Below, piece after piece: positions 1-54,260 of a stretch of 54,260 nt of DNA. The number at the start of each line of letters is the position of its first letter. Positions within the stretch are counted from its first letter, which is position 1. The notes under the pieces were generated by a model. That model saw only the letters and a list, made by a program, of their open reading frames with translations. It searched no databases and had not been told where the DNA came from. The translations under genes and the position numbers were made by a program. Source of the DNA: a virus; IMG/VR virus record IMGVR_UViG_3300047300_001096, positions 1 to 54,260 of that record; one strand, given 5' to 3'.

Positions 1-1411
1 CGCTAGTAGTAAATATAAGATTAAAATTTGTACGAATACGACCATCACGATCAAGTTCTGGTAAAATCTTCGAAATATAGGTATTTTGGATTTTTCCAAG
101 TTGTCGTACCTTTAAAATAGCTGCTGGAAGGGGGTGTTCTTCACTAAGTTGCTCTAGGACTTCTGCATCGGTTGAGACTGCTCCTGTTGCCGTCTTTTTT
201 CCAGTAGGGTTGAGACCAAGATAATCGAACAAGACGACACGCAGTTGCATAACACTATTAGGATTAAAAATCTTGCCAGTATCCTTTTCAAACTTTTTGA
301 CTTCTTCGAAACCATACACCACCTGTTTGGCTTTTTCAATTTCTTCATCAAGATATAGGTTGGCAGCAGCCATACGCTCTTGACTAATAGGAATTCCTAC
401 CTCCTCCATGTCCATCAAGAACAATGTACCAGGAATCAAGATTGTTTCGTATACATAACGCAATTTATCGTTAGCTTGTACAATAGGCCAGAACTTATAA
501 AATAAGTCAAAAGTTACGGCAGTATCAATACTAGCATAACGACTAATAGTATCAAAAGGAATAAGGTCGTATGTAAAATCATCTTGTAAGATGCCGTTTT
601 GCGCACAGTACGATTTCTTAAAGTCATCTAACTCTGAGTCATAGTCGCCATAATCCGTATATTTAAGTGCCAGCGGTTTTAAACCATGACTATCAGTTTC
701 ATCTAACACATAGTGCATAACCATTGTGTCATGTACTCGACTACGATCAAATGTTAAACCCAGGTGATAGGCTAACATTTTATAGTCAAACTTCATATTA
801 TGGAAAACCATTGTAAATGTACTACAAATTTTTTGCAGTAATTCTACACATTCTTCGTCCATGGCATCGCACAAGATGTATCTGCCATGTTTTGTTTTAT
901 ATGTTAGGGATACACCAAGCACATAACCATCGCGAGGGTATAATCCTGTGGTTTCTGTGTCGATTGCCACATAGCCTTGAGCATTGTCAAGAACTTCTTG
1001 TAAAAATGCTTTGGCTTCATCAGTACGGTCAATGCCTTTGAAGTCACCTTGAGCAGCGGGTTTTAGAGTACCCTTAACATACTTGTGAATACGATCACAA
1101 GCACGTTGAAAATCTGGTTTACCTTCTGGTTTAAAAGCCAACATTGCAGGATTTGAAATAGCAATGTATTTATCACTAACTAACTGACCTGCCATGTTAG
1201 TTACTGAAGTAATTTTAGCATATTCTTTGGCAGCTTCTGCACCTACAAGAATAACAAAATCATATGGTTCTAAGTCTACCTGCAAGTCTACATCTTTTTT
1301 CAGCAACTTGGTAATAGGCACACTACTCATATGGTAATGGTCAAATTCAAACTCAAAGTACTCGTGATACTTTGTACGATTTGGGGCTTTGTCAATTAGT
1401 GCGATTTTCAT
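1..1411 (-). CDS. DNA polymerase I-like (family A), N-terminal part; cut by window edge
   Basis: About 470 residues are visible. Residues 1-120 resemble a uracil-DNA-glycosylase-like fold (VILVGAEAA, then NPAMLAF), an N-terminal extension known in some phage polymerases; this part is inference. A DEDDy 3'-5' exonuclease follows, with motif I AIDTETTGL, motif II HNMKFDYKML and motif III YASID. The start of the polymerase domain follows, with STDAEVLEQL and LPAAILKVRQLGKIQNTY as in Pol I thumb regions. The fingers and palm lie outside the window. The ATG follows a short gap after the upstream primase gene, so it is the last visible gene of the helicase-primase-polymerase group. It should be the replicative polymerase of the phage. 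Confidence 0.93.
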   Translation of the reverse strand, partial: MKIALIDKAPNRTKYHEYFEFEFDHYHMSSVPITKLLKKDVDLQVDLEPYDFVILVGAEAAKEYAKITSVTNMAGQLVSDKYIAISNPAMLAFKPEGKPDFQRACDRIHKYVKGTLKPAAQGDFKGIDRTDEAKAFLQEVLDNAQGYVAIDTETTGLYPRDGYVLGVSLTYKTKHGRYILCDAMDEECVELLQKICSTFTMVFHNMKFDYKMLAYHLGLTFDRSRVHDTMVMHYVLDETDSHGLKPLALKYTDYGDYDSELDDFKKSYCAQNGILQDDFTYDLIPFDTISRYASIDTAVTFDLFYKFWPIVQANDKLRYVYETILIPGTLFLMDMEEVGIPISQERMAAANLYLDEEIEKAKQVVYGFEEVKKFEKDTGKIFNPNSVMQLRVVLFDYLGLNPTGKKTATGAVSTDAEVLEQLSEEHPLPAAILKVRQLGKIQNTYISKILPELDRDGRIRTNFNLIFTTS

Positions 1412-1438
1412 TTAATACTTTCTTATAGCGTATTTTGG

Positions 1439-2293
1439 CTATTTGGTTATATATTCTGCAATTGAGCGAACTTCGATTATATCTAGTTCGCCAGGGTCTT
1501 TGCCGTCAGGCAATTTAATAATTTCTACAATAAAGTTTTCTGCTTCAATAAGCGGTTTAAGAGTTTGGGCTGCTTTTTCTCCCGCTTCATCACCATCAAA
1601 TAATAGGTAAATGTGCGTAATGCCTTGAGCCTTAAACGGAAGTAGCTTTGACTTAGTGTCATTCTGTAATGTGTTTGTGCCGAACGCGCAGATAACATTT
1701 TCTAAACCTTTATCATATAAGTTTAGCATATCGAATATGCCTTCTACAATTACCATTGACTGGTATCCTTGTGGAAGGTGACTTGGAAATACTGGAATCT
1801 TAACACCACTAGGATAATTAATATACCTTGGATTGCCGTTTGATAGTGTATGACGACCAACAAATACTACTATTTTACCAGTAATATCTTTGATTGGAAA
1901 TATAATTCGATCTGCTAGTTTTTCTACTACATTGGTGTAAAAAGCACCAAAGTGTTTGAGTGTTTGAGGACTAACTCCACGGAACTGCTTTAGGTAAGGA
2001 GTATGCCCGTTAGGTAACTCTAATCCTAAGTGACTTGTTTTTAGCTCATTTAACTTTTCCTTGAGTGCCGCAATCTTCATAGGTACAGGATTTGTAAAAA
2101 CCCCGTAATATTTAAATAAATTTGTCTTAAAGCCACAACTAAAGCAATGAGCAACTCCAGTAACACGATCAACACGAAAACTAGGATTTGAATCTTCGTG
2201 ATCTGGGTTCAGGCATTTGATCAGGTAGTCGCGGCCGGACACACTAAATGCTAAACTGTTTTTGTTGATTAGTTCTAGTACTGGGTCGCTCAT
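1439..2293 (-). CDS. DnaG-type DNA primase (zinc finger + TOPRIM)
   Basis: 284 residues. A CHC2-type zinc-binding site is seen at C27, H32, C50 and C53 (CFSCGF). The TOPRIM domain carries EGIFD at 184-188 and FDGDEAG at 232-238, the metal-binding glutamate and DxD of primases. It would synthesise RNA primers for lagging-strand replication. It is shorter than bacterial DnaG and ends just after TOPRIM, so the C-terminal helicase-binding domain is missing or replaced by contacts with the adjacent helicase. It begins 1 nt after the helicase stop codon, which implies coupled translation. Confidence 0.93.
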   Translation of the reverse strand: MSDPVLELINKNSLAFSVSGRDYLIKCLNPDHEDSNPSFRVDRVTGVAHCFSCGFKTNLFKYYGVFTNPVPMKIAALKEKLNELKTSHLGLELPNGHTPYLKQFRGVSPQTLKHFGAFYTNVVEKLADRIIFPIKDITGKIVVFVGRHTLSNGNPRYINYPSGVKIPVFPSHLPQGYQSMVIVEGIFDMLNLYDKGLENVICAFGTNTLQNDTKSKLLPFKAQGITHIYLLFDGDEAGEKAAQTLKPLIEAENFIVEIIKLPDGKDPGELDIIEVRSIAEYITK

Positions 2294-2294
2294 T

Positions 2295-3680
2295 TTAATT
2301 CCATGGTAAGTCGGATGATGTGTCGTCTTGTTTTAAGTCAGGTTGTGTTTTCTTCCCAGCTTTCTTAACAGCTTCCTTAGCGGCTGGTTTATCCACTGAC
2401 TGTGGGCTAATGCGTAGGGTGTCCCAGTCAATCGGGCATGTAAATGCCATTTCCTTGCCGCCACGAATTTTCGTCGTTTCGAAGGAGATTGCATTTGTCT
2501 CTTTATCGTGCGCCTCCATCGTGAGAGCAATATCCGCTGCGTCCAAGATTCCCTTTGCAAAACGTGCCTCTCCATCCTTGTCGATCTGGTAAGGAGATAC
2601 CATGACGATTTCATACTTGCGTGCAAGATTTTTGAGTTTCTTGGATATTTCAATTTGTGGTTTCCAGTCGTATTGGTCTGTGCCTTCTAGTACAATTTGA
2701 TTAACATAGTCTACGACTGCAACTTTTAGCTTGTCGCCAAACTTTGCTTTGGCTTTGCCAATGTGTAAGTCGATACTACTTAGGGTCAAATCGCGGTCAT
2801 CTACAATAATCATTTGATTATCTACTTTTAGTTGATGGTTTCGTACTAGATTTTCTTCGAATTTAAATCTGTCACGATGACGCATAAACTCCATTACTGT
2901 AGCATCAGCATCTTGGAACATACCTGCTCTAGCTTTTACTACTCTGAGAACTTCGTCATCTGTTAATTTGTGTTGTTTTAAGTTTTGTAAGTTAACATTA
3001 GCTAAGATAGCTAGATTACGCTCCATTGTTTCTTGAGCGGTCATCTCAATACTGAAATAAATACTACTATTACCAGACTCGTATTGATTAACGAAAATAT
3101 TGCTACTAGTAATAGATTTACCAGATCCCCTTTTACCCCCAATGAGAATGAGTTCTTGGCGAGCAACACCGCCAAGCACGGCATCAAAAGTATTATTAAG
3201 GCCAAGATAAACACGTTCTTTTTCCAAATCGTCTGGGTGGCGAAACATCATCATATCAGCCATAGTAAAGACTTTTTCTGATGTGTGCGTTTTTTCTTCA
3301 ATTGTTAATGCTAAGTTTGCTAAGTTATCTTTTATTTCGTTTGAATCGTATAGTGGTAGTTTGTCTACAAATTTGTCTAATAATTTTACCGTTTCATTTT
3401 GTGTATACTGATCAATTAGCGCATCAAGCGCCACTTCAGCTGAAACGTCAGGAACCTCGGTTAACCGAAGGGTTGCTAACGTCTTAGACGCTGGACCCTC
3501 CCTTAAGGTTAGCTCAAGATCGTCAAATGACGGAACGGCACTGTATTTCTCGTAATACTTATTTATAGCGCCGTACAAGGAAGAGTAGGCAGCGTCTAAA
3601 AATACTAATTTGAGTTTAGCCCAGATATCTAGGTTTCGCTCGCTTAGCAATTTATTTAAGACTACTGCGGATGTATCCAA
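2295..3680 (-). CDS. Replicative DnaB-like helicase (RecA fold)
   Basis: 461 residues. Walker A is GGKRGSGKS at 181-189. SIEMTAQETMER is the DnaB-type motif after it, and VAVVDYVNQ is Walker B. A helical N-terminal domain of about 150 residues precedes the ATPase. The last residues are acidic and end SSDLPWN, resembling an SSB-type C-terminal tip. The start is a TTG just 2 nt after the upstream stop with AGGG upstream; no closer ATG keeps the N-terminal domain. It should unwind DNA at the fork with the adjacent primase and polymerase. Confidence 0.9.
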   Translation of the reverse strand: MDTSAVVLNKLLSERNLDIWAKLKLVFLDAAYSSLYGAINKYYEKYSAVPSFDDLELTLREGPASKTLATLRLTEVPDVSAEVALDALIDQYTQNETVKLLDKFVDKLPLYDSNEIKDNLANLALTIEEKTHTSEKVFTMADMMMFRHPDDLEKERVYLGLNNTFDAVLGGVARQELILIGGKRGSGKSITSSNIFVNQYESGNSSIYFSIEMTAQETMERNLAILANVNLQNLKQHKLTDDEVLRVVKARAGMFQDADATVMEFMRHRDRFKFEENLVRNHQLKVDNQMIIVDDRDLTLSSIDLHIGKAKAKFGDKLKVAVVDYVNQIVLEGTDQYDWKPQIEISKKLKNLARKYEIVMVSPYQIDKDGEARFAKGILDAADIALTMEAHDKETNAISFETTKIRGGKEMAFTCPIDWDTLRISPQSVDKPAAKEAVKKAGKKTQPDLKQDDTSSDLPWN

Positions 3681-3682
3681 GA

Positions 3683-3982
3683 TTACCCTACTTTCGATTC
3701 GTTATCAATAATAACTTGGTCAATAATTTCTGTGACTTTATAGAGCACAGCTTCTCTTAATTTTTTAATATCTTGTTGATAAGCAGTATCTTTGTCATAT
3801 AAGAGACTCAACTGCTCATGAGTAATTAGTTGTTGCAAACCAAAATAGATATGATCGTATGCCATTGTACTTTCAGGCATAATTTCTATTTGTGCAGTTT
3901 TGCCGTAATTATGAACGGCTTGTTTAACAACCTCTTCTACTGTAAAAGAGTCGTTGTCATGATATGTAATTGTAACTTTCAT
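3683..3982 (-). CDS. Hypothetical 99-residue protein upstream of helicase
   Basis: Not recognised. Soluble, with a beta-like N-terminus (MKVTITYHDNDSFTVEE) and a helical, charged C-terminal half. It is the first gene of the group leading into helicase, primase and polymerase, stopping 2 nt before the helicase start. Position alone suggests a replication accessory such as a helicase loader, but no motif supports that. Confidence 0.7.
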   Translation of the reverse strand: MKVTITYHDNDSFTVEEVVKQAVHNYGKTAQIEIMPESTMAYDHIYFGLQQLITHEQLSLLYDKDTAYQQDIKKLREAVLYKVTEIIDQVIIDNESKVG

Positions 3983-3999
3983 ATTCGACTCGCTAAAGT

Positions 4000-4034
4000 A
4001 AAAAAGGTCGGGAGCTTTTTAAGAACTCCCGACC
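4000..4034 (-). terminator. Intrinsic terminator
   Basis: On the minus strand GGTCGGGAG pairs with CTCCCGACC (9 bp, 11-nt loop) and is followed by TTTTTT. It lies just after the stop of the multi-HTH gene and before the helicase group, so it separates the ligase/regulator operon from the replisome genes. Confidence 0.9.
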
Positions 4035-4054
4035 AATCGTGTTATAAAACTAGA

Positions 4055-4801
4055 TTAAGCAGCAGCTTTGGCTTCTGCTTTAGCCTTCTTTGCAGCACCA
4101 TCGTAATCGGCAACTTTAATGCCACGACGTGTCAACAATGTGCGAAGACCGCGTTCTGTTTTGTCCACTGCTTTAGCAATGTCAGCAACAGTCATAGTGC
4201 TGATTTTGTCGCCAAGGGCTGTAACTGGATCAACAGTTTCTTTAGCATGAGAAACGCGCTGTGCGGGAATCTTAGCAATTTGACCTTTGCGTGTCAGGCT
4301 CAAAGCCTTACCACGAACAGAGGCAACTGTTTTATTCAGGGCAGTAGCGATATCTTCGATGAAGCTACCTGCGTCAGCCATAGCGATAAACTTAGCTTCT
4401 TCAGCTTCAGTATATGTACGAGCCACTTCGACTTTTTCAGCAGGCTTCACTGAACCAGTCAATTCCAATGCCAAGAGTTTACCTTGGATTTGTTTTGCAG
4501 AGAATTTGCCACCAGCAAAAGACTCAGCGATTTCTTTGTAAGTCATGCGACCAGCGTTGTTAACAACGAAGTCAGCCAAGTTTGCGCTTTCATCAGGTGT
4601 AAAGGCACTTGTTTTTTCTTTAGCCATAGATGCAACTTCGCAATCGAGTTGACGCAACTTAGAGGCAACAGAGCGAGTTGTGAAGCCCAAAGCCTCAGCA
4701 GCACGTTCTACAGTGTCAACGCTAACAGGTGATTCGCCATTAACGATGCTCATCAATTGGTCGATAGCTTCGTCAGACCATTTTTTAGCTTTTTCAGTCA
4801 T
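4055..4801 (-). CDS. Protein of four tandem Myb/HTH-like repeats, probable DNA-binding protein
   Basis: 248 residues made of about four diverged repeats of a three-helix SANT/HTH-like unit. Each has an aromatic entry (WSDEAI, FTPDES, YTEAEE), an ED/KEIAE-like turn helix and a recognition helix with the pattern SVxxKxxxL (RSVASKLRQL, KQIQGKLLAL, ASVRGKALSL, RGLRTLLTRR). The C-terminus is Lys/Ala-rich. It is the multi-repeat member of a family whose single-unit members lie at 7779, 28997, 30672, 31959 and 35894. Its start overlaps the end of the ligase C-terminal gene by 8 nt. A role in transcription or replication control is inferred; the target sites are unknown. Confidence 0.7.
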   Translation of the reverse strand: MTEKAKKWSDEAIDQLMSIVNGESPVSVDTVERAAEALGFTTRSVASKLRQLDCEVASMAKEKTSAFTPDESANLADFVVNNAGRMTYKEIAESFAGGKFSAKQIQGKLLALELTGSVKPAEKVEVARTYTEAEEAKFIAMADAGSFIEDIATALNKTVASVRGKALSLTRKGQIAKIPAQRVSHAKETVDPVTALGDKISTMTVADIAKAVDKTERGLRTLLTRRGIKVADYDGAAKKAKAEAKAAA

Positions 4802-5555
4802 TTTTGTTTTCTTTCAAGAAAGTATTTAAGTTTGTGATAATTGTAATACCGAGAGACTCGGCTTTTTTGCGTTTTGAACTACCTTTATCTTCTTCGTCAA
4901 CTAAATAATCAGTAGCTTTAGTTACTGATTCTACTGGTGTGTAGCCTGCCTCTTCTAATGATTTGTAGGCTTCTGCTTTAGTTTTGTAAGAAGATAATTT
5001 TCCTGTGATACAAATAGTTTTTTGATTGGTATTCGTATTGGAATTCTTTTGAGATTTAAACGAGAAAGGCAAAAACTCTCTCATCTCTTGGAAATCAGTC
5101 TCAAGCCAGTTGACTAAGTTTTGGGTTACTTTGTCGCCTAATCCAGCTTGCTTGCAAGTATCGTAACTGATCTCGTCTACAGATGTGACTACATCACACA
5201 ATTTTTTACTTGCAGTAGCACCTACTAAGGGAATAGAAAAACTAGCAATAACTGTGGCTAAATCAGCAGACTTTGATCGTTCGATTTCATCCAGTAGTTT
5301 TAGTGCTACTTTCTCACTACCTAGTGATTCTACAACTTGCTCTTGATCGAGATAAAACAATTCAGTAATATCACTCAAGCCAAGTTTTTCAACTGTGCGA
5401 GAACCCATACCTTTAATGCCAAGAGTCTTACAGAAGTGTTCGACCTTTTTATTTAACTGAGCGCCACAAGCCGTGTTTCTACAAAAGAGCTGATCGTTGA
5501 CCAGTTCAAGTGGGTAATTACAGCAAGGACATTCAGTTGGTATTTCGATTCTCAT
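4794..5555 (-). CDS. NAD-dependent DNA ligase, C-terminal part (Zn finger, HhH, BRCT)
   Basis: 253 residues corresponding to the C-terminal half of LigA. A four-cysteine zinc finger (C9, C12, C25, C30) is followed by helix-hairpin-helix repeats (GIKGMGSRTVEKL, FSIPLVGATASKKL) and a BRCT domain (KTICITGKLSSYKTKAEAYKSLEEAG). The adenylation and OB domains are encoded by the next upstream gene (5642-6598). Split NAD ligases are known from T5-like phages. An own sigma70-like promoter (5581-5609) precedes this half, so the two parts can be expressed separately. It should bind DNA and position the catalytic half. Confidence 0.9.
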   Translation of the reverse strand: MRIEIPTECPCCNYPLELVNDQLFCRNTACGAQLNKKVEHFCKTLGIKGMGSRTVEKLGLSDITELFYLDQEQVVESLGSEKVALKLLDEIERSKSADLATVIASFSIPLVGATASKKLCDVVTSVDEISYDTCKQAGLGDKVTQNLVNWLETDFQEMREFLPFSFKSQKNSNTNTNQKTICITGKLSSYKTKAEAYKSLEEAGYTPVESVTKATDYLVDEEDKGSSKRKKAESLGITIITNLNTFLKENKND

Positions 5556-5580
5556 AGTTTATTTATCAATTTAAGTATCT

Positions 5581-5609
5581 ATTATACTTGATTAAGTCGC
5601 CTCGGACAA
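5581..5609 (-). promoter_or_regulatory. Sigma70-like promoter for ligase C-terminal gene
   Basis: Minus strand: TTGTCC, 17 nt, TATAAT, ending 25 nt upstream of the start of the ligase C-terminal gene. It sits in the gap between the two ligase halves. Confidence 0.8.
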
Positions 5610-5641
5610 GTGAAAATTTCTCTTGCCCTTGGCTAAAAATT

Positions 5642-6598
5642 TTATGCATCTACTTTGTGAAGTATGCAAGGGATAATTTCACCTGATCTAATTATGGCTA
5701 CGGTGTCTCCGATTTGGAGGTCAAGCATTTCAATAAAACCAGGGTTATTAAGAGTAGCCCGACTGACGAGGGCATCGCCAATATAAACAGGCTCAAGAAT
5801 AGCAACTGGAGTGACTTTGCCACTTTTGCCAACTTGCCATTCAACATCAAGGAGTTTAGTTTCAACATGAGCTGCTCGCTCTTTCTTTGCATATGCACCA
5901 CGTGGATGCTTGGCTGTGTATCCCATTTCTTGGAATACTTGGTTATCATTTACACGAAATACTACACCATCACAAGGATAGATTTTATCCAAGTCAGGTT
6001 CGCTGATTACATTGAATCCGAACTGCTTAAGCATAACTAAATCTTGACGATAAGTTGTAGTAATGCATGGCTGAGAACCATAGGCAAAGAAACTCAGCGC
6101 ACGAGTACTAAACTCTGTTGAATCTTTTAAGTTAAGTGAGCCTGCTGCATAATTACGAGCATTTTCAATATACTTTGGAGCAACAATCTCGCCAGTAATT
6201 TGCACAACGCCTGTTAATGGAATTGTATGTGGAACTAATCCAGTATGGCTCAAGATTTTGTCAGTAATGATTTGACCCTCAACACCATCACCACGAGTTA
6301 ATGCCCGTACAAGTGTGCCATCAACATACAGTAAGCTAATAGCAGCACCATCGAGCTTGGCAGTAGTAACAATATCACTAATGCCTTCCAAAGGACGTTT
6401 TTGATCTTCATCTTCGTAATACTTTTGTAGTGAATACATTTGATAAACATGACGCTCGACATTGCCGTGCTGCTTAGCACCAACGGCATTATATCCGATC
6501 GACTCTGCAAGTCGATCGAACTGGTCGTCACTAATGATCGGAGCACCACTGTAATAGGCTCGCGAAGCTAAATTTAAATATTGTTCAAGTTTATTCAT
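5642..6598 (-). CDS. NAD-dependent DNA ligase, N-terminal part (adenylation + OB)
   Basis: 318 residues. A short Ia-like NAD-binding segment (AYYSGAPIISDDQFDRL) precedes the adenylation domain, whose active-site lysine is K81 in AKLDGAA; RGDGVEGQIIT is the following conserved motif. The OB fold contains GKSGKVTPVAILEPV and IRSGEIIP. It stops where LigA would continue into the zinc finger, which is encoded by 4794-5555. It catalyses self-adenylation with NAD and nick sealing. A consensus promoter (6606-6634) lies directly upstream; the gap to the ATG is only 7 nt, so the mRNA may be almost leaderless. Confidence 0.92.
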   Translation of the reverse strand: MNKLEQYLNLASRAYYSGAPIISDDQFDRLAESIGYNAVGAKQHGNVERHVYQMYSLQKYYEDEDQKRPLEGISDIVTTAKLDGAAISLLYVDGTLVRALTRGDGVEGQIITDKILSHTGLVPHTIPLTGVVQITGEIVAPKYIENARNYAAGSLNLKDSTEFSTRALSFFAYGSQPCITTTYRQDLVMLKQFGFNVISEPDLDKIYPCDGVVFRVNDNQVFQEMGYTAKHPRGAYAKKERAAHVETKLLDVEWQVGKSGKVTPVAILEPVYIGDALVSRATLNNPGFIEMLDLQIGDTVAIIRSGEIIPCILHKVDA

Positions 6599-6605
6599 AA
6601 GTATT

Positions 6606-6634
6606 ATTATACCAGTTTAAGCATTACAAATCAA
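6606..6634 (-). promoter_or_regulatory. Sigma70-like promoter for split ligase
   Basis: Minus strand: TTGATT, 17 nt, TATAAT. The -10 hexamer ends 7 nt before the ligase ATG. The -35 lies in the 3' end of the PC4-like gene. Confidence 0.85.
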
Positions 6635-6923
6635 GATTATTTTCTTCTCGCAGTATCTTAGCGGCATAGTGACGAATAATATCTTCGCCTTCGGCCCGTG
6701 AACAAATATCCAATAATCCGTCTAGCAGACTATAGATATTTTCTGTGGATGCAGGAATCGAGATGCCTTCTCGTGATGCTTGCCAGTCACCTTCATAGGT
6801 AAGAAAGTATTTGCGAAGTTGGATATATTCAATTTCTCGAAATTCGTTTACAACCAATCGAACCTGGAAACCTTTGTCCATGTTTTCTTCGATTAGTTTG
6901 TTGTAGTGAATATTGTCATCCAT
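6624..6923 (-). CDS. PC4/p15-like ssDNA-binding protein
   Basis: 99 residues. The core VRLVVNEFREIEYIQLRKYF, then GDWQASREGISIP, matches the PC4 coactivator fold: a curved beta sheet (VNEF...YxxIR) followed by the GI(S/T)(L/I)P strand and a C-terminal helix. PC4-like proteins bind single-stranded DNA and act in transcription or replication. The start codon overlaps the stop of the upstream gene (TAATG), so it is translated with the HTH protein at 6923-7549. A role in early transcription or at the fork is inferred. Confidence 0.7.
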   Translation of the reverse strand: MDDNIHYNKLIEENMDKGFQVRLVVNEFREIEYIQLRKYFLTYEGDWQASREGISIPASTENIYSLLDGLLDICSRAEGEDIIRHYAAKILREENNLDL

Positions 6924-7549
6924 TAGATTTTAACTCCTAGTTCACGCAAGTGTTCTAAGCTAGCAAGTTCGCTAACTTCTTGATACGCTGATTGCAACCA
7001 ACGATCTGATAACAACCAAATGCGATATACAAATCCGTACTTGTCAGATTTTTGTTCTGCATCAATGCGTGCAATTGAATCATAGCGTGAACTATAAACA
7101 ACTTCACCAATTTTGAATCGGTCACGAATTGCGCCGTCTGGAATCAGTTCTGGTGTAAAGTAACTAGATCCAGGCACACGAATTGGCACACTATTACCTT
7201 CTAGTACATCTTTGATAAATTTACTGCTACGATAAGTCATCTTTGAGATAGCGTCTACAGTTTCACCATTTAAGTACTCTGAAATAATATAAATTTTTTC
7301 TTCCTGCGTTGCAGGTTTACCGCGAAGTTGTGACTTGCGCTGTGCGGTGCGAACTTGTTTTTGTTTATATTCTTCAATAATAGTACCCAGTCGAGTAGTA
7401 TTATAACTCATGCCTAACATAGCGCAAGCGTCTTTTTTGGTAATAGGTTTCTTACCTTCTTCTGTAGGTTCGAGCAAACGAATGACACGGCTAATATTAG
7501 CATCAGTCATCATTTCTTCTTCACTAGCGGAACGCTTGCGTGTTGCCAT
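6923..7549 (-). CDS. Predicted HTH DNA-binding protein
   Basis: 208 residues from the ATG at 7549, chosen for its AAGGAAAA ribosome site and because it directly follows the stop of the upstream gene; a longer reading frame to 7627 would overlap that gene. Two HTH-like segments are visible: ITKKDACAMLGMSYNTTRL and IISEYLNGETVDAISKMTYRSSKF. The C-terminal part is beta-rich (RFKIGEVVYSSRYDSIARI...YGFVYRIWLL). Family not recognised. Its coupling to the PC4-like gene suggests a shared role in transcription. Confidence 0.7.
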   Translation of the reverse strand: MATRKRSASEEEMMTDANISRVIRLLEPTEEGKKPITKKDACAMLGMSYNTTRLGTIIEEYKQKQVRTAQRKSQLRGKPATQEEKIYIISEYLNGETVDAISKMTYRSSKFIKDVLEGNSVPIRVPGSSYFTPELIPDGAIRDRFKIGEVVYSSRYDSIARIDAEQKSDKYGFVYRIWLLSDRWLQSAYQEVSELASLEHLRELGVKI

Positions 7550-7550
7550 G

Positions 7551-7748
7551 TTATTTTCCTTTTTTGATTCGGTTGATAGCTTTGGTTTTTTCTGAAGGCA
7601 CTTTCTTTTCGAGTTCTGCTTTAGCACAAGCTATTCGCACATCTCGGAGCAGGGCTTCATCATCCCACTCTAGCTTTGTTGACCCGTCTAGGTAAGTAGT
7701 AACTGTTAAGTGACTACCTTTATTGACTTTGAGTACTTTATTGACCAT
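7551..7748 (-). CDS. Hypothetical 65-residue basic protein
   Basis: Not recognised. Lys-rich C-terminus (KKVPSEKTKAINRIKKGK) and a short N-terminal beta-like stretch with a WDDEALLRDVRIAC helix. It ends 1 nt before the start of the HTH gene at 7549, so both are probably co-translated. Confidence 0.65.
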   Translation of the reverse strand: MVNKVLKVNKGSHLTVTTYLDGSTKLEWDDEALLRDVRIACAKAELEKKVPSEKTKAINRIKKGK

Positions 7749-7751
7749 AAT

Positions 7752-7775
7752 AAAAAAGGCGGCACAAAGCCGCCT
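7752..7775 (-). terminator. Intrinsic terminator
   Basis: Minus strand AGGCGGC pairs with GCCGCCT (7 bp, 5-nt loop) followed by TTTTTA. It lies 3 nt beyond the stop of the 7779-8135 gene. Confidence 0.9.
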
Positions 7776-7778
7776 GTA

Positions 7779-8135
7779 TCATTTCAGGATTGACAAGAAG
7801 TAAACAGCAGCCTTACCAGTAAGTTTGCTGAGAATATCTTCGTCTACTTCTTTGCCTGCGGCTTCAATAGCCGTACGCAATTCTGCGATTGAAGATTCTT
7901 TTGACACACGCTTTGTGCCTTCGCCACTGGGTTTAGCAGTTTTGGTAGGAGCAGAGCCTGCTTCTTTTTTCACATAGACACCAGCCTGTACCAGTACCAT
8001 GCGCACACCATTAGGAGACATTTCGATTTCTTCTGCAATGTCTTTGATGATTTCAGTTGAAGACTCAGGTGTTGGACCTGCTGCTTCGTATTTTTCAATA
8101 ACTTCTTTTTTGAGTTCGTCTGTCCAAGTTGCCAT
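7779..8135 (-). CDS. HTH-like DNA-binding protein, member of phage paralog family
   Basis: 118 residues. WTDELKKEVIEKYEAAGPTPE opens a three-helix HTH unit, IIKDIAEEIEMSPNGVRMVLVQAGVYVKKE is the turn and recognition helix, then a Pro/Lys/Ser linker and a helical C-terminus (DILSKLTGKAAVYFLSILK). The same order (HTH, VYxKK, linker, SL-K-N-like helix) recurs in genes at 28997, 30672, 31959 and 35894, and as tandem units at 4055. Strongly terminated on its own. Regulator role is inferred from the fold. Confidence 0.7.
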   Translation of the reverse strand: MATWTDELKKEVIEKYEAAGPTPESSTEIIKDIAEEIEMSPNGVRMVLVQAGVYVKKEAGSAPTKTAKPSGEGTKRVSKESSIAELRTAIEAAGKEVDEDILSKLTGKAAVYFLSILK

Positions 8136-8147
8136 TATATGCTTTCT

Positions 8148-8396
8148 TTAGTGTTGAGTTTTTTGTGTTTTTGGATTGCCTGATTTTACCAAATCATTTT
8201 CTATTAATGAATTGTAAGCAGCTTCGTACGCACATACTATAGTATATAGGTTTTCTGTGGGTATAAGGCTGTCGGGAAGTGCATCAGGCATACTATGTGT
8301 ACGAATACACATTTCTTCGATTTTAGTACGAATTTGTAAACTTACTTTAACTGCGTCTAACAGTATCTCACTATCCCAAGTCTTGAATTTAGACAT
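8148..8396 (-). CDS. Hypothetical 82-residue protein
   Basis: Not recognised; mostly helical (TWDSEILLDAVKVSLQIRTKIEEM). Its start overlaps the end of the 8389-8661 gene by 8 nt, so it belongs to the operon driven from the promoter at 8692-8720. Confidence 0.65.
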   Translation of the reverse strand: MSKFKTWDSEILLDAVKVSLQIRTKIEEMCIRTHSMPDALPDSLIPTENLYTIVCAYEAAYNSLIENDLVKSGNPKTQKTQH

Positions 8397-8661
8397 AGTC
8401 TGTGGTAACTTCGGTCATTTGTTTGGGAATAAATCTACGATAGTTGTGACGCAAATCATATTGTGCCAACTTTTCCATTACTTGATTGTGATGGTCGTTT
8501 TTCATTGCACTGAACTCACGACAAAAATCCACAAAGTCAGATTCGCTGAGTTGTGTAACATCAATGCCTTCGATGTGTTCACTAGGCGATACAAGTGGGA
8601 TCACTGCACGCTTGCTTGTTGAACCATCGGATTTTGTATATGTAAATTCTATGTAATTCAT
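8389..8661 (-). CDS. Hypothetical 90-residue protein
   Basis: Starts with a beta-like IEFTYTKSDGSTSKRAVIPLV, similar in feel to WYL-type sheets but too short to assign. First gene after the consensus promoter at 8692-8720, with an AAAGA(CC) stretch before the ATG. Function unknown. Confidence 0.65.
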   Translation of the reverse strand: MNYIEFTYTKSDGSTSKRAVIPLVSPSEHIEGIDVTQLSESDFVDFCREFSAMKNDHHNQVMEKLAQYDLRHNYRRFIPKQMTEVTTDYV

Positions 8662-8691
8662 GTTGGTCTTTCTTTAGTCATTTAAGTATAT

Positions 8692-8720
8692 ATTATACCG
8701 CTTTTGCAGTTTAGGGTCAA
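8692..8720 (-). promoter_or_regulatory. Sigma70-like promoter overlapping the TGACCCTAAACTG motif
   Basis: Minus strand: TTGACC, 17 nt, TATAAT. The -35 and the next bases form TTGACCCTAAACTGC, a copy of the 13-bp motif clustered at 27.8-30.2 kb (plus-strand positions 8707-8719). This is the only copy seen to sit exactly as a promoter element. Confidence 0.85.
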
Positions 8721-8730
8721 ATACAAATTT

Positions 8731-8994
8731 TTAAGTTTGACTTTCGGTTACCGCACGACGAATACCAAGTTCAAAGCGTTGTGCAAAACTTGGTATAAAA
8801 ATAGGCAGCACTGTAAACGGAGCAACAATTGATGTTATTATAATATAAATAACATAGCTTGTCCAGGTACTTTCAGTAAAAGTATTTTCAATGTCTAACT
8901 GTCTAGCTATGTTAATAGCAGGTGCTAAAAATAAAATACAACTAGTAATACCTGTGGTTAATGCAAATAAAATGTATAGCTCAATTACTTCCAT
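8731..8994 (-). CDS. Small membrane protein, two TM segments
   Basis: 87 residues. Hydrophobic segments at about 6-27 (LYILFALTTGITSCILFLAPA) and 46-68 (YVIYIIITSIVAPFTVLPIF) with a polar hairpin between and a charged tail. Overlaps the 3' end of the gene at 8985. Inner-membrane location predicted; function unknown. Confidence 0.65.
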   Translation of the reverse strand: MEVIELYILFALTTGITSCILFLAPAINIARQLDIENTFTESTWTSYVIYIIITSIVAPFTVLPIFIPSFAQRFELGIRRAVTESQT

Positions 8995-9377
8995 ACTAAG
9001 TTACCTTTAGAATCGTGTGCCCGAGCACCCAAACTAAAGCTAACTTTACCTTCGATGACTTTTAACTTAGTTTCATCGGGGCGATATGCTAATGCCACTG
9101 ACTGAACCTTTGGATTACTACTAAAAAGATCAGCACTTGCGCGACCAGTAAATTCTTTAAACAATTTTGCAAGCCTAATGTTGCCATGACTCCATACAGT
9201 TTTACTACTAGGAGTCTGTCTACGATACTTAATATTTGCTAATGCGTCTTTGATCTGTTCGTTATTAGGTTGTTGCTTTAATAATCGTGTTAATTTGATT
9301 TTTCTGTTTGTAGCCCAGCGAGTGCTAGATTTGTACAATGCAGAATATGCTTGTTTAGATTTACTTACTGCCGCCAT
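8985..9377 (-). CDS. Hypothetical basic protein, 130 residues
   Basis: Not recognised. Lys/Arg-rich N-terminal 60 residues (SSTRWATNRKIKLTRLLKQQ), then a more mixed C-terminal part with HGNIRLAKLFKEFTGRASADLF and a beta-like end (KLKVIEGKVSFSLGARAHDSKGNLVW). A nucleic-acid-binding role is possible from charge only. It starts 3 nt after the stop of the gene at 9381. Confidence 0.65.
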   Translation of the reverse strand: MAAVSKSKQAYSALYKSSTRWATNRKIKLTRLLKQQPNNEQIKDALANIKYRRQTPSSKTVWSHGNIRLAKLFKEFTGRASADLFSSNPKVQSVALAYRPDETKLKVIEGKVSFSLGARAHDSKGNLVWK

Positions 9378-9380
9378 AGA

Positions 9381-9710
9381 TTACTCCGCTGTGTCAAAGT
9401 CTACTTCGAACTCATCGTGCCATGCTTTAACAACATAGCCTTTGACAAAAGACTCAGAACGATCTGTTAGTTCTTGAGCGCGTTTAATAGCTTCATTAAC
9501 TGTTAATACTTCTTGCAGTGCAGCAATCAACTCTGGAATAGCTTCAATATGCAATGGAATAAAACGCTTACAACCATCAAAGATTGAAATTTCTTCTAAA
9601 CCACCAGGATTAGTGCCATGCTCTACTCCATAGTAAAATTGGTTGTCACTAACTGTAAACAAACCATCAGCAAAAGTGTCATTGTTAGCATCACCAAAAT
9701 AAATTTTCAT
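9381..9710 (-). CDS. Hypothetical 109-residue protein
   Basis: Start chosen at 9710 because AAGGAAACACA lies just upstream; an upstream in-frame start at 9776 falls inside the promoter. Begins MKIYFGDANNDTFADGLFTV and ends acidic (HDEFEVDFDTAE). No known motif. First gene of a transcription unit started at 9748-9776. Confidence 0.65.
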   Translation of the reverse strand: MKIYFGDANNDTFADGLFTVSDNQFYYGVEHGTNPGGLEEISIFDGCKRFIPLHIEAIPELIAALQEVLTVNEAIKRAQELTDRSESFVKGYVVKAWHDEFEVDFDTAE

Positions 9711-9747
9711 TGTGTTTCCTTGTGTTAAAATTGTGTGGAGAACTTGT

Positions 9748-9776
9748 ATTATATCAAAAGTAGTATAAGAGTTCAA
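9748..9776 (-). promoter_or_regulatory. Sigma70-like promoter
   Basis: Minus strand: TTGAAC, 17 nt, TATAAT, 37 nt upstream of the ATG at 9710. Confidence 0.85.
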
Positions 9777-9793
9777 GTGAGTATTTTACAAAC

Positions 9794-9818
9794 AAAAAAC
9801 CCAGCTTAACGCTGGGTT
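9794..9818 (-). terminator. Intrinsic terminator after rubrerythrin/rubredoxin
   Basis: Minus strand AACCCAGC pairs with GCTGGGTT (8 bp, 5-nt loop) followed by a T run. It ends the DUF4214-rubrerythrin-rubredoxin unit and separates it from the promoter at 9748. Confidence 0.9.
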
Positions 9819-9895
9819 GGATGTATTACTGGATGTGGTATAAACTTTGGTTTAGGATTATTTAATAGTGGATGTGGAATAAATTGTGGTTTCAT
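9806..9895 (-). CDS. Possible 29-residue Pro-rich peptide
   Basis: ATG overlaps the stop of the rubredoxin gene in the ATGA arrangement. The peptide contains two near copies of FIPHP in a Pro/Asn/His-rich context, and its stop lies in the loop of the terminator. The short period and coupling favour translation, but there is no independent support. Confidence 0.35.
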   Translation of the reverse strand: MKPQFIPHPLLNNPKPKFIPHPVIHPTQR

Positions 9896-10023
9896 TCCAT
9901 TACTACATAGTCTTCTTTACCTACACCACACTCTGGACAAGTAAAGTTATCTGGCAGTGTTTCCCACTTACCTTCTAATTCTTCATCATGAATGTGTCCG
10001 CATACGATGCAAATTTTATCCAT
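9892..10023 (-). CDS. Rubredoxin-like protein (43 residues)
   Basis: Two iron-ligand pairs are seen: CIVCG at 5-9 and CPECGVGKEDY at 29-39. This is the rubredoxin knuckle pattern, with aromatic residues nearby. The ATG overlaps the rubrerythrin stop (TAATG), so translation is coupled. In ordinary rubrerythrin this domain is the C-terminus of one polypeptide; here it is a free electron-transfer protein. It would pass electrons to the diiron site for peroxide reduction. Confidence 0.85.
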   Translation of the reverse strand: MDKICIVCGHIHDEELEGKWETLPDNFTCPECGVGKEDYVVME

Positions 10024-10475
10024 TACAAAGTCTCCAGTTTTTCTTGATATACTTGTGCATGGCGTTTTTCAACACTTGCAAGAGCAGCAAAGCGTTTTTC
10101 AGCTAATGCAAGCATTTTTTTAAATGCTTGTGCGTGTTCATTAGACTCACGCCCTTGCTCATTGAATTCTTTTACTGCTTCAATATTCTTTTCAGCTTTT
10201 GCTTGACGCTCAAACTGAGGGTACATAATATTGAACTCATATGTTTCGCCTTCAATAGCTAACTCTAAACATTTGCGTGTATCAGGTTTACCAATAAGTA
10301 GCTCTAAGTGTCCCCAAGCGTGTTTAATTTCTTGGTCAGCAGTATGCTCAAAGTGTTGTGCAATTTCTTCAAAACCTTCTGCCCGTGCTAATTTAGCAAA
10401 ATAACGATACTTGATATGTGCCATTGACTCACCAGCCAAGGCACTTTCTAAATTTTCTAATGTAATAGACGACAT
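10023..10475 (-). CDS. Rubrerythrin diiron domain protein
   Basis: 150 residues from the ATG at 10475, which follows the DUF4214 stop by 1 nt; an alternative TTG start at 10496 would overlap that gene. Ferritin-like four-helix bundle with E16 (AGESMAH), E49xxH52 (DQEIKHA), E77 (EGETYEF) and E110xxxH114 (ESNEHA), the diiron ligand pattern of rubrerythrins. It ends without the usual C-terminal rubredoxin domain, which is encoded next. Expected role: peroxide detoxification in the infected cell. Confidence 0.9.
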   Translation of the reverse strand: MSSITLENLESALAGESMAHIKYRYFAKLARAEGFEEIAQHFEHTADQEIKHAWGHLELLIGKPDTRKCLELAIEGETYEFNIMYPQFERQAKAEKNIEAVKEFNEQGRESNEHAQAFKKMLALAEKRFAALASVEKRHAQVYQEKLETL

Positions 10476-10476
10476 A

Positions 10477-11370
10477 TTATGCAGGAGTATATTCAATGCC
10501 TGTAGTTGCCAAACCTACTAAACCAATGGCTGTTTCAAAACTAGCTAACTCACTTGCGGCTACCAAAACATCTGCTTGAGAAAGGTTATTATTTGCCATC
10601 CAAGTAGAATATGTGGTTACTTGAGTCAATGTAGCATCTGTGCCAAACACATTTTTAAACACGTGTTTGATAAAAGTTTCATCACTAACACCGCCTGCAT
10701 CAGTTTTGTACACATCTGTATTCAGCAATGCTGTAGCTAATTGCTTGTTTGTCCAACCTGCGTCTGCAAGTTTAATACCAATGCCTTTATATGCGGCTGT
10801 TACATCGCTGACACCAAGTGCGGCAGCTAATAATGCGTACACGTCTCCTGCACGACCTGCAGCATCATATGCAATAGCTTTGTCAGTAAAAACAACACGC
10901 TCATGGTCGGCAAGTTTAATTTCTAAGTTTGGTACTAGTGTGCTTGCCAGTGTTACATCGTTTGTGTTTTTAGTAATAGTATATTCTGTACTTGCTCCAC
11001 CTACTGTGTAAGTATCAACGCCCGTTGTACCTGTAACATCAACTTGCACATCCACAGTACCATCGCCTACTCGACCAGTACCTACTGCACCAAAAGTAGC
11101 AATTTTACCACCAGTACCAACTGTGGCAACTGTTACGATCAAATTGTTAGCAGATGTTCCCCCAAGACCTGTGCCTGCAATAGTGATAGTATCACCTGCA
11201 ATATAGCCTGTACCTGCACTGGACGCAACACTATCTAAAACAACAGAATAAACTCCATCCGTCTTAGTAATATCAAATTTTGCACCTGTACCTGTACCAC
11301 TTGTAGTACCAGTTTTGTCTTGATAAGTTGTGTTGATTGCTTTATCAGCAATTTTAATTGTTGTTGTCAT
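10477..11370 (-). CDS. Gly/Thr-rich protein with DUF4214-like C-terminal domain
   Basis: 297 residues. Residues 15-110 are Gly/Thr/Ser/Val-rich beta repeats (GTGTGAKFDITKTDGVYSV, GTGYIAGDTITIAG) typical of phage surface or baseplate decoration domains. From about 150 on, DHERVVFTDKAIAYD and two helical stretches (LLAAALGVSDVT.., TFIKHVFKNVFGTDATLTQVTTYSTWM) resemble DUF4214 of secreted or S-layer-type proteins. No cysteine, no signal peptide. AAGGGAATT precedes the ATG. It may be a virion or adhesion protein, unexpected in this minus-strand non-structural region; it shares its transcript with rubrerythrin. Confidence 0.6.
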   Translation of the reverse strand: MTTTIKIADKAINTTYQDKTGTTSGTGTGAKFDITKTDGVYSVVLDSVASSAGTGYIAGDTITIAGTGLGGTSANNLIVTVATVGTGGKIATFGAVGTGRVGDGTVDVQVDVTGTTGVDTYTVGGASTEYTITKNTNDVTLASTLVPNLEIKLADHERVVFTDKAIAYDAAGRAGDVYALLAAALGVSDVTAAYKGIGIKLADAGWTNKQLATALLNTDVYKTDAGGVSDETFIKHVFKNVFGTDATLTQVTTYSTWMANNNLSQADVLVAASELASFETAIGLVGLATTGIEYTPA

Positions 11371-11392
11371 AATTCCCTTATGTGTGTTGTGT

Positions 11393-11468
<76 letters not shown>

Positions 11469-11478
11469 GACTCGTGAG

Positions 11479-11552
11479 TGGAGCGGGATATCAGGCTCGA
11501 ACTGATCTCTCTAGTTTGGAAGACTAGGGCACAACCCCTATACCAATCCCGC
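11479..11552 (-). tRNA. tRNA-Gly (UCC)
   Basis: 74 nt with encoded CCA. Acceptor GCGGGAT/ATCCCGC, anticodon loop CTTCCAA, T loop TTCGAGC, discriminator U. Separated by 10 nt from the CAU tRNA. Confidence 0.93.
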
Positions 11553-11657
11553 TTAAATTTCTATATCTACTAAACTTACTTTGACAAAACCATGTTCGTC
11601 AAAACTCCAGATTAGAACTTGCAGCATATTGCCGCTTTTATAATCAAAAAGGGACAT
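11553..11657 (-). CDS. Possible 34-residue peptide between tRNA-Gly and the 11644 gene
   Basis: Begins MSLFDYKSGN and overlaps the end of the upstream gene by 14 nt; its stop abuts the tRNA-Gly 5' end. Fills the gap exactly and has a mixed, plausible composition. No known family and no own ribosome site outside the upstream gene. Confidence 0.4.
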   Translation of the reverse strand: MSLFDYKSGNMLQVLIWSFDEHGFVKVSLVDIEI

Positions 11658-11904
11658 CTTCATCTTTCCAGGGAGCTATCTCATTTTGATAATATTCTTC
11701 AGCTTCTTTAAACCCTGCTCTTGCAAGTAAATCAGTCATAACAGGTGTTGTAAAATTTACAAATCCTTGTTTATTTAACCATATAAGGTATTCAAAATCA
11801 TCTGCAATAATGTCGCATATACGACAGCCAGCAAACTTACCAATAGTAAGTTTATCTAACATATCTAATTTTTGAGATTTTAAACTACCAAATGATTTAG
11901 CCAT
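11644..11904 (-). CDS. DUF3820-like small protein
   Basis: 86 residues. Start at 11904 is chosen because GGAAAAACAAA precedes it and it overlaps the ClpP stop by 8 nt. The core TIGKFAGCRICDIIADDFEYLIWLNKQG matches the fGKxxGxxixDIxxDxxYLxW pattern of DUF3820-like domains, often found next to nucleases in phages. Function unknown. Confidence 0.65.
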   Translation of the reverse strand: MAKSFGSLKSQKLDMLDKLTIGKFAGCRICDIIADDFEYLIWLNKQGFVNFTTPVMTDLLARAGFKEAEEYYQNEIAPWKDEDVPF

Positions 11905-12481
11905 TTTGTTTTTCCGACTCAAGTTCTTGCATTGCAGCCGCTTTAGCAAGTACTAAATCAATACGTGCAAGTACTTGTTGGCTAGTCATCCAAATGTCTT
12001 TGTTATCTAACATGGACTTGATTTCTTCAGGTGTTAAAAAATTGTGGTATACTTCATGCAAGAAGTTTTCTGACCAAGCACGTTCAAACTGAAGTTGGTC
12101 AAACATTTCACCGCCTTTGCCAAATACGCCTGCACTATAGTTGTGGAACATAAACAAGCTATGTGGTGTTACTTCAAACTCATCTCCGTGTAGGAATATC
12201 ATTGTTGCAGCACTCATACAAGCACCCTCTACACTAGTAATTACATGGGCATCTGTTTCTGATAGCACGCGCAAAAACTGCAAAGCCGTATATAAATCGC
12301 CTCCGCAACTATTAATGTAAATTTTAATTGTGTCTGTACTACGAGCATTACGAATGGTGTCAAACCATTCTGTATATTCACTAGCTTCTTCTATTTCGCC
12401 TGACAGATAAAATTCGTGTACGCTTCCCGTATTCTTTGTAAAATACGTTTTACTCAATGTAATTTCTGTTTTGTCTGTCAT
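11897..12481 (-). CDS. clpP: ClpP-like serine protease
   Basis: 194 residues, the usual ClpP length. IKIYINSCGGD is the oxyanion-hole strand region, S90 in EGACMSAAT is the nucleophile, H113 in HSLFMFHNYSAG the catalytic histidine, and the Asp lies near MTSQQVLARIDLVLA. ATPase partners (ClpX/A) would be the host's. It is far from the capsid genes, which have their own HK97-type protease, so a role in host takeover or protein turnover is more likely than head maturation. Confidence 0.92.
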   Translation of the reverse strand: MTDKTEITLSKTYFTKNTGSVHEFYLSGEIEEASEYTEWFDTIRNARSTDTIKIYINSCGGDLYTALQFLRVLSETDAHVITSVEGACMSAATMIFLHGDEFEVTPHSLFMFHNYSAGVFGKGGEMFDQLQFERAWSENFLHEVYHNFLTPEEIKSMLDNKDIWMTSQQVLARIDLVLAKAAAMQELESEKQNG

Positions 12482-12491
12482 GTGTGTTCTT

Positions 12492-12632
12492 TTATTTAAG
12501 TTGTTGTAAATGTTGTCGACAAGCGTTTACCCAAGCAACAACAGTCATGTTGTCTGTAACATGACTGTAATTTTGGATAACCCACTCACAAATATCGCGG
12601 CTTTTGGCATGATAGCCAGGTATTACGTCCAT
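12492..12632 (-). CDS. Hypothetical 46-residue protein
   Basis: ATG at 12632 is preceded by AAAGGAATTAT. Begins MDVIPGYHAKSRDICEWVIQ. A longer open frame upstream runs through tRNA-Cys and is not used. Sits 10 nt before clpP. Confidence 0.6.
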   Translation of the reverse strand: MDVIPGYHAKSRDICEWVIQNYSHVTDNMTVVAWVNACRQHLQQLK

Positions 12633-12642
12633 ATAATTCCTT

Positions 12643-12720
12643 TGGAAGTGTGGGTGAGATTTGAACTCACGATTTTCAGGATTTGCAATCCCGTGCATTG
12701 GACCGCTCTGCCACCACACC
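12643..12720 (-). tRNA. tRNA-Cys (GCA)
   Basis: 78 nt with encoded CCA. Acceptor GGTGTGG/CCACACT, anticodon loop TTGCAAA, T arm GTGAG-TTCAAAT-CTCAC, discriminator U as required for Cys. Confidence 0.92.
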
Positions 12721-12827
12721 ATATTTTAGCACACTAGCATATGAGTTTGCAACCTCATACTAACCCGCGGAAGGTGTACGCGATTACTCCGCATATATGT
12801 ATTAAGTGGCAGTGTACTAAAATATGG
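12719..12827. repeat. Inverted-repeat-bounded element filling the tRNA-Cys/tRNA-Asp spacer
   Basis: CCATATTTTAGCACACT (12719-12735) and AGTGTACTAAAATATGG (12811-12827) form a 17-bp stem with one mismatch. It starts at the CCA of tRNA-Asp and ends at the 5' end of tRNA-Cys. Inside are a TATGAG/CTCATA hairpin and a GCGGA/TCCGC stem. The spacer RNA would fold as one closed structure. Role unknown: processing signal, or a small RNA released when the tRNAs are cut out. Confidence 0.7.
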
Positions 12828-12899
12828 CGGTCTTATGGGGTAACGATCCCCATCTACAGCAGTGACAGTGCTGTGTGCGTCCATGAACACTTTAAGACC
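12825..12899 (-). tRNA. tRNA-Asp (GUC), divergent
   Basis: 75 nt with encoded CCA and discriminator G73 (the Asp identity base). Acceptor GGTCTTA/TAAGACC, anticodon arm CAGCA-CTGTCAC-TGCTG, T stem TGGGG/CCCCA. Odd features: A at position 8, a 3-bp D stem, and a T loop ATCGTTA instead of TTCRANY. It may be weakly functional or need host modification. Confidence 0.65.
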
Positions 12900-12999
12900 A
12901 TTTTTAGTAGCGCCTGGTCGCCATATCCAGGTAGCTTCAGTGTCAGGGAGGAGAATAACACTTACACGCTATAGCCAATGAATTCGCTACTAAAAATGG
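12898..12999. repeat. Inverted-repeat-bounded element filling the tRNA-Asp/tRNA-Glu spacer
   Basis: CCATTTTTAGTAGCG (12898-12912) and CGCTACTAAAAATGG (12985-12999) form a perfect 15-bp stem whose ends coincide with the tRNA-Asp 5' end and the tRNA-Glu CCA. Inner hairpins CCTGG/CCAGG and AGTGT/ACACT complete a three-way junction. Its arms share TTTTAGTA with the neighbouring element, suggesting common descent or selection. Confidence 0.7.
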
Positions 13000-13072
13000 C
13001 ATCCCGTACCAGATTCGAACTGGTGTAGTCACCGTGAAAGGGTGGTGTCCTAGGCCTCTAGACGAACGGGAT
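12997..13072 (-). tRNA. tRNA-Glu (UUC)
   Basis: 76 nt with encoded CCA. Acceptor ATCCCGT/ACGGGAT, anticodon loop CTTTCAC, T arm ACCAG-TTCGAAT-CTGGT, discriminator G. Confidence 0.93.
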
Positions 13073-13079
13073 ATTGTTT

Positions 13080-13163
13080 TGGTACGAGTAATCGGAGTCG
13101 AACCGATACGCATTTCGCGGGAGATTTTAAGTCTCCTGGGTCTACCAATTCCCCCATACTCGC
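13080..13163 (-). tRNA. tRNA-Leu (UAA)
   Basis: 84 nt with encoded CCA and a long variable arm. Acceptor GCGAGTA/TACTCGT, anticodon loop CTTAAAA, T arm ATCGG-TTCGACT-CCGAT, discriminator A. Only 7 nt separate it from tRNA-Glu. Confidence 0.93.
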
Positions 13164-13168
13164 AGTAT

Positions 13169-13372
13169 TTATACTATTCTAACTACAAGTGTAATTAAGT
13201 CAAGCCATACAGAGCTATAATTCTTTTTAAGATAATTAGTATCACGAATAGAGAGGTATGGTCCGCCCACAATCTTGAAATCTTTTCCATTTAGCCAATC
13301 AGCTTTAGCTTCATCGCTAGTTTTATATTGTCTGCCGTAAGCAGGCATAATCATCAATGGCTTTGAATTCAT
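13169..13372 (-). CDS. Hypothetical 67-residue protein
   Basis: Begins MNSKPLMIMPAYGRQYKTSDEAKADWLNGKDF, a pattern seen in many small phage and plasmid proteins (LMxTPAxGRxYxSxxxAxxDxxxGKDF) of unknown function. Lies just upstream of tRNA-Leu. Confidence 0.7.
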   Translation of the reverse strand: MNSKPLMIMPAYGRQYKTSDEAKADWLNGKDFKIVGGPYLSIRDTNYLKKNYSSVWLDLITLVVRIV

Positions 13373-13398
13373 AGATTATCCTTATCGTTAAAGAATAA

Positions 13399-13581
13399 TT
13401 ATAACAAACTTTTACCACTTGAATCAAGTTCAAGATTTTGCGCTTCTTGCGTTTCGGAATTATTACGAGTAGGCTTGTCGGTTTCTGAATCTTTACCAAA
13501 GATTGCATCCCAACGATTTGCGTACTCTTGATTACTTACACTAAAAGGTCTAGGCGTAGAGCCTTTTCCACCATCTGACAT
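13399..13581 (-). CDS. Hypothetical 60-residue protein
   Basis: Begins MSDGGKGSTPRPFSVSNQEY and NRWDAIFGKD, a short motif common in small phage proteins. Hydrophilic and probably partly disordered. The ATG is preceded by GGAGAAACAAA. Function unknown. Confidence 0.7.
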   Translation of the reverse strand: MSDGGKGSTPRPFSVSNQEYANRWDAIFGKDSETDKPTRNNSETQEAQNLELDSSGKSLL

Positions 13582-13602
13582 TTTGTTTCTCCATGAAAAA
13601 AT

Positions 13603-13744
13603 AAGGTTTAGGATTACCTACAACACACTCCATCCTGCAGGCCTAGGTGGAGACTGAACTCTGAAACTGTTGCACGTGCACGCACTAGGTTTCTTCACCC
13701 GCTTTGACTTAGGGTCGGAATCTGTATAGGTAAACCTAAACCTT
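13603..13744. repeat. Inverted-repeat-bounded element, 142 bp
   Basis: AAGGTTTAGGATTACCTA (13603-13620) and TAGGTAAACCTAAACCTT (13727-13744) form an 18-bp stem with one mismatch. Inside are CTCCA/TGGAG and the palindrome TGCACGTGCA. Next to it, 13750-13785 can form two further hairpins before the tRNA at 13788. No reading frame of note. Same architecture as the elements at 12719, 12898 and 15753. Confidence 0.6.
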
Positions 13745-13787
13745 AGTTTAGGACAGGCTTCTCACCTGTTTGGGACGAAATCCTGTT

Positions 13788-13858
13788 TGGTTGCGGCGGA
13801 AGGATTCGAACCTTCTAAGCGGAGCTTATGAGACTTGCTTTTACCCTGACTCACCGCG
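13788..13858 (-). tRNA. Degenerate tRNA with CAU anticodon, initiator-like acceptor
   Basis: 71 nt with encoded CCA. A C1-A72 mismatch in the acceptor (CGCGGTG/CGCCGCA) is the hallmark of initiator tRNA, and the T arm GAAGG-TTCGAAT-CCTTC is canonical. The loop CTCATAA would give CAU, but its stem pairs poorly (two or three pairs). Either a decayed initiator-like tRNA or a tRNA-like element. Confidence 0.5.
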
Positions 13859-13863
13859 ATATT

Positions 13864-14010
13864 TTAATAGCAGTTATTAAATAATTTACGTTGGCGATAA
13901 TCTTGCCAAACTTTTTCTAATCGCTGAATATCTTTATAATCTTTTGGGTCTGCGTCTTCAATAAAATCTTCTAGCGTATAAGGCTTGAATATGTCTCTGA
14001 AACGCTGCAT
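13864..14010 (-). CDS. Hypothetical 48-residue protein
   Basis: Begins MQRFRDIFKPYTLEDFIEDA; charged, helical, ends FNNCY. Too short for the usual length cut but closely packed between the 14015 gene and the tRNA, with typical codon use. Function unknown. Confidence 0.55.
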   Translation of the reverse strand: MQRFRDIFKPYTLEDFIEDADPKDYKDIQRLEKVWQDYRQRKLFNNCY

Positions 14011-14014
14011 TAAA

Positions 14015-14242
14015 TTACTTAGCATCTTTGACAAACCCATATAACTTGTTGGCTTCTTTTAGTACATCTTCAAACGTGTACATTTTAGGAGCATAAGTTT
14101 GCCAATCTTCAGCAACTTTTTTACCTTCTTTTACAAGTTGTTCAAAAGTCTGTTGAGCAAACTCCAAGTTGATTTCTTGTTGTTTTGTCAAGTAGTCTTG
14201 TGCCATTTTAAGCATTTCAGCACGGATTTCAAACGGATTCAT
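14015..14242 (-). CDS. Phasin-like small helical protein
   Basis: 75 residues from the ATG at 14242, preceded by AAAGGAGATCAA. MNPFEIRAEMLKMAQDYLTKQQEINLEFAQQTFEQLVKEGKK forms long amphipathic helices like those of phasins and similar small phage proteins. It overlaps the 3' end of the second phasin-like gene (14229). Function in a phage unknown. Confidence 0.55.
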   Translation of the reverse strand: MNPFEIRAEMLKMAQDYLTKQQEINLEFAQQTFEQLVKEGKKVAEDWQTYAPKMYTFEDVLKEANKLYGFVKDAK

Positions 14243-14465
14243 GTTTGATCTCCTTTTTTGCTTTCTTTGTGTGTGTTGTGGCATCTAATTGATCAAAGTA
14301 ATGTTTTGTAAGATCAATATAGTTTTCTGCTACCATTTTAGCCCAAGCTGTTTGAGCATCAATAAATGAATTAGCAGCTTTATTCAAAGCGGGTTCTGTA
14401 ATAACTTTATTAGTTAAACTGCGCTTCAAACTTTGAAATGATTCAATAAAATATGAGGGATTCAT
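14229..14465 (-). CDS. Phasin-like small helical protein
   Basis: 78 residues; start at 14465 chosen for CAGGAAATATT upstream. The middle (NSFIDAQTAWAKMVAENYIDLTKHYFDQL) is a phasin-type amphipathic helix pattern. Tandem with the gene at 14015. In bacteria phasins coat polyhydroxyalkanoate granules; here the homology is only suggestive. Confidence 0.55.
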   Translation of the reverse strand: MNPSYFIESFQSLKRSLTNKVITEPALNKAANSFIDAQTAWAKMVAENYIDLTKHYFDQLDATTHTKKAKKEIKHESV

Positions 14466-14488
14466 AATATTTCCTGTGAGTGTGTGTG

Positions 14489-14522
14489 AAAAAAATCCAG
14501 TATAGTTATAGCCATAAACTGG
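14489..14522 (-). terminator. Probable intrinsic terminator
   Basis: Minus strand CCAGT/ACTGG with an inner TTAT/ATAA stem, followed by TTTTTTT. It lies after the 14564 gene and before the phasin-like genes. Confidence 0.5.
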
Positions 14523-14563
14523 GTTGGGCAAGAAAGTTGTCTTGGATTTCTTATGCCTGAATT

Positions 14564-14899
14564 TTATAGTGCGGCGATTTTAGTTAGTGTACTGATTTTA
14601 TGTCCAACAATTGTATCTGTTGGTTTATACTTGCCGTCTGCATCAGGACGATACACCCGAATAAGTGCACCTGGATCTTCAGGCGTACCAGTAATTTTAA
14701 AACTACTGCCAGGCACTTGTTCACTGCCACTAGTAATAATTTTAGTTACTTTGCCACGAGCTGTACCGCCACTACTACTCCAACTAACACTGTCACCAGT
14801 TTTAATTGATTTGGCTTTTTCTGCTACTTGTTCTAGGTTTTCAACATATGCATCGAGTAACTTAATTACTCGTTCGCTAAATGTTCCTACTCTGGTCAT
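14564..14899 (-). CDS. HVA1/TUDOR-domain (DUF2945-like) protein
   Basis: 111 residues from the ATG at 14899, which overlaps the upstream stop region; an upstream start would overlap the 14901 gene. The core IKTGDSVSWSSSGGTARGKVTKI, then TPEDPGALIRVY and GHKISTLTKI, matches DUF2945 (GDxVxWxSxGGxxxGxVxxI...DPxxxVR...HKxxxLxK). A TUDOR-like barrel of unknown role, seen in other phages. Confidence 0.75.
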   Translation of the reverse strand: MTRVGTFSERVIKLLDAYVENLEQVAEKAKSIKTGDSVSWSSSGGTARGKVTKIITSGSEQVPGSSFKITGTPEDPGALIRVYRPDADGKYKPTDTIVGHKISTLTKIAAL

Positions 14900-14900
14900 T

Positions 14901-15074
14901 TTAAAGACAAGCTCCGCCCTCGTCACCTTCGCAAGCAACGTTGGCAGCATCAGGAGCTACTTCTTGTGCGTTGAACATAGGTAGTGTAGCTGAATCTTTG
15001 GGATTAGGCATTTGTGCATTGGGAGTATCCATCATGTATGTTGGAATACCTTCGGATGTAAAAGTTGTAGCCAT
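14901..15074 (-). CDS. Hypothetical 57-residue protein
   Basis: Begins MATTFTSEGIPTYMMDTPNA, ends CEGDEGGACL. Preceded by AAGGAACTATT. Acidic with two cysteines near the C-terminus. Stop is 1 nt before the next gene's ATG. Function unknown. Confidence 0.6.
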   Translation of the reverse strand: MATTFTSEGIPTYMMDTPNAQMPNPKDSATLPMFNAQEVAPDAANVACEGDEGGACL

Positions 15075-15083
15075 AATAGTTCC

Positions 15084-15299
15084 TTACTCTGATTTACCTA
15101 AGCGACCCATGTCGCCTTCGTGAGTTGTTCCCTGATCGCGATCAGGCACGTTGATTGGCATCAATTCAATTGAGCCAGGCATCATATCGCCCAAATCCCG
15201 CCCCGTTTTAGGGTCAAGTTGTTCGGCATAACCTTCGTCAAACTCATGACCAATAGCAGTCAATGGTGGTTCTGTCATTGATGGTGGATTAATTTTCAT
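15084..15299 (-). CDS. Hypothetical 71-residue protein
   Basis: Acidic, Pro/Gly-rich and probably unstructured (MKINPPSMTEPPLTAIGHEF). Preceded by TAAGGAATACT. Its coding sequence contains TTTTAGGGTCAA, a partial copy of the 13-bp motif. Function unknown. Confidence 0.6.
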   Translation of the reverse strand: MKINPPSMTEPPLTAIGHEFDEGYAEQLDPKTGRDLGDMMPGSIELMPINVPDRDQGTTHEGDMGRLGKSE

Positions 15300-15307
15300 A
15301 GTATTCC

Positions 15308-15616
15308 TTAATATTTAGGATACATACCCTTCATACATGAAGCACATTGACAAGCTGCATCATGATGGGGATTTGTAGGTTGCATATCTTTTGCTTCTGG
15401 AATTGGTCCGTGTGGACCAGGAGTAGCAATGTTGATTCCATTAGGACCAACTGGTTTCTTTTTTGGTTTTTTACTATCCACGGCAGTTTCCTTTGCGGTT
15501 GGATTGTCAATGTGAATAGCTGCAGCTGCAGCTTTGCAAGCTTCTAAGGTATCAAACTGGCAATTACCATGCACACCATATTTCCACTTGCCATTTGCAC
15601 ATTTCATACAAGGCAT
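15308..15616 (-). CDS. Cys-rich hypothetical protein
   Basis: 102 residues. N-terminal CMKCANGKWKYGVHGNC and C-terminal CQCASCMKG suggest metal-binding or disulfide ends joined by a Pro/Lys linker (SKKPKKKPVGPNGIN). The N-terminal pattern (CxKCxNGKWKxG) occurs in small phage proteins. Function unknown. Confidence 0.6.
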   Translation of the reverse strand: MPCMKCANGKWKYGVHGNCQFDTLEACKAAAAAIHIDNPTAKETAVDSKKPKKKPVGPNGINIATPGPHGPIPEAKDMQPTNPHHDAACQCASCMKGMYPKY

Positions 15617-15617
15617 A

Positions 15618-15746
15618 TCAATCCTCTAGTTTGCGGTTTAATACACCACGAAGTTGCTTGTGAGTCTTTTTATGCGCCCCACATTTGCGCTTAATCATAT
15701 GCACAACCATGAGGTTACGCATTTTTGGTAACTTTTTCTTTTTCAT
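15618..15746 (-). CDS. Hypothetical 42-residue highly basic protein
   Basis: Begins MKKKKLPKMRNLMVVHMIKR and is rich in Lys/Arg/His, possibly nucleic-acid binding. TGATATG spacing to the next gene suggests coupling. Confidence 0.6.
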   Translation of the reverse strand: MKKKKLPKMRNLMVVHMIKRKCGAHKKTHKQLRGVLNRKLED

Positions 15747-15752
15747 AATAGT

Positions 15753-15942
15753 CCATTGTTGTGCTTACTGTTTACTGTGATCCCCGCTAAGAGATCGATC
15801 CTGTCTTACAAAGATTAATTACTTCCCGCTATACACAGAACGCAAACTATAGACTAAACTTAATAACTCGAGGTGCTTAGCCACTTTGGTTTACAAGGCT
15901 CCGACCGTGAAGGCTGGAGGCGAGCAATAAGCACAGCAATGG
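15753..15942. repeat. Inverted-repeat-bounded element, 190 bp
   Basis: CCATTGTTGTGCTTACTG (15753-15770) and CAATAAGCACAGCAATGG (15925-15942) form an 18-bp stem with two mismatches that can be G-U pairs in RNA. Inside, a second GTGCTTA copy (15885 region) offers an alternative partner for TAAGCAC, and CTCC/GGAG closes an inner hairpin. No gene inside. It fills the whole gap between two small genes. Confidence 0.6.
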
Positions 15943-15943
15943 A

Positions 15944-16174
15944 TTATGATATAAACACTGCTTGTGTTTTAGTGTAATTTCTGAGTTCTTCTCGTTGTAG
16001 ATCATGTATTACAAGTTCGTGTTTGCCGTACCACCAGTCCAAATTAACGTCTAGTGCTACTTCATAGCATTGAAGCCTGCTAACAAACTCTACTCCGCCT
16101 TCATAGCCTGAGCGAACAACTTGCATTTCGGGATCGTGCTTTTGTAATTCTTTGATTAAGTCTTTGATTTTCAT
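15944..16174 (-). CDS. Hypothetical 76-residue protein
   Basis: MKIKDLIKELQKHDPEMQVVRSGYEGGVEF followed by WYGKHELVIHDL matches a small widespread phage family (Lxx L..D.xVxxxGYEGG...YGxHE) of unknown function. Overlaps its upstream neighbour by 4 nt. Confidence 0.7.
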   Translation of the reverse strand: MKIKDLIKELQKHDPEMQVVRSGYEGGVEFVSRLQCYEVALDVNLDWWYGKHELVIHDLQREELRNYTKTQAVFIS

Positions 16175-16359
16175 GCGTATTTGTCTAGGACAGTGCCTAC
16201 TTCTTTGATAGGAATAGGCTTTCCAACTTTGTTGTAAATAAATTGGATGTACTCGACCGAGTAATGTTTAGTTACTGGGTCGAGTACATTTTTAACTATG
16301 ATCTTTTTATCTAATGCGTAGTATTTGTCAATCTGAGTACTGATTGCTGTAACTATCAT
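16171..16359 (-). CDS. Hypothetical 62-residue protein
   Basis: Not recognised. MIVTAISTQIDKYYALDKKI then VTKHYSVEYIQFIYN. Overlaps neighbours by 4 nt on both sides, so it is one of three co-translated genes from the promoter at 16566. Confidence 0.6.
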   Translation of the reverse strand: MIVTAISTQIDKYYALDKKIIVKNVLDPVTKHYSVEYIQFIYNKVGKPIPIKEVGTVLDKYA

Positions 16360-16544
16360 TGAGTTACCTTATATTGGCGAATAGCGTCTGCGTCTAATGA
16401 ACAGTAAACTCGGAACTTGTCGCGACCTACTGTGTCGTATAGCTCATTAGCCATCAATTCCAACTTTTCAAGCGTTTCAATCGACAGCGACATATATCTG
16501 CTCAAAAATGCATCTACTAAAAACTGTTTTGAATAACTTGCCAT
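16356..16544 (-). CDS. Hypothetical 62-residue protein
   Basis: Start at 16544 chosen for TTGGAGAAATT upstream. MASYSKQFLVDAFLSRYMSL, helical, ends RQYKVTQ. First gene of the small operon 16544-15944. Function unknown. Confidence 0.6.
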   Translation of the reverse strand: MASYSKQFLVDAFLSRYMSLSIETLEKLELMANELYDTVGRDKFRVYCSLDADAIRQYKVTQ

Positions 16545-16565
16545 AATTTCTCCAATTAAGCCTAT

Positions 16566-16594
16566 ATTATACACGAAATAGTTTTGTAAATCAA
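16566..16594 (-). promoter_or_regulatory. Sigma70-like promoter
   Basis: Minus strand: TTGATT, 17 nt, TATAAT, about 20 nt upstream of the ATG at 16544. Confidence 0.85.
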
Positions 16595-16615
16595 GTTTAA
16601 TATTTTATTGCTTGA

Positions 16616-16927
16616 TTAATAATCGCCAAACAAGTACTTTGGTGGAATAGGAATAGCTTCAGGCATATCATCAATCCAAATATGGATGTTGATGTTCTTA
16701 TTTAAGCAAAATTGTCGTTTTTGTTTTCCATCAGTAAAAACGCAATGCTCTTGTCCAATAAGTTGCCCAATAGTATCTAATACTTCTGTTACTTCATCTG
16801 GAAAAGACTCGCCACGTGCTGTTACACAGTAAACTGTGTGACCACGTGCTTTTGCTAAATATATTAGATCATTCCACATTAGGGGATCACGGGTATATGT
16901 ATCGTCAAAATCAATGCTTATGTTCAT
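16616..16927 (-). CDS. HAD-like phosphatase
   Basis: 103 residues. ISIDFDDTYTRDP is the catalytic DxD motif (D6, D8), VTARG is motif II, and WIDDMPEAIP supplies the acidic motif IV. Short single-domain HAD enzyme, a type frequent in phages; substrate unknown (nucleotide or polynucleotide 3'/5' phosphate are possibilities). Overlaps the radical SAM gene by 17 nt. Confidence 0.75.
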   Translation of the reverse strand: MNISIDFDDTYTRDPLMWNDLIYLAKARGHTVYCVTARGESFPDEVTEVLDTIGQLIGQEHCVFTDGKQKRQFCLNKNINIHIWIDDMPEAIPIPPKYLFGDY

Positions 16928-17966
16928 ATAATGGTTTTATAGGGATTATTCGATCTTTTACAATAGATATTGCGTCACCTAACTTATAAGTATCCGTAAT
17001 CCCATCTAATTGTTCTTTTTTAATACTGACTACTTGACAGCATAGAACTGTATTACAAGGATAACCAATCTCCTCATATTTATGCGCTTTTAAACGTTGT
17101 ATAAAAAGTTTTCTAGTGTCTGAATCGTGTATTTCCAATAAAGTATTATTATTTACATTACCTAATACTACGTCATTATTATCATCATTACAGCAAGGAT
17201 ATAAATCACCGTTAGGTGCTATAAAAACTTCATTTTCTACTCTTGATAGGAGAGGGCAGTCTAGTGTTGATTGATCAATATTTATTGTTGCTCTGCCAGA
17301 AGTAATTAATTTTCTTTCGGCCCATAAACCAGGCTTACTTCTTTTAATATAAATATCTCCTGGAACAAATTTTCTTAAACTTGTTAGCGTATGTTCGTAT
17401 GTACTAAAAGGTATTGGGTCTTTATACTGATCAGGTTCAGTTCTTAAAAAAGCATTAACAGTTACAGCGTATTCAAATGCGGGCATAACATTAATAGATA
17501 TATTAAATTTAGGGTCAAATTCTGCCCGTAAATTTAAAAATCTTTTTAGGTTTTTAATAACACCTAAATAACTTATGCCTTTTACTGCTTTATAAGTTTT
17601 TGAATCATGTCCATCAATATTAACTTGAATACTACTTAATAATTTTTCTTTTAATAAAACTTTAGATATTTTAGGAGACATTAAACCAAAATTACTTAAT
17701 AAGTTAATTGCAGTATTAGGTAACTTTAATTTAATATACCTTACAATTTCTAAAAAGTCTTTATTATATAATGCTTCGCCATTTTCACTAAGATGCAACA
17801 TTTTTATTTGATAAGGAAAATCTTTGTTTGATACTTCGTCAATTATCTTTTTTACTGTATCAAAAGGCATATCAAAATTATGCTTAGTACCTCTAGAGGT
17901 GGGGCACCATATACAAGTAGCATTACATCTATTTGAAAGGGCAAGATTAATACAAGTTATTGGCAT
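16911..17966 (-). CDS. Radical SAM protein with SPASM-like C-terminus
   Basis: 351 residues. C14-x3-C18-x2-C21 (CNATCIWC) binds the SAM 4Fe-4S cluster; GEALYNKDF and IDGHDSKTY are typical barrel motifs. The C-terminal part has C-x-n-GDLYPCCND and further cysteines (GYPCNTVLCC), resembling a SPASM cluster domain used on peptide or carbohydrate substrates. Forms an operon with the 2OG oxygenase (10-nt overlap). More AT-rich than neighbours, consistent with separate acquisition. Substrate unknown. Confidence 0.85.
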   Translation of the reverse strand: MPITCINLALSNRCNATCIWCPTSRGTKHNFDMPFDTVKKIIDEVSNKDFPYQIKMLHLSENGEALYNKDFLEIVRYIKLKLPNTAINLLSNFGLMSPKISKVLLKEKLLSSIQVNIDGHDSKTYKAVKGISYLGVIKNLKRFLNLRAEFDPKFNISINVMPAFEYAVTVNAFLRTEPDQYKDPIPFSTYEHTLTSLRKFVPGDIYIKRSKPGLWAERKLITSGRATINIDQSTLDCPLLSRVENEVFIAPNGDLYPCCNDDNNDVVLGNVNNNTLLEIHDSDTRKLFIQRLKAHKYEEIGYPCNTVLCCQVVSIKKEQLDGITDTYKLGDAISIVKDRIIPIKPLYEHKH

Positions 17967-18592
17967 ACAACTGTTTTTCTATACATAGGTACATAGTGAT
18001 ATAAGTGTAAATTACTCATATCAGACGATTCATTAGGATTGGCAGAATAAATTGGAACTATATCAAAAGCTAAAGTAATTCGTGGACTTTTTCCATACCA
18101 AGCAGTACTTTTATGTTTGTCATTTTCAGATTTACCGATTACTAATAGTCCGTCTTTACTAGGTATTTCTATCTCTCCGGGTACCCCAGGTATTCTATAC
18201 AATGTTGATGAAGGTACTTCTTCAGTATTTACACAATAAAAACCGTGCCAAACTTTGTACTGCGCAGGCCAATGATCGTGCCAACCAATATTTTCGCCTT
18301 TTCTGTAAATATTCATCCAACTTTTTATAACATAAGGAACACCTCTATCTAATAAAGGGTCTGCTTTTTCACAAATTAAGTTATATAGCTGAACTAGTTC
18401 TGTTGTAGAAAATGTAAATAAATTATACTGTTTGTTTTTTGCGCTAGGAATATTTCCGTATATACCTTTTGTTACAGGCTTGGTTGTTTTATTTAAAATA
18501 TCCTCGATAACAAAACATTTATTAGCAAGAGCTTTGTTATCTATTGTATCTATTTGTGTTGTAAATAAATAATTTTCTGCTATAGTATTCAT
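17957..18592 (-). CDS. 2OG-Fe(II) oxygenase-like protein
   Basis: 211 residues. GWHDHWPAQYKVWHGFYCVN gives the first iron ligands (H105 and D106 or H107), H160 (DKHKSTAW) the distal histidine and R171 (SPRITLAFD) the 2-oxoglutarate arginine. It resembles the phage family of putative 2OG oxygenases (PF13759-like). Stop and start overlap with both neighbours, so it works with the radical SAM protein. Target unknown. Confidence 0.75.
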   Translation of the reverse strand: MNTIAENYLFTTQIDTIDNKALANKCFVIEDILNKTTKPVTKGIYGNIPSAKNKQYNLFTFSTTELVQLYNLICEKADPLLDRGVPYVIKSWMNIYRKGENIGWHDHWPAQYKVWHGFYCVNTEEVPSSTLYRIPGVPGEIEIPSKDGLLVIGKSENDKHKSTAWYGKSPRITLAFDIVPIYSANPNESSDMSNLHLYHYVPMYRKTVVCQ

Positions 18593-19281
18593 TATTTTTT
18601 ATTTAAAAGTTTTTTACGTTTAAAATACCAGCCAACCTTTGTAAATCTAAAAGGTTCAAACATTGATTTTAATTCATTATCAGTTACAACGTGCATTTTT
18701 GTTTCAATAACTTTATCACTTAGCGGAAATACTTGCACTAATGGTTTTCCTGCAGGAATTATAATATTTTTATGTGCAGTATTTAATTTAGGTATAAACA
18801 TATGTATGTTTGTAAAGTGTTGATACTTCCACTCAATTAAACCATTTGGAATAAAAGGTTTAAAACTAGTATCATGCCAAAAAGTATTTGTCATTAAAAA
18901 TTTAACACCAGTTTTTTCTTTAAATGCCCAAGGACTTAGTATTTTAAAATGATAGTATTCTTTTAATATTCTATCTCCCCAAGCATAACTTTCATGAGAA
19001 TCAGCTAACTGATTTGGTTCCCAGCTTAGTCTATTATTTTGAGTATTTATCGTAACGTCTGCCCAATTTTTAATAATAAAACCTTGAGTATGTAAGTATT
19101 GAACGCCTGGACACAATCTCATTGTAGATTTTACAATACCTTGATTGGTAACAGTAGTCTCTAGATTTTTCCAGTAATCTGGTAACTCTTCTTTTGCAGG
19201 AGTTATTGGAAATAAATTAGGTAGGTCGGGTATAGCTGTGAAACAATCTACAACTATTTTTGATGGTTTAAATAAAATCAT
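18592..19281 (-). CDS. Hypothetical 229-residue protein, possibly DUF6065-like
   Basis: Contains LPDYWKNLE near the N-terminus, MTNTFWHDTSFKPFIPNGLIEW in the middle and IPAGKPLVQVFPLSDK near the end, a pattern I associate with a cupin-like phage family found next to oxygenases. Low GC like its neighbours. Co-translated with the 2OG oxygenase (1-nt overlap). Function not known. Confidence 0.6.
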   Translation of the reverse strand: MILFKPSKIVVDCFTAIPDLPNLFPITPAKEELPDYWKNLETTVTNQGIVKSTMRLCPGVQYLHTQGFIIKNWADVTINTQNNRLSWEPNQLADSHESYAWGDRILKEYYHFKILSPWAFKEKTGVKFLMTNTFWHDTSFKPFIPNGLIEWKYQHFTNIHMFIPKLNTAHKNIIIPAGKPLVQVFPLSDKVIETKMHVVTDNELKSMFEPFRFTKVGWYFKRKKLLNKK

Positions 19282-20266
19282 ATAATGCTTGTGATGCTAA
19301 GTTTTTTTGTTTGGATTCGCACATTATATCTGAATAAGGAAGAAATGTTAAGGCCCAATCATTAACAGCTGAATTCCAGTAGTAGTCACTATGTGCACGT
19401 AATTTTGCACTGGTAAAACCCAGTGACTTCAATTGCTTGAGGTCAGGTTTGACTAGTGGGTCATGATCTACTACAACATCTTCGCGACTAACGCTATAAT
19501 GAATAGTAGGACGCACACCGCGCCAACTATCAATCACACGCTTGAAGCGAGGATCTGTGGGCTCAATATACTCGCCTGAATGAATCCAGTGATGGTGAAT
19601 GTCGAGCACAAGCGCACAAGTGTCCACAAGTTCTAGACTTGCGTCAAGGCCCCAGGTAAACTCTGCGTTTTCGATGGTTAAACAGTTGCGTGCTTCGGGA
19701 CTAAGGCGTTTCATAGCACGTTTGATACCGTCTGGACCTTGTTTACCGCCAATGTGTACATTGCATTTGAAGTCTTGAAACTGTTTGCCGTAACCCATGT
19801 AACGGATAAGATCGCAGTGATACTCAAACTCGGTAATTGAATTTTCAATTACTTGATCTTGTTCTGACGCAAGCACACAAAATTGCCCTGGATGAAAGCT
19901 GAGTTTGATATCATGCTCGCGAGCAAAGTCGCCGCACATCGCAAGATGAGCTTCGATTTTAGCAACTACATCAGGTTGAAAGTAAAATGGCATATAGTCG
20001 TCATGAGTATATGTGGGTAATAAATCTGAAGTAATACGAAACATACGCAACTCAGGAGGCTGTTTAGCTACCCACTTAAGTTGACGATAAAGTGCATTAA
20101 GGTTGTGATCAACCAAACCCCATAGTTTTGAACGTGCAGCATCTTCAGTTTGCCGTTTAAGGTAACTGATTGTAGTAGATTTTGTATTCAAATCAGGATG
20201 TGCTTTGTCAGGTTCGCTTTGAATTTTACAAGCGAAACCTATGCGTTGTATATTTTGGTTGAACAT
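19268..20266 (-). CDS. uvsE: UV damage endonuclease (UVDE/UvsE family)
   Basis: 332 residues. Diagnostic motifs in order: RIGFACK, FRITSDLLPTYTH, LSFHPGQFCVLAS, NVHIGGKQGPDGIKRA, LTIENAEFTWG, LVLDIHHHWIH, PTIHYSVSRED, LRAHSDYYW and DIMCESKQKNLA, the metal-binding His/Asp/Glu set of this TIM-barrel enzyme. It nicks 5' of UV photoproducts. A strong promoter (20296-20324) drives it and probably the modification genes downstream. Suits a phage exposed to sunlight. Confidence 0.93.
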   Translation of the reverse strand: MFNQNIQRIGFACKIQSEPDKAHPDLNTKSTTISYLKRQTEDAARSKLWGLVDHNLNALYRQLKWVAKQPPELRMFRITSDLLPTYTHDDYMPFYFQPDVVAKIEAHLAMCGDFAREHDIKLSFHPGQFCVLASEQDQVIENSITEFEYHCDLIRYMGYGKQFQDFKCNVHIGGKQGPDGIKRAMKRLSPEARNCLTIENAEFTWGLDASLELVDTCALVLDIHHHWIHSGEYIEPTDPRFKRVIDSWRGVRPTIHYSVSREDVVVDHDPLVKPDLKQLKSLGFTSAKLRAHSDYYWNSAVNDWALTFLPYSDIMCESKQKNLASQALYDFI

Positions 20267-20295
20267 TTTGTGCGTACTTTGTGTGTTAATTGTTT

Positions 20296-20324
20296 ATTAT
20301 AACTGTTTTAGCTTTGTTTGTCAA
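20296..20324 (-). promoter_or_regulatory. Consensus sigma70 promoter
   Basis: Minus strand: TTGACA, 17 nt, TATAAT, 29 nt upstream of the UV endonuclease ATG. Confidence 0.9.
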
Positions 20325-20326
20325 GT

Positions 20327-20560
20327 CTATAATCCAGTTAACCTAACACATACGGGACATACAGGATTATAGTCAAGATCTTTAACTAATTGCTGAGACC
20401 ATATATTGCAATGCGAGCATTGATCAATTACTTGTACAAGTATATGGTCTTCTATATCATCTATATCAATACCTAGCTCATGGCAGGTTTGTGTAAGAGA
20501 CTTGCGAGTTTTATTTAGTGTTTTAGCAAGTCTACGATAATTAAGGCTTATATCTGTCAT
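20327..20560 (-). CDS. Small zinc-ribbon protein
   Basis: 77 residues. An HTH-like N-terminal helix pair (LAKTLNKTRKSLTQTCHELGI) is followed by a four-Cys ribbon (CSHC...CPVC). DNA or RNA binding is plausible. Starts inside the end of the DUF5664 gene (20-nt overlap). Confidence 0.65.
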   Translation of the reverse strand: MTDISLNYRRLAKTLNKTRKSLTQTCHELGIDIDDIEDHILVQVIDQCSHCNIWSQQLVKDLDYNPVCPVCVRLTGL

Positions 20561-20960
20561 CTAGCTTTTTATGAGTCTTCTCAAATTCGAGCAAGAACAT
20601 AATGCAACAAGCTGCATGAGCCAAGTGCGACAGTCCAGACTCGGGGTCTTTGTCTTCACCAGCGTTGAACGCTGTAATATGACGCATTGCTGCGGCTAAG
20701 GGTCGGCTCCACACAAAACCTTTACGCCAGTTATGTGCTGCATATTTATCTGCACCAAATTGTAATACTGCTGCAGTTTGATTCATTGCTTCTGTGCTTA
20801 ACAAGTGAAGTGGCAATTTGCCGTCATCAAATTTTAATGCTGAGCCTGTAGGCATTTCTCCTACAACTGTTTTTAATTCTATTTGTTCTCTAACAGGTAC
20901 TTGCATAATAGCATTAGTATCAGGGTCAAAGAGGTTGATAATTTCGTCTTGTTTTGGCAT
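20541..20960 (-). CDS. DUF5664 / dATP-dGTP diphosphohydrolase-like protein
   Basis: 139 residues. FDDGKLPLHLLSTEAM, VLQFGADKYAAHNWRKG, LAAAMRHITAFNAGEDKDPESGLSHLAHAACCIMFLLEF match the all-alpha DUF5664 fold with its EDxD and HLAH metal-site motifs. Members include MazZ of Z-DNA (2-aminoadenine) phages; no PurZ gene is visible here, so a general dNTP-pool role is the safer reading. Confidence 0.85.
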   Translation of the reverse strand: MPKQDEIINLFDPDTNAIMQVPVREQIELKTVVGEMPTGSALKFDDGKLPLHLLSTEAMNQTAAVLQFGADKYAAHNWRKGFVWSRPLAAAMRHITAFNAGEDKDPESGLSHLAHAACCIMFLLEFEKTHKKLDDRYKP

Positions 20961-20973
20961 GGTATTTGTTATT

Positions 20974-21159
20974 TTAAGGTTTAGGCATAAATAGTCGGGG
21001 CAATGTCTTTTTCTTTTTCAATTGTTTTAACAGCTCTGGATTTATCTCACTTTTTAGTGACGCAATTCCTCGCTGACGACAATGTTGTTCATATACTGGT
21101 AATAACACGTCTAAAATAAGTGCTTCTAGTTCAGCAGTATAATTTGTTTGATTTGACAT
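20974..21159 (-). CDS. Hypothetical 61-residue protein
   Basis: Helical, with a basic C-terminus (QLKKKKTLPRLFMPKP). First gene of the leftward unit; preceded by TCGGAGAAATTTA and promoter 21181-21209. Function unknown. Confidence 0.6.
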   Translation of the reverse strand: MSNQTNYTAELEALILDVLLPVYEQHCRQRGIASLKSEINPELLKQLKKKKTLPRLFMPKP

Positions 21160-21180
21160 TAAATTTCTCCGAATGTGTCT

Positions 21181-21209
21181 ATTATATCACTGTGGCAAAT
21201 ATTTTTCAA
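21181..21209 (-). promoter_or_regulatory. Leftward promoter of the divergent pair
   Basis: Minus strand: TTGAAA, 17 nt, TATAAT, 22 nt from the ATG at 21159. Together with 21252-21280 it forms the switch point between leftward and rightward genes. Confidence 0.85.
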
Positions 21210-21251
21210 GACTATTTCATTTTGTGGTTGGCGCAGACCTTAAAAACACAC

Positions 21252-21280
21252 TTGATTAGAGCTTGGTCTTGTGATATAAT
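21252..21280 (+). promoter_or_regulatory. Rightward promoter of the divergent pair
   Basis: TTGATT, 17 nt, TATAAT, 28 nt upstream of the ATG at 21308. Confidence 0.85.
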
Positions 21281-21307
21281 TGAAAGTTCATTGAGAAAAT
21301 AACACGA

Positions 21308-21595
21308 ATGACATACGATATATTAATACAAAACCTACTAAACGGAGAACCCGTTACAAAAACTGATCCTCAAGGCAGTAGTTATATAGAAATGCGCCCG
21401 CCCACGCGTAATGCTATGGCTGCGGCTAAAGCCTTGCAAAACTTGCAAGGACAACTAAACTTTGGTACTAGTGCTATTAATCAGCTTACCAAAGAGCGTA
21501 ACGAAATGTGGGAACTCTTAGAAAGAGCCCAGCAAGAAAATAAGAAGCTACAAGATGAAATTAAATCTTTACAGTCAGCTAAAGCTGGCGAGTGA
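21308..21595 (+). CDS. Coiled-coil protein, 95 residues
   Basis: C-terminal half is a clear heptad coiled coil (TKERNEMWELLERAQQENKKLQDEIKSLQ). First gene rightward of the divergent promoters and upstream of the lysis-type hydrolase. Function unknown; a lysis accessory is possible. Confidence 0.65.
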   Translation: MTYDILIQNLLNGEPVTKTDPQGSSYIEMRPPTRNAMAAAKALQNLQGQLNFGTSAINQLTKERNEMWELLERAQQENKKLQDEIKSLQSAKAGE

Positions 21596-21794
21596 ACTAA
21601 GCGAAGCAATTGATTGTAATCATGCTACTCATTTAGAACACAGGTCGCTTGATGCTATCCTAGACTTGATCAGCATTATTCGACAATTACAGGAGAGTAA
21701 TGATGAAATTAACAAGAAAACAGACTCTAGTATCAATTATACTGGGGACTTTTATGGCTCTACCCTTGGGTATGGCAGAACTGGTAATAAATAA
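21555..21794 (+). CDS. Hypothetical 79-residue protein overlapping the hydrolase gene
   Basis: Helical N-terminal part (LYSQLKLASELSEAIDCNHATHL, DAILDLISIIRQLQES) fills the 100 bp between two sure genes, but it overlaps both, the second by about 90 nt in another frame. Weak ribosome site. Spanin-like overlap is conceivable but there is no membrane segment. Confidence 0.45.
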   Translation: MKLNLYSQLKLASELSEAIDCNHATHLEHRSLDAILDLISIIRQLQESNDEINKKTDSSINYTGDFYGSTLGYGRTGNK

Positions 21795-22182
21795 GACTTA
21801 TCAAACTGTAAAAGCTACTAAAGCAGAGCTACTTTGTTTGGCTAAGAATATTTATTATGAGGCTCGTGGTGAGCCACTTCAAGGTAAGATTGCAGTTGCA
21901 CAAGTTACACTAAATCGTGTGACGCATCGTACTGAATTTCAAGCAAACATATGTGGAGTAGTATATGCAAAAGATCAATTTAGCTGGACTCAAGAACGGC
22001 ATCGTGAACCTCGTGGAGAAGATTGGCTTGAAGCTCAAGCACTTGCTAAAGCGGTAATACAAGGGACTGCACACTTACCAAAGTTTCGTGCACTTTACTT
22101 TCACAATCAAACAGTAAAACCTCGTTGGAGTCGTACTAAAGAATTAGTTGCAAGAATAGGTAATCATACATTTTACAACTAA
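21703..22182 (+). CDS. SleB-like cell wall hydrolase with signal anchor
   Basis: 159 residues from the second of two adjacent ATGs, better spaced from AGGAG. A hydrophobic N-terminal segment (TLVSIILGTFMALPLGMAEL) could be a signal anchor for release to the periplasm. The hydrolase core has LAKNIYYEARGEPLQGKIAVAQVTLNRV, CGVVYAKDQFSWT and FHNQTVKPRW, as in SleB/CwlJ lytic transglycosylases (catalytic Glu in YYEARGE). Most likely the endolysin. Confidence 0.85.
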   Translation: MKLTRKQTLVSIILGTFMALPLGMAELVINKTYQTVKATKAELLCLAKNIYYEARGEPLQGKIAVAQVTLNRVTHRTEFQANICGVVYAKDQFSWTQERHREPRGEDWLEAQALAKAVIQGTAHLPKFRALYFHNQTVKPRWSRTKELVARIGNHTFYN

Positions 22183-22188
22183 GCAAAT

Positions 22189-22230
22189 GGGCAGATAGGC
22201 TAATTATTTTTGGCTTGCTGCCCTTTTTGT
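22189..22230 (+). terminator. Intrinsic terminator fused to a promoter
   Basis: GGGCAG pairs with CTGCCC across a 23-nt partly paired loop, then TTTTTG. The -35 of the next promoter (22215) lies in its 3' arm. Confidence 0.7.
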
Positions 22231-22243
22231 TTTCTGGTATAAT
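22215..22243 (+). promoter_or_regulatory. Sigma70-like promoter inside terminator arm
   Basis: TTGCTG, 17 nt, TATAAT, 23 nt upstream of the ATG at 22267. Same terminator-promoter fusion as at 25560-25617, with a shared TTGGCTTG or ATTGGCTTG core. Confidence 0.8.
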
Positions 22244-22266
22244 AGTCACTATAACGAGGAAATTTT

Positions 22267-22476
22267 ATGAAAAATAAGTACACAGAAATTCGTGAAACTT
22301 GCCAACTCGTAGAGTATGACCTTAAACTTGCTGGCAAAGGCAAACTATGGGTAGAAGTTTACCGCGACGCAGAATATGAATATCGTGCACTGTTTCCAGA
22401 CTTAGATGACTGGAGTTCAATGCCAATGACAATTTTAACACACCCAATACATGAAACACAAACTAATCACAGCTAA
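22267..22476 (+). CDS. Hypothetical 69-residue protein
   Basis: Acidic/aromatic (ELVEYDLK-like, YRDAEYEYRALFPDLDDW). Preceded by CGAGGAAATTTT and overlapping the thyX start by 26 nt. Function unknown. Confidence 0.65.
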   Translation: MKNKYTEIRETCQLVEYDLKLAGKGKLWVEVYRDAEYEYRALFPDLDDWSSMPMTILTHPIHETQTNHS

Positions 22477-23374
22477 AATTATTGCGGACAGTATTTGTCC
22501 CCAAGGTGTTCGAATGACTACTATGGAAATTGAGTATCCAAGATTTATTTTGGCAGAGCTCAACACACATCGTATGTTGTCAAAGAATAGTGCTAGTAGT
22601 CGTGCTATTCCTGTTAAAGCTATGCATGAGTTTATCAAAGACAATCCTGCAACACCTGTATACTGGGGTAAAAATCAGCCTGGTATGAAAGCCAAGGAAG
22701 AGTTGATTGGTATTGATTTGTCAGAAGCCAAGCACATTTGGAATAAAGCCAAAGATGACGCACTGCACTGGGCAGACGCACTTTCTAGCAGATTGAGTGT
22801 TCATAAACAAATCGCCAATCGTATTACAGAGCCTTGGATGACAATGAAAACAGTTATCTCTGGTACTGAATGGGCAAACTTTTTTCATCTTCGCAACCAT
22901 CCTGATGCACAGCCTGAGATTAAAGCTTTAGCAGAAGCAATGATTGTGGCGTATACAACACACCTTCCCAATCCACTAAAGCCAGGCGAGTGGCATTTAC
23001 CTTATATTGCTCTAGGCAGATATGTACCTACTGACGAACTTCAATACTTTGACGACTATTTTAACAGAATCAGCCTTGAAGATGCTAAGATCATTAGCGC
23101 TAGTTGTTGCGCTCAAGTATCGTATCGTAAAAACGATGATAGCCCAGAAAAAGCTTGGAAGATTTGGCAACAACTAATCGAGAACGATCCTGTTCACGCC
23201 AGTCCAATTGAGCATCAAGCAACGCCCATGGACGTCAACTCTATGTGCCGTTTTGAGCCTGATACTTGGGAGCCTGGAGTTACTCATGTCTCTGCCAATA
23301 GCGACTTGTGGAGTGGTAATTTGCGGGGTTGGATTCAGCACCGCAAGCTTGTTGCAAAGGAGGCAGTATGGTAA
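22451..23374 (+). CDS. thyX: FAD-dependent thymidylate synthase
   Basis: 307 residues, longer than the usual 220-250 but in the range of phage forms. The ThyX motif region is THRMLSKNSASSR (39-51), followed by EWANFFHLRNHPDAQPEIKALAEAM and an ASPIEHQATP signature. It converts dUMP to dTMP with methylenetetrahydrofolate and reduced FAD. Works with the MazG and DUF5664 hydrolases in shaping nucleotide pools. Confidence 0.93.
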   Translation: MKHKLITAKIIADSICPQGVRMTTMEIEYPRFILAELNTHRMLSKNSASSRAIPVKAMHEFIKDNPATPVYWGKNQPGMKAKEELIGIDLSEAKHIWNKAKDDALHWADALSSRLSVHKQIANRITEPWMTMKTVISGTEWANFFHLRNHPDAQPEIKALAEAMIVAYTTHLPNPLKPGEWHLPYIALGRYVPTDELQYFDDYFNRISLEDAKIISASCCAQVSYRKNDDSPEKAWKIWQQLIENDPVHASPIEHQATPMDVNSMCRFEPDTWEPGVTHVSANSDLWSGNLRGWIQHRKLVAKEAVW

Positions 23375-23562
23375 ACTACGAGTATGAAAATTTTGAAGCG
23401 TGGTTTGATGAGTTAGAAAACTTTAACTTTCGTAGTGACCGATTCTTTCAGTACATGGACTTGTTTAATGGTAGTGCTACTACTGAAACACGCAATCAAT
23501 TTTTAACAGACTGGCTACGAGCAGCGTTTGATTCGGCAAGGTTAACCAATGACCATAGTTAA
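23368..23562 (+). CDS. Hypothetical 64-residue acidic protein
   Basis: Start at 23368 follows an AAGGAGG ribosome site and overlaps the thyX stop. Aromatic, acidic (YEYENFEAWFDELENFNF). Function unknown. Confidence 0.65.
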   Translation: MVNYEYENFEAWFDELENFNFRSDRFFQYMDLFNGSATTETRNQFLTDWLRAAFDSARLTNDHS

Positions 23563-23740
23563 AGACACAACTTATAGCCCTAATCGCCACAGTTGGATTG
23601 TTCAACTACAAGAAGATGGCGAAGATTTAGTACTACAACTTACAGATGAGATGTTAGAAGTTACTGGTTGGAAAATTGGTGACACACTGTTATGGGAGAA
23701 AGCAGCTGGTTCTGCTTGGACATTAAGGAAAAAGCCATGA
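23549..23740 (+). CDS. Hypothetical 63-residue AbrB-like small protein
   Basis: LTDEMLEVTGWKIGDTLLWEKAAGSAWTLRKK follows the (L/I)xxEMLxxxGWxxGDxLxW pattern of small phage proteins with an AbrB-like swapped-hairpin look. Overlaps the next gene by 4 nt (ATGA). Confidence 0.6.
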   Translation: MTIVKDTTYSPNRHSWIVQLQEDGEDLVLQLTDEMLEVTGWKIGDTLLWEKAAGSAWTLRKKP

Positions 23741-24108
23741 TCGTTGTATTATACACCACCGACTTTGAACCAATTATTCCTATTGATCTACCTCTTTGGT
23801 TGCTAGAGCGACTTGAGGTTGAGGGTCAGGTACGAGTAGCTGTTAGTAAACCTACACAGTTTGTTGACCAAAAAATTCCTGTGGGTAATTTAGAACCCGA
23901 TATTCCCACTGTGCGTATTCGTTGTGAACGATTGCGGTGGCGAGATGATACACTAAAAACCATCTTAGTAACTCCAGACGAAGAGCTTGCGCTAAGCTTA
24001 AACCCTGAGTGGTTACCTGGTCAGCGTGCCCCAATTCAACAGTACATGGGAGCTATGCGTAAGTTACATGAAGAATTGGTCAAACAAATCCGAAAAAATC
24101 AGAGTTGA
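23737..24108 (+). CDS. Hypothetical 123-residue protein
   Basis: Start at 23737 (ATGA overlap with the previous stop). MIVVLYTTDFEPIIPIDLPLWLLERLE opens a beta-alpha protein; CERLRWRDDTLKTILVTPDEELAL follows. Seen as a type in other phages, function unknown. Confidence 0.65.
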   Translation: MIVVLYTTDFEPIIPIDLPLWLLERLEVEGQVRVAVSKPTQFVDQKIPVGNLEPDIPTVRIRCERLRWRDDTLKTILVTPDEELALSLNPEWLPGQRAPIQQYMGAMRKLHEELVKQIRKNQS

Positions 24109-24133
24109 CTTGCAAACTAAATCAATGTATAAT
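24105..24133 (+). promoter_or_regulatory. Sigma70-like promoter
   Basis: TTGACT, 17 nt, TATAAT, 25 nt upstream of the ATG at 24159. Confidence 0.85.
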
Positions 24134-24158
24134 ATTATTATTGATTTAGGAGAATACT

Positions 24159-24359
24159 ATGTTTTATTGCGTTGTTTGTAGCGATACTGTTAGTCCACTG
24201 CGTTGGCAACTGGGCCGCCATACCTGTTTACCTTGCGGTGAGCGTGTGGCTAAACAACACAAACATACTATTGTACCTATGCCTAAATCTAACTATATTG
24301 TAGTAACAGACAAATCATTGTTACTTAATCTCAACTCATCTCACAAAGGCGGACGCTAA
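24159..24359 (+). CDS. Small zinc-finger protein
   Basis: 66 residues. CVVCSDTVSPLRWQLGRHTCLPCGE is a four-Cys finger of the DksA/TraR-like or small phage type. Preceded by TTTAGGAGAATACT. Role unknown. Confidence 0.65.
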   Translation: MFYCVVCSDTVSPLRWQLGRHTCLPCGERVAKQHKHTIVPMPKSNYIVVTDKSLLLNLNSSHKGGR

Positions 24360-24360
24360 A

Positions 24361-24540
24361 ATGAACGCAGATCGCGAATTTATCAAATGGTTTTATGAAG
24401 AAGCTTATCCTGAGCAGGGATCAAATCGCCGTCAGGTTTATTCAATGACACATGGTACGCCCAACATCAATGTTATTGATTACTGGATGCGTGAAGCGTT
24501 TAAAGCAGGTGTAGAAGCAGCACAAAAGGAAACACAATGA
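24361..24540 (+). CDS. Hypothetical 59-residue protein
   Basis: Begins MNADREFIKWFYEEAYPEQG, ends VEAAQKETQ. Starts directly after the upstream stop and overlaps the next gene by ATGA, so it is clearly part of the operon. Function unknown. Confidence 0.6.
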   Translation: MNADREFIKWFYEEAYPEQGSNRRQVYSMTHGTPNINVIDYWMREAFKAGVEAAQKETQ

Positions 24541-25196
24541 AAGTTGTAATCGGACCTTATCGTGATTGGATCGGACCTTATCAGATTGCAGAAATGTTGT
24601 GCTGGTGGGTTCCAAAACGCCGTGCATCAGATGATATTGTTGCACGCAAACCTGACTGGGTACATGACTTTGGTACTTGGTTAGCTACTGATAAGCATGG
24701 CAATGATTCGTGGCTGACCAAAGTGTGTCAGTGGATTGAAGATCGCAAACATCGTCAAGTGTATGTTCGTATCGACAAGTATGATTCATGGTCGGCAGAC
24801 CATACCATTGCACTAATTGCAGTTCCACTCTTAAAGCAACTGCAGCTTACCAAGCACGGAGCACCTTTTGTAGACGATGAAGATGTCCCTGAGGGTTTAA
24901 ATCTTCGTAGCTATGAGTGTGACAAATTAAAAGCCAATGAATATGACACAGACCCCAACCACTTTAAACGCTGGGACTGGGTACTTGGAGAGATCATTTG
25001 GGCATTGGAACAAAAGACAAGTGACACTGCTGATTCAGATTTTTATACTCACCTTGACCCTGACTTAAAATCCAAAGACTTTAATGATTGCATAAACAAC
25101 ATTGTAGTTGACTACGCAGGATTAGAAGCTTGGCAAGCCCGCAAAACTCGTGGTTACAAGCTGTTTGGTAAATATTTTGAAAATTTATGGGATTAA
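24537..25196 (+). CDS. Conserved phage protein of unknown function, 219 residues
   Basis: MKVVIGPYRDWIGPYQIAEMLCWW, then WLTKVCQWIEDRKHRQVYVRIDKYDSWSADHTIALIAVPLL and HFKRWDWVLGEIIWALEQKT. This W-rich pattern recurs in proteins of other large phages, always unassigned. GGAAACACA precedes the start. Function unknown. Confidence 0.75.
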   Translation: MKVVIGPYRDWIGPYQIAEMLCWWVPKRRASDDIVARKPDWVHDFGTWLATDKHGNDSWLTKVCQWIEDRKHRQVYVRIDKYDSWSADHTIALIAVPLLKQLQLTKHGAPFVDDEDVPEGLNLRSYECDKLKANEYDTDPNHFKRWDWVLGEIIWALEQKTSDTADSDFYTHLDPDLKSKDFNDCINNIVVDYAGLEAWQARKTRGYKLFGKYFENLWD

Positions 25197-25199
25197 ATT

Positions 25200-25391
25200 A
25201 TGACATTAGAATTAGCATTAGCAATTGTTGTAGCAGCAGCCTTTGCTTGTTACTTAGTATGGCAGTGGCAAGAGTCTGCGGTAGATATGGCAGACCCACC
25301 CTATCAACCACCTGTTGCGGATAAAGCAGAATTGGATACTCCATTAAACCCCAAGGCGACATGGCCTTTTCCTAGTGGAGATAAGCCATGA
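25200..25391 (+). CDS. Small membrane protein, one TM
   Basis: 63 residues. TM at about 3-22 (ELALAIVVAAAFACYLVWQW), then a Pro-rich tail (PPYQPPVADKAEL). Inner membrane, C-out or C-in not determinable. Function unknown. Confidence 0.6.
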   Translation: MTLELALAIVVAAAFACYLVWQWQESAVDMADPPYQPPVADKAELDTPLNPKATWPFPSGDKP

Positions 25392-25555
25392 CAAAACCTG
25401 ATCCCAATAAACCAATCACGCACATCAATCCACCTAATCGTGTACCTGATCGTGTACAGCCACACAAGCCTGGGTATTCAGAAATTGTAGATGTGCCTGA
25501 AACTGAAGCAAATCCTGATAAGCCTAAGAAGCCAAAGAAAAAACCAAGCAAGTAA
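25388..25555 (+). CDS. Hypothetical 55-residue Pro/Lys-rich protein
   Basis: Begins MTKPDPNKPITHINPPNR and ends in a KPKKPKKKPSK tail; likely unstructured. ATGA overlap with the upstream membrane-protein gene suggests they work together. Confidence 0.55.
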   Translation: MTKPDPNKPITHINPPNRVPDRVQPHKPGYSEIVDVPETEANPDKPKKPKKKPSK

Positions 25556-25559
25556 CCTC

Positions 25560-25607
25560 AAGGGGATTCAACGCCAAAAATAATTGGCTTGAGTCCCCTT
25601 TTGTTTT
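25560..25607 (+). terminator. Intrinsic terminator fused to a promoter
   Basis: AAGGGGA pairs with TCCCCTT, then TTGTTTT. The inner GCCAAAAATAATTGGC pairs too. The 3' arm holds the -35 of the promoter at 25589. Confidence 0.75.
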
Positions 25608-25617
25608 GTGTTATAAT
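25589..25617 (+). promoter_or_regulatory. Sigma70-like promoter inside terminator arm
   Basis: TTGAGT, 17 nt, TATAAT, 24 nt upstream of the ATG at 25642. Confidence 0.8.
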
Positions 25618-25641
25618 ATTCTATATTATGAAAGGATAACC

Positions 25642-25836
25642 ATGTTCGATAAATTGTTGAATTCTGCTGATTATATCTTTGGCGGTATTTTGGTATTGTT
25701 GGTTGCTGTACTTTGCTACGGCTTAGGGTCACAAGCTAAAGCCAACAAGATTTGCGATCAAGTCGGTGGTATGTATGTGCAGACTTGGAGTGACGGATAT
25801 AAATGCATTATGGCTACGGAGATCACACTAAAATGA
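25642..25836 (+). CDS. Small membrane protein, one TM
   Basis: 64 residues from the ATG after GAAAGGATAACC. TM at about 12-31 (IFGGILVLLVAVLCYGLGSQ), then a short domain with two cysteines (KICDQVGGMYVQTWSDGYKC). Function unknown. Confidence 0.65.
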   Translation: MFDKLLNSADYIFGGILVLLVAVLCYGLGSQAKANKICDQVGGMYVQTWSDGYKCIMATEITLK

Positions 25837-26057
25837 TTAAACTAGCAGACAACAGAGTAGAGATTCCCTTAGACTTCTCAGATGAAGAACTACTTACATT
25901 GTTTAAATTGGCACATGAAGCAGACTTGACTTTCAACCAATTTATTGAAAAAGCCTTAACAGAATACCTAGAAAGAATAACTAAAGATGAGACACTACTC
26001 AATAAACTGGATGGGCCCAGTGAGCCTGGACTGGTACAAGACTCGGGGACTAACTAA
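25833..26057 (+). CDS. Hypothetical 74-residue protein, RHH-like helix pair
   Basis: ATGA overlap start at 25833. LDFSDEELLTLFKLAHEADLTFNQFIEKALTEYLER resembles the helical part of small ribbon-helix-helix regulators (LTFNQFIEKAL). DNA binding is inferred only. Confidence 0.55.
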   Translation: MIKLADNRVEIPLDFSDEELLTLFKLAHEADLTFNQFIEKALTEYLERITKDETLLNKLDGPSEPGLVQDSGTN

Positions 26058-26352
26058 AACTGTAACACATACAGCTAACACAGACTGTATGCATTATAAT
26101 AGTGGTGAAACATATACAACCACACAAATCACTGAGCACTATAGTTGTGGTCGAATAGATGTATCGCCTACCCAAGACGAACCTTATGGTGACGAGATTG
26201 GTGTGCCACCTATGCGCTCAGAAGACTGGCACAGCTTTGGCGATTGGTTGGATGATGTTCAGACCATGAGTGTGTGGTCACTTGACAACTTGGTTAGTGC
26301 TTATCAAAATCAAACAGGTAAAACTATTCGCTGGGATACATATGACAAATGA
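26011..26352 (+). CDS. Hypothetical protein of about 113 residues
   Basis: Start uncertain: ATG at 25987 or 26011, or GTG at 26020; I give 26011. WYKTRGLTKTVTHTANTDCMHYNSGETYTTTQIT then EDWHSFGDWLDDVQTMSVWSLDNLV. No known motif. Overlaps the previous gene. Confidence 0.55.
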   Translation: MGPVSLDWYKTRGLTKTVTHTANTDCMHYNSGETYTTTQITEHYSCGRIDVSPTQDEPYGDEIGVPPMRSEDWHSFGDWLDDVQTMSVWSLDNLVSAYQNQTGKTIRWDTYDK

Positions 26353-26587
26353 ACACGGATATTGCCCAAACTGCAATCTAGACCTTGATGGTGGATTGAT
26401 TTGGGATTTCTTTTATAAAGACACAGGTGTAGCTGCTGAAGCCGATAGACTGGCTGAGATGTACGGAGCCACACGCACAACAGGCAAGTGGGGCTTGGCT
26501 ACTGCTATGTATGACTCAAAGAAGGATCGTACTGTTGGTTGGACTTGTCCTGAATGCAATCATTATTGGGGAGCACCACTATCATGA
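26342..26587 (+). CDS. Zinc-ribbon protein, 81 residues
   Basis: Start at 26342, overlapping the previous stop. CPNCNLDLDG near the N-terminus and WTCPECNHYWG near the C-terminus form a four-Cys ribbon around a helical middle. Possibly nucleic-acid binding. Confidence 0.6.
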   Translation: MTNEHGYCPNCNLDLDGGLIWDFFYKDTGVAAEADRLAEMYGATRTTGKWGLATAMYDSKKDRTVGWTCPECNHYWGAPLS

Positions 26588-26784
26588 ACCAATTACACTT
26601 AAATAAACTAGAACTACAAGACATTTTAGAGTTTGTCGGCAAGTACTCAGATGTACATATGGCTACACTCAACTGGGATAGTTCTAGCGGCATTGGCAAA
26701 ACACTAACAGTGGAAATTCGTACCTATTTAAACGATGATTATGTTAGCATTACAAAAACAATCACAGATCAAACATCATGGTAA
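26584..26784 (+). CDS. Hypothetical 66-residue protein
   Basis: ATGA overlap start. MNQLHLNKLELQDILEFVGKYS then a beta-like ATLNWDSSSGIGKTLTVEI. Function unknown. Confidence 0.55.
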   Translation: MNQLHLNKLELQDILEFVGKYSDVHMATLNWDSSSGIGKTLTVEIRTYLNDDYVSITKTITDQTSW

Positions 26785-26945
26785 ATTTTAAAAAACTACT
26801 TCCCGTTCTTTCAGGACTTTGCGTCCTACTCTACTTATACGGCTGGACACAAGACTTGCAGTACCCTGCATATGTGCCGCTAGTGTGGTGCTTTGCTTGT
26901 TGGGTAAACGATGTTTACAACTGGTTGGAATCTAAACATGAGTGA
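26778..26945 (+). CDS. Small membrane protein, 55 residues
   Basis: Begins MVNFKKLLPVLSGLCVLLYLYG with a likely TM, and a second hydrophobic stretch (YVPLVWCFACWVNDV). Overlaps both neighbours by a few nt. Function unknown. Confidence 0.55.
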   Translation: MVNFKKLLPVLSGLCVLLYLYGWTQDLQYPAYVPLVWCFACWVNDVYNWLESKHE

Positions 26946-27198
26946 TTTATACCTAATGGTTGCAATACCAATCACAATTGTTGTACTAGTAGCTGTCTAC
27001 CAAGTTTGGTTGGCATGGCTAGAACGCCCAGACTGTGATCATCGTTATGACCGCTGGCATGACTTTCACGAAACACATTATGCTTATGTGCAGAAACGCA
27101 CTTGCAAGCTGTGTGGATATACTCAAACACTAGAACATAAAAAGACAACCTATGAACATACAGCAACTACTCAAGCAAGCAACAAACGCTTCTGGTAA
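26938..27198 (+). CDS. Membrane-anchored Cys/His protein, 86 residues
   Basis: Start at 26938 (ATG overlapping the previous TGA). TM at about 2-24 (DLYLMVAIPITIVVLVAVYQVWLA), then a domain with CDHRYDRW...H..H and CKLCG, likely metal binding. Function unknown. Confidence 0.6.
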   Translation: MSDLYLMVAIPITIVVLVAVYQVWLAWLERPDCDHRYDRWHDFHETHYAYVQKRTCKLCGYTQTLEHKKTTYEHTATTQASNKRFW

Positions 27199-27379
27199 CA
27201 TTGACATCAATCACTACACTAACTTAGTGCTACTCGAAGCTTGCAGACTGGTCAAAGAAACACCTATTACTTGCGCATACACAACATTTGACGAGCAAGT
27301 TGCAATCACACAACGAGCCGAATGTTTCAAACAAATTTACAACCAAATCGCAGAGAATTTAAATGGCACTACCACCTAA
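27152..27379 (+). CDS. Hypothetical 75-residue helical protein
   Basis: MNIQQLLKQATNASGNIDINHY and a helical C-terminus (AITQRAECFKQIYNQIAENL). Overlaps the previous gene by 47 nt and the MazG gene by 17 nt. Function unknown. Confidence 0.55.
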   Translation: MNIQQLLKQATNASGNIDINHYTNLVLLEACRLVKETPITCAYTTFDEQVAITQRAECFKQIYNQIAENLNGTTT

Positions 27380-27746
27380 TTATACACTACCACAGTATGC
27401 AGCACTAAAGTCAGCAACACAAGAAGTGCAAAGTGCTGAAATTCCTCCGACTCCGCAACCCGCACCACCACAACTACCACCTACATCAATGCGTCAAGCA
27501 CAAGCAAACTACCTGCTAGACAAATTGCAAGAAGAGGCAGCTGAGGTGATTCAGGCAGTTAGCAAAATCAGACGCTTTGGTGAAAATAACAAACATCCAG
27601 ATCGTACTACCACTAATAAAGAGGAACTGGTTACAGAATTAGAAGACTTTCTTGCCATTTTAGCAGCACTAGAATACTGCAAGTATTTGGACTTAAAGCC
27701 ACAGCAGAAAAATATACTCTATAAAATGCATCAGCTAATTTTGTAA
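27363..27746 (+). CDS. MazG-like nucleotide pyrophosphohydrolase
   Basis: 127 residues. After a Pro-rich leader (PPTPQPAPPQLPPTS), NYLLDKLQEEAAEVIQAVSKIRRFG gives the EExxE metal site and KEELVTELEDFLAILAAL the second acidic helix (ExxD) of all-alpha NTP pyrophosphatases. Likely clears non-canonical or selected (d)NTPs or alarmones. Last gene of the long rightward operon. Confidence 0.8.
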   Translation: MALPPNYTLPQYAALKSATQEVQSAEIPPTPQPAPPQLPPTSMRQAQANYLLDKLQEEAAEVIQAVSKIRRFGENNKHPDRTTTNKEELVTELEDFLAILAALEYCKYLDLKPQQKNILYKMHQLIL

Positions 27747-27896
27747 CACACATTTACAAAAAAGCTTGACAAAAGATTACAAAAATTCTCTCCGACCCTA
27801 AACTGCAGCAATCCCACAATTCCCATAACCAAAGCATTGCAAACTACAAAGCAAAATTAATCTTCATCAAAGCATCCAGCAACGCTTTCAACAAAC

Positions 27897-27925
27897 TTGC
27901 CAATTCAAGCACCAAGTGTTATAAT
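27897..27925 (+). promoter_or_regulatory. Sigma70-like promoter P1 of the 28206 unit
   Basis: TTGCCA, 17 nt, TATAAT. It lies in the 459-bp gap 27747-28205, which holds no gene but two tandem promoters, one 13-bp motif copy (27793-27805) and a structured leader. Confidence 0.75.
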
Positions 27926-27980
27926 ATTATTATAGTTTTTAGAACAAATGCTCAACACACCTCCACACTAAAAAATACAC

Positions 27981-28010
27981 TTGTTATTATGCTATCAAGT
28001 GTGCTATAAT
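27981..28010 (+). promoter_or_regulatory. Sigma70-like promoter P2 of the 28206 unit
   Basis: TTGTTA, 18 nt, TATAAT. Transcripts would start near 28017 and carry the structured leader 28034-28157. Confidence 0.75.
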
Positions 28011-28033
28011 TTAGTATAACTTAAAGAGTTAAA

Positions 28034-28157
28034 GACTAGGTTGATTTAGAGAATTGATCTAAACTATCGAAACCTCTTGATGACGAGCCCTGCCGAGGTA
28101 AAGCTAGAGTGGTTTGGTACAGTTTAGGGTCAATTCAAATAAATCGCGAACCTAGTC
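28034..28157 (+). promoter_or_regulatory. Highly structured mRNA leader
   Basis: Nested stems: GACTAGGTT+GATTTA with TAAATC+AACCTAGTC (15 bp, 3-nt bulge), GAATTGA/TCAATTC and CTAAACT/AGTTTAG, then AAACC/GGTTT and CCTC/GAGG inside. The second stem uses a copy of the 13-bp motif (28120-28132). It lies 49 nt before a start codon that lacks a ribosome site, so it may control translation or be a separate RNA. Confidence 0.6.
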
Positions 28158-28205
28158 CTGCTTATCGACTACAATTGTGTTTGAACTAAAACTACTATAT
28201 TTAAA

Positions 28206-29000
28206 ATGCTATTTAAAAAACAAGAAATACACTCAATTGATTTTACTGGAACTGAACACTTAAATCTCGAAGGCTGGGAAAGTTGGTGTGAATCGGTAAG
28301 TCTGTCCCACCTTTACACCTGGTTGCTGCCTCAATTAGTAGCTTGGTATGGAACCTGGACTCTAGTAAAAGATGGTGATCGAATTGATGCTTTAGCCACA
28401 GTTAAACACAACTGCCCTGACCCTAAGTCTAGGGCATTTTATATGTTGTCAAGGGTTAAACGAAGTTTATTATTAGCAACACAAACGAAAGCTCCAGAAT
28501 ATGCTACACTAACCCCACTGATCTTAATGGGACAAAAGCGAATGGCTGGAGTTGACTACGAGTCTTGGAGAACAGCCACAAATTTGCAGTGGATTTTAGA
28601 ACCCCGACTCCTAGAAGCAATATTATTAGATGGTAAAGATTTGTCGATGATTGACAGTTTAGGGTCAGAAAGACTCTTAGCTATACAAACACAAGGATTA
28701 ACTACTAAGTCAGGTAAAACAGCAGGCTCAAAGAAGCCTGCAAAGTCTACTTGGAGTTTAACAGGAATTCAGGACACAGAGATTGGGCACTTGCCTAAAT
28801 TAACTCAAACAATCTTAACACAATGCTGGCTAGCACATCCTGAATTACGAACACCTTATATGATCTTAGACTTACAAAACTGGGATAATATGCCCAAACC
28901 TCTAGTATCTAATGATATTTTTAAAGTGGAACAACCACTTCAACCAACCCCGAAACAGAATTTGAAAGAGCTGGCAGATGTAATGCCCTGGGACCTATGA
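28206..29000 (+). CDS. Hypothetical 264-residue protein
   Basis: Not recognised. W-rich N-terminal half (GWESWCESVSLSHLYTWLLPQLVAWYGTWTLV), a Ser/Lys linker (TTKSGKTAGSKKPAKSTWSLTG) and an acidic end with MPWDL, which recalls the DLPWN tip of the helicase. No ribosome site before the ATG (ATATTTAAA). One 13-bp motif copy lies inside the gene (28655-28667). Overlaps the HTH gene by 4 nt. Confidence 0.7.
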   Translation: MLFKKQEIHSIDFTGTEHLNLEGWESWCESVSLSHLYTWLLPQLVAWYGTWTLVKDGDRIDALATVKHNCPDPKSRAFYMLSRVKRSLLLATQTKAPEYATLTPLILMGQKRMAGVDYESWRTATNLQWILEPRLLEAILLDGKDLSMIDSLGSERLLAIQTQGLTTKSGKTAGSKKPAKSTWSLTGIQDTEIGHLPKLTQTILTQCWLAHPELRTPYMILDLQNWDNMPKPLVSNDIFKVEQPLQPTPKQNLKELADVMPWDL

Positions 29001-29350
29001 AATACACTAAAGAAATCACAGACAAATTGATACAAGACTACAAGGCTCAAATACCTGTAGCACAAATTGCACAAGAGTTAGACGTACCAGAACGTAGTGT
29101 GATCGCAAAACTCAGCTCTCTGGGCGTCTACCAGAAAAAATCATATGTCAACAAGCGTGGTGAGATTCCAGTTAAAAAATCGGAGCACATCGAACGCATT
29201 GCTGAGCTTCTGGACGTGGATGAAGAATTGTTGGAATCGCTGGAGAAGGTCAACAAAACGGTTCTCAAGCTAATTGAAGCTAAACTTGCCCAATCTGACC
29301 CTAAACTGCCACAATTAGGCACAAAAAATCAGTTATTTGAAGTTGTTTGA
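28997..29350 (+). CDS. HTH-like DNA-binding protein, paralog family
   Basis: 117 residues. KYTKEITDKLIQDYKAQIPVAQIAQELDVPERSVIAKLSSLGVYQKKSY is the HTH unit shared with the genes at 30672, 31959 and 35894; GEIPVKKSEHIERIAELLDV and SLEKVNKTVLKLIEAKL are the shared linker and C-terminal helix. A motif copy (29296-29308) lies in its 3' end. Regulator role inferred. Confidence 0.75.
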   Translation: MKYTKEITDKLIQDYKAQIPVAQIAQELDVPERSVIAKLSSLGVYQKKSYVNKRGEIPVKKSEHIERIAELLDVDEELLESLEKVNKTVLKLIEAKLAQSDPKLPQLGTKNQLFEVV

Positions 29351-29364
29351 ACTTAAACAAACAA

Positions 29365-29397
29365 AAGCCCACTTATTTGAGTATAAGTGGGCTTTTT
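29365..29397 (+). terminator. Strong intrinsic terminator
   Basis: AAGCCCACTTAT pairs with ATAAGTGGGCTT (12 bp, 6-nt loop) followed by TTT. Ends the rightward unit. Confidence 0.95.
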
Positions 29398-29530
29398 TGC
29401 GTGGGTATCGGTGACCGTGTAAATTGTGTACGATTGCTCTGGTTTAGGGTCAATTAAAGAAAACTTTAATATGGGCTGGGTCATATTAAAGCGTTTTTAA
29501 CAGTTTAGGGTCAGAGTGTAGAATATCCAC

Positions 29531-29560
29531 TTGACAAGATTTGCCACTCGGTGGTATAAT
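29531..29560 (+). promoter_or_regulatory. Strong rightward promoter
   Basis: TTGACA, 18 nt, TATAAT followed by GGCGC, like the promoter at 31262. Any transcript meets a hairpin 20 nt later (29581-29613). Confidence 0.8.
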
Positions 29561-29576
29561 GGCGCAGAAATGACCA

Positions 29577-29613
29577 AAACAAAAGCCCCTGCACACGAAT
29601 GTGAGGGGCTTTT
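29577..29613. terminator. Bidirectional intrinsic terminator
   Basis: AAAAGCCCCT pairs with AGGGGCTTTT with inner CACA/TGTG. On the minus strand it is followed by GTTTTG. It would end the large minus-strand RNA from 30442 and attenuate the rightward promoter at 29531. Confidence 0.85.
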
Positions 29614-30435
29614 GAAAGCATTTGCAAGTGCACTTGCGTTGTCTTTTTTGTTGCATCAAGGTGTGTTTACGGATAATCAATCCAACCTTGACCCTAAACT
29701 GCCGCGTTAGCTGCCTACTCTGTTAGTCAGTGGTGATGAAGTCACTGTGAGCGTTTAGGTTGCGGGGTTTGCACGTTTCGGTCTTAACTGGGAACTCCCT
29801 ATCAAGATATCCGTGACTAACACATAGATTAACGCATTTGCTAGCGACTGAGCTTTTAGACCTTCGACAGTTTAGGGTCAGATTCGCACCATTATTTAAG
29901 CACCCGTTGCTAGGTCTTGTGCGCCTTTACAGAATGGTTTGCGCAACGCCATTCAATCGCTAGTAAGATTCCATACTTACATTACAGAACTAGGTTCTGG
30001 TCTTGGTTAGAAGATAGCTGTATTTGTTAAGCCAGTTCTTTCTGCTTTATTAGACATTTTTACGAGTGTACTAGATGGCTCGGCATGGGATATAGGGTCG
30101 GCTCCCTAGAACTACTCATTACCTAACACCAACAAGTGGTACACGCTAGGGGTTTCGTCCTGACCCTAAACTGCTGCAGGTTATGAGTATTGAAGTCTCA
30201 CGGACCGTGCTGCTGAGGTAGAGGGTTTCGCTGAACTTACATCAGCTCATCAGAGGGTTAAGTTGGCAGCCGCTAGAGCGTTCCTCGGCTATTAAGTTGC
30301 TATCCCGCAATCAAGTGGCAGGCCTCATAACACCATGTTTGTGCTCCACGCTTGTGCGGTTGAAGCTAAGGGCTGTGGCTCAGAATTCCCCACAATTAAG
30401 ACTTATTTGACACTGATGTCACCCTATCAATTTAT
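29577..30435 (-). ncRNA. Candidate large structured RNA (about 860 nt), GOLLD/ROOL-like in size and setting
   Basis: No open frame on either strand of note. The minus strand has a promoter at 30442-30470 and a terminator at 29577-29613. Domains can be traced by nested inverted repeats: GTTATGAG/CTCATAAC (30180-30331), CTAGCGA/TCGCTAG (29841-29963), GCGTTA+TGTTAGTCA with TGACTAACA+TAACGC (29704-29835), TAGGG/CCCTA, AGAAC/GTTCT, AGCCG/CGGCT, AACTTA/TAAGTT. Base composition is more balanced than the flanks. Large ornate RNAs of this size (GOLLD, ROOL) are known from phages; identity to a known class cannot be tested here. Confidence 0.6.
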
Positions 30436-30441
30436 ATAATA

Positions 30442-30470
30442 ATTATACAGTATTTAGCATACTATATCAA
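30442..30470 (-). promoter_or_regulatory. Promoter of the candidate large RNA
   Basis: Minus strand: TTGATA, 17 nt, TATAAT, with no gene start downstream for 1 kb. Between it and the HTH gene at 30672, 30471-30671 shows no gene; a variant motif copy (GACCCTCAACCACAGCAATC) lies at 30653-30672. Confidence 0.75.
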
Positions 30471-30671
30471 GTAAAAAATTAGACACTCGCTGCAATCAGA
30501 CTACTCACAAAACAGACTAATAAATAATTTGGAGGTTGAGGTGAGATTCATTTGCAAACGGACACCAATTGCTTGGTATTCATTAAGCCCTTCTCGACTG
30601 TCTAAGATATTATTATACAGAATTTAAGGAAGAGGATCAAGTATAAATTTTTTGACCCTCAACCACAGCAA

Positions 30672-30977
30672 TCAACGCAAGTTTTGGAGAATTGCTTCCA
30701 ACACTTCGTGATTGGCTTTTTCGAGGCTATCAAATGCCTCTGGGCTAGCATTGCACAAGTTAGCAATGCGATCAACCAATTCTGCTTTCTTTACACGGGC
30801 TGTGCCCACAGTTTTAGATTTAGCAGTGTAAACACCTTCACGTGAGAGTTTTGCTACCACGCTTCGAGTGGTTTTGCCAAACATTGTTGCCAATGATTCG
30901 ACAGTTGCGCCAGCTTTGTAGTTGGCAACCAACTGAGCTGTTTGCTCAGCTGTGTAATTTACGGTTTTGTCAGTCAT
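30672..30977 (-). CDS. HTH-like DNA-binding protein, paralog family
   Basis: 101 residues from the second of two adjacent ATGs (30977), matching the paralogs' MT(A/D)KTVNYT start and better spaced from AAAGGA. YTAEQTAQLVANYKAGATVESLATMFGKTTRSVVAKLSREGVYTAK is the HTH unit; SLEKANHEVLEAILQNL the C-terminal helix. Own promoter at 31019-31047. Confidence 0.75.
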   Translation of the reverse strand: MTDKTVNYTAEQTAQLVANYKAGATVESLATMFGKTTRSVVAKLSREGVYTAKSKTVGTARVKKAELVDRIANLCNASPEAFDSLEKANHEVLEAILQNLR

Positions 30978-31018
30978 CATATGTCCTTTCAAATGGTTTC
31001 TGCGCTGTTAAAGATATA

Positions 31019-31047
31019 ATTATACAGTGTTTGAGTATCAGGCACAA
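31019..31047 (-). promoter_or_regulatory. Sigma70-like promoter
   Basis: Minus strand: TTGTGC, 17 nt, TATAAT, 41 nt upstream of the HTH ATG at 30977; it overlaps the end of the small gene at 31038. Confidence 0.8.
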
Positions 31048-31160
31048 GTGAGAATTTCTTCGGGTATGTGCATATCTTCCAAAATTTGCGATACTTCTTG
31101 GTCAACAAAATCCTCAAACCACTGTTGTTGAGTTAACTGGAAAAATTCTTGATCTGTCAT
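31038..31160 (-). CDS. Hypothetical 40-residue acidic protein
   Basis: Begins MTDQEFFQLTQQQWFEDFVD. AAAGGCTCTAAG precedes the ATG. Short and acidic; family unknown. Confidence 0.5.
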   Translation of the reverse strand: MTDQEFFQLTQQQWFEDFVDQEVSQILEDMHIPEEILTCA

Positions 31161-31261
31161 CTTAGAGCCTTTCTCGATTTCAATAAGAAATTATAAAATT
31201 TTTTGAAATTTTGGCCAAGACTAAGTTTTTGCACTTGAACGGGCCGCCGCTGAAAATACAC

Positions 31262-31291
31262 TTGACAAGATAAGGTTTTCCACTGTATAAT
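31262..31291 (+). promoter_or_regulatory. Rightward consensus promoter of a short RNA
   Basis: TTGACA, 18 nt, TATAAT, then GGGCGC. No gene follows on the plus strand; the next sequence is the structured 31298-31501 stretch. Confidence 0.8.
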
Positions 31292-31297
31292 GGGCGC

Positions 31298-31501
31298 TGC
31301 GGCACAATCAAATTTTTGCACTTGCCAAGGTTTTGCACTGGCGCAGCAAAATACCACCAAATTTTATGGGTAAAAAATTACCCAAAACCGAAAAAAACTA
31401 GTACAAAAGTATTACTCGCGTAGAACTCCGCGGGGCTCGAAAAAATGCCCGCGGAGAATCAGTTCCGCGGGCTTTGGCGCCTGAAGTAAGCGCTTACTTC
31501 G
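31298..31501 (+). ncRNA. Candidate small RNA with alternative stems
   Basis: About 200 nt without a gene. GGGTAA/TTACCC hairpin, then three related arms: CTCCGCGGG, GCCCGCGGAG and TCCGCGGGC, so the middle arm can pair with the first or the third, as in attenuators. It ends with the 18-nt palindrome GAAGTAAGCGCTTACTTC, abutting the 3' end of the convergent SemiSWEET gene. Shares ACAAAAGTATTAC and GGCGCCTGAAGTAAG with the RNAs at 33196 and 35128. Confidence 0.45.
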
Positions 31502-31506
31502 CTTTA

Positions 31507-31755
31507 TTATCTTTTTGAAGTCAATTTATAATAAATAATAATCGACAAAAAGATTATATTTGCAGTGTAATTAAATAATAATGGCAAATCCATTTTAGGC
31601 AAAATATAAATAAAAGTTAATATTTCGCCTAAAAACCACATAGAAATAAATCCCCAAGTTAATCCCTCAGAGGATTTTGTTCTAATAGATTCAATAGCTT
31701 GTGGCAAACCACAAAATGCCATTAAAATACTGCCTAACCAACCTAAACTTTCCAT
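31507..31755 (-). CDS. SemiSWEET/PQ-loop family small transporter, copy 1
   Basis: 82 residues, three TM segments, the SemiSWEET size. LGWLGSILMAFCGLPQAIESIRTKSSEGLTWGF holds the PQ motif (GLPQ) and the SxGLT signature after TM1; TM2 and TM3 are MWFLGEILTFIYIL and LLFNYTANIIFLSIIIYY. It differs from copy 2 (33297) at 10 of 82 positions. SemiSWEETs form dimeric sugar channels. The promoter's -10 ends 9 nt before the ATG, so the mRNA is nearly leaderless. Confidence 0.88.
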   Translation of the reverse strand: MESLGWLGSILMAFCGLPQAIESIRTKSSEGLTWGFISMWFLGEILTFIYILPKMDLPLLFNYTANIIFLSIIIYYKLTSKR

Positions 31756-31760
31756 AATGT

Positions 31761-31881
31761 TCCCATTATATAGAACCTCCTAAAAATTGTCAAGTTTTTA
31801 TTGAAAACAAAAGTACGCATTAGCAAAAATACAACATAGGTGTTTTCCCCTATTGACATTTTTCGGGCCGCGGAGTATTTG
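31761..31881. repeat. Divergent-promoter cassette, copy 1
   Basis: Left: minus-strand promoter TTGACA-17-TATAAT (31765-31793) for SemiSWEET copy 1. Right: CCCCTATTGACA with a weak -10 TATTTG (31853-31881) facing right, followed by GGCGCC. Between them AAAACAAAAGT and CATTAGCAAAAATACAACATAGG are shared with the cassette at 36638. Confidence 0.7.
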
Positions 31882-31915
31882 GCGCCGAAGTGAGCGCTCA
31901 CTTCGCTGGTGGATA

Positions 31916-31952
31916 ATAAAAAGCGATTATCTGAGATAATCAGATAATCGCT
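31916..31952 (-). terminator. Strong intrinsic terminator
   Basis: Minus strand AGCGATTATCTGA pairs with TCAGATAATCGCT (13 bp, 5-nt loop), followed by TTTTTATT. It ends the HTH gene at 31959. Next to it on the plus side is the palindrome CGAAGTGAGCGCTCACTTCG (31887-31906). Confidence 0.9.
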
Positions 31953-31958
31953 AGTTAA

Positions 31959-32285
31959 TCAAATAGGCTTGCTATTTGCTAATGCGTTAAAAATCGCTTT
32001 TAATGCGTTTTTATTAGCCTTAGTTAATGATTCAATATCATTTTCGGGTAATCGCAAAATCGCACCGATTGCATCGGCATGAGTATCTTTTTTAACAACT
32101 GATTCACCAGTTTTAGTTTTATATTCTTTTTTAATATAAACTTTTTCTCGTGAAAGTTTTGCGACAATACTCCGAACAGTTTTACCAAGATTATCTGCAA
32201 TAGTTTCAACAGAAACTCCTGCTTGATAATCGTTAATCATTTTCTGAGTTTGCTCAGGGGTGTAATTTACAGTTTTTGCATTCAT
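31959..32285 (-). CDS. HTH-like DNA-binding protein, paralog family
   Basis: 108 residues. KTVNYTPEQTQKMINDYQAGVSVETIADNLGKTVRSIVAKLSREKVYIKKEYKTK is nearly the same as in the gene at 35894, so the two are recent duplicates. SLTKANKNALKAIFNAL is the C-terminal helix. TCAGGAGAATATT precedes the ATG. Last gene of a unit with the SprT-like and membrane genes. Confidence 0.8.
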   Translation of the reverse strand: MNAKTVNYTPEQTQKMINDYQAGVSVETIADNLGKTVRSIVAKLSREKVYIKKEYKTKTGESVVKKDTHADAIGAILRLPENDIESLTKANKNALKAIFNALANSKPI

Positions 32286-32299
32286 AATATTCTCCTGAT

Positions 32300-32533
32300 T
32301 TAAAATGCGTTATATAATCCAAGGATATTAGCCAAAAAGAATGTACCATTTAAAACCATTAATGATTTATCTTTTCGATAATATCCAACTAAAAGCCAAG
32401 ATAATGATCCAATAATAAAGAAACAATATCCCAAAAAGAACAGTTTACTGGCAACAATAAAGGCACCGATAATACTGGATATTGTCCCAATCCATGAAAC
32501 AATATTAAGTAATTTAATCATATTAAATACCAT
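32300..32533 (-). CDS. Small membrane protein, three TM
   Basis: 77 residues from the ATG at 32533 (GAGGATATTATCG upstream). IVSWIGTISSIIGAFIVASKLFFLGYCFFIIGSLSWLLVGYYRKDKSLMVLNGTFF shows three TM segments and resembles the small inner-membrane protein common in T4-like phages. Its topology is similar to a SemiSWEET but the PQ signature is missing. Confidence 0.7.
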   Translation of the reverse strand: MVFNMIKLLNIVSWIGTISSIIGAFIVASKLFFLGYCFFIIGSLSWLLVGYYRKDKSLMVLNGTFFLANILGLYNAF

Positions 32534-32621
32534 CGATAATATCCTCTGCAATAACAATACCAAAAACCATATATGTTAATAATAACATAAACATTAAAAA
32601 TTCTAATACAAATAAAATCAT
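32523..32621 (-). CDS. 32-residue single-TM peptide
   Basis: Begins MILFVLEFLMFMLLLTYMVF, almost entirely hydrophobic, ends AEDIIDGI. ATGA overlap with the SprT-like gene and overlap with the next ATG make translation likely. Confidence 0.5.
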   Translation of the reverse strand: MILFVLEFLMFMLLLTYMVFGIVIAEDIIDGI

Positions 32622-32995
32622 CTTGAAATCTCCATATTGTGAAATGGATTAGGTTCTAATCCATAGTTAATCATTATCTCTTGCCATTTTTTACCATGAC
32701 CACATTTTGCCTCTGATTCACCAAACAAATTATAATCGGCTTGGTGAATAATCTCATGGGGCAAAATAACTTCTGTCATAATATCCCGATATTCAATAGA
32801 ATGTTGAAAGAATTTTGTTCCCAATTGGATAATATTATCCTCTTGGTGGCATCTACCTGCAGTCCGATATAATCTACCATTTAATTCAATAATCGGTGGA
32901 TTAAAATGAACTAATGGGGGATAAATCTCGCAAAGCCTATCCCAAATAATATTGGTTTGATTTTGCAAAATTGCTAATAAATCTTTCTTTTTCAT
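32618..32995 (-). CDS. SprT-like zinc metalloprotease domain protein
   Basis: 125 residues from MKKKDLL at 32995. HEIIH at 80-84 is the zinc-binding HExxH, and CGHGKKWQEIMINYG gives the third ligand region (H100) as in SprT/Spartan. A consensus promoter ends 7 nt before the ATG with no ribosome site, so the mRNA should be leaderless. SprT-like proteases act on DNA-protein crosslinks; the phage role is unknown. A second, different SprT-like gene lies at 35258. Confidence 0.85.
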   Translation of the reverse strand: MKKKDLLAILQNQTNIIWDRLCEIYPPLVHFNPPIIELNGRLYRTAGRCHQEDNIIQLGTKFFQHSIEYRDIMTEVILPHEIIHQADYNLFGESEAKCGHGKKWQEIMINYGLEPNPFHNMEISR

Positions 32996-33002
32996 GTTTT
33001 CT

Positions 33003-33031
33003 ATTATACAGAGGGTTTGAGGAAATGTCAA
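33003..33031 (-). promoter_or_regulatory. Promoter of a leaderless mRNA
   Basis: Minus strand: TTGACA, 17 nt, TATAAT, AGAAAAC, ATG. The expected start of transcription coincides with the start codon at 32995. Confidence 0.85.
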
Positions 33032-33036
33032 CAGAT

Positions 33037-33057
33037 AAAAACTCACAGGGTTGTGAG
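33037..33057 (-). terminator. Attenuator-type terminator between tandem promoters
   Basis: Minus strand CTCAC-AACCCT-GTGAG followed by TTTTTA. It lies between the upstream promoter (33097-33124) and the downstream one (33003-33031). A 15-codon leaderless peptide (MKTRKETTRNFLTTL) ends in the hairpin. The same arrangement is repeated at 34970. Confidence 0.65.
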
Positions 33058-33091
33058 AAAATTTCTAGTGGTTTCCTTTCTTGTTTTCATG

Positions 33092-33196
33092 CCTCTATTA
33101 TAGCAGGGTTTTGCCCTTTGTCAAGGCTTTTTTCAACTATTTTCTAGGGGTTTTCCCCTATTGACAACTGCTAAATTTTGTGGTATAATTTTGGCG
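33092..33196. repeat. Divergent-promoter cassette, copy 2
   Basis: Minus-strand promoter TTGACA-16-TATAAT (33097-33124), then TTTTTTCAACTATTTTCTAGGGGTTTTCCCCTATTGACA with its -10 TATAAT (33161-33189) facing right, then GGCGCG. Near-identical core to 35024-35131. Confidence 0.85.
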
Positions 33197-33293
33197 CGCC
33201 GACCATGTAGTACTTGGGTTCACAAAAAATTTGAATACAAAAGTACTACCGCGGGGTATTGGCGCCTGAAGTAAGTGCTAACTAACATCAGGC
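33196..33293 (+). ncRNA. Candidate small RNA
   Basis: About 100 nt, no gene. GTAGTACT/AGTACTAC stem, then GCCTGA/TCAGGC near the end, abutting the convergent SemiSWEET copy 2. Shares CAAAAAATTTGAA, ACAAAAGTA and ACCGCG with 35128-35257. Confidence 0.4.
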
Positions 33294-33296
33294 TGA

Positions 33297-33545
33297 TTAT
33301 CTTTTGGGGGATAGTTTATAATAAATTATAATCGCTAAAAATATTATATTGGCAGTATAATTAAATAACAATGGCAAATCCATTTTAGGTAAAATATAAA
33401 TAAAAGTCATTATCTCACCTATAAACCACATACCAATAAAACCCCAAGTTAATCCTTCGGATGATTTTGTTTTAATAGATTCTATGGCTTGTGGTAATCC
33501 ACAAAATGCCAATAAAATACTACCTAACCAACCTATTTGTTCCAT
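33297..33545 (-). CDS. SemiSWEET/PQ-loop family small transporter, copy 2
   Basis: 82 residues, 72 identical to copy 1 at 31507. Same GLPQ and SSEGLTWGF signatures and three TM segments. AAGGGATTTAAT precedes the ATG. It follows the exonuclease and a small TM gene in one unit. Two copies of a sugar-transporter-type gene in one phage are unusual. Confidence 0.88.
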   Translation of the reverse strand: MEQIGWLGSILLAFCGLPQAIESIKTKSSEGLTWGFIGMWFIGEIMTFIYILPKMDLPLLFNYTANIIFLAIIIYYKLSPKR

Positions 33546-33661
33546 ATTAAATCCCTTGTTAATGTATTATCAAATCTATCTACATAATACTCAGATTCAT
33601 CAAATCGAATATGTTTAAAATAGAAAAATAATAACAATATAATCCATCCTAATCTATACAT
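33533..33661 (-). CDS. 42-residue single-TM protein
   Basis: Begins MYRLGWIILLLFFYFKHIRF, then a charged tail (DESEYYVDRFDNTLTRD). TAATG overlap with the exonuclease gene and 13-nt overlap with SemiSWEET copy 2. Confidence 0.5.
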   Translation of the reverse strand: MYRLGWIILLLFFYFKHIRFDESEYYVDRFDNTLTRDLIWNK

Positions 33662-34362
33662 TATTTAATCGCCATAAAATGATTTTTAGCTTGAAAATCT
33701 TTCCAGTCATAAGGCTTGATATTATCTTGCCAGTTGCGTTTTTTAATAATATGACGCAAAATCGGCAATTCAAAATCCCGTGCATCTTCTAATGCAGTAT
33801 GTGGCTCGATAATCATTTGATTATTGATAAAACCACAAACAGTTTCGGCAGTAGTTTTAAAAGTCATATTGCCGTTTGCAGTAGGTTTATTAAACTGGTG
33901 ATTATCTAAAGCAAATTGTTTAAATGCTTTGCGATTACAAATATTGCCAAGGCTTGCTTGCCATAAACAAAAACGATTATTAAAAACTGAAAGGTCAATA
34001 CCTGTATTTGCACATTTAGAATAATCAAAAGCAAGATTATATGCAGTTAATGTAGGATTATATTTGCCAATGGCTTGATTAATCCAACGATTAATTGCAT
34101 TTACCGAAGCCAACATTCTAGTGCCATTATCTAGCAAAGCAACATATTGTTTTTTGCGTTTATTCAAACCCTCATAGCCCCAAATATCATTTGCAGTTTT
34201 GTCATGGAATAATTCCATGTTGTCATAATGACCTTTGACCATTACGGCACATTGGTTGTAAATAGTACCATTACGATCAACGATAATGCAAGCAAAATCT
34301 GCAACAGTATCGTTAATGGTTGTTTCGGTGTCAATAATTGCAAAGAATTGTTTTTTAGCCAT
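33661..34362 (-). CDS. DnaQ-like 3'-5' exonuclease
   Basis: 233 residues. FFAIIDTETT (Exo I), AYNLAFDYSKC (Exo II) and HTALEDARDFE (Exo III, DEDDh) give the RNase T/DnaQ catalytic set. Stand-alone exonuclease; could trim RNA or DNA or act in proofreading. Own promoter at 34393-34421. Confidence 0.87.
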   Translation of the reverse strand: MAKKQFFAIIDTETTINDTVADFACIIVDRNGTIYNQCAVMVKGHYDNMELFHDKTANDIWGYEGLNKRKKQYVALLDNGTRMLASVNAINRWINQAIGKYNPTLTAYNLAFDYSKCANTGIDLSVFNNRFCLWQASLGNICNRKAFKQFALDNHQFNKPTANGNMTFKTTAETVCGFINNQMIIEPHTALEDARDFELPILRHIIKKRNWQDNIKPYDWKDFQAKNHFMAIK

Positions 34363-34392
34363 TGTTTATTTTTTCGTTTAATTTAAAGGTTG

Positions 34393-34421
34393 ATTATAAC
34401 ACAAGGTAAAAACCTTGTCAA
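34393..34421 (-). promoter_or_regulatory. Consensus sigma70 promoter
   Basis: Minus strand: TTGACA, 17 nt, TATAAT, 30 nt before the exonuclease ATG. An AAGGT...ACCTT hairpin lies in the spacer. Confidence 0.88.
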
Positions 34422-34432
34422 GTGTAGGGGTA

Positions 34433-34909
34433 TTAGTGACCTTGTTTAGAGGGTACATAAACACCTCGAATATTGAAACGATCACAAACTGCTTTTAAAT
34501 AAGTTGCATTATCCTCATAAAATGTAAATTCTGCATCTTTGAATGTAATCAGATTAAAAAACTTTGCTAAACCATTTATTTTTAATGTAGAGCCAGAGAT
34601 ATTAGAATTCTCAGGTCTTGATATAATGTAATCAGGGTTTCCCAATACCTTGTCAATAAATGTATAATCGGGGGTATTGAGAACACGGGCAGTAGCAATA
34701 ATGACATAACAGTTTTCATCTTTTAAATCCCGTTTATATTGTTCGGCTAATGGCAAGAGAGAATCATTCAAAGCCAAATCTTGATTTTCTCTCCAATACT
34801 CTAAATCAATTCTTTCGCCTTTATCGTCAACGATTGTACGATAACGATGCAAACTGCAAACAATAGTTCCATCCATATCGTAAATTGAAACCCGATTAAT
34901 TTTAGCCAT
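34433..34909 (-). CDS. HAD-like hydrolase
   Basis: 158 residues. SIYDMDGTIVCS is the catalytic DxDGT, VIIATAR motif II, and FYEDNATYLKA motif IV. Similar to polynucleotide-kinase/phosphatase-type HAD domains found in phages. Substrate unknown. Confidence 0.83.
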   Translation of the reverse strand: MAKINRVSIYDMDGTIVCSLHRYRTIVDDKGERIDLEYWRENQDLALNDSLLPLAEQYKRDLKDENCYVIIATARVLNTPDYTFIDKVLGNPDYIISRPENSNISGSTLKINGLAKFFNLITFKDAEFTFYEDNATYLKAVCDRFNIRGVYVPSKQGH

Positions 34910-34936
34910 TTATTTTTTCCTTTAAACTATGATCTA

Positions 34937-34964
34937 ATTATACACGATTTTTTCAAAGTGTCAA
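34937..34964 (-). promoter_or_regulatory. Consensus sigma70 promoter
   Basis: Minus strand: TTGACA, 16 nt, TATAAT, 27 nt upstream of the HAD ATG. Confidence 0.87.
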
Positions 34965-34969
34965 CAGAT

Positions 34970-34990
34970 AAAAACTCACAGGGTTGTGAG
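34970..34990 (-). terminator. Attenuator-type terminator between tandem promoters
   Basis: Minus strand CTCAC-AACCCT-GTGAG then TTTTTA, identical to 33037-33057. The upstream promoter (35029-35056) would make a short RNA encoding a leaderless peptide that starts MKTTKINAKK. Confidence 0.65.
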
Positions 34991-35023
34991 ATTTTTTCGC
35001 ATTGATCTTTGTTGTTTTCATGT

Positions 35024-35131
35024 GTCCTATTATATCAGGGTTTTTTGTTTTGTCAAGGGTTTTTTCAACTATTTTCTAGGTGTTTACCCCTATTGACAAG
35101 CCAGTCAGCTTATGCTATAATTTGGCGCCGC
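35024..35131. repeat. Divergent-promoter cassette, copy 3
   Basis: Minus-strand promoter TTGACA-16-TATAAT (35029-35056), core TTTTTTCAACTATTTTCTAGG, then rightward CCCCTATTGACA-17-TATAAT (35093-35121) and GGCGCC. Confidence 0.88.
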
Positions 35132-35257
35132 AAACCTTGGTATTCAAAAAATTTGAAAACAAAAGTATTACCGCGCCCTTTGTCCGCGGGCAAAAAGTCC
35201 GCGGGCGATTTTGAATACCTGAGTATTCAAAAAAGTCTGCAAACCTTGGTATTCAAA
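35128..35257 (+). ncRNA. Candidate small RNA with direct repeats and alternative stems
   Basis: A 19-bp direct repeat GCAAACCTTGGTATTCAAA at 35130-35148 and 35239-35257. Between them TTGAATAC-CTGA-GTATTCAA (35211-35230) forms a hairpin whose left arm can also pair with GTATTCAA of either repeat. A tandem GTCCGCGGGC pair (about 35182-35206) matches the GC-rich arms of the 31298 RNA. No gene. Confidence 0.45.
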
Positions 35258-35614
35258 TTATCTGCCTAGTGAAACAATGTCAATATCATAATAAGCATTG
35301 AAATAATTTCTCCATTGCGTGAAACCTGATTCTGTATCATGTGATAAATCTAAGTCTCTTTCCATTTGCCAAGCATGAACATACTCATGGGCTAGTGTGG
35401 AAAATAAATCAAGGTCTGATTTAATTTCTGATGTAGCAAATCTAATTTTGTGATTTACTTTTTTATCTGAAATTCTATCACCCTCATACATTCCCATGCA
35501 CGAATCGCCATCAAATCGCAAAACCTTGGTTTTTGCAAAGTTAACTCGATTCTTCAAATCGAATTCATCTTGTAGCATTAGCTGAAATAATCTTAGTTTG
35601 TCTGATTTAATCAT
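35258..35614 (-). CDS. SprT-like metalloprotease domain protein, second type
   Basis: 118 residues from MIKSDKL at 35614 (ATGA overlap with the upstream gene). FSTLAHEYVHAWQMERD carries HEYVH (76-80); LSHDTESGFTQWRNYFN holds the third ligand (H92). Different from the gene at 32618 outside the core. Role unknown. Confidence 0.8.
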   Translation of the reverse strand: MIKSDKLRLFQLMLQDEFDLKNRVNFAKTKVLRFDGDSCMGMYEGDRISDKKVNHKIRFATSEIKSDLDLFSTLAHEYVHAWQMERDLDLSHDTESGFTQWRNYFNAYYDIDIVSLGR

Positions 35615-35694
35615 TTTGTGAACCATTCTAAAAGAGCAATTTTAATTGCAACAAAACCAATAAAAGCAAGCAAGTATAAAATAAATTCAATCAT
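35611..35694 (-). CDS. 27-residue single-TM peptide
   Basis: Begins MIEFILYLLAFIGFVAIKIA and ends WFTK. ATGA overlap with the SprT-like gene and overlap with the upstream small gene: a chain of coupled starts. Confidence 0.5.
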   Translation of the reverse strand: MIEFILYLLAFIGFVAIKIALLEWFTK

Positions 35695-35833
35695 AGTTTA
35701 CTCGCAATGTTGGGTTGTATACCATTATGCCCGTTAGCTTACCATCTATAATAGCGCAATAGGTGAACGGCAATTTTGCAAGGATAGCCTCGTTTAAATA
35801 TTTTTGCATTTCAATCAATTTAGTGTTTATCAT
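35687..35833 (-). CDS. Hypothetical 48-residue protein from leaderless mRNA
   Basis: Begins MINTKLIEMQKYLNEAILAK; contains YCAIIDGKLTGIMVYN. A promoter's TATAAT ends 6 nt before the ATG and there is no ribosome site, so translation should be leaderless. Confidence 0.55.
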   Translation of the reverse strand: MINTKLIEMQKYLNEAILAKLPFTYCAIIDGKLTGIMVYNPTLRVNYD

Positions 35834-35839
35834 AGGGTA

Positions 35840-35868
35840 ATTATAACAGGGTTTCGTTAGTGTGTCAA
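35840..35868 (-). promoter_or_regulatory. Promoter of a leaderless mRNA
   Basis: Minus strand: TTGACA, 17 nt, TATAAT, TACCCT, ATG. Confidence 0.85.
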
Positions 35869-35870
35869 CA

Positions 35871-35890
35871 GTAGGGGCAAAAGCCCCTAC
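35871..35890 (-). terminator. Hairpin after the HTH gene
   Basis: GTAGGGGC-AAAA-GCCCCTAC (8 bp) directly after the HTH stop; the T run is missing, so it may act as an RNA 3' end stabiliser or weak terminator. It abuts the -35 of the next promoter. Confidence 0.55.
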
Positions 35891-35893
35891 AGT

Positions 35894-36220
35894 TTACAAG
35901 GTCTTTTCAGTCCTAATAAAATCGGCAATCTTCATCAAAGCCATTTTGTTAGCTTTGGTAAGTGATTCCGTATCGGCTTCAGTCAAACCTAATGCTTCAC
36001 CGATAAAATCGGCATGAACATCCTTTTTAATAGGTGTCTCGCCTGATTTTGTTTTGTAGGCTTTAGCTACATAAACTTTTTCTCGTGAAAGTTTAGCAAC
36101 AACAGAACGAACAGTTTTGCCAAGGCTATCGGCAATTGATTCAACAGTCATGCCTGATTGATATTGAGCAATCATCTTTTCGGTTTGCTCGGGTGTGTAG
36201 TTTACAGTTTTTGCAGTCAT
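35894..36220 (-). CDS. HTH-like DNA-binding protein, paralog family
   Basis: 108 residues. KTVNYTPEQTEKMIAQYQSGMTVESIADSLGKTVRSVVAKLSREKVYVAKAYKTKSGE is closest to 31959. C-terminal SLTKANKMALMKIADFI. TTAGGAGAAAATAAA precedes the ATG and a promoter lies at 36242-36270. Confidence 0.8.
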   Translation of the reverse strand: MTAKTVNYTPEQTEKMIAQYQSGMTVESIADSLGKTVRSVVAKLSREKVYVAKAYKTKSGETPIKKDVHADFIGEALGLTEADTESLTKANKMALMKIADFIRTEKTL

Positions 36221-36241
36221 TTTATTTTCTCCTAAAATTAA

Positions 36242-36270
36242 ATTATATCACAATGGCTTCATCATTGCAA
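36242..36270 (-). promoter_or_regulatory. Sigma70-like promoter
   Basis: Minus strand: TTGCAA, 17 nt, TATAAT, 21 nt before the HTH ATG at 36220; it lies in the 3' end of the small TM gene. Confidence 0.82.
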
Positions 36271-36346
36271 GCCATATCCACAATGGAACAAAGGTTATTG
36301 CAACAAACAATGTTCCTTGCAATAATTCTTTCAAAAATTTATTCAT
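36248..36346 (-). CDS. 32-residue single-TM peptide
   Basis: Begins MNKFLKELLQGTLFVAITFV with a TM to about residue 28. Overlaps the stop of the 36339 gene. Third small TM peptide of this type in the moron region. Confidence 0.5.
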   Translation of the reverse strand: MNKFLKELLQGTLFVAITFVPLWIWLAMMKPL

Positions 36347-36503
36347 GGTTAACAGTCTCTTTCAAACCTAATTTTGCCAAGTATTTGGCAATGTGAACAA
36401 CAGTGTTACCGAATTCATCTTTGAATTCTTCATTGGTAACTGTATAGCTACCCTCAAAAGGTAAGTCATCTAAGTTGAGGTTAAGTTGTTTAGTGTATAA
36501 CAT
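36339..36503 (-). CDS. Hypothetical 54-residue protein
   Basis: Begins MLYTKQLNLNLDDLPFEGSY, continues with FKDEFGNTVVHIAKYLAKLG. AAAGGAAATCAAA precedes the ATG; promoter TTGACA-16-TATAAT at 36531-36558. Function unknown. Confidence 0.6.
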   Translation of the reverse strand: MLYTKQLNLNLDDLPFEGSYTVTNEEFKDEFGNTVVHIAKYLAKLGLKETVNHE

Positions 36504-36526
36504 TTTGATTTCCTTTAATCTATGTG

Positions 36527-36600
36527 TCCTATTATACAGGGTTTTTAAGTTTTGTCAAGGGTTTTTTCAACTATTTTCTAGGTGTTTTCCCTATGTAAAC
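36527..36600. repeat. Divergent-promoter cassette, copy 4 (right half lost)
   Basis: Leftward TTGACA-16-TATAAT (36531-36558) and TTTTTTCAACTATTTTCTAGGTGTTTTCCC are kept, but the rightward -35 is broken (CTATGTAAAC). Confidence 0.75.
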
Positions 36601-36637
36601 TTTTGTTTCCTTGTAGTCCTTTTCTTCCTTTGTTACC

Positions 36638-36760
36638 CTCTATTATATAGAGTCTAAAAATTTTGTCAAATCTTTTTTGAAAACAAAAGTTCACATTAGC
36701 ATAAATACAACATAGGGATAAACCCCTATTGACAGGGGGGTTCGGAGACTGTATAATCCC
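36638..36760. repeat. Divergent-promoter cassette, copy 5
   Basis: Leftward TTGACA-16-TATAAT (36642-36669), shared AAAACAAAAGT and CATTAGCATAAATACAACATAGGG with copy 1, and rightward CCCCTATTGACA-17-TATAAT (36729-36757). The rightward promoter can read into the terminase operon. 36758-36834 shows no gene. Confidence 0.82.
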
Positions 36761-36834
36761 CCACGCTACACCGCCCCCCGACACGGCCACTATGTGGAAA
36801 ATTTCCAAACACCCTAAGGTGCCAAAATCCACGC

Positions 36835-36863
36835 TTGCAAAAATATCCCTAAACTGCTATAAT
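36835..36863 (+). promoter_or_regulatory. Promoter of the packaging operon
   Basis: TTGCAA, 17 nt, TATAAT, 20 nt before the terminase small subunit ATG. The spacer ends in CCCTAAACTGC, related to the 13-bp motif. Confidence 0.85.
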
Positions 36864-36883
36864 CAACACAAAAGGATACCATT

Positions 36884-37357
36884 ATGACAACTCATCTACC
36901 TGCCGAAACCGTACGCATTTCACCCGAAGCCCTAGAAGTGGCTAATGCTTACTTGCAGCTTAACGATGCACGCCTAGTAGCGCAAGAATTAGACATTGAC
37001 CCTGAGGTTGTAACAAATTTATTAGCCCGACGTGAAGTCAAAACTTATATTGACAGTGTTTTCTTTGACAGTGGCTATAACAACCGTTTTCTTATGCGAC
37101 GTGCCATGGACGCACTAATCAAACAAAAGTTTCAAGAACTAGAAGAGTCGCAAACTGGGTCGACCAAAGACATTGCCGAATTGCTACAAATGTCACATAA
37201 AATGTCCATGGATCTACTAGACCGTGAAATCGCCCTAGAAAAAGCCAGACAGTCTACTGCACCGCAGAAGCAAGTCAACGTTCAGATCAATGAAGGACTT
37301 GACGGATCAAAGTACTCGCAATTGGTACAAAAGTTAATTACTGGAGAAGGCGTCTAA
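36884..37357 (+). CDS. Terminase small subunit
   Basis: 157 residues. ISPEALEVANAYLQLNDARLVAQELDIDPEVVTNLLARREVKTYI is an HTH DNA-recognition domain; a helical oligomerisation region and a QKQVNVQINEGLDGSKYSQLVQKL tail follow. It recognises the packaging site and hands DNA to the large subunit. Ends 1 nt into the aldolase gene. Confidence 0.8.
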   Translation: MTTHLPAETVRISPEALEVANAYLQLNDARLVAQELDIDPEVVTNLLARREVKTYIDSVFFDSGYNNRFLMRRAMDALIKQKFQELEESQTGSTKDIAELLQMSHKMSMDLLDREIALEKARQSTAPQKQVNVQINEGLDGSKYSQLVQKLITGEGV

Positions 37358-37998
37358 TGCTAGAAACTCTATGTGATATTATGACTGATGCTTATCGCCG
37401 CAACTGGATTACCTCACGTGATGGTAACTGTAGTGTTAGGCATCAAGATCGTGATCACTTTTATATTACTCCATCAGCAGTTCGTAAACAAACACTGCAA
37501 CCCGATCAATTTAAAAAGATTGGTATTCGTACTGGTTATTTTGGCCAACCGCCACAGTTATGGCACGGTCACGAAGTCCTAGACTATACACCTATTTCCA
37601 GCAACTTGCAGCCTAGTGGAGAACTGCCCCTACATTTTGGACTACAAAAAACTATTACCACTGACACTCGCGTAGTTGTACACGTGCACCCAACTTATAC
37701 CATTGCAGCCATGCATGCACACGTTCAGCTAGACCAACTGTACAAAAATTTTCCAGAGCTATCACGTTATACACGTGTTGCTCCAAGCGTAGGGGAAGTT
37801 GAGCCTATTAGTGAAGAACTGGGTTTGCAGTGTTGTCGTAAGCTGGGTGTTGACGCTAGTGGTCAACTCCAGTACGATATTGTTGGTATCCTAGGTCACG
37901 GTGTGGTTGCGGTAGACACAACTCCGTGGCGTGCTTACGAACATATCGAACGTCTTGAACATATTTGCAAGATTGTACTTGCAAGTGGAAAGTACTAA
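37357..37998 (+). CDS. Class II aldolase/adducin family protein
   Basis: 213 residues. DGNCSVR (22-28), ITPSAVR, PSGELPLHFGLQ with E89, VVHVHPTYTIAAM with H109 and H111, and GHGVVAVDTTPWRAYEHIERLEHICKI with H181: the full zinc-ligand and catalytic set of FucA/AraD-like enzymes, which cleave or isomerise sugar phosphates. It lies between the two terminase genes with 1-nt overlaps on both sides, so it is co-expressed with packaging proteins. Why it is there is not clear; a scaffolding or sugar-metabolism role is equally possible. Confidence 0.88.
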   Translation: MLETLCDIMTDAYRRNWITSRDGNCSVRHQDRDHFYITPSAVRKQTLQPDQFKKIGIRTGYFGQPPQLWHGHEVLDYTPISSNLQPSGELPLHFGLQKTITTDTRVVVHVHPTYTIAAMHAHVQLDQLYKNFPELSRYTRVAPSVGEVEPISEELGLQCCRKLGVDASGQLQYDIVGILGHGVVAVDTTPWRAYEHIERLEHICKIVLASGKY

Positions 37999-39284
37999 TG
38001 CTCCTAGTCTCCCGTGAAAACGTAAATTGTGATGTAATCGAGGAATTCGACCCTCAACAGCGATTTATTAAGCTACCCATCACAAATTACCTGAAACTGT
38101 TAAATATCTGGGATACAATCAATCGTCCCCAAATTGCCCTAATCAACGCCATCAACGATCCCAAGTACCGTTTTGTTTGTGCTGCACTTGCCCGTCGATT
38201 GGGCAAAACTTACATAGCCAACATTATTGGGCAGTTGGTAACATTGGTCCCTGGGTCAAATGTACTCATTATATCACCAAACTATAATTTATCGTCAATC
38301 TCATTTGAACTCCAACGCAAACTCATCAAACACTTTGATCTCGAAGTTGCACGCGACAACCTCAAAGACAAAATCATTGAATTGTCCAATGGAAGTACTA
38401 TTCGTATGGGCAGTCTTAGTACCGTTGATAGTACAGTGGGTCGTTCGTATGACTTAATCATATTTGACGAAGCTGCACTTGGCGAAGGCGGCGAAGCTGC
38501 GTTTAACGTTGCACTACGTCCAACACTTGACAAACCCAACGCCAAGGCTATTTTTATTTCAACTCCTCGTGGACGCAATAACTGGTTTAGTCAATTTTGG
38601 AATCGCGGATTTGATCCAAACTTTCCCGAATGGATTAGCTTACAAGCTGACTATACCGAAAACACTCGCATGGCTGAGTCGGATGTGGCTGAGGCGAAGA
38701 GGTCCATGTCAAAAGCCGAATTTGAACAAGAATACTTGGCCTCATTTACTGTGTTTGAGGGTCAAATTTATACACTAAAAGATGAAGATGTTTGTGAAAT
38801 TCCCCAAGATCTTAAAGGTGAAGCATTTGCTGGGTGCGACCCTGGTTACCGAGATGCTACTGCTCATTGCACTATCGTCTACGATTGGAACCGCGATTGC
38901 TTTTTTATTGTCGACGAATACTTAAAATCCGAAGCTACCACCGAGCAACATGCTCAAGCGTTTACCCAATTCAATGAAAAACACGGTGTTGAAGTTACTT
39001 TTATTGACTCGGCAGCTGCACAGTTTGCAAGTGACCTTGCCTACTTATACAATATCTCAACTACCAAAGCCAAAAAAGATGTGTTACCTGGCATTGCTTA
39101 TGTGCAAACCTTACTACAACAAGGTCGACTCAAGGTAGCGCCACACTGCACCAATGTCCGTGCAATGTTTGATCAATATCGCTGGGATCAACGCGAGGGC
39201 CTCCAACGTGAACGCCCCATGCATGATGAATATAGTCACATGGCTGATGCTGTTCGTTATGCACTGTACACCTATACGGTATAA
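37998..39284 (+). CDS. Terminase large subunit
   Basis: 428 residues from the ATG in TAATG after the aldolase stop. Walker A-like ARRLGKT (65-71), Walker B LIIFDEA (153-159), then the nuclease: GCDPGYRDAT, TFIDSAAAQF and SHMADAVRY supply the three acidic sites. It pumps DNA into the prohead and cuts it. Confidence 0.95.
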   Translation: MLLVSRENVNCDVIEEFDPQQRFIKLPITNYLKLLNIWDTINRPQIALINAINDPKYRFVCAALARRLGKTYIANIIGQLVTLVPGSNVLIISPNYNLSSISFELQRKLIKHFDLEVARDNLKDKIIELSNGSTIRMGSLSTVDSTVGRSYDLIIFDEAALGEGGEAAFNVALRPTLDKPNAKAIFISTPRGRNNWFSQFWNRGFDPNFPEWISLQADYTENTRMAESDVAEAKRSMSKAEFEQEYLASFTVFEGQIYTLKDEDVCEIPQDLKGEAFAGCDPGYRDATAHCTIVYDWNRDCFFIVDEYLKSEATTEQHAQAFTQFNEKHGVEVTFIDSAAAQFASDLAYLYNISTTKAKKDVLPGIAYVQTLLQQGRLKVAPHCTNVRAMFDQYRWDQREGLQRERPMHDEYSHMADAVRYALYTYTV

Positions 39285-39304
39285 TGCCACAAAAAATTTG
39301 TGCA

Positions 39305-39333
39305 TTGACATTTGGTTGCTTTTAGGCTATAAT
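39305..39333 (+). promoter_or_regulatory. Consensus promoter for dps and head genes
   Basis: TTGACA, 17 nt, TATAAT, 44 nt upstream of the Dps ATG. Confidence 0.88.
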
Positions 39334-39344
39334 ACTAGGTAATT

Positions 39345-39363
39345 GTGGAGTAGTTTACTCCAC
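39345..39363 (+). promoter_or_regulatory. Hairpin in the dps leader
   Basis: GTGGAGTA-GTT-TACTCCAC, 8 bp, from about +5 of the transcript; ends 14 nt before the ATG, just upstream of the GTAAGGA ribosome site. It may protect the mRNA 5' end. Confidence 0.65.
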
Positions 39364-39377
39364 TTGTAAGGAATCTT

Positions 39378-39818
39378 ATGGAACGAACACAATACGAAGA
39401 CTTGTTAAAATCGGCATTTGCCACTGAGTTTGCTTTTTACTTGAAAGCACACGGATTTCACTGGAACGTGGAAGGTTCGGACTTTTACGAATTTCACCTA
39501 ATCTTTGAACGCATCTATTCAGAGGTGTATGAATCAATTGATACATTTGCCGAAGAACTTCGCGCCGCTCGTATTTATGCACCTGCCAGTTTTACTCAGC
39601 TAGACGATCTATCCCTGGTTGAATGTCAAGAAGGCGTTCCACTGGCAATGTCAATGGCTCAAGAGTTGTTAGCTGATAGTGATGCTTGCGCTGAAATGTT
39701 CCGTGTGGCATTTGATGCTGCCGAATCTATGGGCGACCATGGATTGTCAAACTTTTTAGCAGATCGTCAAGACGCACACAAAAAGCATAGTTGGATGTTA
39801 CGCAGCTCATTAAAATAA
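39378..39818 (+). CDS. Dps/ferritin-like protein
   Basis: 146 residues. FYLKAHGFHWNVEG and FYEFHLIFERIYSEVYESIDTFAEE give H28, H40, D55 and E59, with the 12-15-4 spacing of the Dps ferroxidase site. Dps cages bind DNA and oxidise iron with peroxide. With rubrerythrin and rubredoxin this gives the phage two peroxide-consuming iron proteins. Its place at the head of the structural operon hints it may be needed late. Confidence 0.9.
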   Translation: MERTQYEDLLKSAFATEFAFYLKAHGFHWNVEGSDFYEFHLIFERIYSEVYESIDTFAEELRAARIYAPASFTQLDDLSLVECQEGVPLAMSMAQELLADSDACAEMFRVAFDAAESMGDHGLSNFLADRQDAHKKHSWMLRSSLK

Positions 39819-39819
39819 T

Positions 39820-40248
39820 ATGGCGGCCAATACCAATAAGCGAATTCCTGTAAAATGGGTTCGCGACCGAGCCAAAGCGGCTTATGAAAAACAAGATCGG
39901 TGCTATATTTGCGGTGCAACCGCAGACTTGGAACTGCATCACCTACACTCAGTTACCATACTCTTAGATAAATGGGCTAGAGCTCGTGGATATGATATTT
40001 CAACAGACGAAGGTATTGTTGCTGTTCGAGACGAATTTATTGCTGAGCATCGAGTGGAGTTATATGACCAAGTTTACACCCTTTGTAATCGTCATCATGT
40101 AGCGCTGCACAGTGTTTATGGTAAAGCGCCTCGACCTGGTAGCGAGCCAAAACAAGCTCATTGGATTGAAGCCCAACGAGCTAAATATTCTGGTGAAGTG
40201 GTTATTCCACAAAAAAGCTTTGGTAGTTTTTTCTCTGAGTTCACTTAA
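39820..40248 (+). CDS. HNH endonuclease
   Basis: 142 residues. CYICGATADLELHHLHSV and YTLCNRHHVALHSVYG are the two halves of a zinc-stabilised HNH fold (CxxC, HH, CxxHH). HNH proteins next to terminase and portal genes often assist packaging; a free-standing homing nuclease is the alternative. Confidence 0.85.
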   Translation: MAANTNKRIPVKWVRDRAKAAYEKQDRCYICGATADLELHHLHSVTILLDKWARARGYDISTDEGIVAVRDEFIAEHRVELYDQVYTLCNRHHVALHSVYGKAPRPGSEPKQAHWIEAQRAKYSGEVVIPQKSFGSFFSEFT

Positions 40249-40259
40249 GGGAAATAACT

Positions 40260-41435
40260 ATGTCAAGATTTACAGATTGGGTTCGCGAAAAGTTTAATCC
40301 AGCCCAAGCCCGTATTGCACAAGCAGCGGGCACACAGATTCCAACGGAATCAAAGATTACTTATCAACAAAGTTTTCAAAAAATTGAAGCTGTTAATCGT
40401 TCAGTGAATATGCTGGTAAATGCCTGCAGTTCATTAGACTACGATATCAAAGACAAGCTTAATGAAGGCGTTGTTACGGGGATTCGTCAAAAGTCATTAA
40501 ATACACTACTAAACTTCAGGCCAAATCCTTATCAAAGTGCACAAGAATTTCGTCAAGCAATTTTTACTGACTTTGTACTTGAAGGCAATGCCTTTATACA
40601 CTTTGATGGTGTGTTTTTATACCACCTACCTGCTGCGAACACAGAGATCTTAACGGATACAAAAACATTTATTCGCGGATACCGCTATAACGGTATGGTA
40701 ATGTTCAAAGAAGAAGAAGTTTTTCACTTCCGTGATTTGAATTCGCATTCAATTTATCGTGGTGCTAGTCGCTTAGAGTCTGCTCAGCGATCAATTGCTA
40801 CACTATACGCCATGCAAGATTTTCAAGAAAACTTTTTTGAAAATGGAGCTGTATTCGGTTTAGTTTTAACTAGTGAAAATACACTTTCACAAGTTGCAAA
40901 AGAAAAAACAATTCAATACTGGTTACAAAAATATTCAACTAAACAAGGTGGTAAGCGTCCTGTTATTTTGGACAGTGGCTTAAAACCTGCACAAGTATCA
41001 AATCAAAATTTCAAAGACATGAACTTTGATGAGTCAATGAAAACTCATGGCGAAAAAATAATGCAAGCAATCGGTGTACCACCAATCTTATTAGCAGGTG
41101 GTAACAACGCTAATATTAGTCCTAACTTACGTTTATTTTACTTGGAAACAGTAATGCCAATTAATCGTAAATTTACTAGTAGCCTAGAACGATTCTTTGG
41201 ATATGATGTTGAAGCAATAACTGCTAATGTAAGTGCATTACAACCAGAATTAAAAGATATTGCTGCCTATCATTCGACCCTAGTCAATGCAGGCATCATT
41301 ACAGCTAATGAAGCACGACAAGAATTACGTTATGACAAGTTAGACGGTCATGACGATATAAGAATACCCGCTAATATTGCGGGTTCGGCTGCTGATCCGT
41401 CGAAAGGTGGTAGGCCCACAGATAATCAGCAATAA
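40260..41435 (+). CDS. Portal protein, HK97 type
   Basis: 391 residues. VNRSVNMLVNACSSLDYDI, LLNFRPNPYQSAQEFRQAIFTDFVLEGNAFIH, FHFRDLNSHSIYRGASRLESAQRSI and MQAIGVPPILLAGG follow the HK97-like portal pattern; C-terminal ITANEARQELRYDKLDG is also typical. Twelve copies form the DNA gate. AAGGGAAATAACT precedes the ATG. Confidence 0.95.
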   Translation: MSRFTDWVREKFNPAQARIAQAAGTQIPTESKITYQQSFQKIEAVNRSVNMLVNACSSLDYDIKDKLNEGVVTGIRQKSLNTLLNFRPNPYQSAQEFRQAIFTDFVLEGNAFIHFDGVFLYHLPAANTEILTDTKTFIRGYRYNGMVMFKEEEVFHFRDLNSHSIYRGASRLESAQRSIATLYAMQDFQENFFENGAVFGLVLTSENTLSQVAKEKTIQYWLQKYSTKQGGKRPVILDSGLKPAQVSNQNFKDMNFDESMKTHGEKIMQAIGVPPILLAGGNNANISPNLRLFYLETVMPINRKFTSSLERFFGYDVEAITANVSALQPELKDIAAYHSTLVNAGIITANEARQELRYDKLDGHDDIRIPANIAGSAADPSKGGRPTDNQQ

Positions 41436-41444
41436 AGGGGTAAT

Positions 41445-43403
41445 ATGGTAGATAAAAGTAAAGTACTGTTTCTAAACAGCACATTTATCAAGAGTGAAGC
41501 TCCAACTACCACCGACGGAAAAATCGCTAGTGTCACAATCGAAGGTTACGCAAGTACCAACGATGCTGACCGACAAGGTGATATTGTTCCGGTTAGCGTA
41601 TGGGAAAAAGGTATCTCAAATTACTTGAAAAATCCAGTAATTTTAGCATACCATGACCACAGCGAGCCAGTTGGTAGAATGGTAGAACATCGCATTGATG
41701 GTAAAGGATTATGGATTAAAGCCCGTATTTCCGCAGCCGCCAGTGAGGTATTCAATCTTGTAAAAGACGGCGTTTTAACGGCGTTTAGTATCGGATTCCG
41801 AATCGTAGATGCGGAGTACAATTCAGCTGCAGAGCTGTTTGTGGTAAAGGAATTGGAACTACATGAAATTTCAGTAGTATCAGTACCAGCTAATCAAAAT
41901 ACACTATTTAGTCTTTCTAAGGCGTTTGATACAGCCGAAGAATTTAAATCTTTCAAAATGCAGTTTGCACCCAACAGCGAATCAGCTAAAGGGCTAGAAT
42001 CCTCAACGGAAGCAAACAGCGAAGTCAAAAAGGAAATGGAAATGGATCCAAAACAATTAGAACAAATGTTAGCTGATGCAGCTAGCAAAGCGGCTGAGCA
42101 AACTGCAAAAGCCATTGCTGAAAAGCAAGAAAAAGCTGCTGCTGAAAAAGCTGCTGCTGAAAAAGCCCAAGCTGAATTAGATGCACGCGTTAAAGCTGCT
42201 GTTGCTTCTATCTCTACTGTTGACACTGGTGCTGAGCGCTTGTTGGCTGAAGTAGAAAAGCGCTTGGAAAAAGCCGAAGAAACAAACAAAACAGTTATCG
42301 CTGGTTTGGAAGCTTCTTTGAAAGAAAAAGCTGCTGAAATCGAAGCAATCACAAAGTCTAAAATGACTTTTGCTGAAGCCAAAGACGGCATGCAATATGC
42401 TGACAAAGAGAAGGCTGTTATGTTGGCTAAGATGGCTGGTAAGTCTATCGAAGGCACAAAAACTGGTCGTCAATTAGTTGAAAAATACGGTGCTCACGTT
42501 CCTTCAGCTACATGGGAATTAGAAGTATCCTTGAACCTTGAGTCTGAAGTTCGTCGTCGTTTAGTTGTTGCTCCTATTTTCCGCAACATCCAAATGCAAA
42601 CCAACGTGATGACAATCCCCGTGAATCCCGAAGCAGGTTCTGCTACTTGGGTTCAAAACGCTAACTTTGGCGCTGCTCCTGGTACCTTGGGTGCTGCTGG
42701 TGCTTCTGCTGGTGGAAATGCTACTCACGCTCTCAAAGAAATCACTTTGAATGCATATAAAGTTGCTACTAACGAGTACACTGCATATGAAGAAGAAGAA
42801 GACGCATTGTTGGCTTTGATGCCAATCATCCGTGATGGTATGATTCGTCGTGTTGCTCGCGCTGTGGACAAAGCCTTCTTGTTAGGTGCTGGTTCCGGTG
42901 CTGATCCTGTTGCTGGTTTGGCTACTTTAGCTACCAACTCCACAGGTAACATCACTACTTCTACACCTTCAGCTTCTTATGTTGCTACTGTTGCTGCCTT
43001 ACGTTCATTGCGTAAAGGTCTTGGTGTTTGGGGTCTGGATCCTCAAGAAGTTGTGTATATCGTTAATACCGATGTATATTACAACTTGCTCGAAGACACA
43101 ACTTTCCAAACTATGAACCAAGTTGGTACACAAGCTACATTGCTGACCGGTCAAATTGGTCAAATCGGTGGAAGCCCTGTGTTAGTGTCTGGTGAGTTTG
43201 CTACTGCAGCTTCCGGTGCTACTGGTATCGTTTGCTTGAACCCAAGCAACTTCATCGTTGGTAATCAACGTGGTCTGCGTATCGACACACAAGAGTTGGT
43301 CGAAACACAGCGTCGCGTGATGGTCGCTAGCTTGCGTACAGGTATGACTAAAGTCACATCTAACTACGGTGCTGGTGTCACAAAATTGGTTTACTCTGCT
43401 TAA
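41445..43403 (+). CDS. Fused prohead protease-scaffold-major capsid protein
   Basis: 652 residues with three parts. 1-160: HK97-family prohead protease (IEGYASTNDADRQGDIV, H70 in AYHDHSEPVG, S115 in LTAFSIGF, E141 in LHEISVVSVPANQ). 190-310: Lys/Glu/Ala coiled-coil scaffold (delta domain). 330-652: HK97-fold capsid (ESEVRRRLVVAPIFRNIQM, AYEEEEDALLALMPIIRDGMIRRVARAVDKAFLLG, TRGLRIDTQ-like end). In HK97 these are two genes; here self-cleavage must release the capsid subunit. AAGGGGTAAT precedes the ATG. Confidence 0.93.
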   Translation: MVDKSKVLFLNSTFIKSEAPTTTDGKIASVTIEGYASTNDADRQGDIVPVSVWEKGISNYLKNPVILAYHDHSEPVGRMVEHRIDGKGLWIKARISAAASEVFNLVKDGVLTAFSIGFRIVDAEYNSAAELFVVKELELHEISVVSVPANQNTLFSLSKAFDTAEEFKSFKMQFAPNSESAKGLESSTEANSEVKKEMEMDPKQLEQMLADAASKAAEQTAKAIAEKQEKAAAEKAAAEKAQAELDARVKAAVASISTVDTGAERLLAEVEKRLEKAEETNKTVIAGLEASLKEKAAEIEAITKSKMTFAEAKDGMQYADKEKAVMLAKMAGKSIEGTKTGRQLVEKYGAHVPSATWELEVSLNLESEVRRRLVVAPIFRNIQMQTNVMTIPVNPEAGSATWVQNANFGAAPGTLGAAGASAGGNATHALKEITLNAYKVATNEYTAYEEEEDALLALMPIIRDGMIRRVARAVDKAFLLGAGSGADPVAGLATLATNSTGNITTSTPSASYVATVAALRSLRKGLGVWGLDPQEVVYIVNTDVYYNLLEDTTFQTMNQVGTQATLLTGQIGQIGGSPVLVSGEFATAASGATGIVCLNPSNFIVGNQRGLRIDTQELVETQRRVMVASLRTGMTKVTSNYGAGVTKLVYSA

Positions 43404-43423
43404 TTAGTAGAGATAATCTTAAT

Positions 43424-43448
43424 AAGACCCTTTCGGGGGTCTTGTTTT
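43424..43448 (+). terminator. Intrinsic terminator after the capsid gene
   Basis: AAGACCC-TTTCGG-GGGTCTT then GTTTT. Its 3' arm overlaps the next hairpin by three bases (43441-43443). Confidence 0.85.
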
Positions 43449-43479
43449 ATAAGGGTATTCAGTGCCCTTATAAAACAAG
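43441..43479 (+). promoter_or_regulatory. 15-bp perfect hairpin before the connector gene
   Basis: CTTGTTTTATAAGGG (43441-43455) pairs with CCCTTATAAAACAAG (43465-43479), 9-nt loop, 10 nt before the connector start. It can compete with the terminator arm or be an mRNA cleavage site, setting the capsid to connector ratio. Confidence 0.75.
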
Positions 43480-43489
43480 CGAGGTATTT

Positions 43490-44056
43490 ATGGCAACAAA
43501 TTTAGTAACAAAAGCAGAATACAAAGCTTACATGGGAATTAGTAGTACGAACTCAGATGCAGAAATTGATTTCTTAATACCCAAAGTTAGCGATTTAGTA
43601 AAAACATATTGCCGTCGTACCTTTATTGACTACTACGATGAAGCAAAAACAGAATATTTTGATGGTGGGTTCAAACAACTTATCTTAAAAGAAACTCCTG
43701 TAGTCAATGTAAATTCTGTGGCATATAGCCAAGATTTCGGAAAAACATATACAGCACTAACAAAGTTCACGGACTGGATTCAGCGGGATGACTATGTTAT
43801 CAGTACAAACCCTGGCGGTTTTACTGAAGCTTTAAATGCGTATAAAGTAGTTTATTTTGCAGGATATGAAACTATCCCAGCAGACTTAAAATTAGCAGTA
43901 TTAGATTTAGTAGAGTACTACTCACGAAATAATGGTGCAGTACATAGTACTCGCGACCTAAACCCAAATACTACTCAAATCAATTATGTAGCCTCTAGTA
44001 ACTTCCCAGCTACTATTAAGCGTGTTCTAGACCAATATATGGCGGACTTCACCTAA
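43490..44056 (+). CDS. Head-tail connector, gp6-like
   Basis: 188 residues from the ATG after GCGAGGTATTT. LVTKAEYKAYMGISSTNSDAEIDFLIPKVSDLVKTYCRRTF is the usual start of phage gp6-like (adaptor) proteins, followed by PADLKLAVLDLVEYYSRNN. It binds below the portal. Confidence 0.88.
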   Translation: MATNLVTKAEYKAYMGISSTNSDAEIDFLIPKVSDLVKTYCRRTFIDYYDEAKTEYFDGGFKQLILKETPVVNVNSVAYSQDFGKTYTALTKFTDWIQRDDYVISTNPGGFTEALNAYKVVYFAGYETIPADLKLAVLDLVEYYSRNNGAVHSTRDLNPNTTQINYVASSNFPATIKRVLDQYMADFT

Positions 44057-45816
44057 TGGCACTACCTAATAGATTTAATTATAAGTATCTTTTAGAGCTA
44101 ATGTATGGTGCTAAACTAACAAGCGATGAAGCCGCTGCTGATCCCGTGGGATTTAGAGACACTTTTCTAAGGTTGGTTGAAAAAGATATTCGTGGACAAA
44201 TTGAAAATACTTTACCTATAATTTATTGGGTAAAGCCTCGTGAAATTATTTTTAATCTATTAAACGGCTTATTTAATGAAAGCATAAATGGCGGAGAGAT
44301 AACTAAGTATGTAGATTCTGTTGTTACACATGACGGAACTATACTTAAGCCAAACGACTTAGAATTTGGAACTGCATTAGAGTCTATTTTAATTACACTT
44401 TTTTCTGATGAGGTATTTTTAAACGAAATATCACAAGAAATATTTATGGCAATAGATGCTAAAATGTTACAGGGTAAAGATATTAAACTAGAAGATCTGG
44501 GTAGACAGTTTAAAGAGATGGTAAATATTGCCAACTCAGCACAGCCCGATATTAATGTTATTTGTTCTATAGGTAGTCCTCAACAAATTAAGCATGCACA
44601 AACTCTGGTAAATAATCAAATTCAAAAAGTTGGAAACGACGTGCGAAATTGGTTGCGTGCAAATACTCCCGCAAGACTTGCTGATGCAGAAACATTTTTA
44701 AATGGTTTTGATAGTAGTAAAGATTTAATTTTTATAAGCAGTACTTTTAAAAAAGCTCGTGAAGATACAGTAAATGCCACTGCTAGAAGCGTAGTAGTTC
44801 CTGTACTTGCAAGTTATGGTATAAATTGTCATCCTAATTTAAAAGTAGGAGACTTTACAGCTGCAGGGCATACAGGAGTTGTTTCTGGTAAAGGAACTTC
44901 TTTACAACAAGTTGTAGGAATTAATTCCCCTATTATACAACAAACCTTATACTATGCTAATACTTTAGCCGATAGGCCAACACCTGCACTAGATCCTTTT
45001 ATATTAGAAACAGATCATTTGGGTCTTTCTTATGATATTAAAGAAGGTGCAATAGGAGTTGTAAAAGATTTACTTGACTTAAATTTTTCATTTGTAATAT
45101 CTCAAGAGTCTAGTTGGAATAGTAGTTTAGGTACGCGAGAAAAAACAGCTATGAGTTCCATAGTTGAAAAAGCTTGGAAGATTAAAAGAGCTAAATTATC
45201 GGACGATTTCAAAGCATATATTAAAGATTCTATACCTAAATTACCTGCAAAATTACAAGGCTCTCCAACCCTTAACGAAAGAATTTTATATAGTTTTGCA
45301 GATATTCTACGTGACACAGTTAAAAATGCTGTTACTAAAGATTTGCCCCCTGTAATAGGTAAGAATAGAAAAACAACTAAAACAAGTACTCAAAGCATTT
45401 TTAAGAATGTTAAGCCTGCTAAAGCAAACTTAAATAAAACTGGTGGAAGTACAGGTATACCAAACTATACCCCAAGAGCAGATACAACACCAAATATGGC
45501 TAATTTAAGGGATTTAATAAATTCCCAACTACAAGATGTGATTAGCGCAAATATGGGTGATGGTAGAAGTCGCAATGTTTTGAACTATCGTACAGGTAGA
45601 TTTGCAGGTAGTGTAAAAGTAGAAACTCTTTCAATTAGCCGTCAGGGTATGATTACTGCTTTCTATACTTACATGAAGAATCCTTATGCAACTTTTAGTG
45701 CCGGAGGAAAACAGTCCCTTCCAAAAAGCAGAGATCCTAAACTGCTAATTTCTAGATCAATACGAGAAATTGCACAGGAAATGGCTATTAATAAACTAAG
45801 GGCAGTATCCTTATGA
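44056..45816 (+). CDS. Neck/tail-completion-like structural protein, 586 residues
   Basis: Large for this position. N-terminal part not recognised, helical; the centre holds alternating beta/alpha segments (SSTFKKAREDTVNATARSVVVPV). The last 110 residues (NVLNYRTGRFAGSVKVETLSI, TAFYTYMKNPYATFSAGGKQ) resemble gp10/HK97-type head-tail joining proteins. Overlaps neighbours by 1 and 4 nt. Confidence 0.75.
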   Translation: MALPNRFNYKYLLELMYGAKLTSDEAAADPVGFRDTFLRLVEKDIRGQIENTLPIIYWVKPREIIFNLLNGLFNESINGGEITKYVDSVVTHDGTILKPNDLEFGTALESILITLFSDEVFLNEISQEIFMAIDAKMLQGKDIKLEDLGRQFKEMVNIANSAQPDINVICSIGSPQQIKHAQTLVNNQIQKVGNDVRNWLRANTPARLADAETFLNGFDSSKDLIFISSTFKKAREDTVNATARSVVVPVLASYGINCHPNLKVGDFTAAGHTGVVSGKGTSLQQVVGINSPIIQQTLYYANTLADRPTPALDPFILETDHLGLSYDIKEGAIGVVKDLLDLNFSFVISQESSWNSSLGTREKTAMSSIVEKAWKIKRAKLSDDFKAYIKDSIPKLPAKLQGSPTLNERILYSFADILRDTVKNAVTKDLPPVIGKNRKTTKTSTQSIFKNVKPAKANLNKTGGSTGIPNYTPRADTTPNMANLRDLINSQLQDVISANMGDGRSRNVLNYRTGRFAGSVKVETLSISRQGMITAFYTYMKNPYATFSAGGKQSLPKSRDPKLLISRSIREIAQEMAINKLRAVSL

Positions 45817-46253
45817 CAAGAAGAACAAGTATTGTAACAGCGTTGGCTGAAAAGTTAAAAGTAATTGATGGTACAGGTAGCTATAAAACTAATTTATTTG
45901 GTAATAGCTACCCTAAACTAAAGTTCTGGGATGAAGTACAAGATTTCCCAGCTTGCTATTTAGTAGCAGGCTCCGAATCACGACAGTATCATCCCTCAGA
46001 TTTTACCTGGGCTTTTTTAAATATCAGCATCAAAGTATATGTCAAGGATGAGTCGTATCCACAAGAAGATTTAGAAAATCTCCTAGACGACATAGAAAAT
46101 GTAATCAATGACAACCGAGTATTAGTATACGACACTACTAATAATCTTTCAACAACTGAAATCTTAATTCAGTCAATAACTACCGATGAAGGGCTATTAG
46201 CTCCTTATGGTGTCGGTGAAATCAACCTACAAGTGCGTTACGCATTAGTATAA
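45813..46253 (+). CDS. Tail terminator-like protein
   Basis: 146 residues. IVTALAEKLKVIDGTGSYKTN, FPACYLVAGSE, YPQEDLENLLDDIENVIND and INLQVRYAL match the tail terminator/gpU-type pattern. Placed before the tail tube gene as expected. Confidence 0.78.
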   Translation: MTRRTSIVTALAEKLKVIDGTGSYKTNLFGNSYPKLKFWDEVQDFPACYLVAGSESRQYHPSDFTWAFLNISIKVYVKDESYPQEDLENLLDDIENVINDNRVLVYDTTNNLSTTEILIQSITTDEGLLAPYGVGEINLQVRYALV

Positions 46254-46337
46254 CTCTCGGATTTACGCAAGCATAACAACAGATAAATATCTAGTTACGA
46301 TGCTTAGAATATTTCCAAAAATCATAAAGGAAAGAGT

Positions 46338-47531
46338 ATGGCATTAAATTTACTACGCAATAGTCGGGTATTCTACACGACTAATTTGACAAGTTCAGGA
46401 GCAGTAGCCACTAGCGGCCACACTGCATCAACAACACGAGAACTCCAAGTTTTGGATGGTTTCTCTTTTTCACAAAACACAGGTCAAGAAACAATTACTA
46501 CTAATGAAGCAGGTCCTGCACCTGTTCGTGGTCAGCGCAGTTTTAATACTAGCTTAGAGCCAGTAGACTGGAGTTTTTCTACCTATATTCGTCCCAAGTA
46601 TAACGAAGGTGCTACTACTACAGCTGGTCCCGATTCAAATGACGTAATCGATGCTGAAGAGTCTGTTTTATGGAACTCTATGTCTAGCGTTACTGGTAAC
46701 GGCTGGACCCAAACTGCTGGTGTTGCACCAAGTACGCCACCTTACTCAACAGTGAGTTTTGCAAATTCAAATGCTCACCAATTGCAACCTTTTGGTTTGA
46801 TTATTGTGTTCGAAGCAGTTACTTATGTGATTGATAATTGCGCTATTGATTCAGCAACTATTGATTTTGGTTTAGATGCTATTGCTGCTATTGCATGGGC
46901 TGGAAAAGGCACTGTAATGCGTCAATTGCCTACTACACTGACTATTTCTGCAGGCGGTAGCGTTACCGGTGGCGGATGGACTGGAAGCAACGACTTTACG
47001 CTCAAAGATACCTCAGCACGTTATATTGCCAACAAGTTGTCTACAATGACTTTAGCTTCTAGCACTTTTGGTGGATTGACAGCTACAAATTATGCCAATG
47101 TTGCTATCACAGGCGGTAACTTAACAATCAGTAATAACTTAACATATTTAACACCTGCAAATTTAGGTGTTGTTAATACTCCTATCACTTACTTCACAGG
47201 TACTCGCTCTGTTACAGCAAATGTTACAGCATACTTGAAGACCGGTTCAGGTGCTAGTGCTGAATTGTTAAAAGATATGTTAGCAGCTAGTGCAAGCAGT
47301 ACAGCTAACAAGTTTGCTGCTGTTATTTCAGTTGGTGGTGCTACAAATGACACTAAGTTTGTTATTGAAATGCCAACAACTCAATTGACTATTCCAGCAA
47401 TTACTTCTGAGCAAATTATTGCTACTTCAATTACTATGACCGCACAAGGTTCCGATACAGGTACTGCTGGTGGTGCATACGATCTTGAAGCCAAAAACGA
47501 AGTTACGCTCAAGTACTACGCAGCAGCTTAA
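46338..47531 (+). CDS. Major tail tube protein
   Basis: 397 residues, beta-rich Ser/Thr/Gly composition, begins ALNLLRNSRVFYTTNL and contains QVLDGFSFSQNTGQETITTNEAGPAPVRGQ. Ends TGTAGGAYDLEAKNEVTLKYY. Followed by a terminator, as usual for a highly expressed tube gene. AAAGGAAAGAGT precedes the ATG. Confidence 0.87.
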   Translation: MALNLLRNSRVFYTTNLTSSGAVATSGHTASTTRELQVLDGFSFSQNTGQETITTNEAGPAPVRGQRSFNTSLEPVDWSFSTYIRPKYNEGATTTAGPDSNDVIDAEESVLWNSMSSVTGNGWTQTAGVAPSTPPYSTVSFANSNAHQLQPFGLIIVFEAVTYVIDNCAIDSATIDFGLDAIAAIAWAGKGTVMRQLPTTLTISAGGSVTGGGWTGSNDFTLKDTSARYIANKLSTMTLASSTFGGLTATNYANVAITGGNLTISNNLTYLTPANLGVVNTPITYFTGTRSVTANVTAYLKTGSGASAELLKDMLAASASSTANKFAAVISVGGATNDTKFVIEMPTTQLTIPAITSEQIIATSITMTAQGSDTGTAGGAYDLEAKNEVTLKYYAAA

Positions 47532-47550
47532 ATAGCTGTTGCATTTTCAT

Positions 47551-47583
47551 AGAGACTGGGTTGATCTCCAGTCTCTCTTTTTC
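47551..47583 (+). terminator. Intrinsic terminator after tail tube gene
   Basis: AGAGACTGG-GTTGATCT-CCAGTCTCT then CTTTTTC. Confidence 0.88.
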
Positions 47584-47600
47584 AAAAATATTATTATAAA

Positions 47601-48020
47601 ATGACTACTCTCTCTTTAAAAACACTGTTAGTTCCCTCTAAATCAGTTCAGGTTGAATATCCTGGGATGCCTGGTTTTGTAGTTGATTTGGCATTTTTAT
47701 CTCGCGAAACCCTTTTATCGATTCGTAAGAAATCTACTAAAACCAGCTTTAAAAATCGCCAAGCATCTGAAGAGTTCAACGAAGATTTATTCTTACAACT
47801 TTATGTTGAGGCCGCTGTAAAAGGTTGGACAGGATTAAAGTTGGCTTATCTTGAGCAATTAGCTCCGGTAGACTTAACTGGTAAAGATATGGAAGCAGAG
47901 CTCGGCTATACTGCTGAAAACGCATTGTACTTGATGAAAAACTCCAGTAACTTTGATGCTTTTATCAGCGAACAAGTATCTGACTTGGGAAACTTTTCGA
48001 CGACCAACTCCAGCAAGTAA
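47601..48020 (+). CDS. Tail assembly chaperone, short form (gpG-like)
   Basis: 139 residues. KTLLVPSKSVQVEYPGMPGFVVDLAFLSRETLLSIRKKS then helical. It is placed between tail tube and tape measure. The ribosome can shift -1 at GGGAAAC (47987-47993) near its end to make a longer form. Both forms guide tape-measure folding in lambda-like phages. Confidence 0.88.
   Translation: MTTLSLKTLLVPSKSVQVEYPGMPGFVVDLAFLSRETLLSIRKKSTKTSFKNRQASEEFNEDLFLQLYVEAAVKGWTGLKLAYLEQLAPVDLTGKDMEAELGYTAENALYLMKNSSNFDAFISEQVSDLGNFSTTNSSK
47987..47993 (+). other. -1 programmed frameshift site GGGAAAC
   Basis: In-frame as G GGA AAC, the X XXY YYZ form used by lambda gpG-T (G GGA AAG). It lies in the only window where the -1 frame is open on both sides (between the -1 frame TGA at 47981 and the zero frame TAA at 48018). 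Confidence 0.88.
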
Positions 48021-48379
48021 ACGCACAGTTGGTCAACTACTTTCAAAATATGAGTGTTGGCATGACCAAAGATCAGTATTTTGAAATGTGCGAAGCACTA
48101 GGCAACGAACCACTTGAATCCGAGATTCCAGTAGATTTCGATGACTTTCCGCTAGAAGTACAGCAGGCGTTTAACGCCTATAAAATGCTCCGTGATGAAT
48201 GGGATACCATGAGTGGTGTCTATCTGGGTAAATCCTTAATAGGTATCAAAGACATTTTAGAAGCAACAGAGATTGATACATCTGAACATAAACTTATTGT
48301 TATGCTTATACGCATAATTGATAATGTCAGATCAGAGGAAATCAATAATAAGAAAAAGATGCAAGAGCCCGCTAGTTAA
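47993..48379 (+). CDS. Tail assembly chaperone, frameshifted extension (gpT-like)
   Basis: Reached by -1 shift; continues LFDDQLQQVNAQLVNYFQNM, SVGMTKDQYFEMCEALGNEP, DFDDFPLEVQQAFNAYKML. There is no good independent start with a ribosome site (internal ATG 48050 lacks one). Terminator overlaps its stop. Its product is gpG-gpT fusion, made at low ratio. Confidence 0.85.
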   Translation, partial: LFDDQLQQVNAQLVNYFQNMSVGMTKDQYFEMCEALGNEPLESEIPVDFDDFPLEVQQAFNAYKMLRDEWDTMSGVYLGKSLIGIKDILEATEIDTSEHKLIVMLIRIIDNVRSEEINNKKKMQEPAS

Positions 48380-48397
48380 AAATTAGCGGGCTTTTTT
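48367..48397 (+). terminator. Intrinsic terminator overlapping the chaperone stop
   Basis: GCCCGCTA pairs with TAGCGGGC (8 bp, 9-nt loop) followed by TTTTTT. Confidence 0.92.
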
Positions 48398-48416
48398 GCG
48401 TTAAAAATTTTTTGGT

Positions 48417-48445
48417 TTGACAAGAGCGTGGTCATATGCTATAAT
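48417..48445 (+). promoter_or_regulatory. Consensus promoter for tape measure and later tail genes
   Basis: TTGACA, 17 nt, TATAAT, 53 nt before the tape measure ATG. Confidence 0.9.
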
Positions 48446-48498
48446 GGTCTCTAGTTAAATTATCAAAAAATTTTGGTAATATCCGAACAGGAGTATGC

Positions 48499-51400
48499 AT
48501 GGCTACTAATGATACAGTTGTATTATATTTTAAACTATCCGATCTTGGCGAAACGATTAATTCTAGTCATAAGAATTTAAAAGCCTTCAAAGGAACTTTT
48601 GATGCCCTTCAGCGGGACATGAATAAGCCTACAGGCAAGGGTAAAGGCGGTTGGAAAAACGCAATGATGGGTGGCGACGCGTATGATGTTGCCAGGGGTA
48701 GTGCCGGGGCTACGGGTGCATCTGGTCGCGACTTTGCCAACCAAGCTCGAGGCCTTGACGGTTTAGTACGGTTATACGCTACTTATGCTGCTAATTTATT
48801 CGCAGCTGGTGCTGCTTTTCGTGCATTAAGTAATGCAGCAGATACTACTAACATGATCAAAGGTATGGATCAGTTGGGTGCTGTAAGTGGTCAGGCATTG
48901 GGTACTGTTGCTAAAAAGTTAGTAGACGCTACTGACGGGGCTATTTCGTTTCGTGAAGCTATTGAAGCCACTACCAAAGGCAGTGCAGCAGGATTATCGT
49001 CTAAACAAATGTTACAGTTAGGCGAAGTGGCTAATAAAGCAAGTAAAGCATTAGGTGTTGCTATGCCAGATGCTATTAGTCGATTAACTCGTGGTATTAG
49101 CAAGCTAGAGCCTGAACTTTTAGATGAATTGGGGTTATTTACTAAAATTGATCCTGCAGTTCAAGCATATGCACGAAGTATAGGAAAAACAGCAGGTAGT
49201 TTAAGTGATTTTGAAAAACGTCAAGCCTTTGCAATAGCTGTATTAAAAGAAGGTTTAGATAAGTTCAGTGCTATTGACATAGGTGCAAATCCTTATGATA
49301 AATTATTAGCCAGTCTTCAGAACTTAGGCCAAGGTGCACTAGAAGTTGTAAATAAAATATTAACACCACTGGTTAATGTACTATCGCAAAATCCCACAGC
49401 GCTATTAGCTGTTATTGGGGCAATCGGTGCATCAATAGTTAAAAGCGCGATTCCAGCACTAGGACATTATCGTGAAAATTTAAAAAATGCGGCAAACGAT
49501 AGTCGAATGGTGTTTACTAAAATATACGCAGACCAACAAGAAAAAATTGGTTTGCTAGCTGATAGTGCAGGTGCCGCAGCGGCAGAAGCATATAAAAAAG
49601 GTGCACCTACATTAGCTAAAATTGCAGAACTAGAGAAGTCTGCACAAGGCTTTTCCAAAGGCCGTAAAGATTTTGCAGCACTAGCAGGAAAAGATCCTTT
49701 TGCTATTACGCCCGAAGAAATTAAGTCTTTGGAAAATCGTGCAAAATATTTAAAAGGCAGAAACGATGCCGAAGCACAGGCTCTTGTACTACATCTTCAA
49801 AAGATGAAAGCAATACGTGCAGGTGCAGCCGCGGCATTTGAAACAGCTTCTACAGGAGTTATTGCGAGCACTGAGCCGGGATATACTACTCCAGGCTCTA
49901 ATGATATTATAAATAAACGCACACTAAATAAATTAGCTGGCGAAAGTATTAGATCTACTGTTGCGGAAACACAAGCCATTTATGGATCTAGAGCAGCATA
50001 TAAGAAGTTAAATGAAGAAATTGCAAGTGCTCGTGAAGGTACATATAAAACTACTACTCGTTTAGACGAAAACGGTAAGGCAGTAATAGAGACTACTGGT
50101 AAGATGAGCCGGCTTACAGCTGGCTATACTCGCGTAGCAGGTGTAATCGGCATTATTGGACAAAAATTAGGTTCTCTTATAAACGCTTTTGGTATATGGG
50201 GTATGGCTGTCGGTATAGCCGTTGAAATTATAGGATTACTTGACTCAAAATTATCAAAAACAGGTAAAGAAGCAGAGGCTTTTACAAAGTCACTGGATGG
50301 AATCAAAGATTCTAGTCAAAACTTAGTTAGAGTTTTTGAGGTACTTGATAAAACACCTTTTGCATCCGGTACTATCCAAGGGATTTTAGCATTATCAAAT
50401 GCACAATTAGAAGTTTCTAATTCAGTTGATACTGCAATTACTTCAGCACAAAAACTGCAGCGTGCAATGAAGACCAGCCCTTATGACCAAATTAAAGATG
50501 ATATTGCAAAATTCTTTGGTGGCGGTGTAAGTAAAAATTTAGCCAAAAGTTTGACACAAACAGTTCAAGATTCTTTGCAAGCATTTGGCGAAGCAGGACG
50601 AACAGACGAAGCAGAAGTAATTTTAAAGAAAGCACTAGGCGTTGAGAACTTAGATATTACAAGTGTAACAAATGCTTTTGAAAAGGGTGATGAAGTATTA
50701 AATAGATATAACGATGCTCAGAAAAAATTAGCCTCTATACTAGGAAATTCTAGTAGTAATCTACAAGGTTTTAAATCTGCTACTGAAAACAGTAATAAAG
50801 CTTATCAAGAGTTTATTCAATCTACTGCAAGTAATAATCCTTTATTTAAATTAGGTCAATCGCTTAATGAAGTAAGTAATGCTATGTTAAAAGTTACAAG
50901 TGGTGGTATTAATGAGATTAATGCTGCATTTGATGACTTAACTAAAAATCCTGAAAAGTTTCAGTTATTTGGAAAAGAGTTTGTAAATCAGTTCGTAGAA
51001 ATGCGTGACCAGTTTAAAACTACTTTTGAAGCATACAATACTTATAAAAATTCTATTAATCAGTTAGATCGTGAAGATATAAAAACTAAAAAAGAACTGG
51101 AATCCGTACAATTAGCCTTAAAAGTTAATCCATTAAGTGACCGAGATAATAAACGTGCAAAAGAGCTGCAAGCTCAATTAGAAACAAATAAAGAATCTCG
51201 TAATTTAGCCAGCCGTAAGCAAACTGGTTTAGATACTGCTATATTCAAACAAGCTTCTGAATTATTTAATCAAGGAGCTAACAAAGCCTATGAGAAAAGC
51301 AAAGAACTTATTGATGTAGCTTTAGGCCAAGCAGGTCGTAAAGCAGCACTTGTTATTGACCAAGCAAAGGCTGGTGGATTAACTGGTGCAGCGGCAGCAA

Positions 51401-53193
51401 CAGAGCAAGGAAGATTAAAACAAGAAGAAATTAGTATTCAAATGAAAGCTGTTGATACTAATATTGATTTGATCAAAGCCAATACTGAACTGCGCGCAAC
51501 TATTGAAGAATCCAATGCTATAGCTGCATTAGCTAATGCAGCACCAGGAGCAGATAGAACTGCACTAGAAGCTGACAAAGCCGCAGCTATGAAGTTCAGA
51601 GAACTTTTAGAGAAAGCAGGAAAAGGCACTATAGACTTTATGTCTACAGGAAATGAAAATGCCGATTCTCGCTTAAAGTTAAAAATATCTAATTATAATG
51701 CTTCACTACAAGCCCAACAAGCCACTAAAAAGGAACTTGGCGGCAGAAGTAGGGCAGCAGATATTGAAACTGAACGTGGAGTGCGTGGCGGCAGATTAGA
51801 GTATCTGCGACAAGTAGAGTCTGCACAAGAAGCAATCAATCAACTACAGATAACTAGTTTAAATAACCAGCAAAATATTACTAATGCGGGCACAGAAACT
51901 GGATTAGCACGTATCAAAGAATTAGAAGACTTAGCATTAGTTAATAAACAAGAGGCCGAAAGAGCTAATATTCAAAATGCAATGATTAATGCTACTAAAG
52001 CTACTAATGCAGAAGAATATGCACATCAATTAAGACTTTTAGGTTTGTTAAATCAACGTACAACTCTTGAAAAAGCTGCTAAAGATGAAGCTGATCGTCT
52101 TAAGACAATTGATTTACGTATTGCCAAAGAAAAATTGGCTCGAGATACAAAAGCACAAGCGGATGATAATGCATTAAAGATGACTGCTGCACAATTAGGT
52201 GCTGAACAAGAGCTGTACAATGTACAATTATCTTTAGGTATGATTACTGGTCAAGAAGCTGAGAATAAACGTAAGTATCTCGAATCTTCTAAGCTGTCTA
52301 ATGATATTGCTCAGTCCGAGCTTTCACTTGCTAGATCCAGGGCAGATGTTCTTGCAGAAATAGACGCTCGACTATCAAAACTCGATAAAAATGATCCTGA
52401 GTATCTGAAAAGAAAGCAGCAGCTTGATGATGAAAGAAAAGCACAAGAAGCCAACTTTACTTCACAAAAAGCAGCGTTAGATATAACCAATCAAGGTCGT
52501 AAAACAGCTTTAGATTTAACACAGTCTCTAAGTGATCGTCAACTCGCATATGGCGAAGTATTTAAAAATAGCTTTGCTGATATGGGTAATGCTCTTATTG
52601 AATTTACAAAAACTGGTAAACTAAACTTTAAGAGTTTAATTGACAGTATGATTGAAGGTTTAATTCGGTATGAAATGGCGGAACAGTCTAAATTACTATA
52701 TTCTGCGTTTAGACCAGCTTTAATGAGTGGAATTAATAGCTTATTTGGAGGCGGCATAACTACTACTCCTGGTCGCGGTATAGGAAATGCAGAAGCACAA
52801 GGTGGTGTTTATGATGCAGGCCTAAGAACTTTTGCTAAAGGCGGAATGTTTACTAATTCAATTGTAGCTTCCCCAACTTTATTTAAGTTTGCACAAGGTA
52901 CTGGATTAATGGGCGAAGCGGGTCCTGAGGCTATTATGCCCCTAAAGCGCGATAGCAACGGTAATCTTGGAGTTCGTGCAGGTGGAACCGGCGGTGGAAA
53001 AGTAGATGTAGTTGTGAACAACTTTGGCAGTGAGCGTGCTACTACCAAGGAAACCACTGATAGTCGCGGTAATCGCAGAATTGAAGTAGTAATTGGCGAT
53101 ATGGTTGCAAGCGAAGTTTCCAGACCAGGAAGTTCAGTTCAACAATCGTTAGCAAATGGCTTTAATAATAGGCCTGCGTTAGCAAGGAGATAA
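48499..53193 (+). CDS. Tail tape measure protein
   Basis: 1564 residues, the longest gene, as expected. N-terminal domain with LDGLVRLYATYAANLFAAGAAFRALSNAADT, several hydrophobic segments (PTALLAVIGAIGASIVKSAIPAL near 305; GIWGMAVGIAVEIIGLLD near 570), long coiled coils, and a C-terminal FAKGGMFTNSIVASPTLFKFA...GLMGEAGPEAIMPLKRD end typical of tape measures. At about 1.5 A per residue it implies a tail of roughly 230 nm, so a long siphovirus tail. AGGAGTATGC precedes the ATG. Confidence 0.96.
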   Translation: MATNDTVVLYFKLSDLGETINSSHKNLKAFKGTFDALQRDMNKPTGKGKGGWKNAMMGGDAYDVARGSAGATGASGRDFANQARGLDGLVRLYATYAANLFAAGAAFRALSNAADTTNMIKGMDQLGAVSGQALGTVAKKLVDATDGAISFREAIEATTKGSAAGLSSKQMLQLGEVANKASKALGVAMPDAISRLTRGISKLEPELLDELGLFTKIDPAVQAYARSIGKTAGSLSDFEKRQAFAIAVLKEGLDKFSAIDIGANPYDKLLASLQNLGQGALEVVNKILTPLVNVLSQNPTALLAVIGAIGASIVKSAIPALGHYRENLKNAANDSRMVFTKIYADQQEKIGLLADSAGAAAAEAYKKGAPTLAKIAELEKSAQGFSKGRKDFAALAGKDPFAITPEEIKSLENRAKYLKGRNDAEAQALVLHLQKMKAIRAGAAAAFETASTGVIASTEPGYTTPGSNDIINKRTLNKLAGESIRSTVAETQAIYGSRAAYKKLNEEIASAREGTYKTTTRLDENGKAVIETTGKMSRLTAGYTRVAGVIGIIGQKLGSLINAFGIWGMAVGIAVEIIGLLDSKLSKTGKEAEAFTKSLDGIKDSSQNLVRVFEVLDKTPFASGTIQGILALSNAQLEVSNSVDTAITSAQKLQRAMKTSPYDQIKDDIAKFFGGGVSKNLAKSLTQTVQDSLQAFGEAGRTDEAEVILKKALGVENLDITSVTNAFEKGDEVLNRYNDAQKKLASILGNSSSNLQGFKSATENSNKAYQEFIQSTASNNPLFKLGQSLNEVSNAMLKVTSGGINEINAAFDDLTKNPEKFQLFGKEFVNQFVEMRDQFKTTFEAYNTYKNSINQLDREDIKTKKELESVQLALKVNPLSDRDNKRAKELQAQLETNKESRNLASRKQTGLDTAIFKQASELFNQGANKAYEKSKELIDVALGQAGRKAALVIDQAKAGGLTGAAAATEQGRLKQEEISIQMKAVDTNIDLIKANTELRATIEESNAIAALANAAPGADRTALEADKAAAMKFRELLEKAGKGTIDFMSTGNENADSRLKLKISNYNASLQAQQATKKELGGRSRAADIETERGVRGGRLEYLRQVESAQEAINQLQITSLNNQQNITNAGTETGLARIKELEDLALVNKQEAERANIQNAMINATKATNAEEYAHQLRLLGLLNQRTTLEKAAKDEADRLKTIDLRIAKEKLARDTKAQADDNALKMTAAQLGAEQELYNVQLSLGMITGQEAENKRKYLESSKLSNDIAQSELSLARSRADVLAEIDARLSKLDKNDPEYLKRKQQLDDERKAQEANFTSQKAALDITNQGRKTALDLTQSLSDRQLAYGEVFKNSFADMGNALIEFTKTGKLNFKSLIDSMIEGLIRYEMAEQSKLLYSAFRPALMSGINSLFGGGITTTPGRGIGNAEAQGGVYDAGLRTFAKGGMFTNSIVASPTLFKFAQGTGLMGEAGPEAIMPLKRDSNGNLGVRAGGTGGGKVDVVVNNFGSERATTKETTDSRGNRRIEVVIGDMVASEVSRPGSSVQQSLANGFNNRPALARR

Positions 53194-53195
53194 GT

Positions 53196-53561
53196 ATGAC
53201 AATTCCAGCATGGTCAAGCCAGCAACTACCACAGGTACCGCAAAAAGGGTTTACAGAGTCCATTGGGTTGAACGTTTTACGTTCTCCCATGGACGCTGGT
53301 CCTGCTAAAATGCGTCGCAGGGCCGCAGGTGTTAATACAATGGACTTGTCCTTTATTATGACCACACAGCAAACTCAAACACTAGAAAACTTTATAAATA
53401 ACACACTATTTGGAACTAAGCGATTTAGTTTTCCACATCCCAGAACAAACACAACTGTAGAAGTACGTATTGTACCAAGCGGTGACGGAGAATTTTTCAA
53501 ATTACAATATTTAGCCCCAGGATATTGGAGCACTTCTTTAAAATTTGAGATCTTACCATAA
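53196..53561 (+). CDS. Minor tail protein, gpM-like
   Basis: 121 residues. PQVPQKGFTESIGLNVLRSPMDAGPAKMRRRAAG and LENFINNTLFGTKRFSFPHPRTN match distal-tail proteins that follow the tape measure in lambda-like order. Ends 1 nt into the DUF1833 gene. Confidence 0.8.
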   Translation: MTIPAWSSQQLPQVPQKGFTESIGLNVLRSPMDAGPAKMRRRAAGVNTMDLSFIMTTQQTQTLENFINNTLFGTKRFSFPHPRTNTTVEVRIVPSGDGEFFKLQYLAPGYWSTSLKFEILP

Positions 53562-54106
53562 TGAGCAGACTAAGTCGATTATCTCCACAAGCTATTAAAG
53601 CAATGTTTTCGTCTGAAACAGACGAACAGCTTATTATGCTTTTAACAATATATGATCCAAACGGATCTACGGATCCAGCAGCCACAACTACTCCAATTAG
53701 ATTAAGTGATAACTATACACAAAGACTATCTTCAGTTACTACTGATGATGAGGTTGTATATGGTGTTGTAAGTCGTTCTAATGAACACGTGTTCATTCCA
53801 ATGAGCTTTAACTTGCCAAACGAACAAGAAACAGGTTTGGGTGATTGTTCAATTACCCTAAACTTTGTTACTCCAGAAACAATTACTGTTATTCGTAGCC
53901 ATTTACGTATGCGAACTAAAGTTTTAATAGAACTAGTAGTTTCAAGTAATCTTGATCATGTAGAAGCAGTATTACAAGATTATTATATCACAACGGCAAC
54001 TTATAATGCCGAAAGCGTTACTCTAAACCTAAGCATGGTAAGTTACAATACAGAACCATTTCCTAGCTTTAGCTTTACCCCTAGTTACTTTCCAGGATTA
54101 TTCTAA
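53561..54106 (+). CDS. DUF1833-like minor tail protein (gpL-like position)
   Basis: 181 residues. [54 protein letters not shown] and [29 protein letters not shown] are the DUF1833 pattern. Tail tip assembly role. Confidence 0.85.
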
Positions 54107-54260
54107 TGAATTATGATAAGTATATTGGACTACCCTATCTAGACAATGGCAGAACCACAGCTGGCGTAGACTGCTGGGGATTAGCTCGTCTATTTTACAA
54201 AGACGAATATGGGATAGACTTGCCCAGTTATACTGAAGAATACATTGGTGGAACTGATCC
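54106..54260 (+). CDS. NlpC/P60-like tail tip hydrolase (gpK-like), cut by window edge
   Basis: 51 residues are visible. [38 protein letters not shown] contains the catalytic Cys in DCWGL of NlpC/P60 peptidases. TAATG overlap with the upstream gene. It should open the peptidoglycan at infection; the C-terminal part is outside the window. Confidence 0.85.

Follow-up and report, generated by a model that had tools for sequence, protein, structure and literature searches.

We report what is probably the gene for a large phage RNA of a new, tRNA-associated family, in which a hammerhead ribozyme would release an RNA of about 585 nt. The gene lies in a 54-kb virus record (IMGVR_UViG_3300047300_001096) that is T5-like by gene content; we refer to the whole stretch that we analysed, all 54,260 nt of it, as the window. 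For example, its terminase is 51% identical to the terminase of Vibrio phage D254, which is a T5-like phage, and it encodes a tail completion protein of the T5 p143-like type. In our model, transcription of a non-coding RNA of about 860 nt would start at an early-type promoter, run leftward, and stop at an intrinsic terminator. Covariation supports the parts of this RNA, which are, in order, two three-way-junction modules, a type I hammerhead, and folded 3' domains (Table 1).

Table 1. Features of the RNA locus and its surroundings, in window coordinates
Feature	Position	Strand	Details
D5-like DNA-binding protein gene, syntenic anchor	28997..29350	+	phrog_323, E = 1.3e-5; served as the homolog query
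Intrinsic terminator, AAAAGCCCCU-CACA-UUCG-UGUG-C-AGGGGCUUUUGUUUU	29576..29613	-	Folds as a 15-pair hairpin
Second sense copy of the repeat, CAGUUUAGGGUCA, partner of 29865-29881	29686..29704	-	15-pair helix in the window
3' domain, CACG-GAUA-stem-YGAAA-CGUG	29771..29817	-	15 double-change cells versus 4.8 shuffled
Antisense copy of the repeat, UGACCCUAAACUG, able to form a long-range helix	29865..29881	-	Can pair with either 29686-29704 or the hammerhead's substrate strand
Core domain, AAAUACAGCUAUC...UAGCGA, with helices GCUA/UAGC, CAGAA/UUCUG, and GUAAG/CUUAC	29957..30025	-	Covariation
Type I hammerhead ribozyme with an extra conserved hairpin capping stem III	30154..30261	-	Held-out model R1, 69.6 bits, E = 6e-19; covariation
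Predicted cleavage site, GUC^A (C17 = 30162, N1.1 = 30161)	30161..30162	-	Position follows from A15.1-U16.1 and stem I
Hammerhead core, CUGAUGA - stem II GCUGA/UCAGC - GAAA	30226..30253	-	Invariant in homologs except at position 7
Three-way-junction module 2	30264..30335	-	Held-out model R2, 46.8 bits, E = 1.8e-12
Three-way-junction module 1, GGGU..GUCUUAAU-UGUGG..CCACA-GCCC	30370..30424	-	Held-out model R2, 55.9 bits, E = 2.7e-15
RNA promoter, TTGATA-17-TATAAT, early-type	30442..30470	-	11/12 matches; expected start near 30435
Upstream promoter (30640-30612) and highly conserved leader reading into the RNA	30480..30640	-	GGGCUUAAUGAAU-stem-GCCC element resembles the three-way-junction module
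13-bp repeat copies	8707, 27793, 28120, 28655, 29296, 29501, 29689, 29868, 30161	both	Mostly around the D5-like gene

A putative transcription unit without a gene

The original prediction was of a minus-strand non-coding RNA of about 860 nt with its own promoter and terminator and with many folded domains. Both signals are present. The promoter (30470-30442) is kept in every aligned homolog that reaches that far; it resembles the early promoters of T5, and blastn matches to T5-like phages occur at the promoter only. The terminator hairpin (29613-29576) is missed by a simple terminator scan because of a bulged C, and in homologs its stem is altered on both sides (GCCCCU/AGGGGC becomes CCCCGU/ACGGGG). 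The span of about 860 nt between these signals contains no gene, as predicted: its longest reading frame is at most 67 codons, and none of its frames are conserved among homologs. A second promoter upstream (30640-30612) also reads into the RNA, with no terminator between it and 30470.

The predicted multi-domain folding is borne out by covariation among homologs but not by the folding energy of the single sequence, which is unremarkable (z = -1.62 for the minus strand, with 1 of 20 shuffles as good, and z = -0.84 for the plus strand). The single-sequence energy is uninformative; significance for the structure was reached only via the homologs.

On either side of the locus is a gene for a D5-like DNA-binding protein (28997-29350, plus strand; 30672-30992, minus strand). 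With another at 31959-32285, three such proteins are clustered in the window. This phage also encodes, at 31510-31755 on the minus strand, a small membrane protein of the PQ-loop type (Pfam PQ-loop, E = 2e-11). Also, a perfect conserved promoter (TTGACA-18-TATAAT with an extended -10, 29531-29560 on the plus strand) faces the RNA's terminator from the opposite side. A transcript from this promoter would meet a hairpin after about 10-45 nt or would run antisense to the RNA. The tRNAs that had been noted in the same genome are six in number, at 11.4-13.2 kb, and the window's own tRNA-Glu sits away from the RNA locus, at 12997-13072.

Homologs of the RNA

The first relatives were viral contigs that we retrieved with proteins of the same phage. 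The stretch occupies the same position, as non-coding DNA, in at least ten non-redundant close relatives. Identity is mostly about 67-82% across the aligned pieces, with block-wise (mosaic) insertions and deletions, and the promoter and the terminator are conserved. Further members were found via a conserved motif, and a profile then reached distant members with longer RNAs. Taken together, the homologs come from dozens of environmental T5-like phages. Some members were retrieved with a pattern that fixes the hammerhead core; the first, protein-based relatives, those found via the conserved motif, and the loci that were fetched with the D5-like protein are independent of this pattern. Two related phages appear to encode a tmRNA as well (L107, 7630-8007, and L115, 5552-5957), and both the beta-proteobacterial and the permuted models match.

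Our sequence searches did not find the family among cultured phage records. Specifically, blastn against phages and plasmids gave matches that are confined to the promoter or to a tRNA, and a single tblastn of the D5-like protein against cultured phages gave no match. We also ran models on parts of two phages: the hammerhead model (R1, see below) had no match in Vibrio phage D254 (1-21,296 and 67,211-117,210) or in T5 (21,751-121,750), and the three-way-junction model (R2) had no match in the stretches of D254 and T5 that were searched with it (L360, L361, and L362). The family is also absent from Rfam, and it marks a gap in the annotation of T5-like phages.

A hammerhead ribozyme

The RNA contains the strand AACCCU-CUGAUGA-GCUGA-UGUAAGU-UCAGC-GAAA-CCCU ... 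AGGGUC^AGG, which has the architecture of a hammerhead ribozyme: stem II is closed by a UGNAA loop, stem III is closed by an extra hairpin, and stem I is open. Because stems II and III are closed and stem I is open, the hammerhead is of type I, and the cut is predicted to fall between 30162 and 30161.

This motif is present in 35 of the 43 RNAs that we assembled (32 distinct rows were aligned). Across the 32 distinct members, the core (C3 U G A N G A and G12 A A A) is invariant except at position 7, which is U or C. The only substitution seen at C17 is A, which is compatible with the NUH rule: the triplet is GUC in the window and GUA in three members (L128, L223, and L190). The pairs beside the core (10.1-11.1, 1.1-2.1, and 15.1-16.1) are 100% paired in both alignments, and mispairs at these positions are criteria for rejecting a hammerhead (PMC3088659). 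The stems also covary. In the first of these alignments, 85.7% of cells are paired versus 72.9% after shuffling, and there are 92 double-change cells versus 34.4 after shuffling and 5-24 in slid controls (shuffle controls ignore the kinship of the sequences; slid controls and matches to held-out models are the safer evidence). Double changes are found in each of stems I, II, and III, and 28 divergent members have 111 double-change cells versus 43.7 after shuffling. When we built a model (R1) from these 28 divergent members, with the window's close relatives excluded, it found the hammerhead in the window (30261-30154).

Loci that were fetched by the D5-like protein alone give the same picture. 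Strict hammerheads are found in 45 of 80 such loci (a count that includes near-duplicates from the same waters), with 45 on the minus strand, 0 on the plus strand, and all of them on the strand opposite the D5-like gene. Five shuffles of the 580 kb in these 80 loci contained no strict hammerheads. R1 matches about a dozen additional loci; several of these matches are weak, carry an insertion next to the core, or have a longer stem II. Ordinary phage and Legionella hammerheads with a short stem III were also picked up by the core-fixing pattern, so this pattern reads a known ribozyme.

Rfam's hammerhead models have no match in the window, where the gathering score (a detection threshold and not a biochemical feature) is not reached. 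They call two relatives weakly (18.3 bits, E = 1.2, and, for L107, 21.8 bits, E = 0.012; the gathering score is 48.5 bits). The 54-nt insert in stem III is probably why Rfam misses this hammerhead.

The minimum free energy (MFE) fold of the isolated piece (30154-30261) forms stems II and III. In the full-length MFE fold, the substrate strand is paired with the antisense copy of a repeat (see below), and this fold would block the ribozyme. The window's stem I is only 3 bp before a mismatch, a form that other phage hammerheads share, and the elements that might make a tertiary contact between loop II and stem I, a conserved UGNAA loop II and an AAC/AAU stretch in stem I, likewise occur in other phage hammerheads. 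We found neither a repeat unit nor a second ribozyme, one of which a circular or viroid-like RNA would require; in particular, R1 and the strict pattern give no second hammerhead in the window.

The hammerhead is not universal in the family: none is detectable in L110 or L117, and the core is altered in L104, L289, L318, and L330. In these four variants, one more base sits next to the core, and stem II is long and takes in the 13-mer repeat; they may be inactive or switched. On the basis of its structure, we are very confident that the window has a hammerhead, and judging from its sequence, we predict that it is probably active in the cell.

Other structured domains

Two tandem three-way-junction modules, of the form GGGU..NUUAAU-stem-GCCC, lie upstream of the ribozyme, and most relatives carry two copies per RNA. 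The modules covary very strongly (98.9% of cells are paired, with 50 double-change cells versus 12.3 after shuffling and 0-13 in slid controls). R2, which was not trained on the window's two copies, finds both of them. Downstream of the ribozyme, the core domain (29957-30025) has 96% of cells paired and 22 double-change cells versus 7.3 after shuffling, and another 3' domain also covaries (Table 1).

Since the modules, the hammerhead, the downstream domains, and the terminator stem all covary, the RNA is real and is structured along much of its length; we consider it practically certain that this is a structured RNA. Together with the conserved ends, the covariation strongly supports the large multi-domain RNA that was originally proposed. 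That proposal did not include the hammerhead, the two tandem junction modules, the 13-bp repeat, or the tRNA-Glu of the relatives.

The 13-bp repeat

The 13-mer TGACCCTAAACTG has 9 copies in the window, on both strands, versus 0.05 expected. The copy at 8707 (minus strand) overlaps with a sigma-70-type promoter, and another promoter (36846+) contains the core of the 13-mer with one mismatch. The strand that the hammerhead would cleave also falls within the 13-mer (CAGUUUAGGGUCA). Pairing like the helix between 29686-29704 and 29865-29881 is found in many homologs too. A long-range helix between repeats is compatible with these observations, but they are not decisive, because the same 13-mer is dispersed as DNA. 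To us the repeat looks like a protein-binding site, perhaps for the D5-like proteins.

An embedded tRNA and a proposed purpose for the predicted cut

In 11 members of the assembled set, a tRNA lies inside or upstream of the RNA, and in all 11 it is tRNA-Glu(UUC); no tRNA occupies this place in the window or in most members. The CCA of the tRNA stops 5 nt short of the hammerhead core in L138, L199, and L143. L115 and L118 have a second T5-type promoter downstream of the tRNA and directly before the hammerhead.

Given the intact core, we expect that the hammerhead would cut itself at the predicted site. This would leave a 5' piece of about 274 nt, which would contain the modules and the ribozyme and would end in a 2',3'-cyclic phosphate. 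The 3' piece would start with a 5'-OH and measure about 585 nt. The most likely purpose of the cut would be to define where the 3' RNA begins and to detach it from the upstream transcript, which in some relatives is the tRNA-Glu and in others is a short leader from a second promoter. Where the ribozyme comes directly after a promoter, cutting could only trim the leader; where it comes after the tRNA, cutting would separate the tRNA from the 3' RNA. Because both arrangements would yield a 3' RNA with an end that is set by the ribozyme, setting the 5' end is the most economical purpose. Whether it is also the main purpose we consider an even bet. Most other members have terminator-like sites about 500-800 nt further on, as compared to the 3' RNA of about 585 nt in the window. 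Once freed, the 3' RNA might well be a structural or scaffold RNA during infection, as has been supposed for GOLLD and ROOL, but by this analogy we can only weakly suggest such a role.

Alternative explanations

Might the hammerhead mainly serve the tRNA-Glu, by giving it a defined 3' trailer, with the large RNA as a by-product or a processing scaffold? It would fit that every tRNA-bearing member has the same tRNA and that, in three of them, the CCA is so close to the core. But most members, the window included, have no tRNA to be served, a promoter parts the tRNA from the hammerhead in L115 and L118, and the 3' domains covary independently, so we think that this is unlikely. We also think it quite unlikely that the hammerhead is a switch or acts in trans, with GGGUC^A sites in copies of the 13-mer, including copies in mRNAs, being cut or masked by the hammerhead or by antisense copies, which would tie the RNA to regulation by the repeats. 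The cleavage strand does lie within a 13-mer that recurs in the window, and the RNA itself contains an antisense copy that can mask this strand. Nevertheless, in many relatives the hammerhead strand departs from the 13-mer consensus while the core is retained, and the copies of the 13-mer that are inside promoters on the DNA are a better fit to a protein-binding site.

The likeness to GOLLD and ROOL that was originally noted holds for the size, the phage setting, and the nearby tRNAs, and one could add the tRNA within the RNA of relatives and the tRNAs that GOLLD linkers sometimes contain (PMC12286853). Membership in these families, or in another catalogued family of large RNAs, is nevertheless very unlikely: at E <= 5, the Rfam models for GOLLD, ROOL, OLE, HEARO, and raiA find nothing in the window region, no such large RNA family matches near the hammerhead or in the related locus L103 at E <= 10, none matches at the gathering score in 17 other loci, and PMC12286853 mentions no hammerhead for GOLLD or ROOL. 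(Weak Rfam matches to DUF805b, RefA9, and Thr_leader are due to chance or to generic hairpins.) Does the stretch work as an RNA at all, or does it act as DNA, for example as an operator array or a replication origin? A 13-bp repeat that is so far above expectation and in both orientations, between genes for D5-like DNA-binding proteins, could be read that way, but the repeats are also found outside of the stretch, in genes and in promoters. Furthermore, the compensatory changes track RNA helices, and the promoter, the terminator, and the ribozyme core are kept, which makes a DNA element extremely unlikely. Finally, we see next to no chance of a decayed coding region, which would have been grounds for dismissing the RNA. 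Nothing points to one beyond the absence of a gene; the homologs show no conserved frame and keep the structure with compensatory changes, and this covariation refutes it.

Comparison with known RNAs

The self-cleaving RNA that we propose belongs to a separate family from GOLLD and ROOL, and the hammerhead is its most telling part. ROOL is about 580 nt, which is similar to the predicted 3' product of about 585 nt. Like ROOL, our RNA is encoded by a phage and near tRNAs (PMC12286853), but it has no match to ROOL's covariance model. Like GOLLD, it is a phage RNA of over 800 nt from a genome with a tRNA island, and the linker tRNAs of some GOLLD members (PMC12286853) recall the tRNA-Glu here, by analogy only. 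Unlike GOLLD, it does not match the GOLLD covariance model, and the hammerhead and the tandem three-way junctions are absent from the description of GOLLD in PMC12286853.

The ribozyme itself is like other type I hammerheads (Rfam clan CL00010; PMC3088659) in its core (CUGANGA, GAAA, and NUH) and in having stems II and III closed and stem I open, and many hammerheads from phages and Legionella share its UGNAA loop II. Unlike the usual type I hammerhead, it has a conserved extra hairpin of about 40-55 nt in stem III, it lies inside a large multi-domain non-coding RNA, and it is missed at Rfam's thresholds. Hammerheads in phages and prophages are intergenic or near genes, with unproven roles (PMC3088659; PMC7761336). 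In the literature that we searched (subscription papers, theses, and some preprints were outside its scope), we found no report of a hammerhead inside a large ornate RNA.

Another large RNA with its own promoter is RNAX of T5 (AY543070, 40848-41566; 719 nt), which is annotated as a "stable RNA with unknown functions." The 3' end of RNAX abuts a tRNA-Arg, and Rfam recognizes a second tRNA within RNAX (L362 19682-19753, which is AY543070 41432-41503). Searches by profile HMM, R1, and R2 showed no similarity between RNAX and the family, and RNAX has no CUGANGA motif. Perhaps RNAX is a functional counterpart rather than a demonstrated homolog. A bolder reading, which we offer tentatively and would not yet bet on, is that these are widespread, self-processing giant phage RNAs in which the hammerhead would free a folded RNA of the 585-nt class from a precursor, perhaps one that bears a tRNA, and in which antisense repeats would gate the ribozyme. 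The family would then be the first case of a ribozyme built into a large ornate phage RNA, with RNAX as its functional counterpart.

We know of no function for GOLLD, ROOL, and similar large ornate phage RNAs. Hammerheads are common in bacteria and phages, and their purpose is unproven. Here, a hammerhead and a large ornate RNA are combined in one conserved unit, with a cut site that is predicted to a single base and with a recurrent embedded tRNA. The purpose of a phage hammerhead therefore becomes directly testable.
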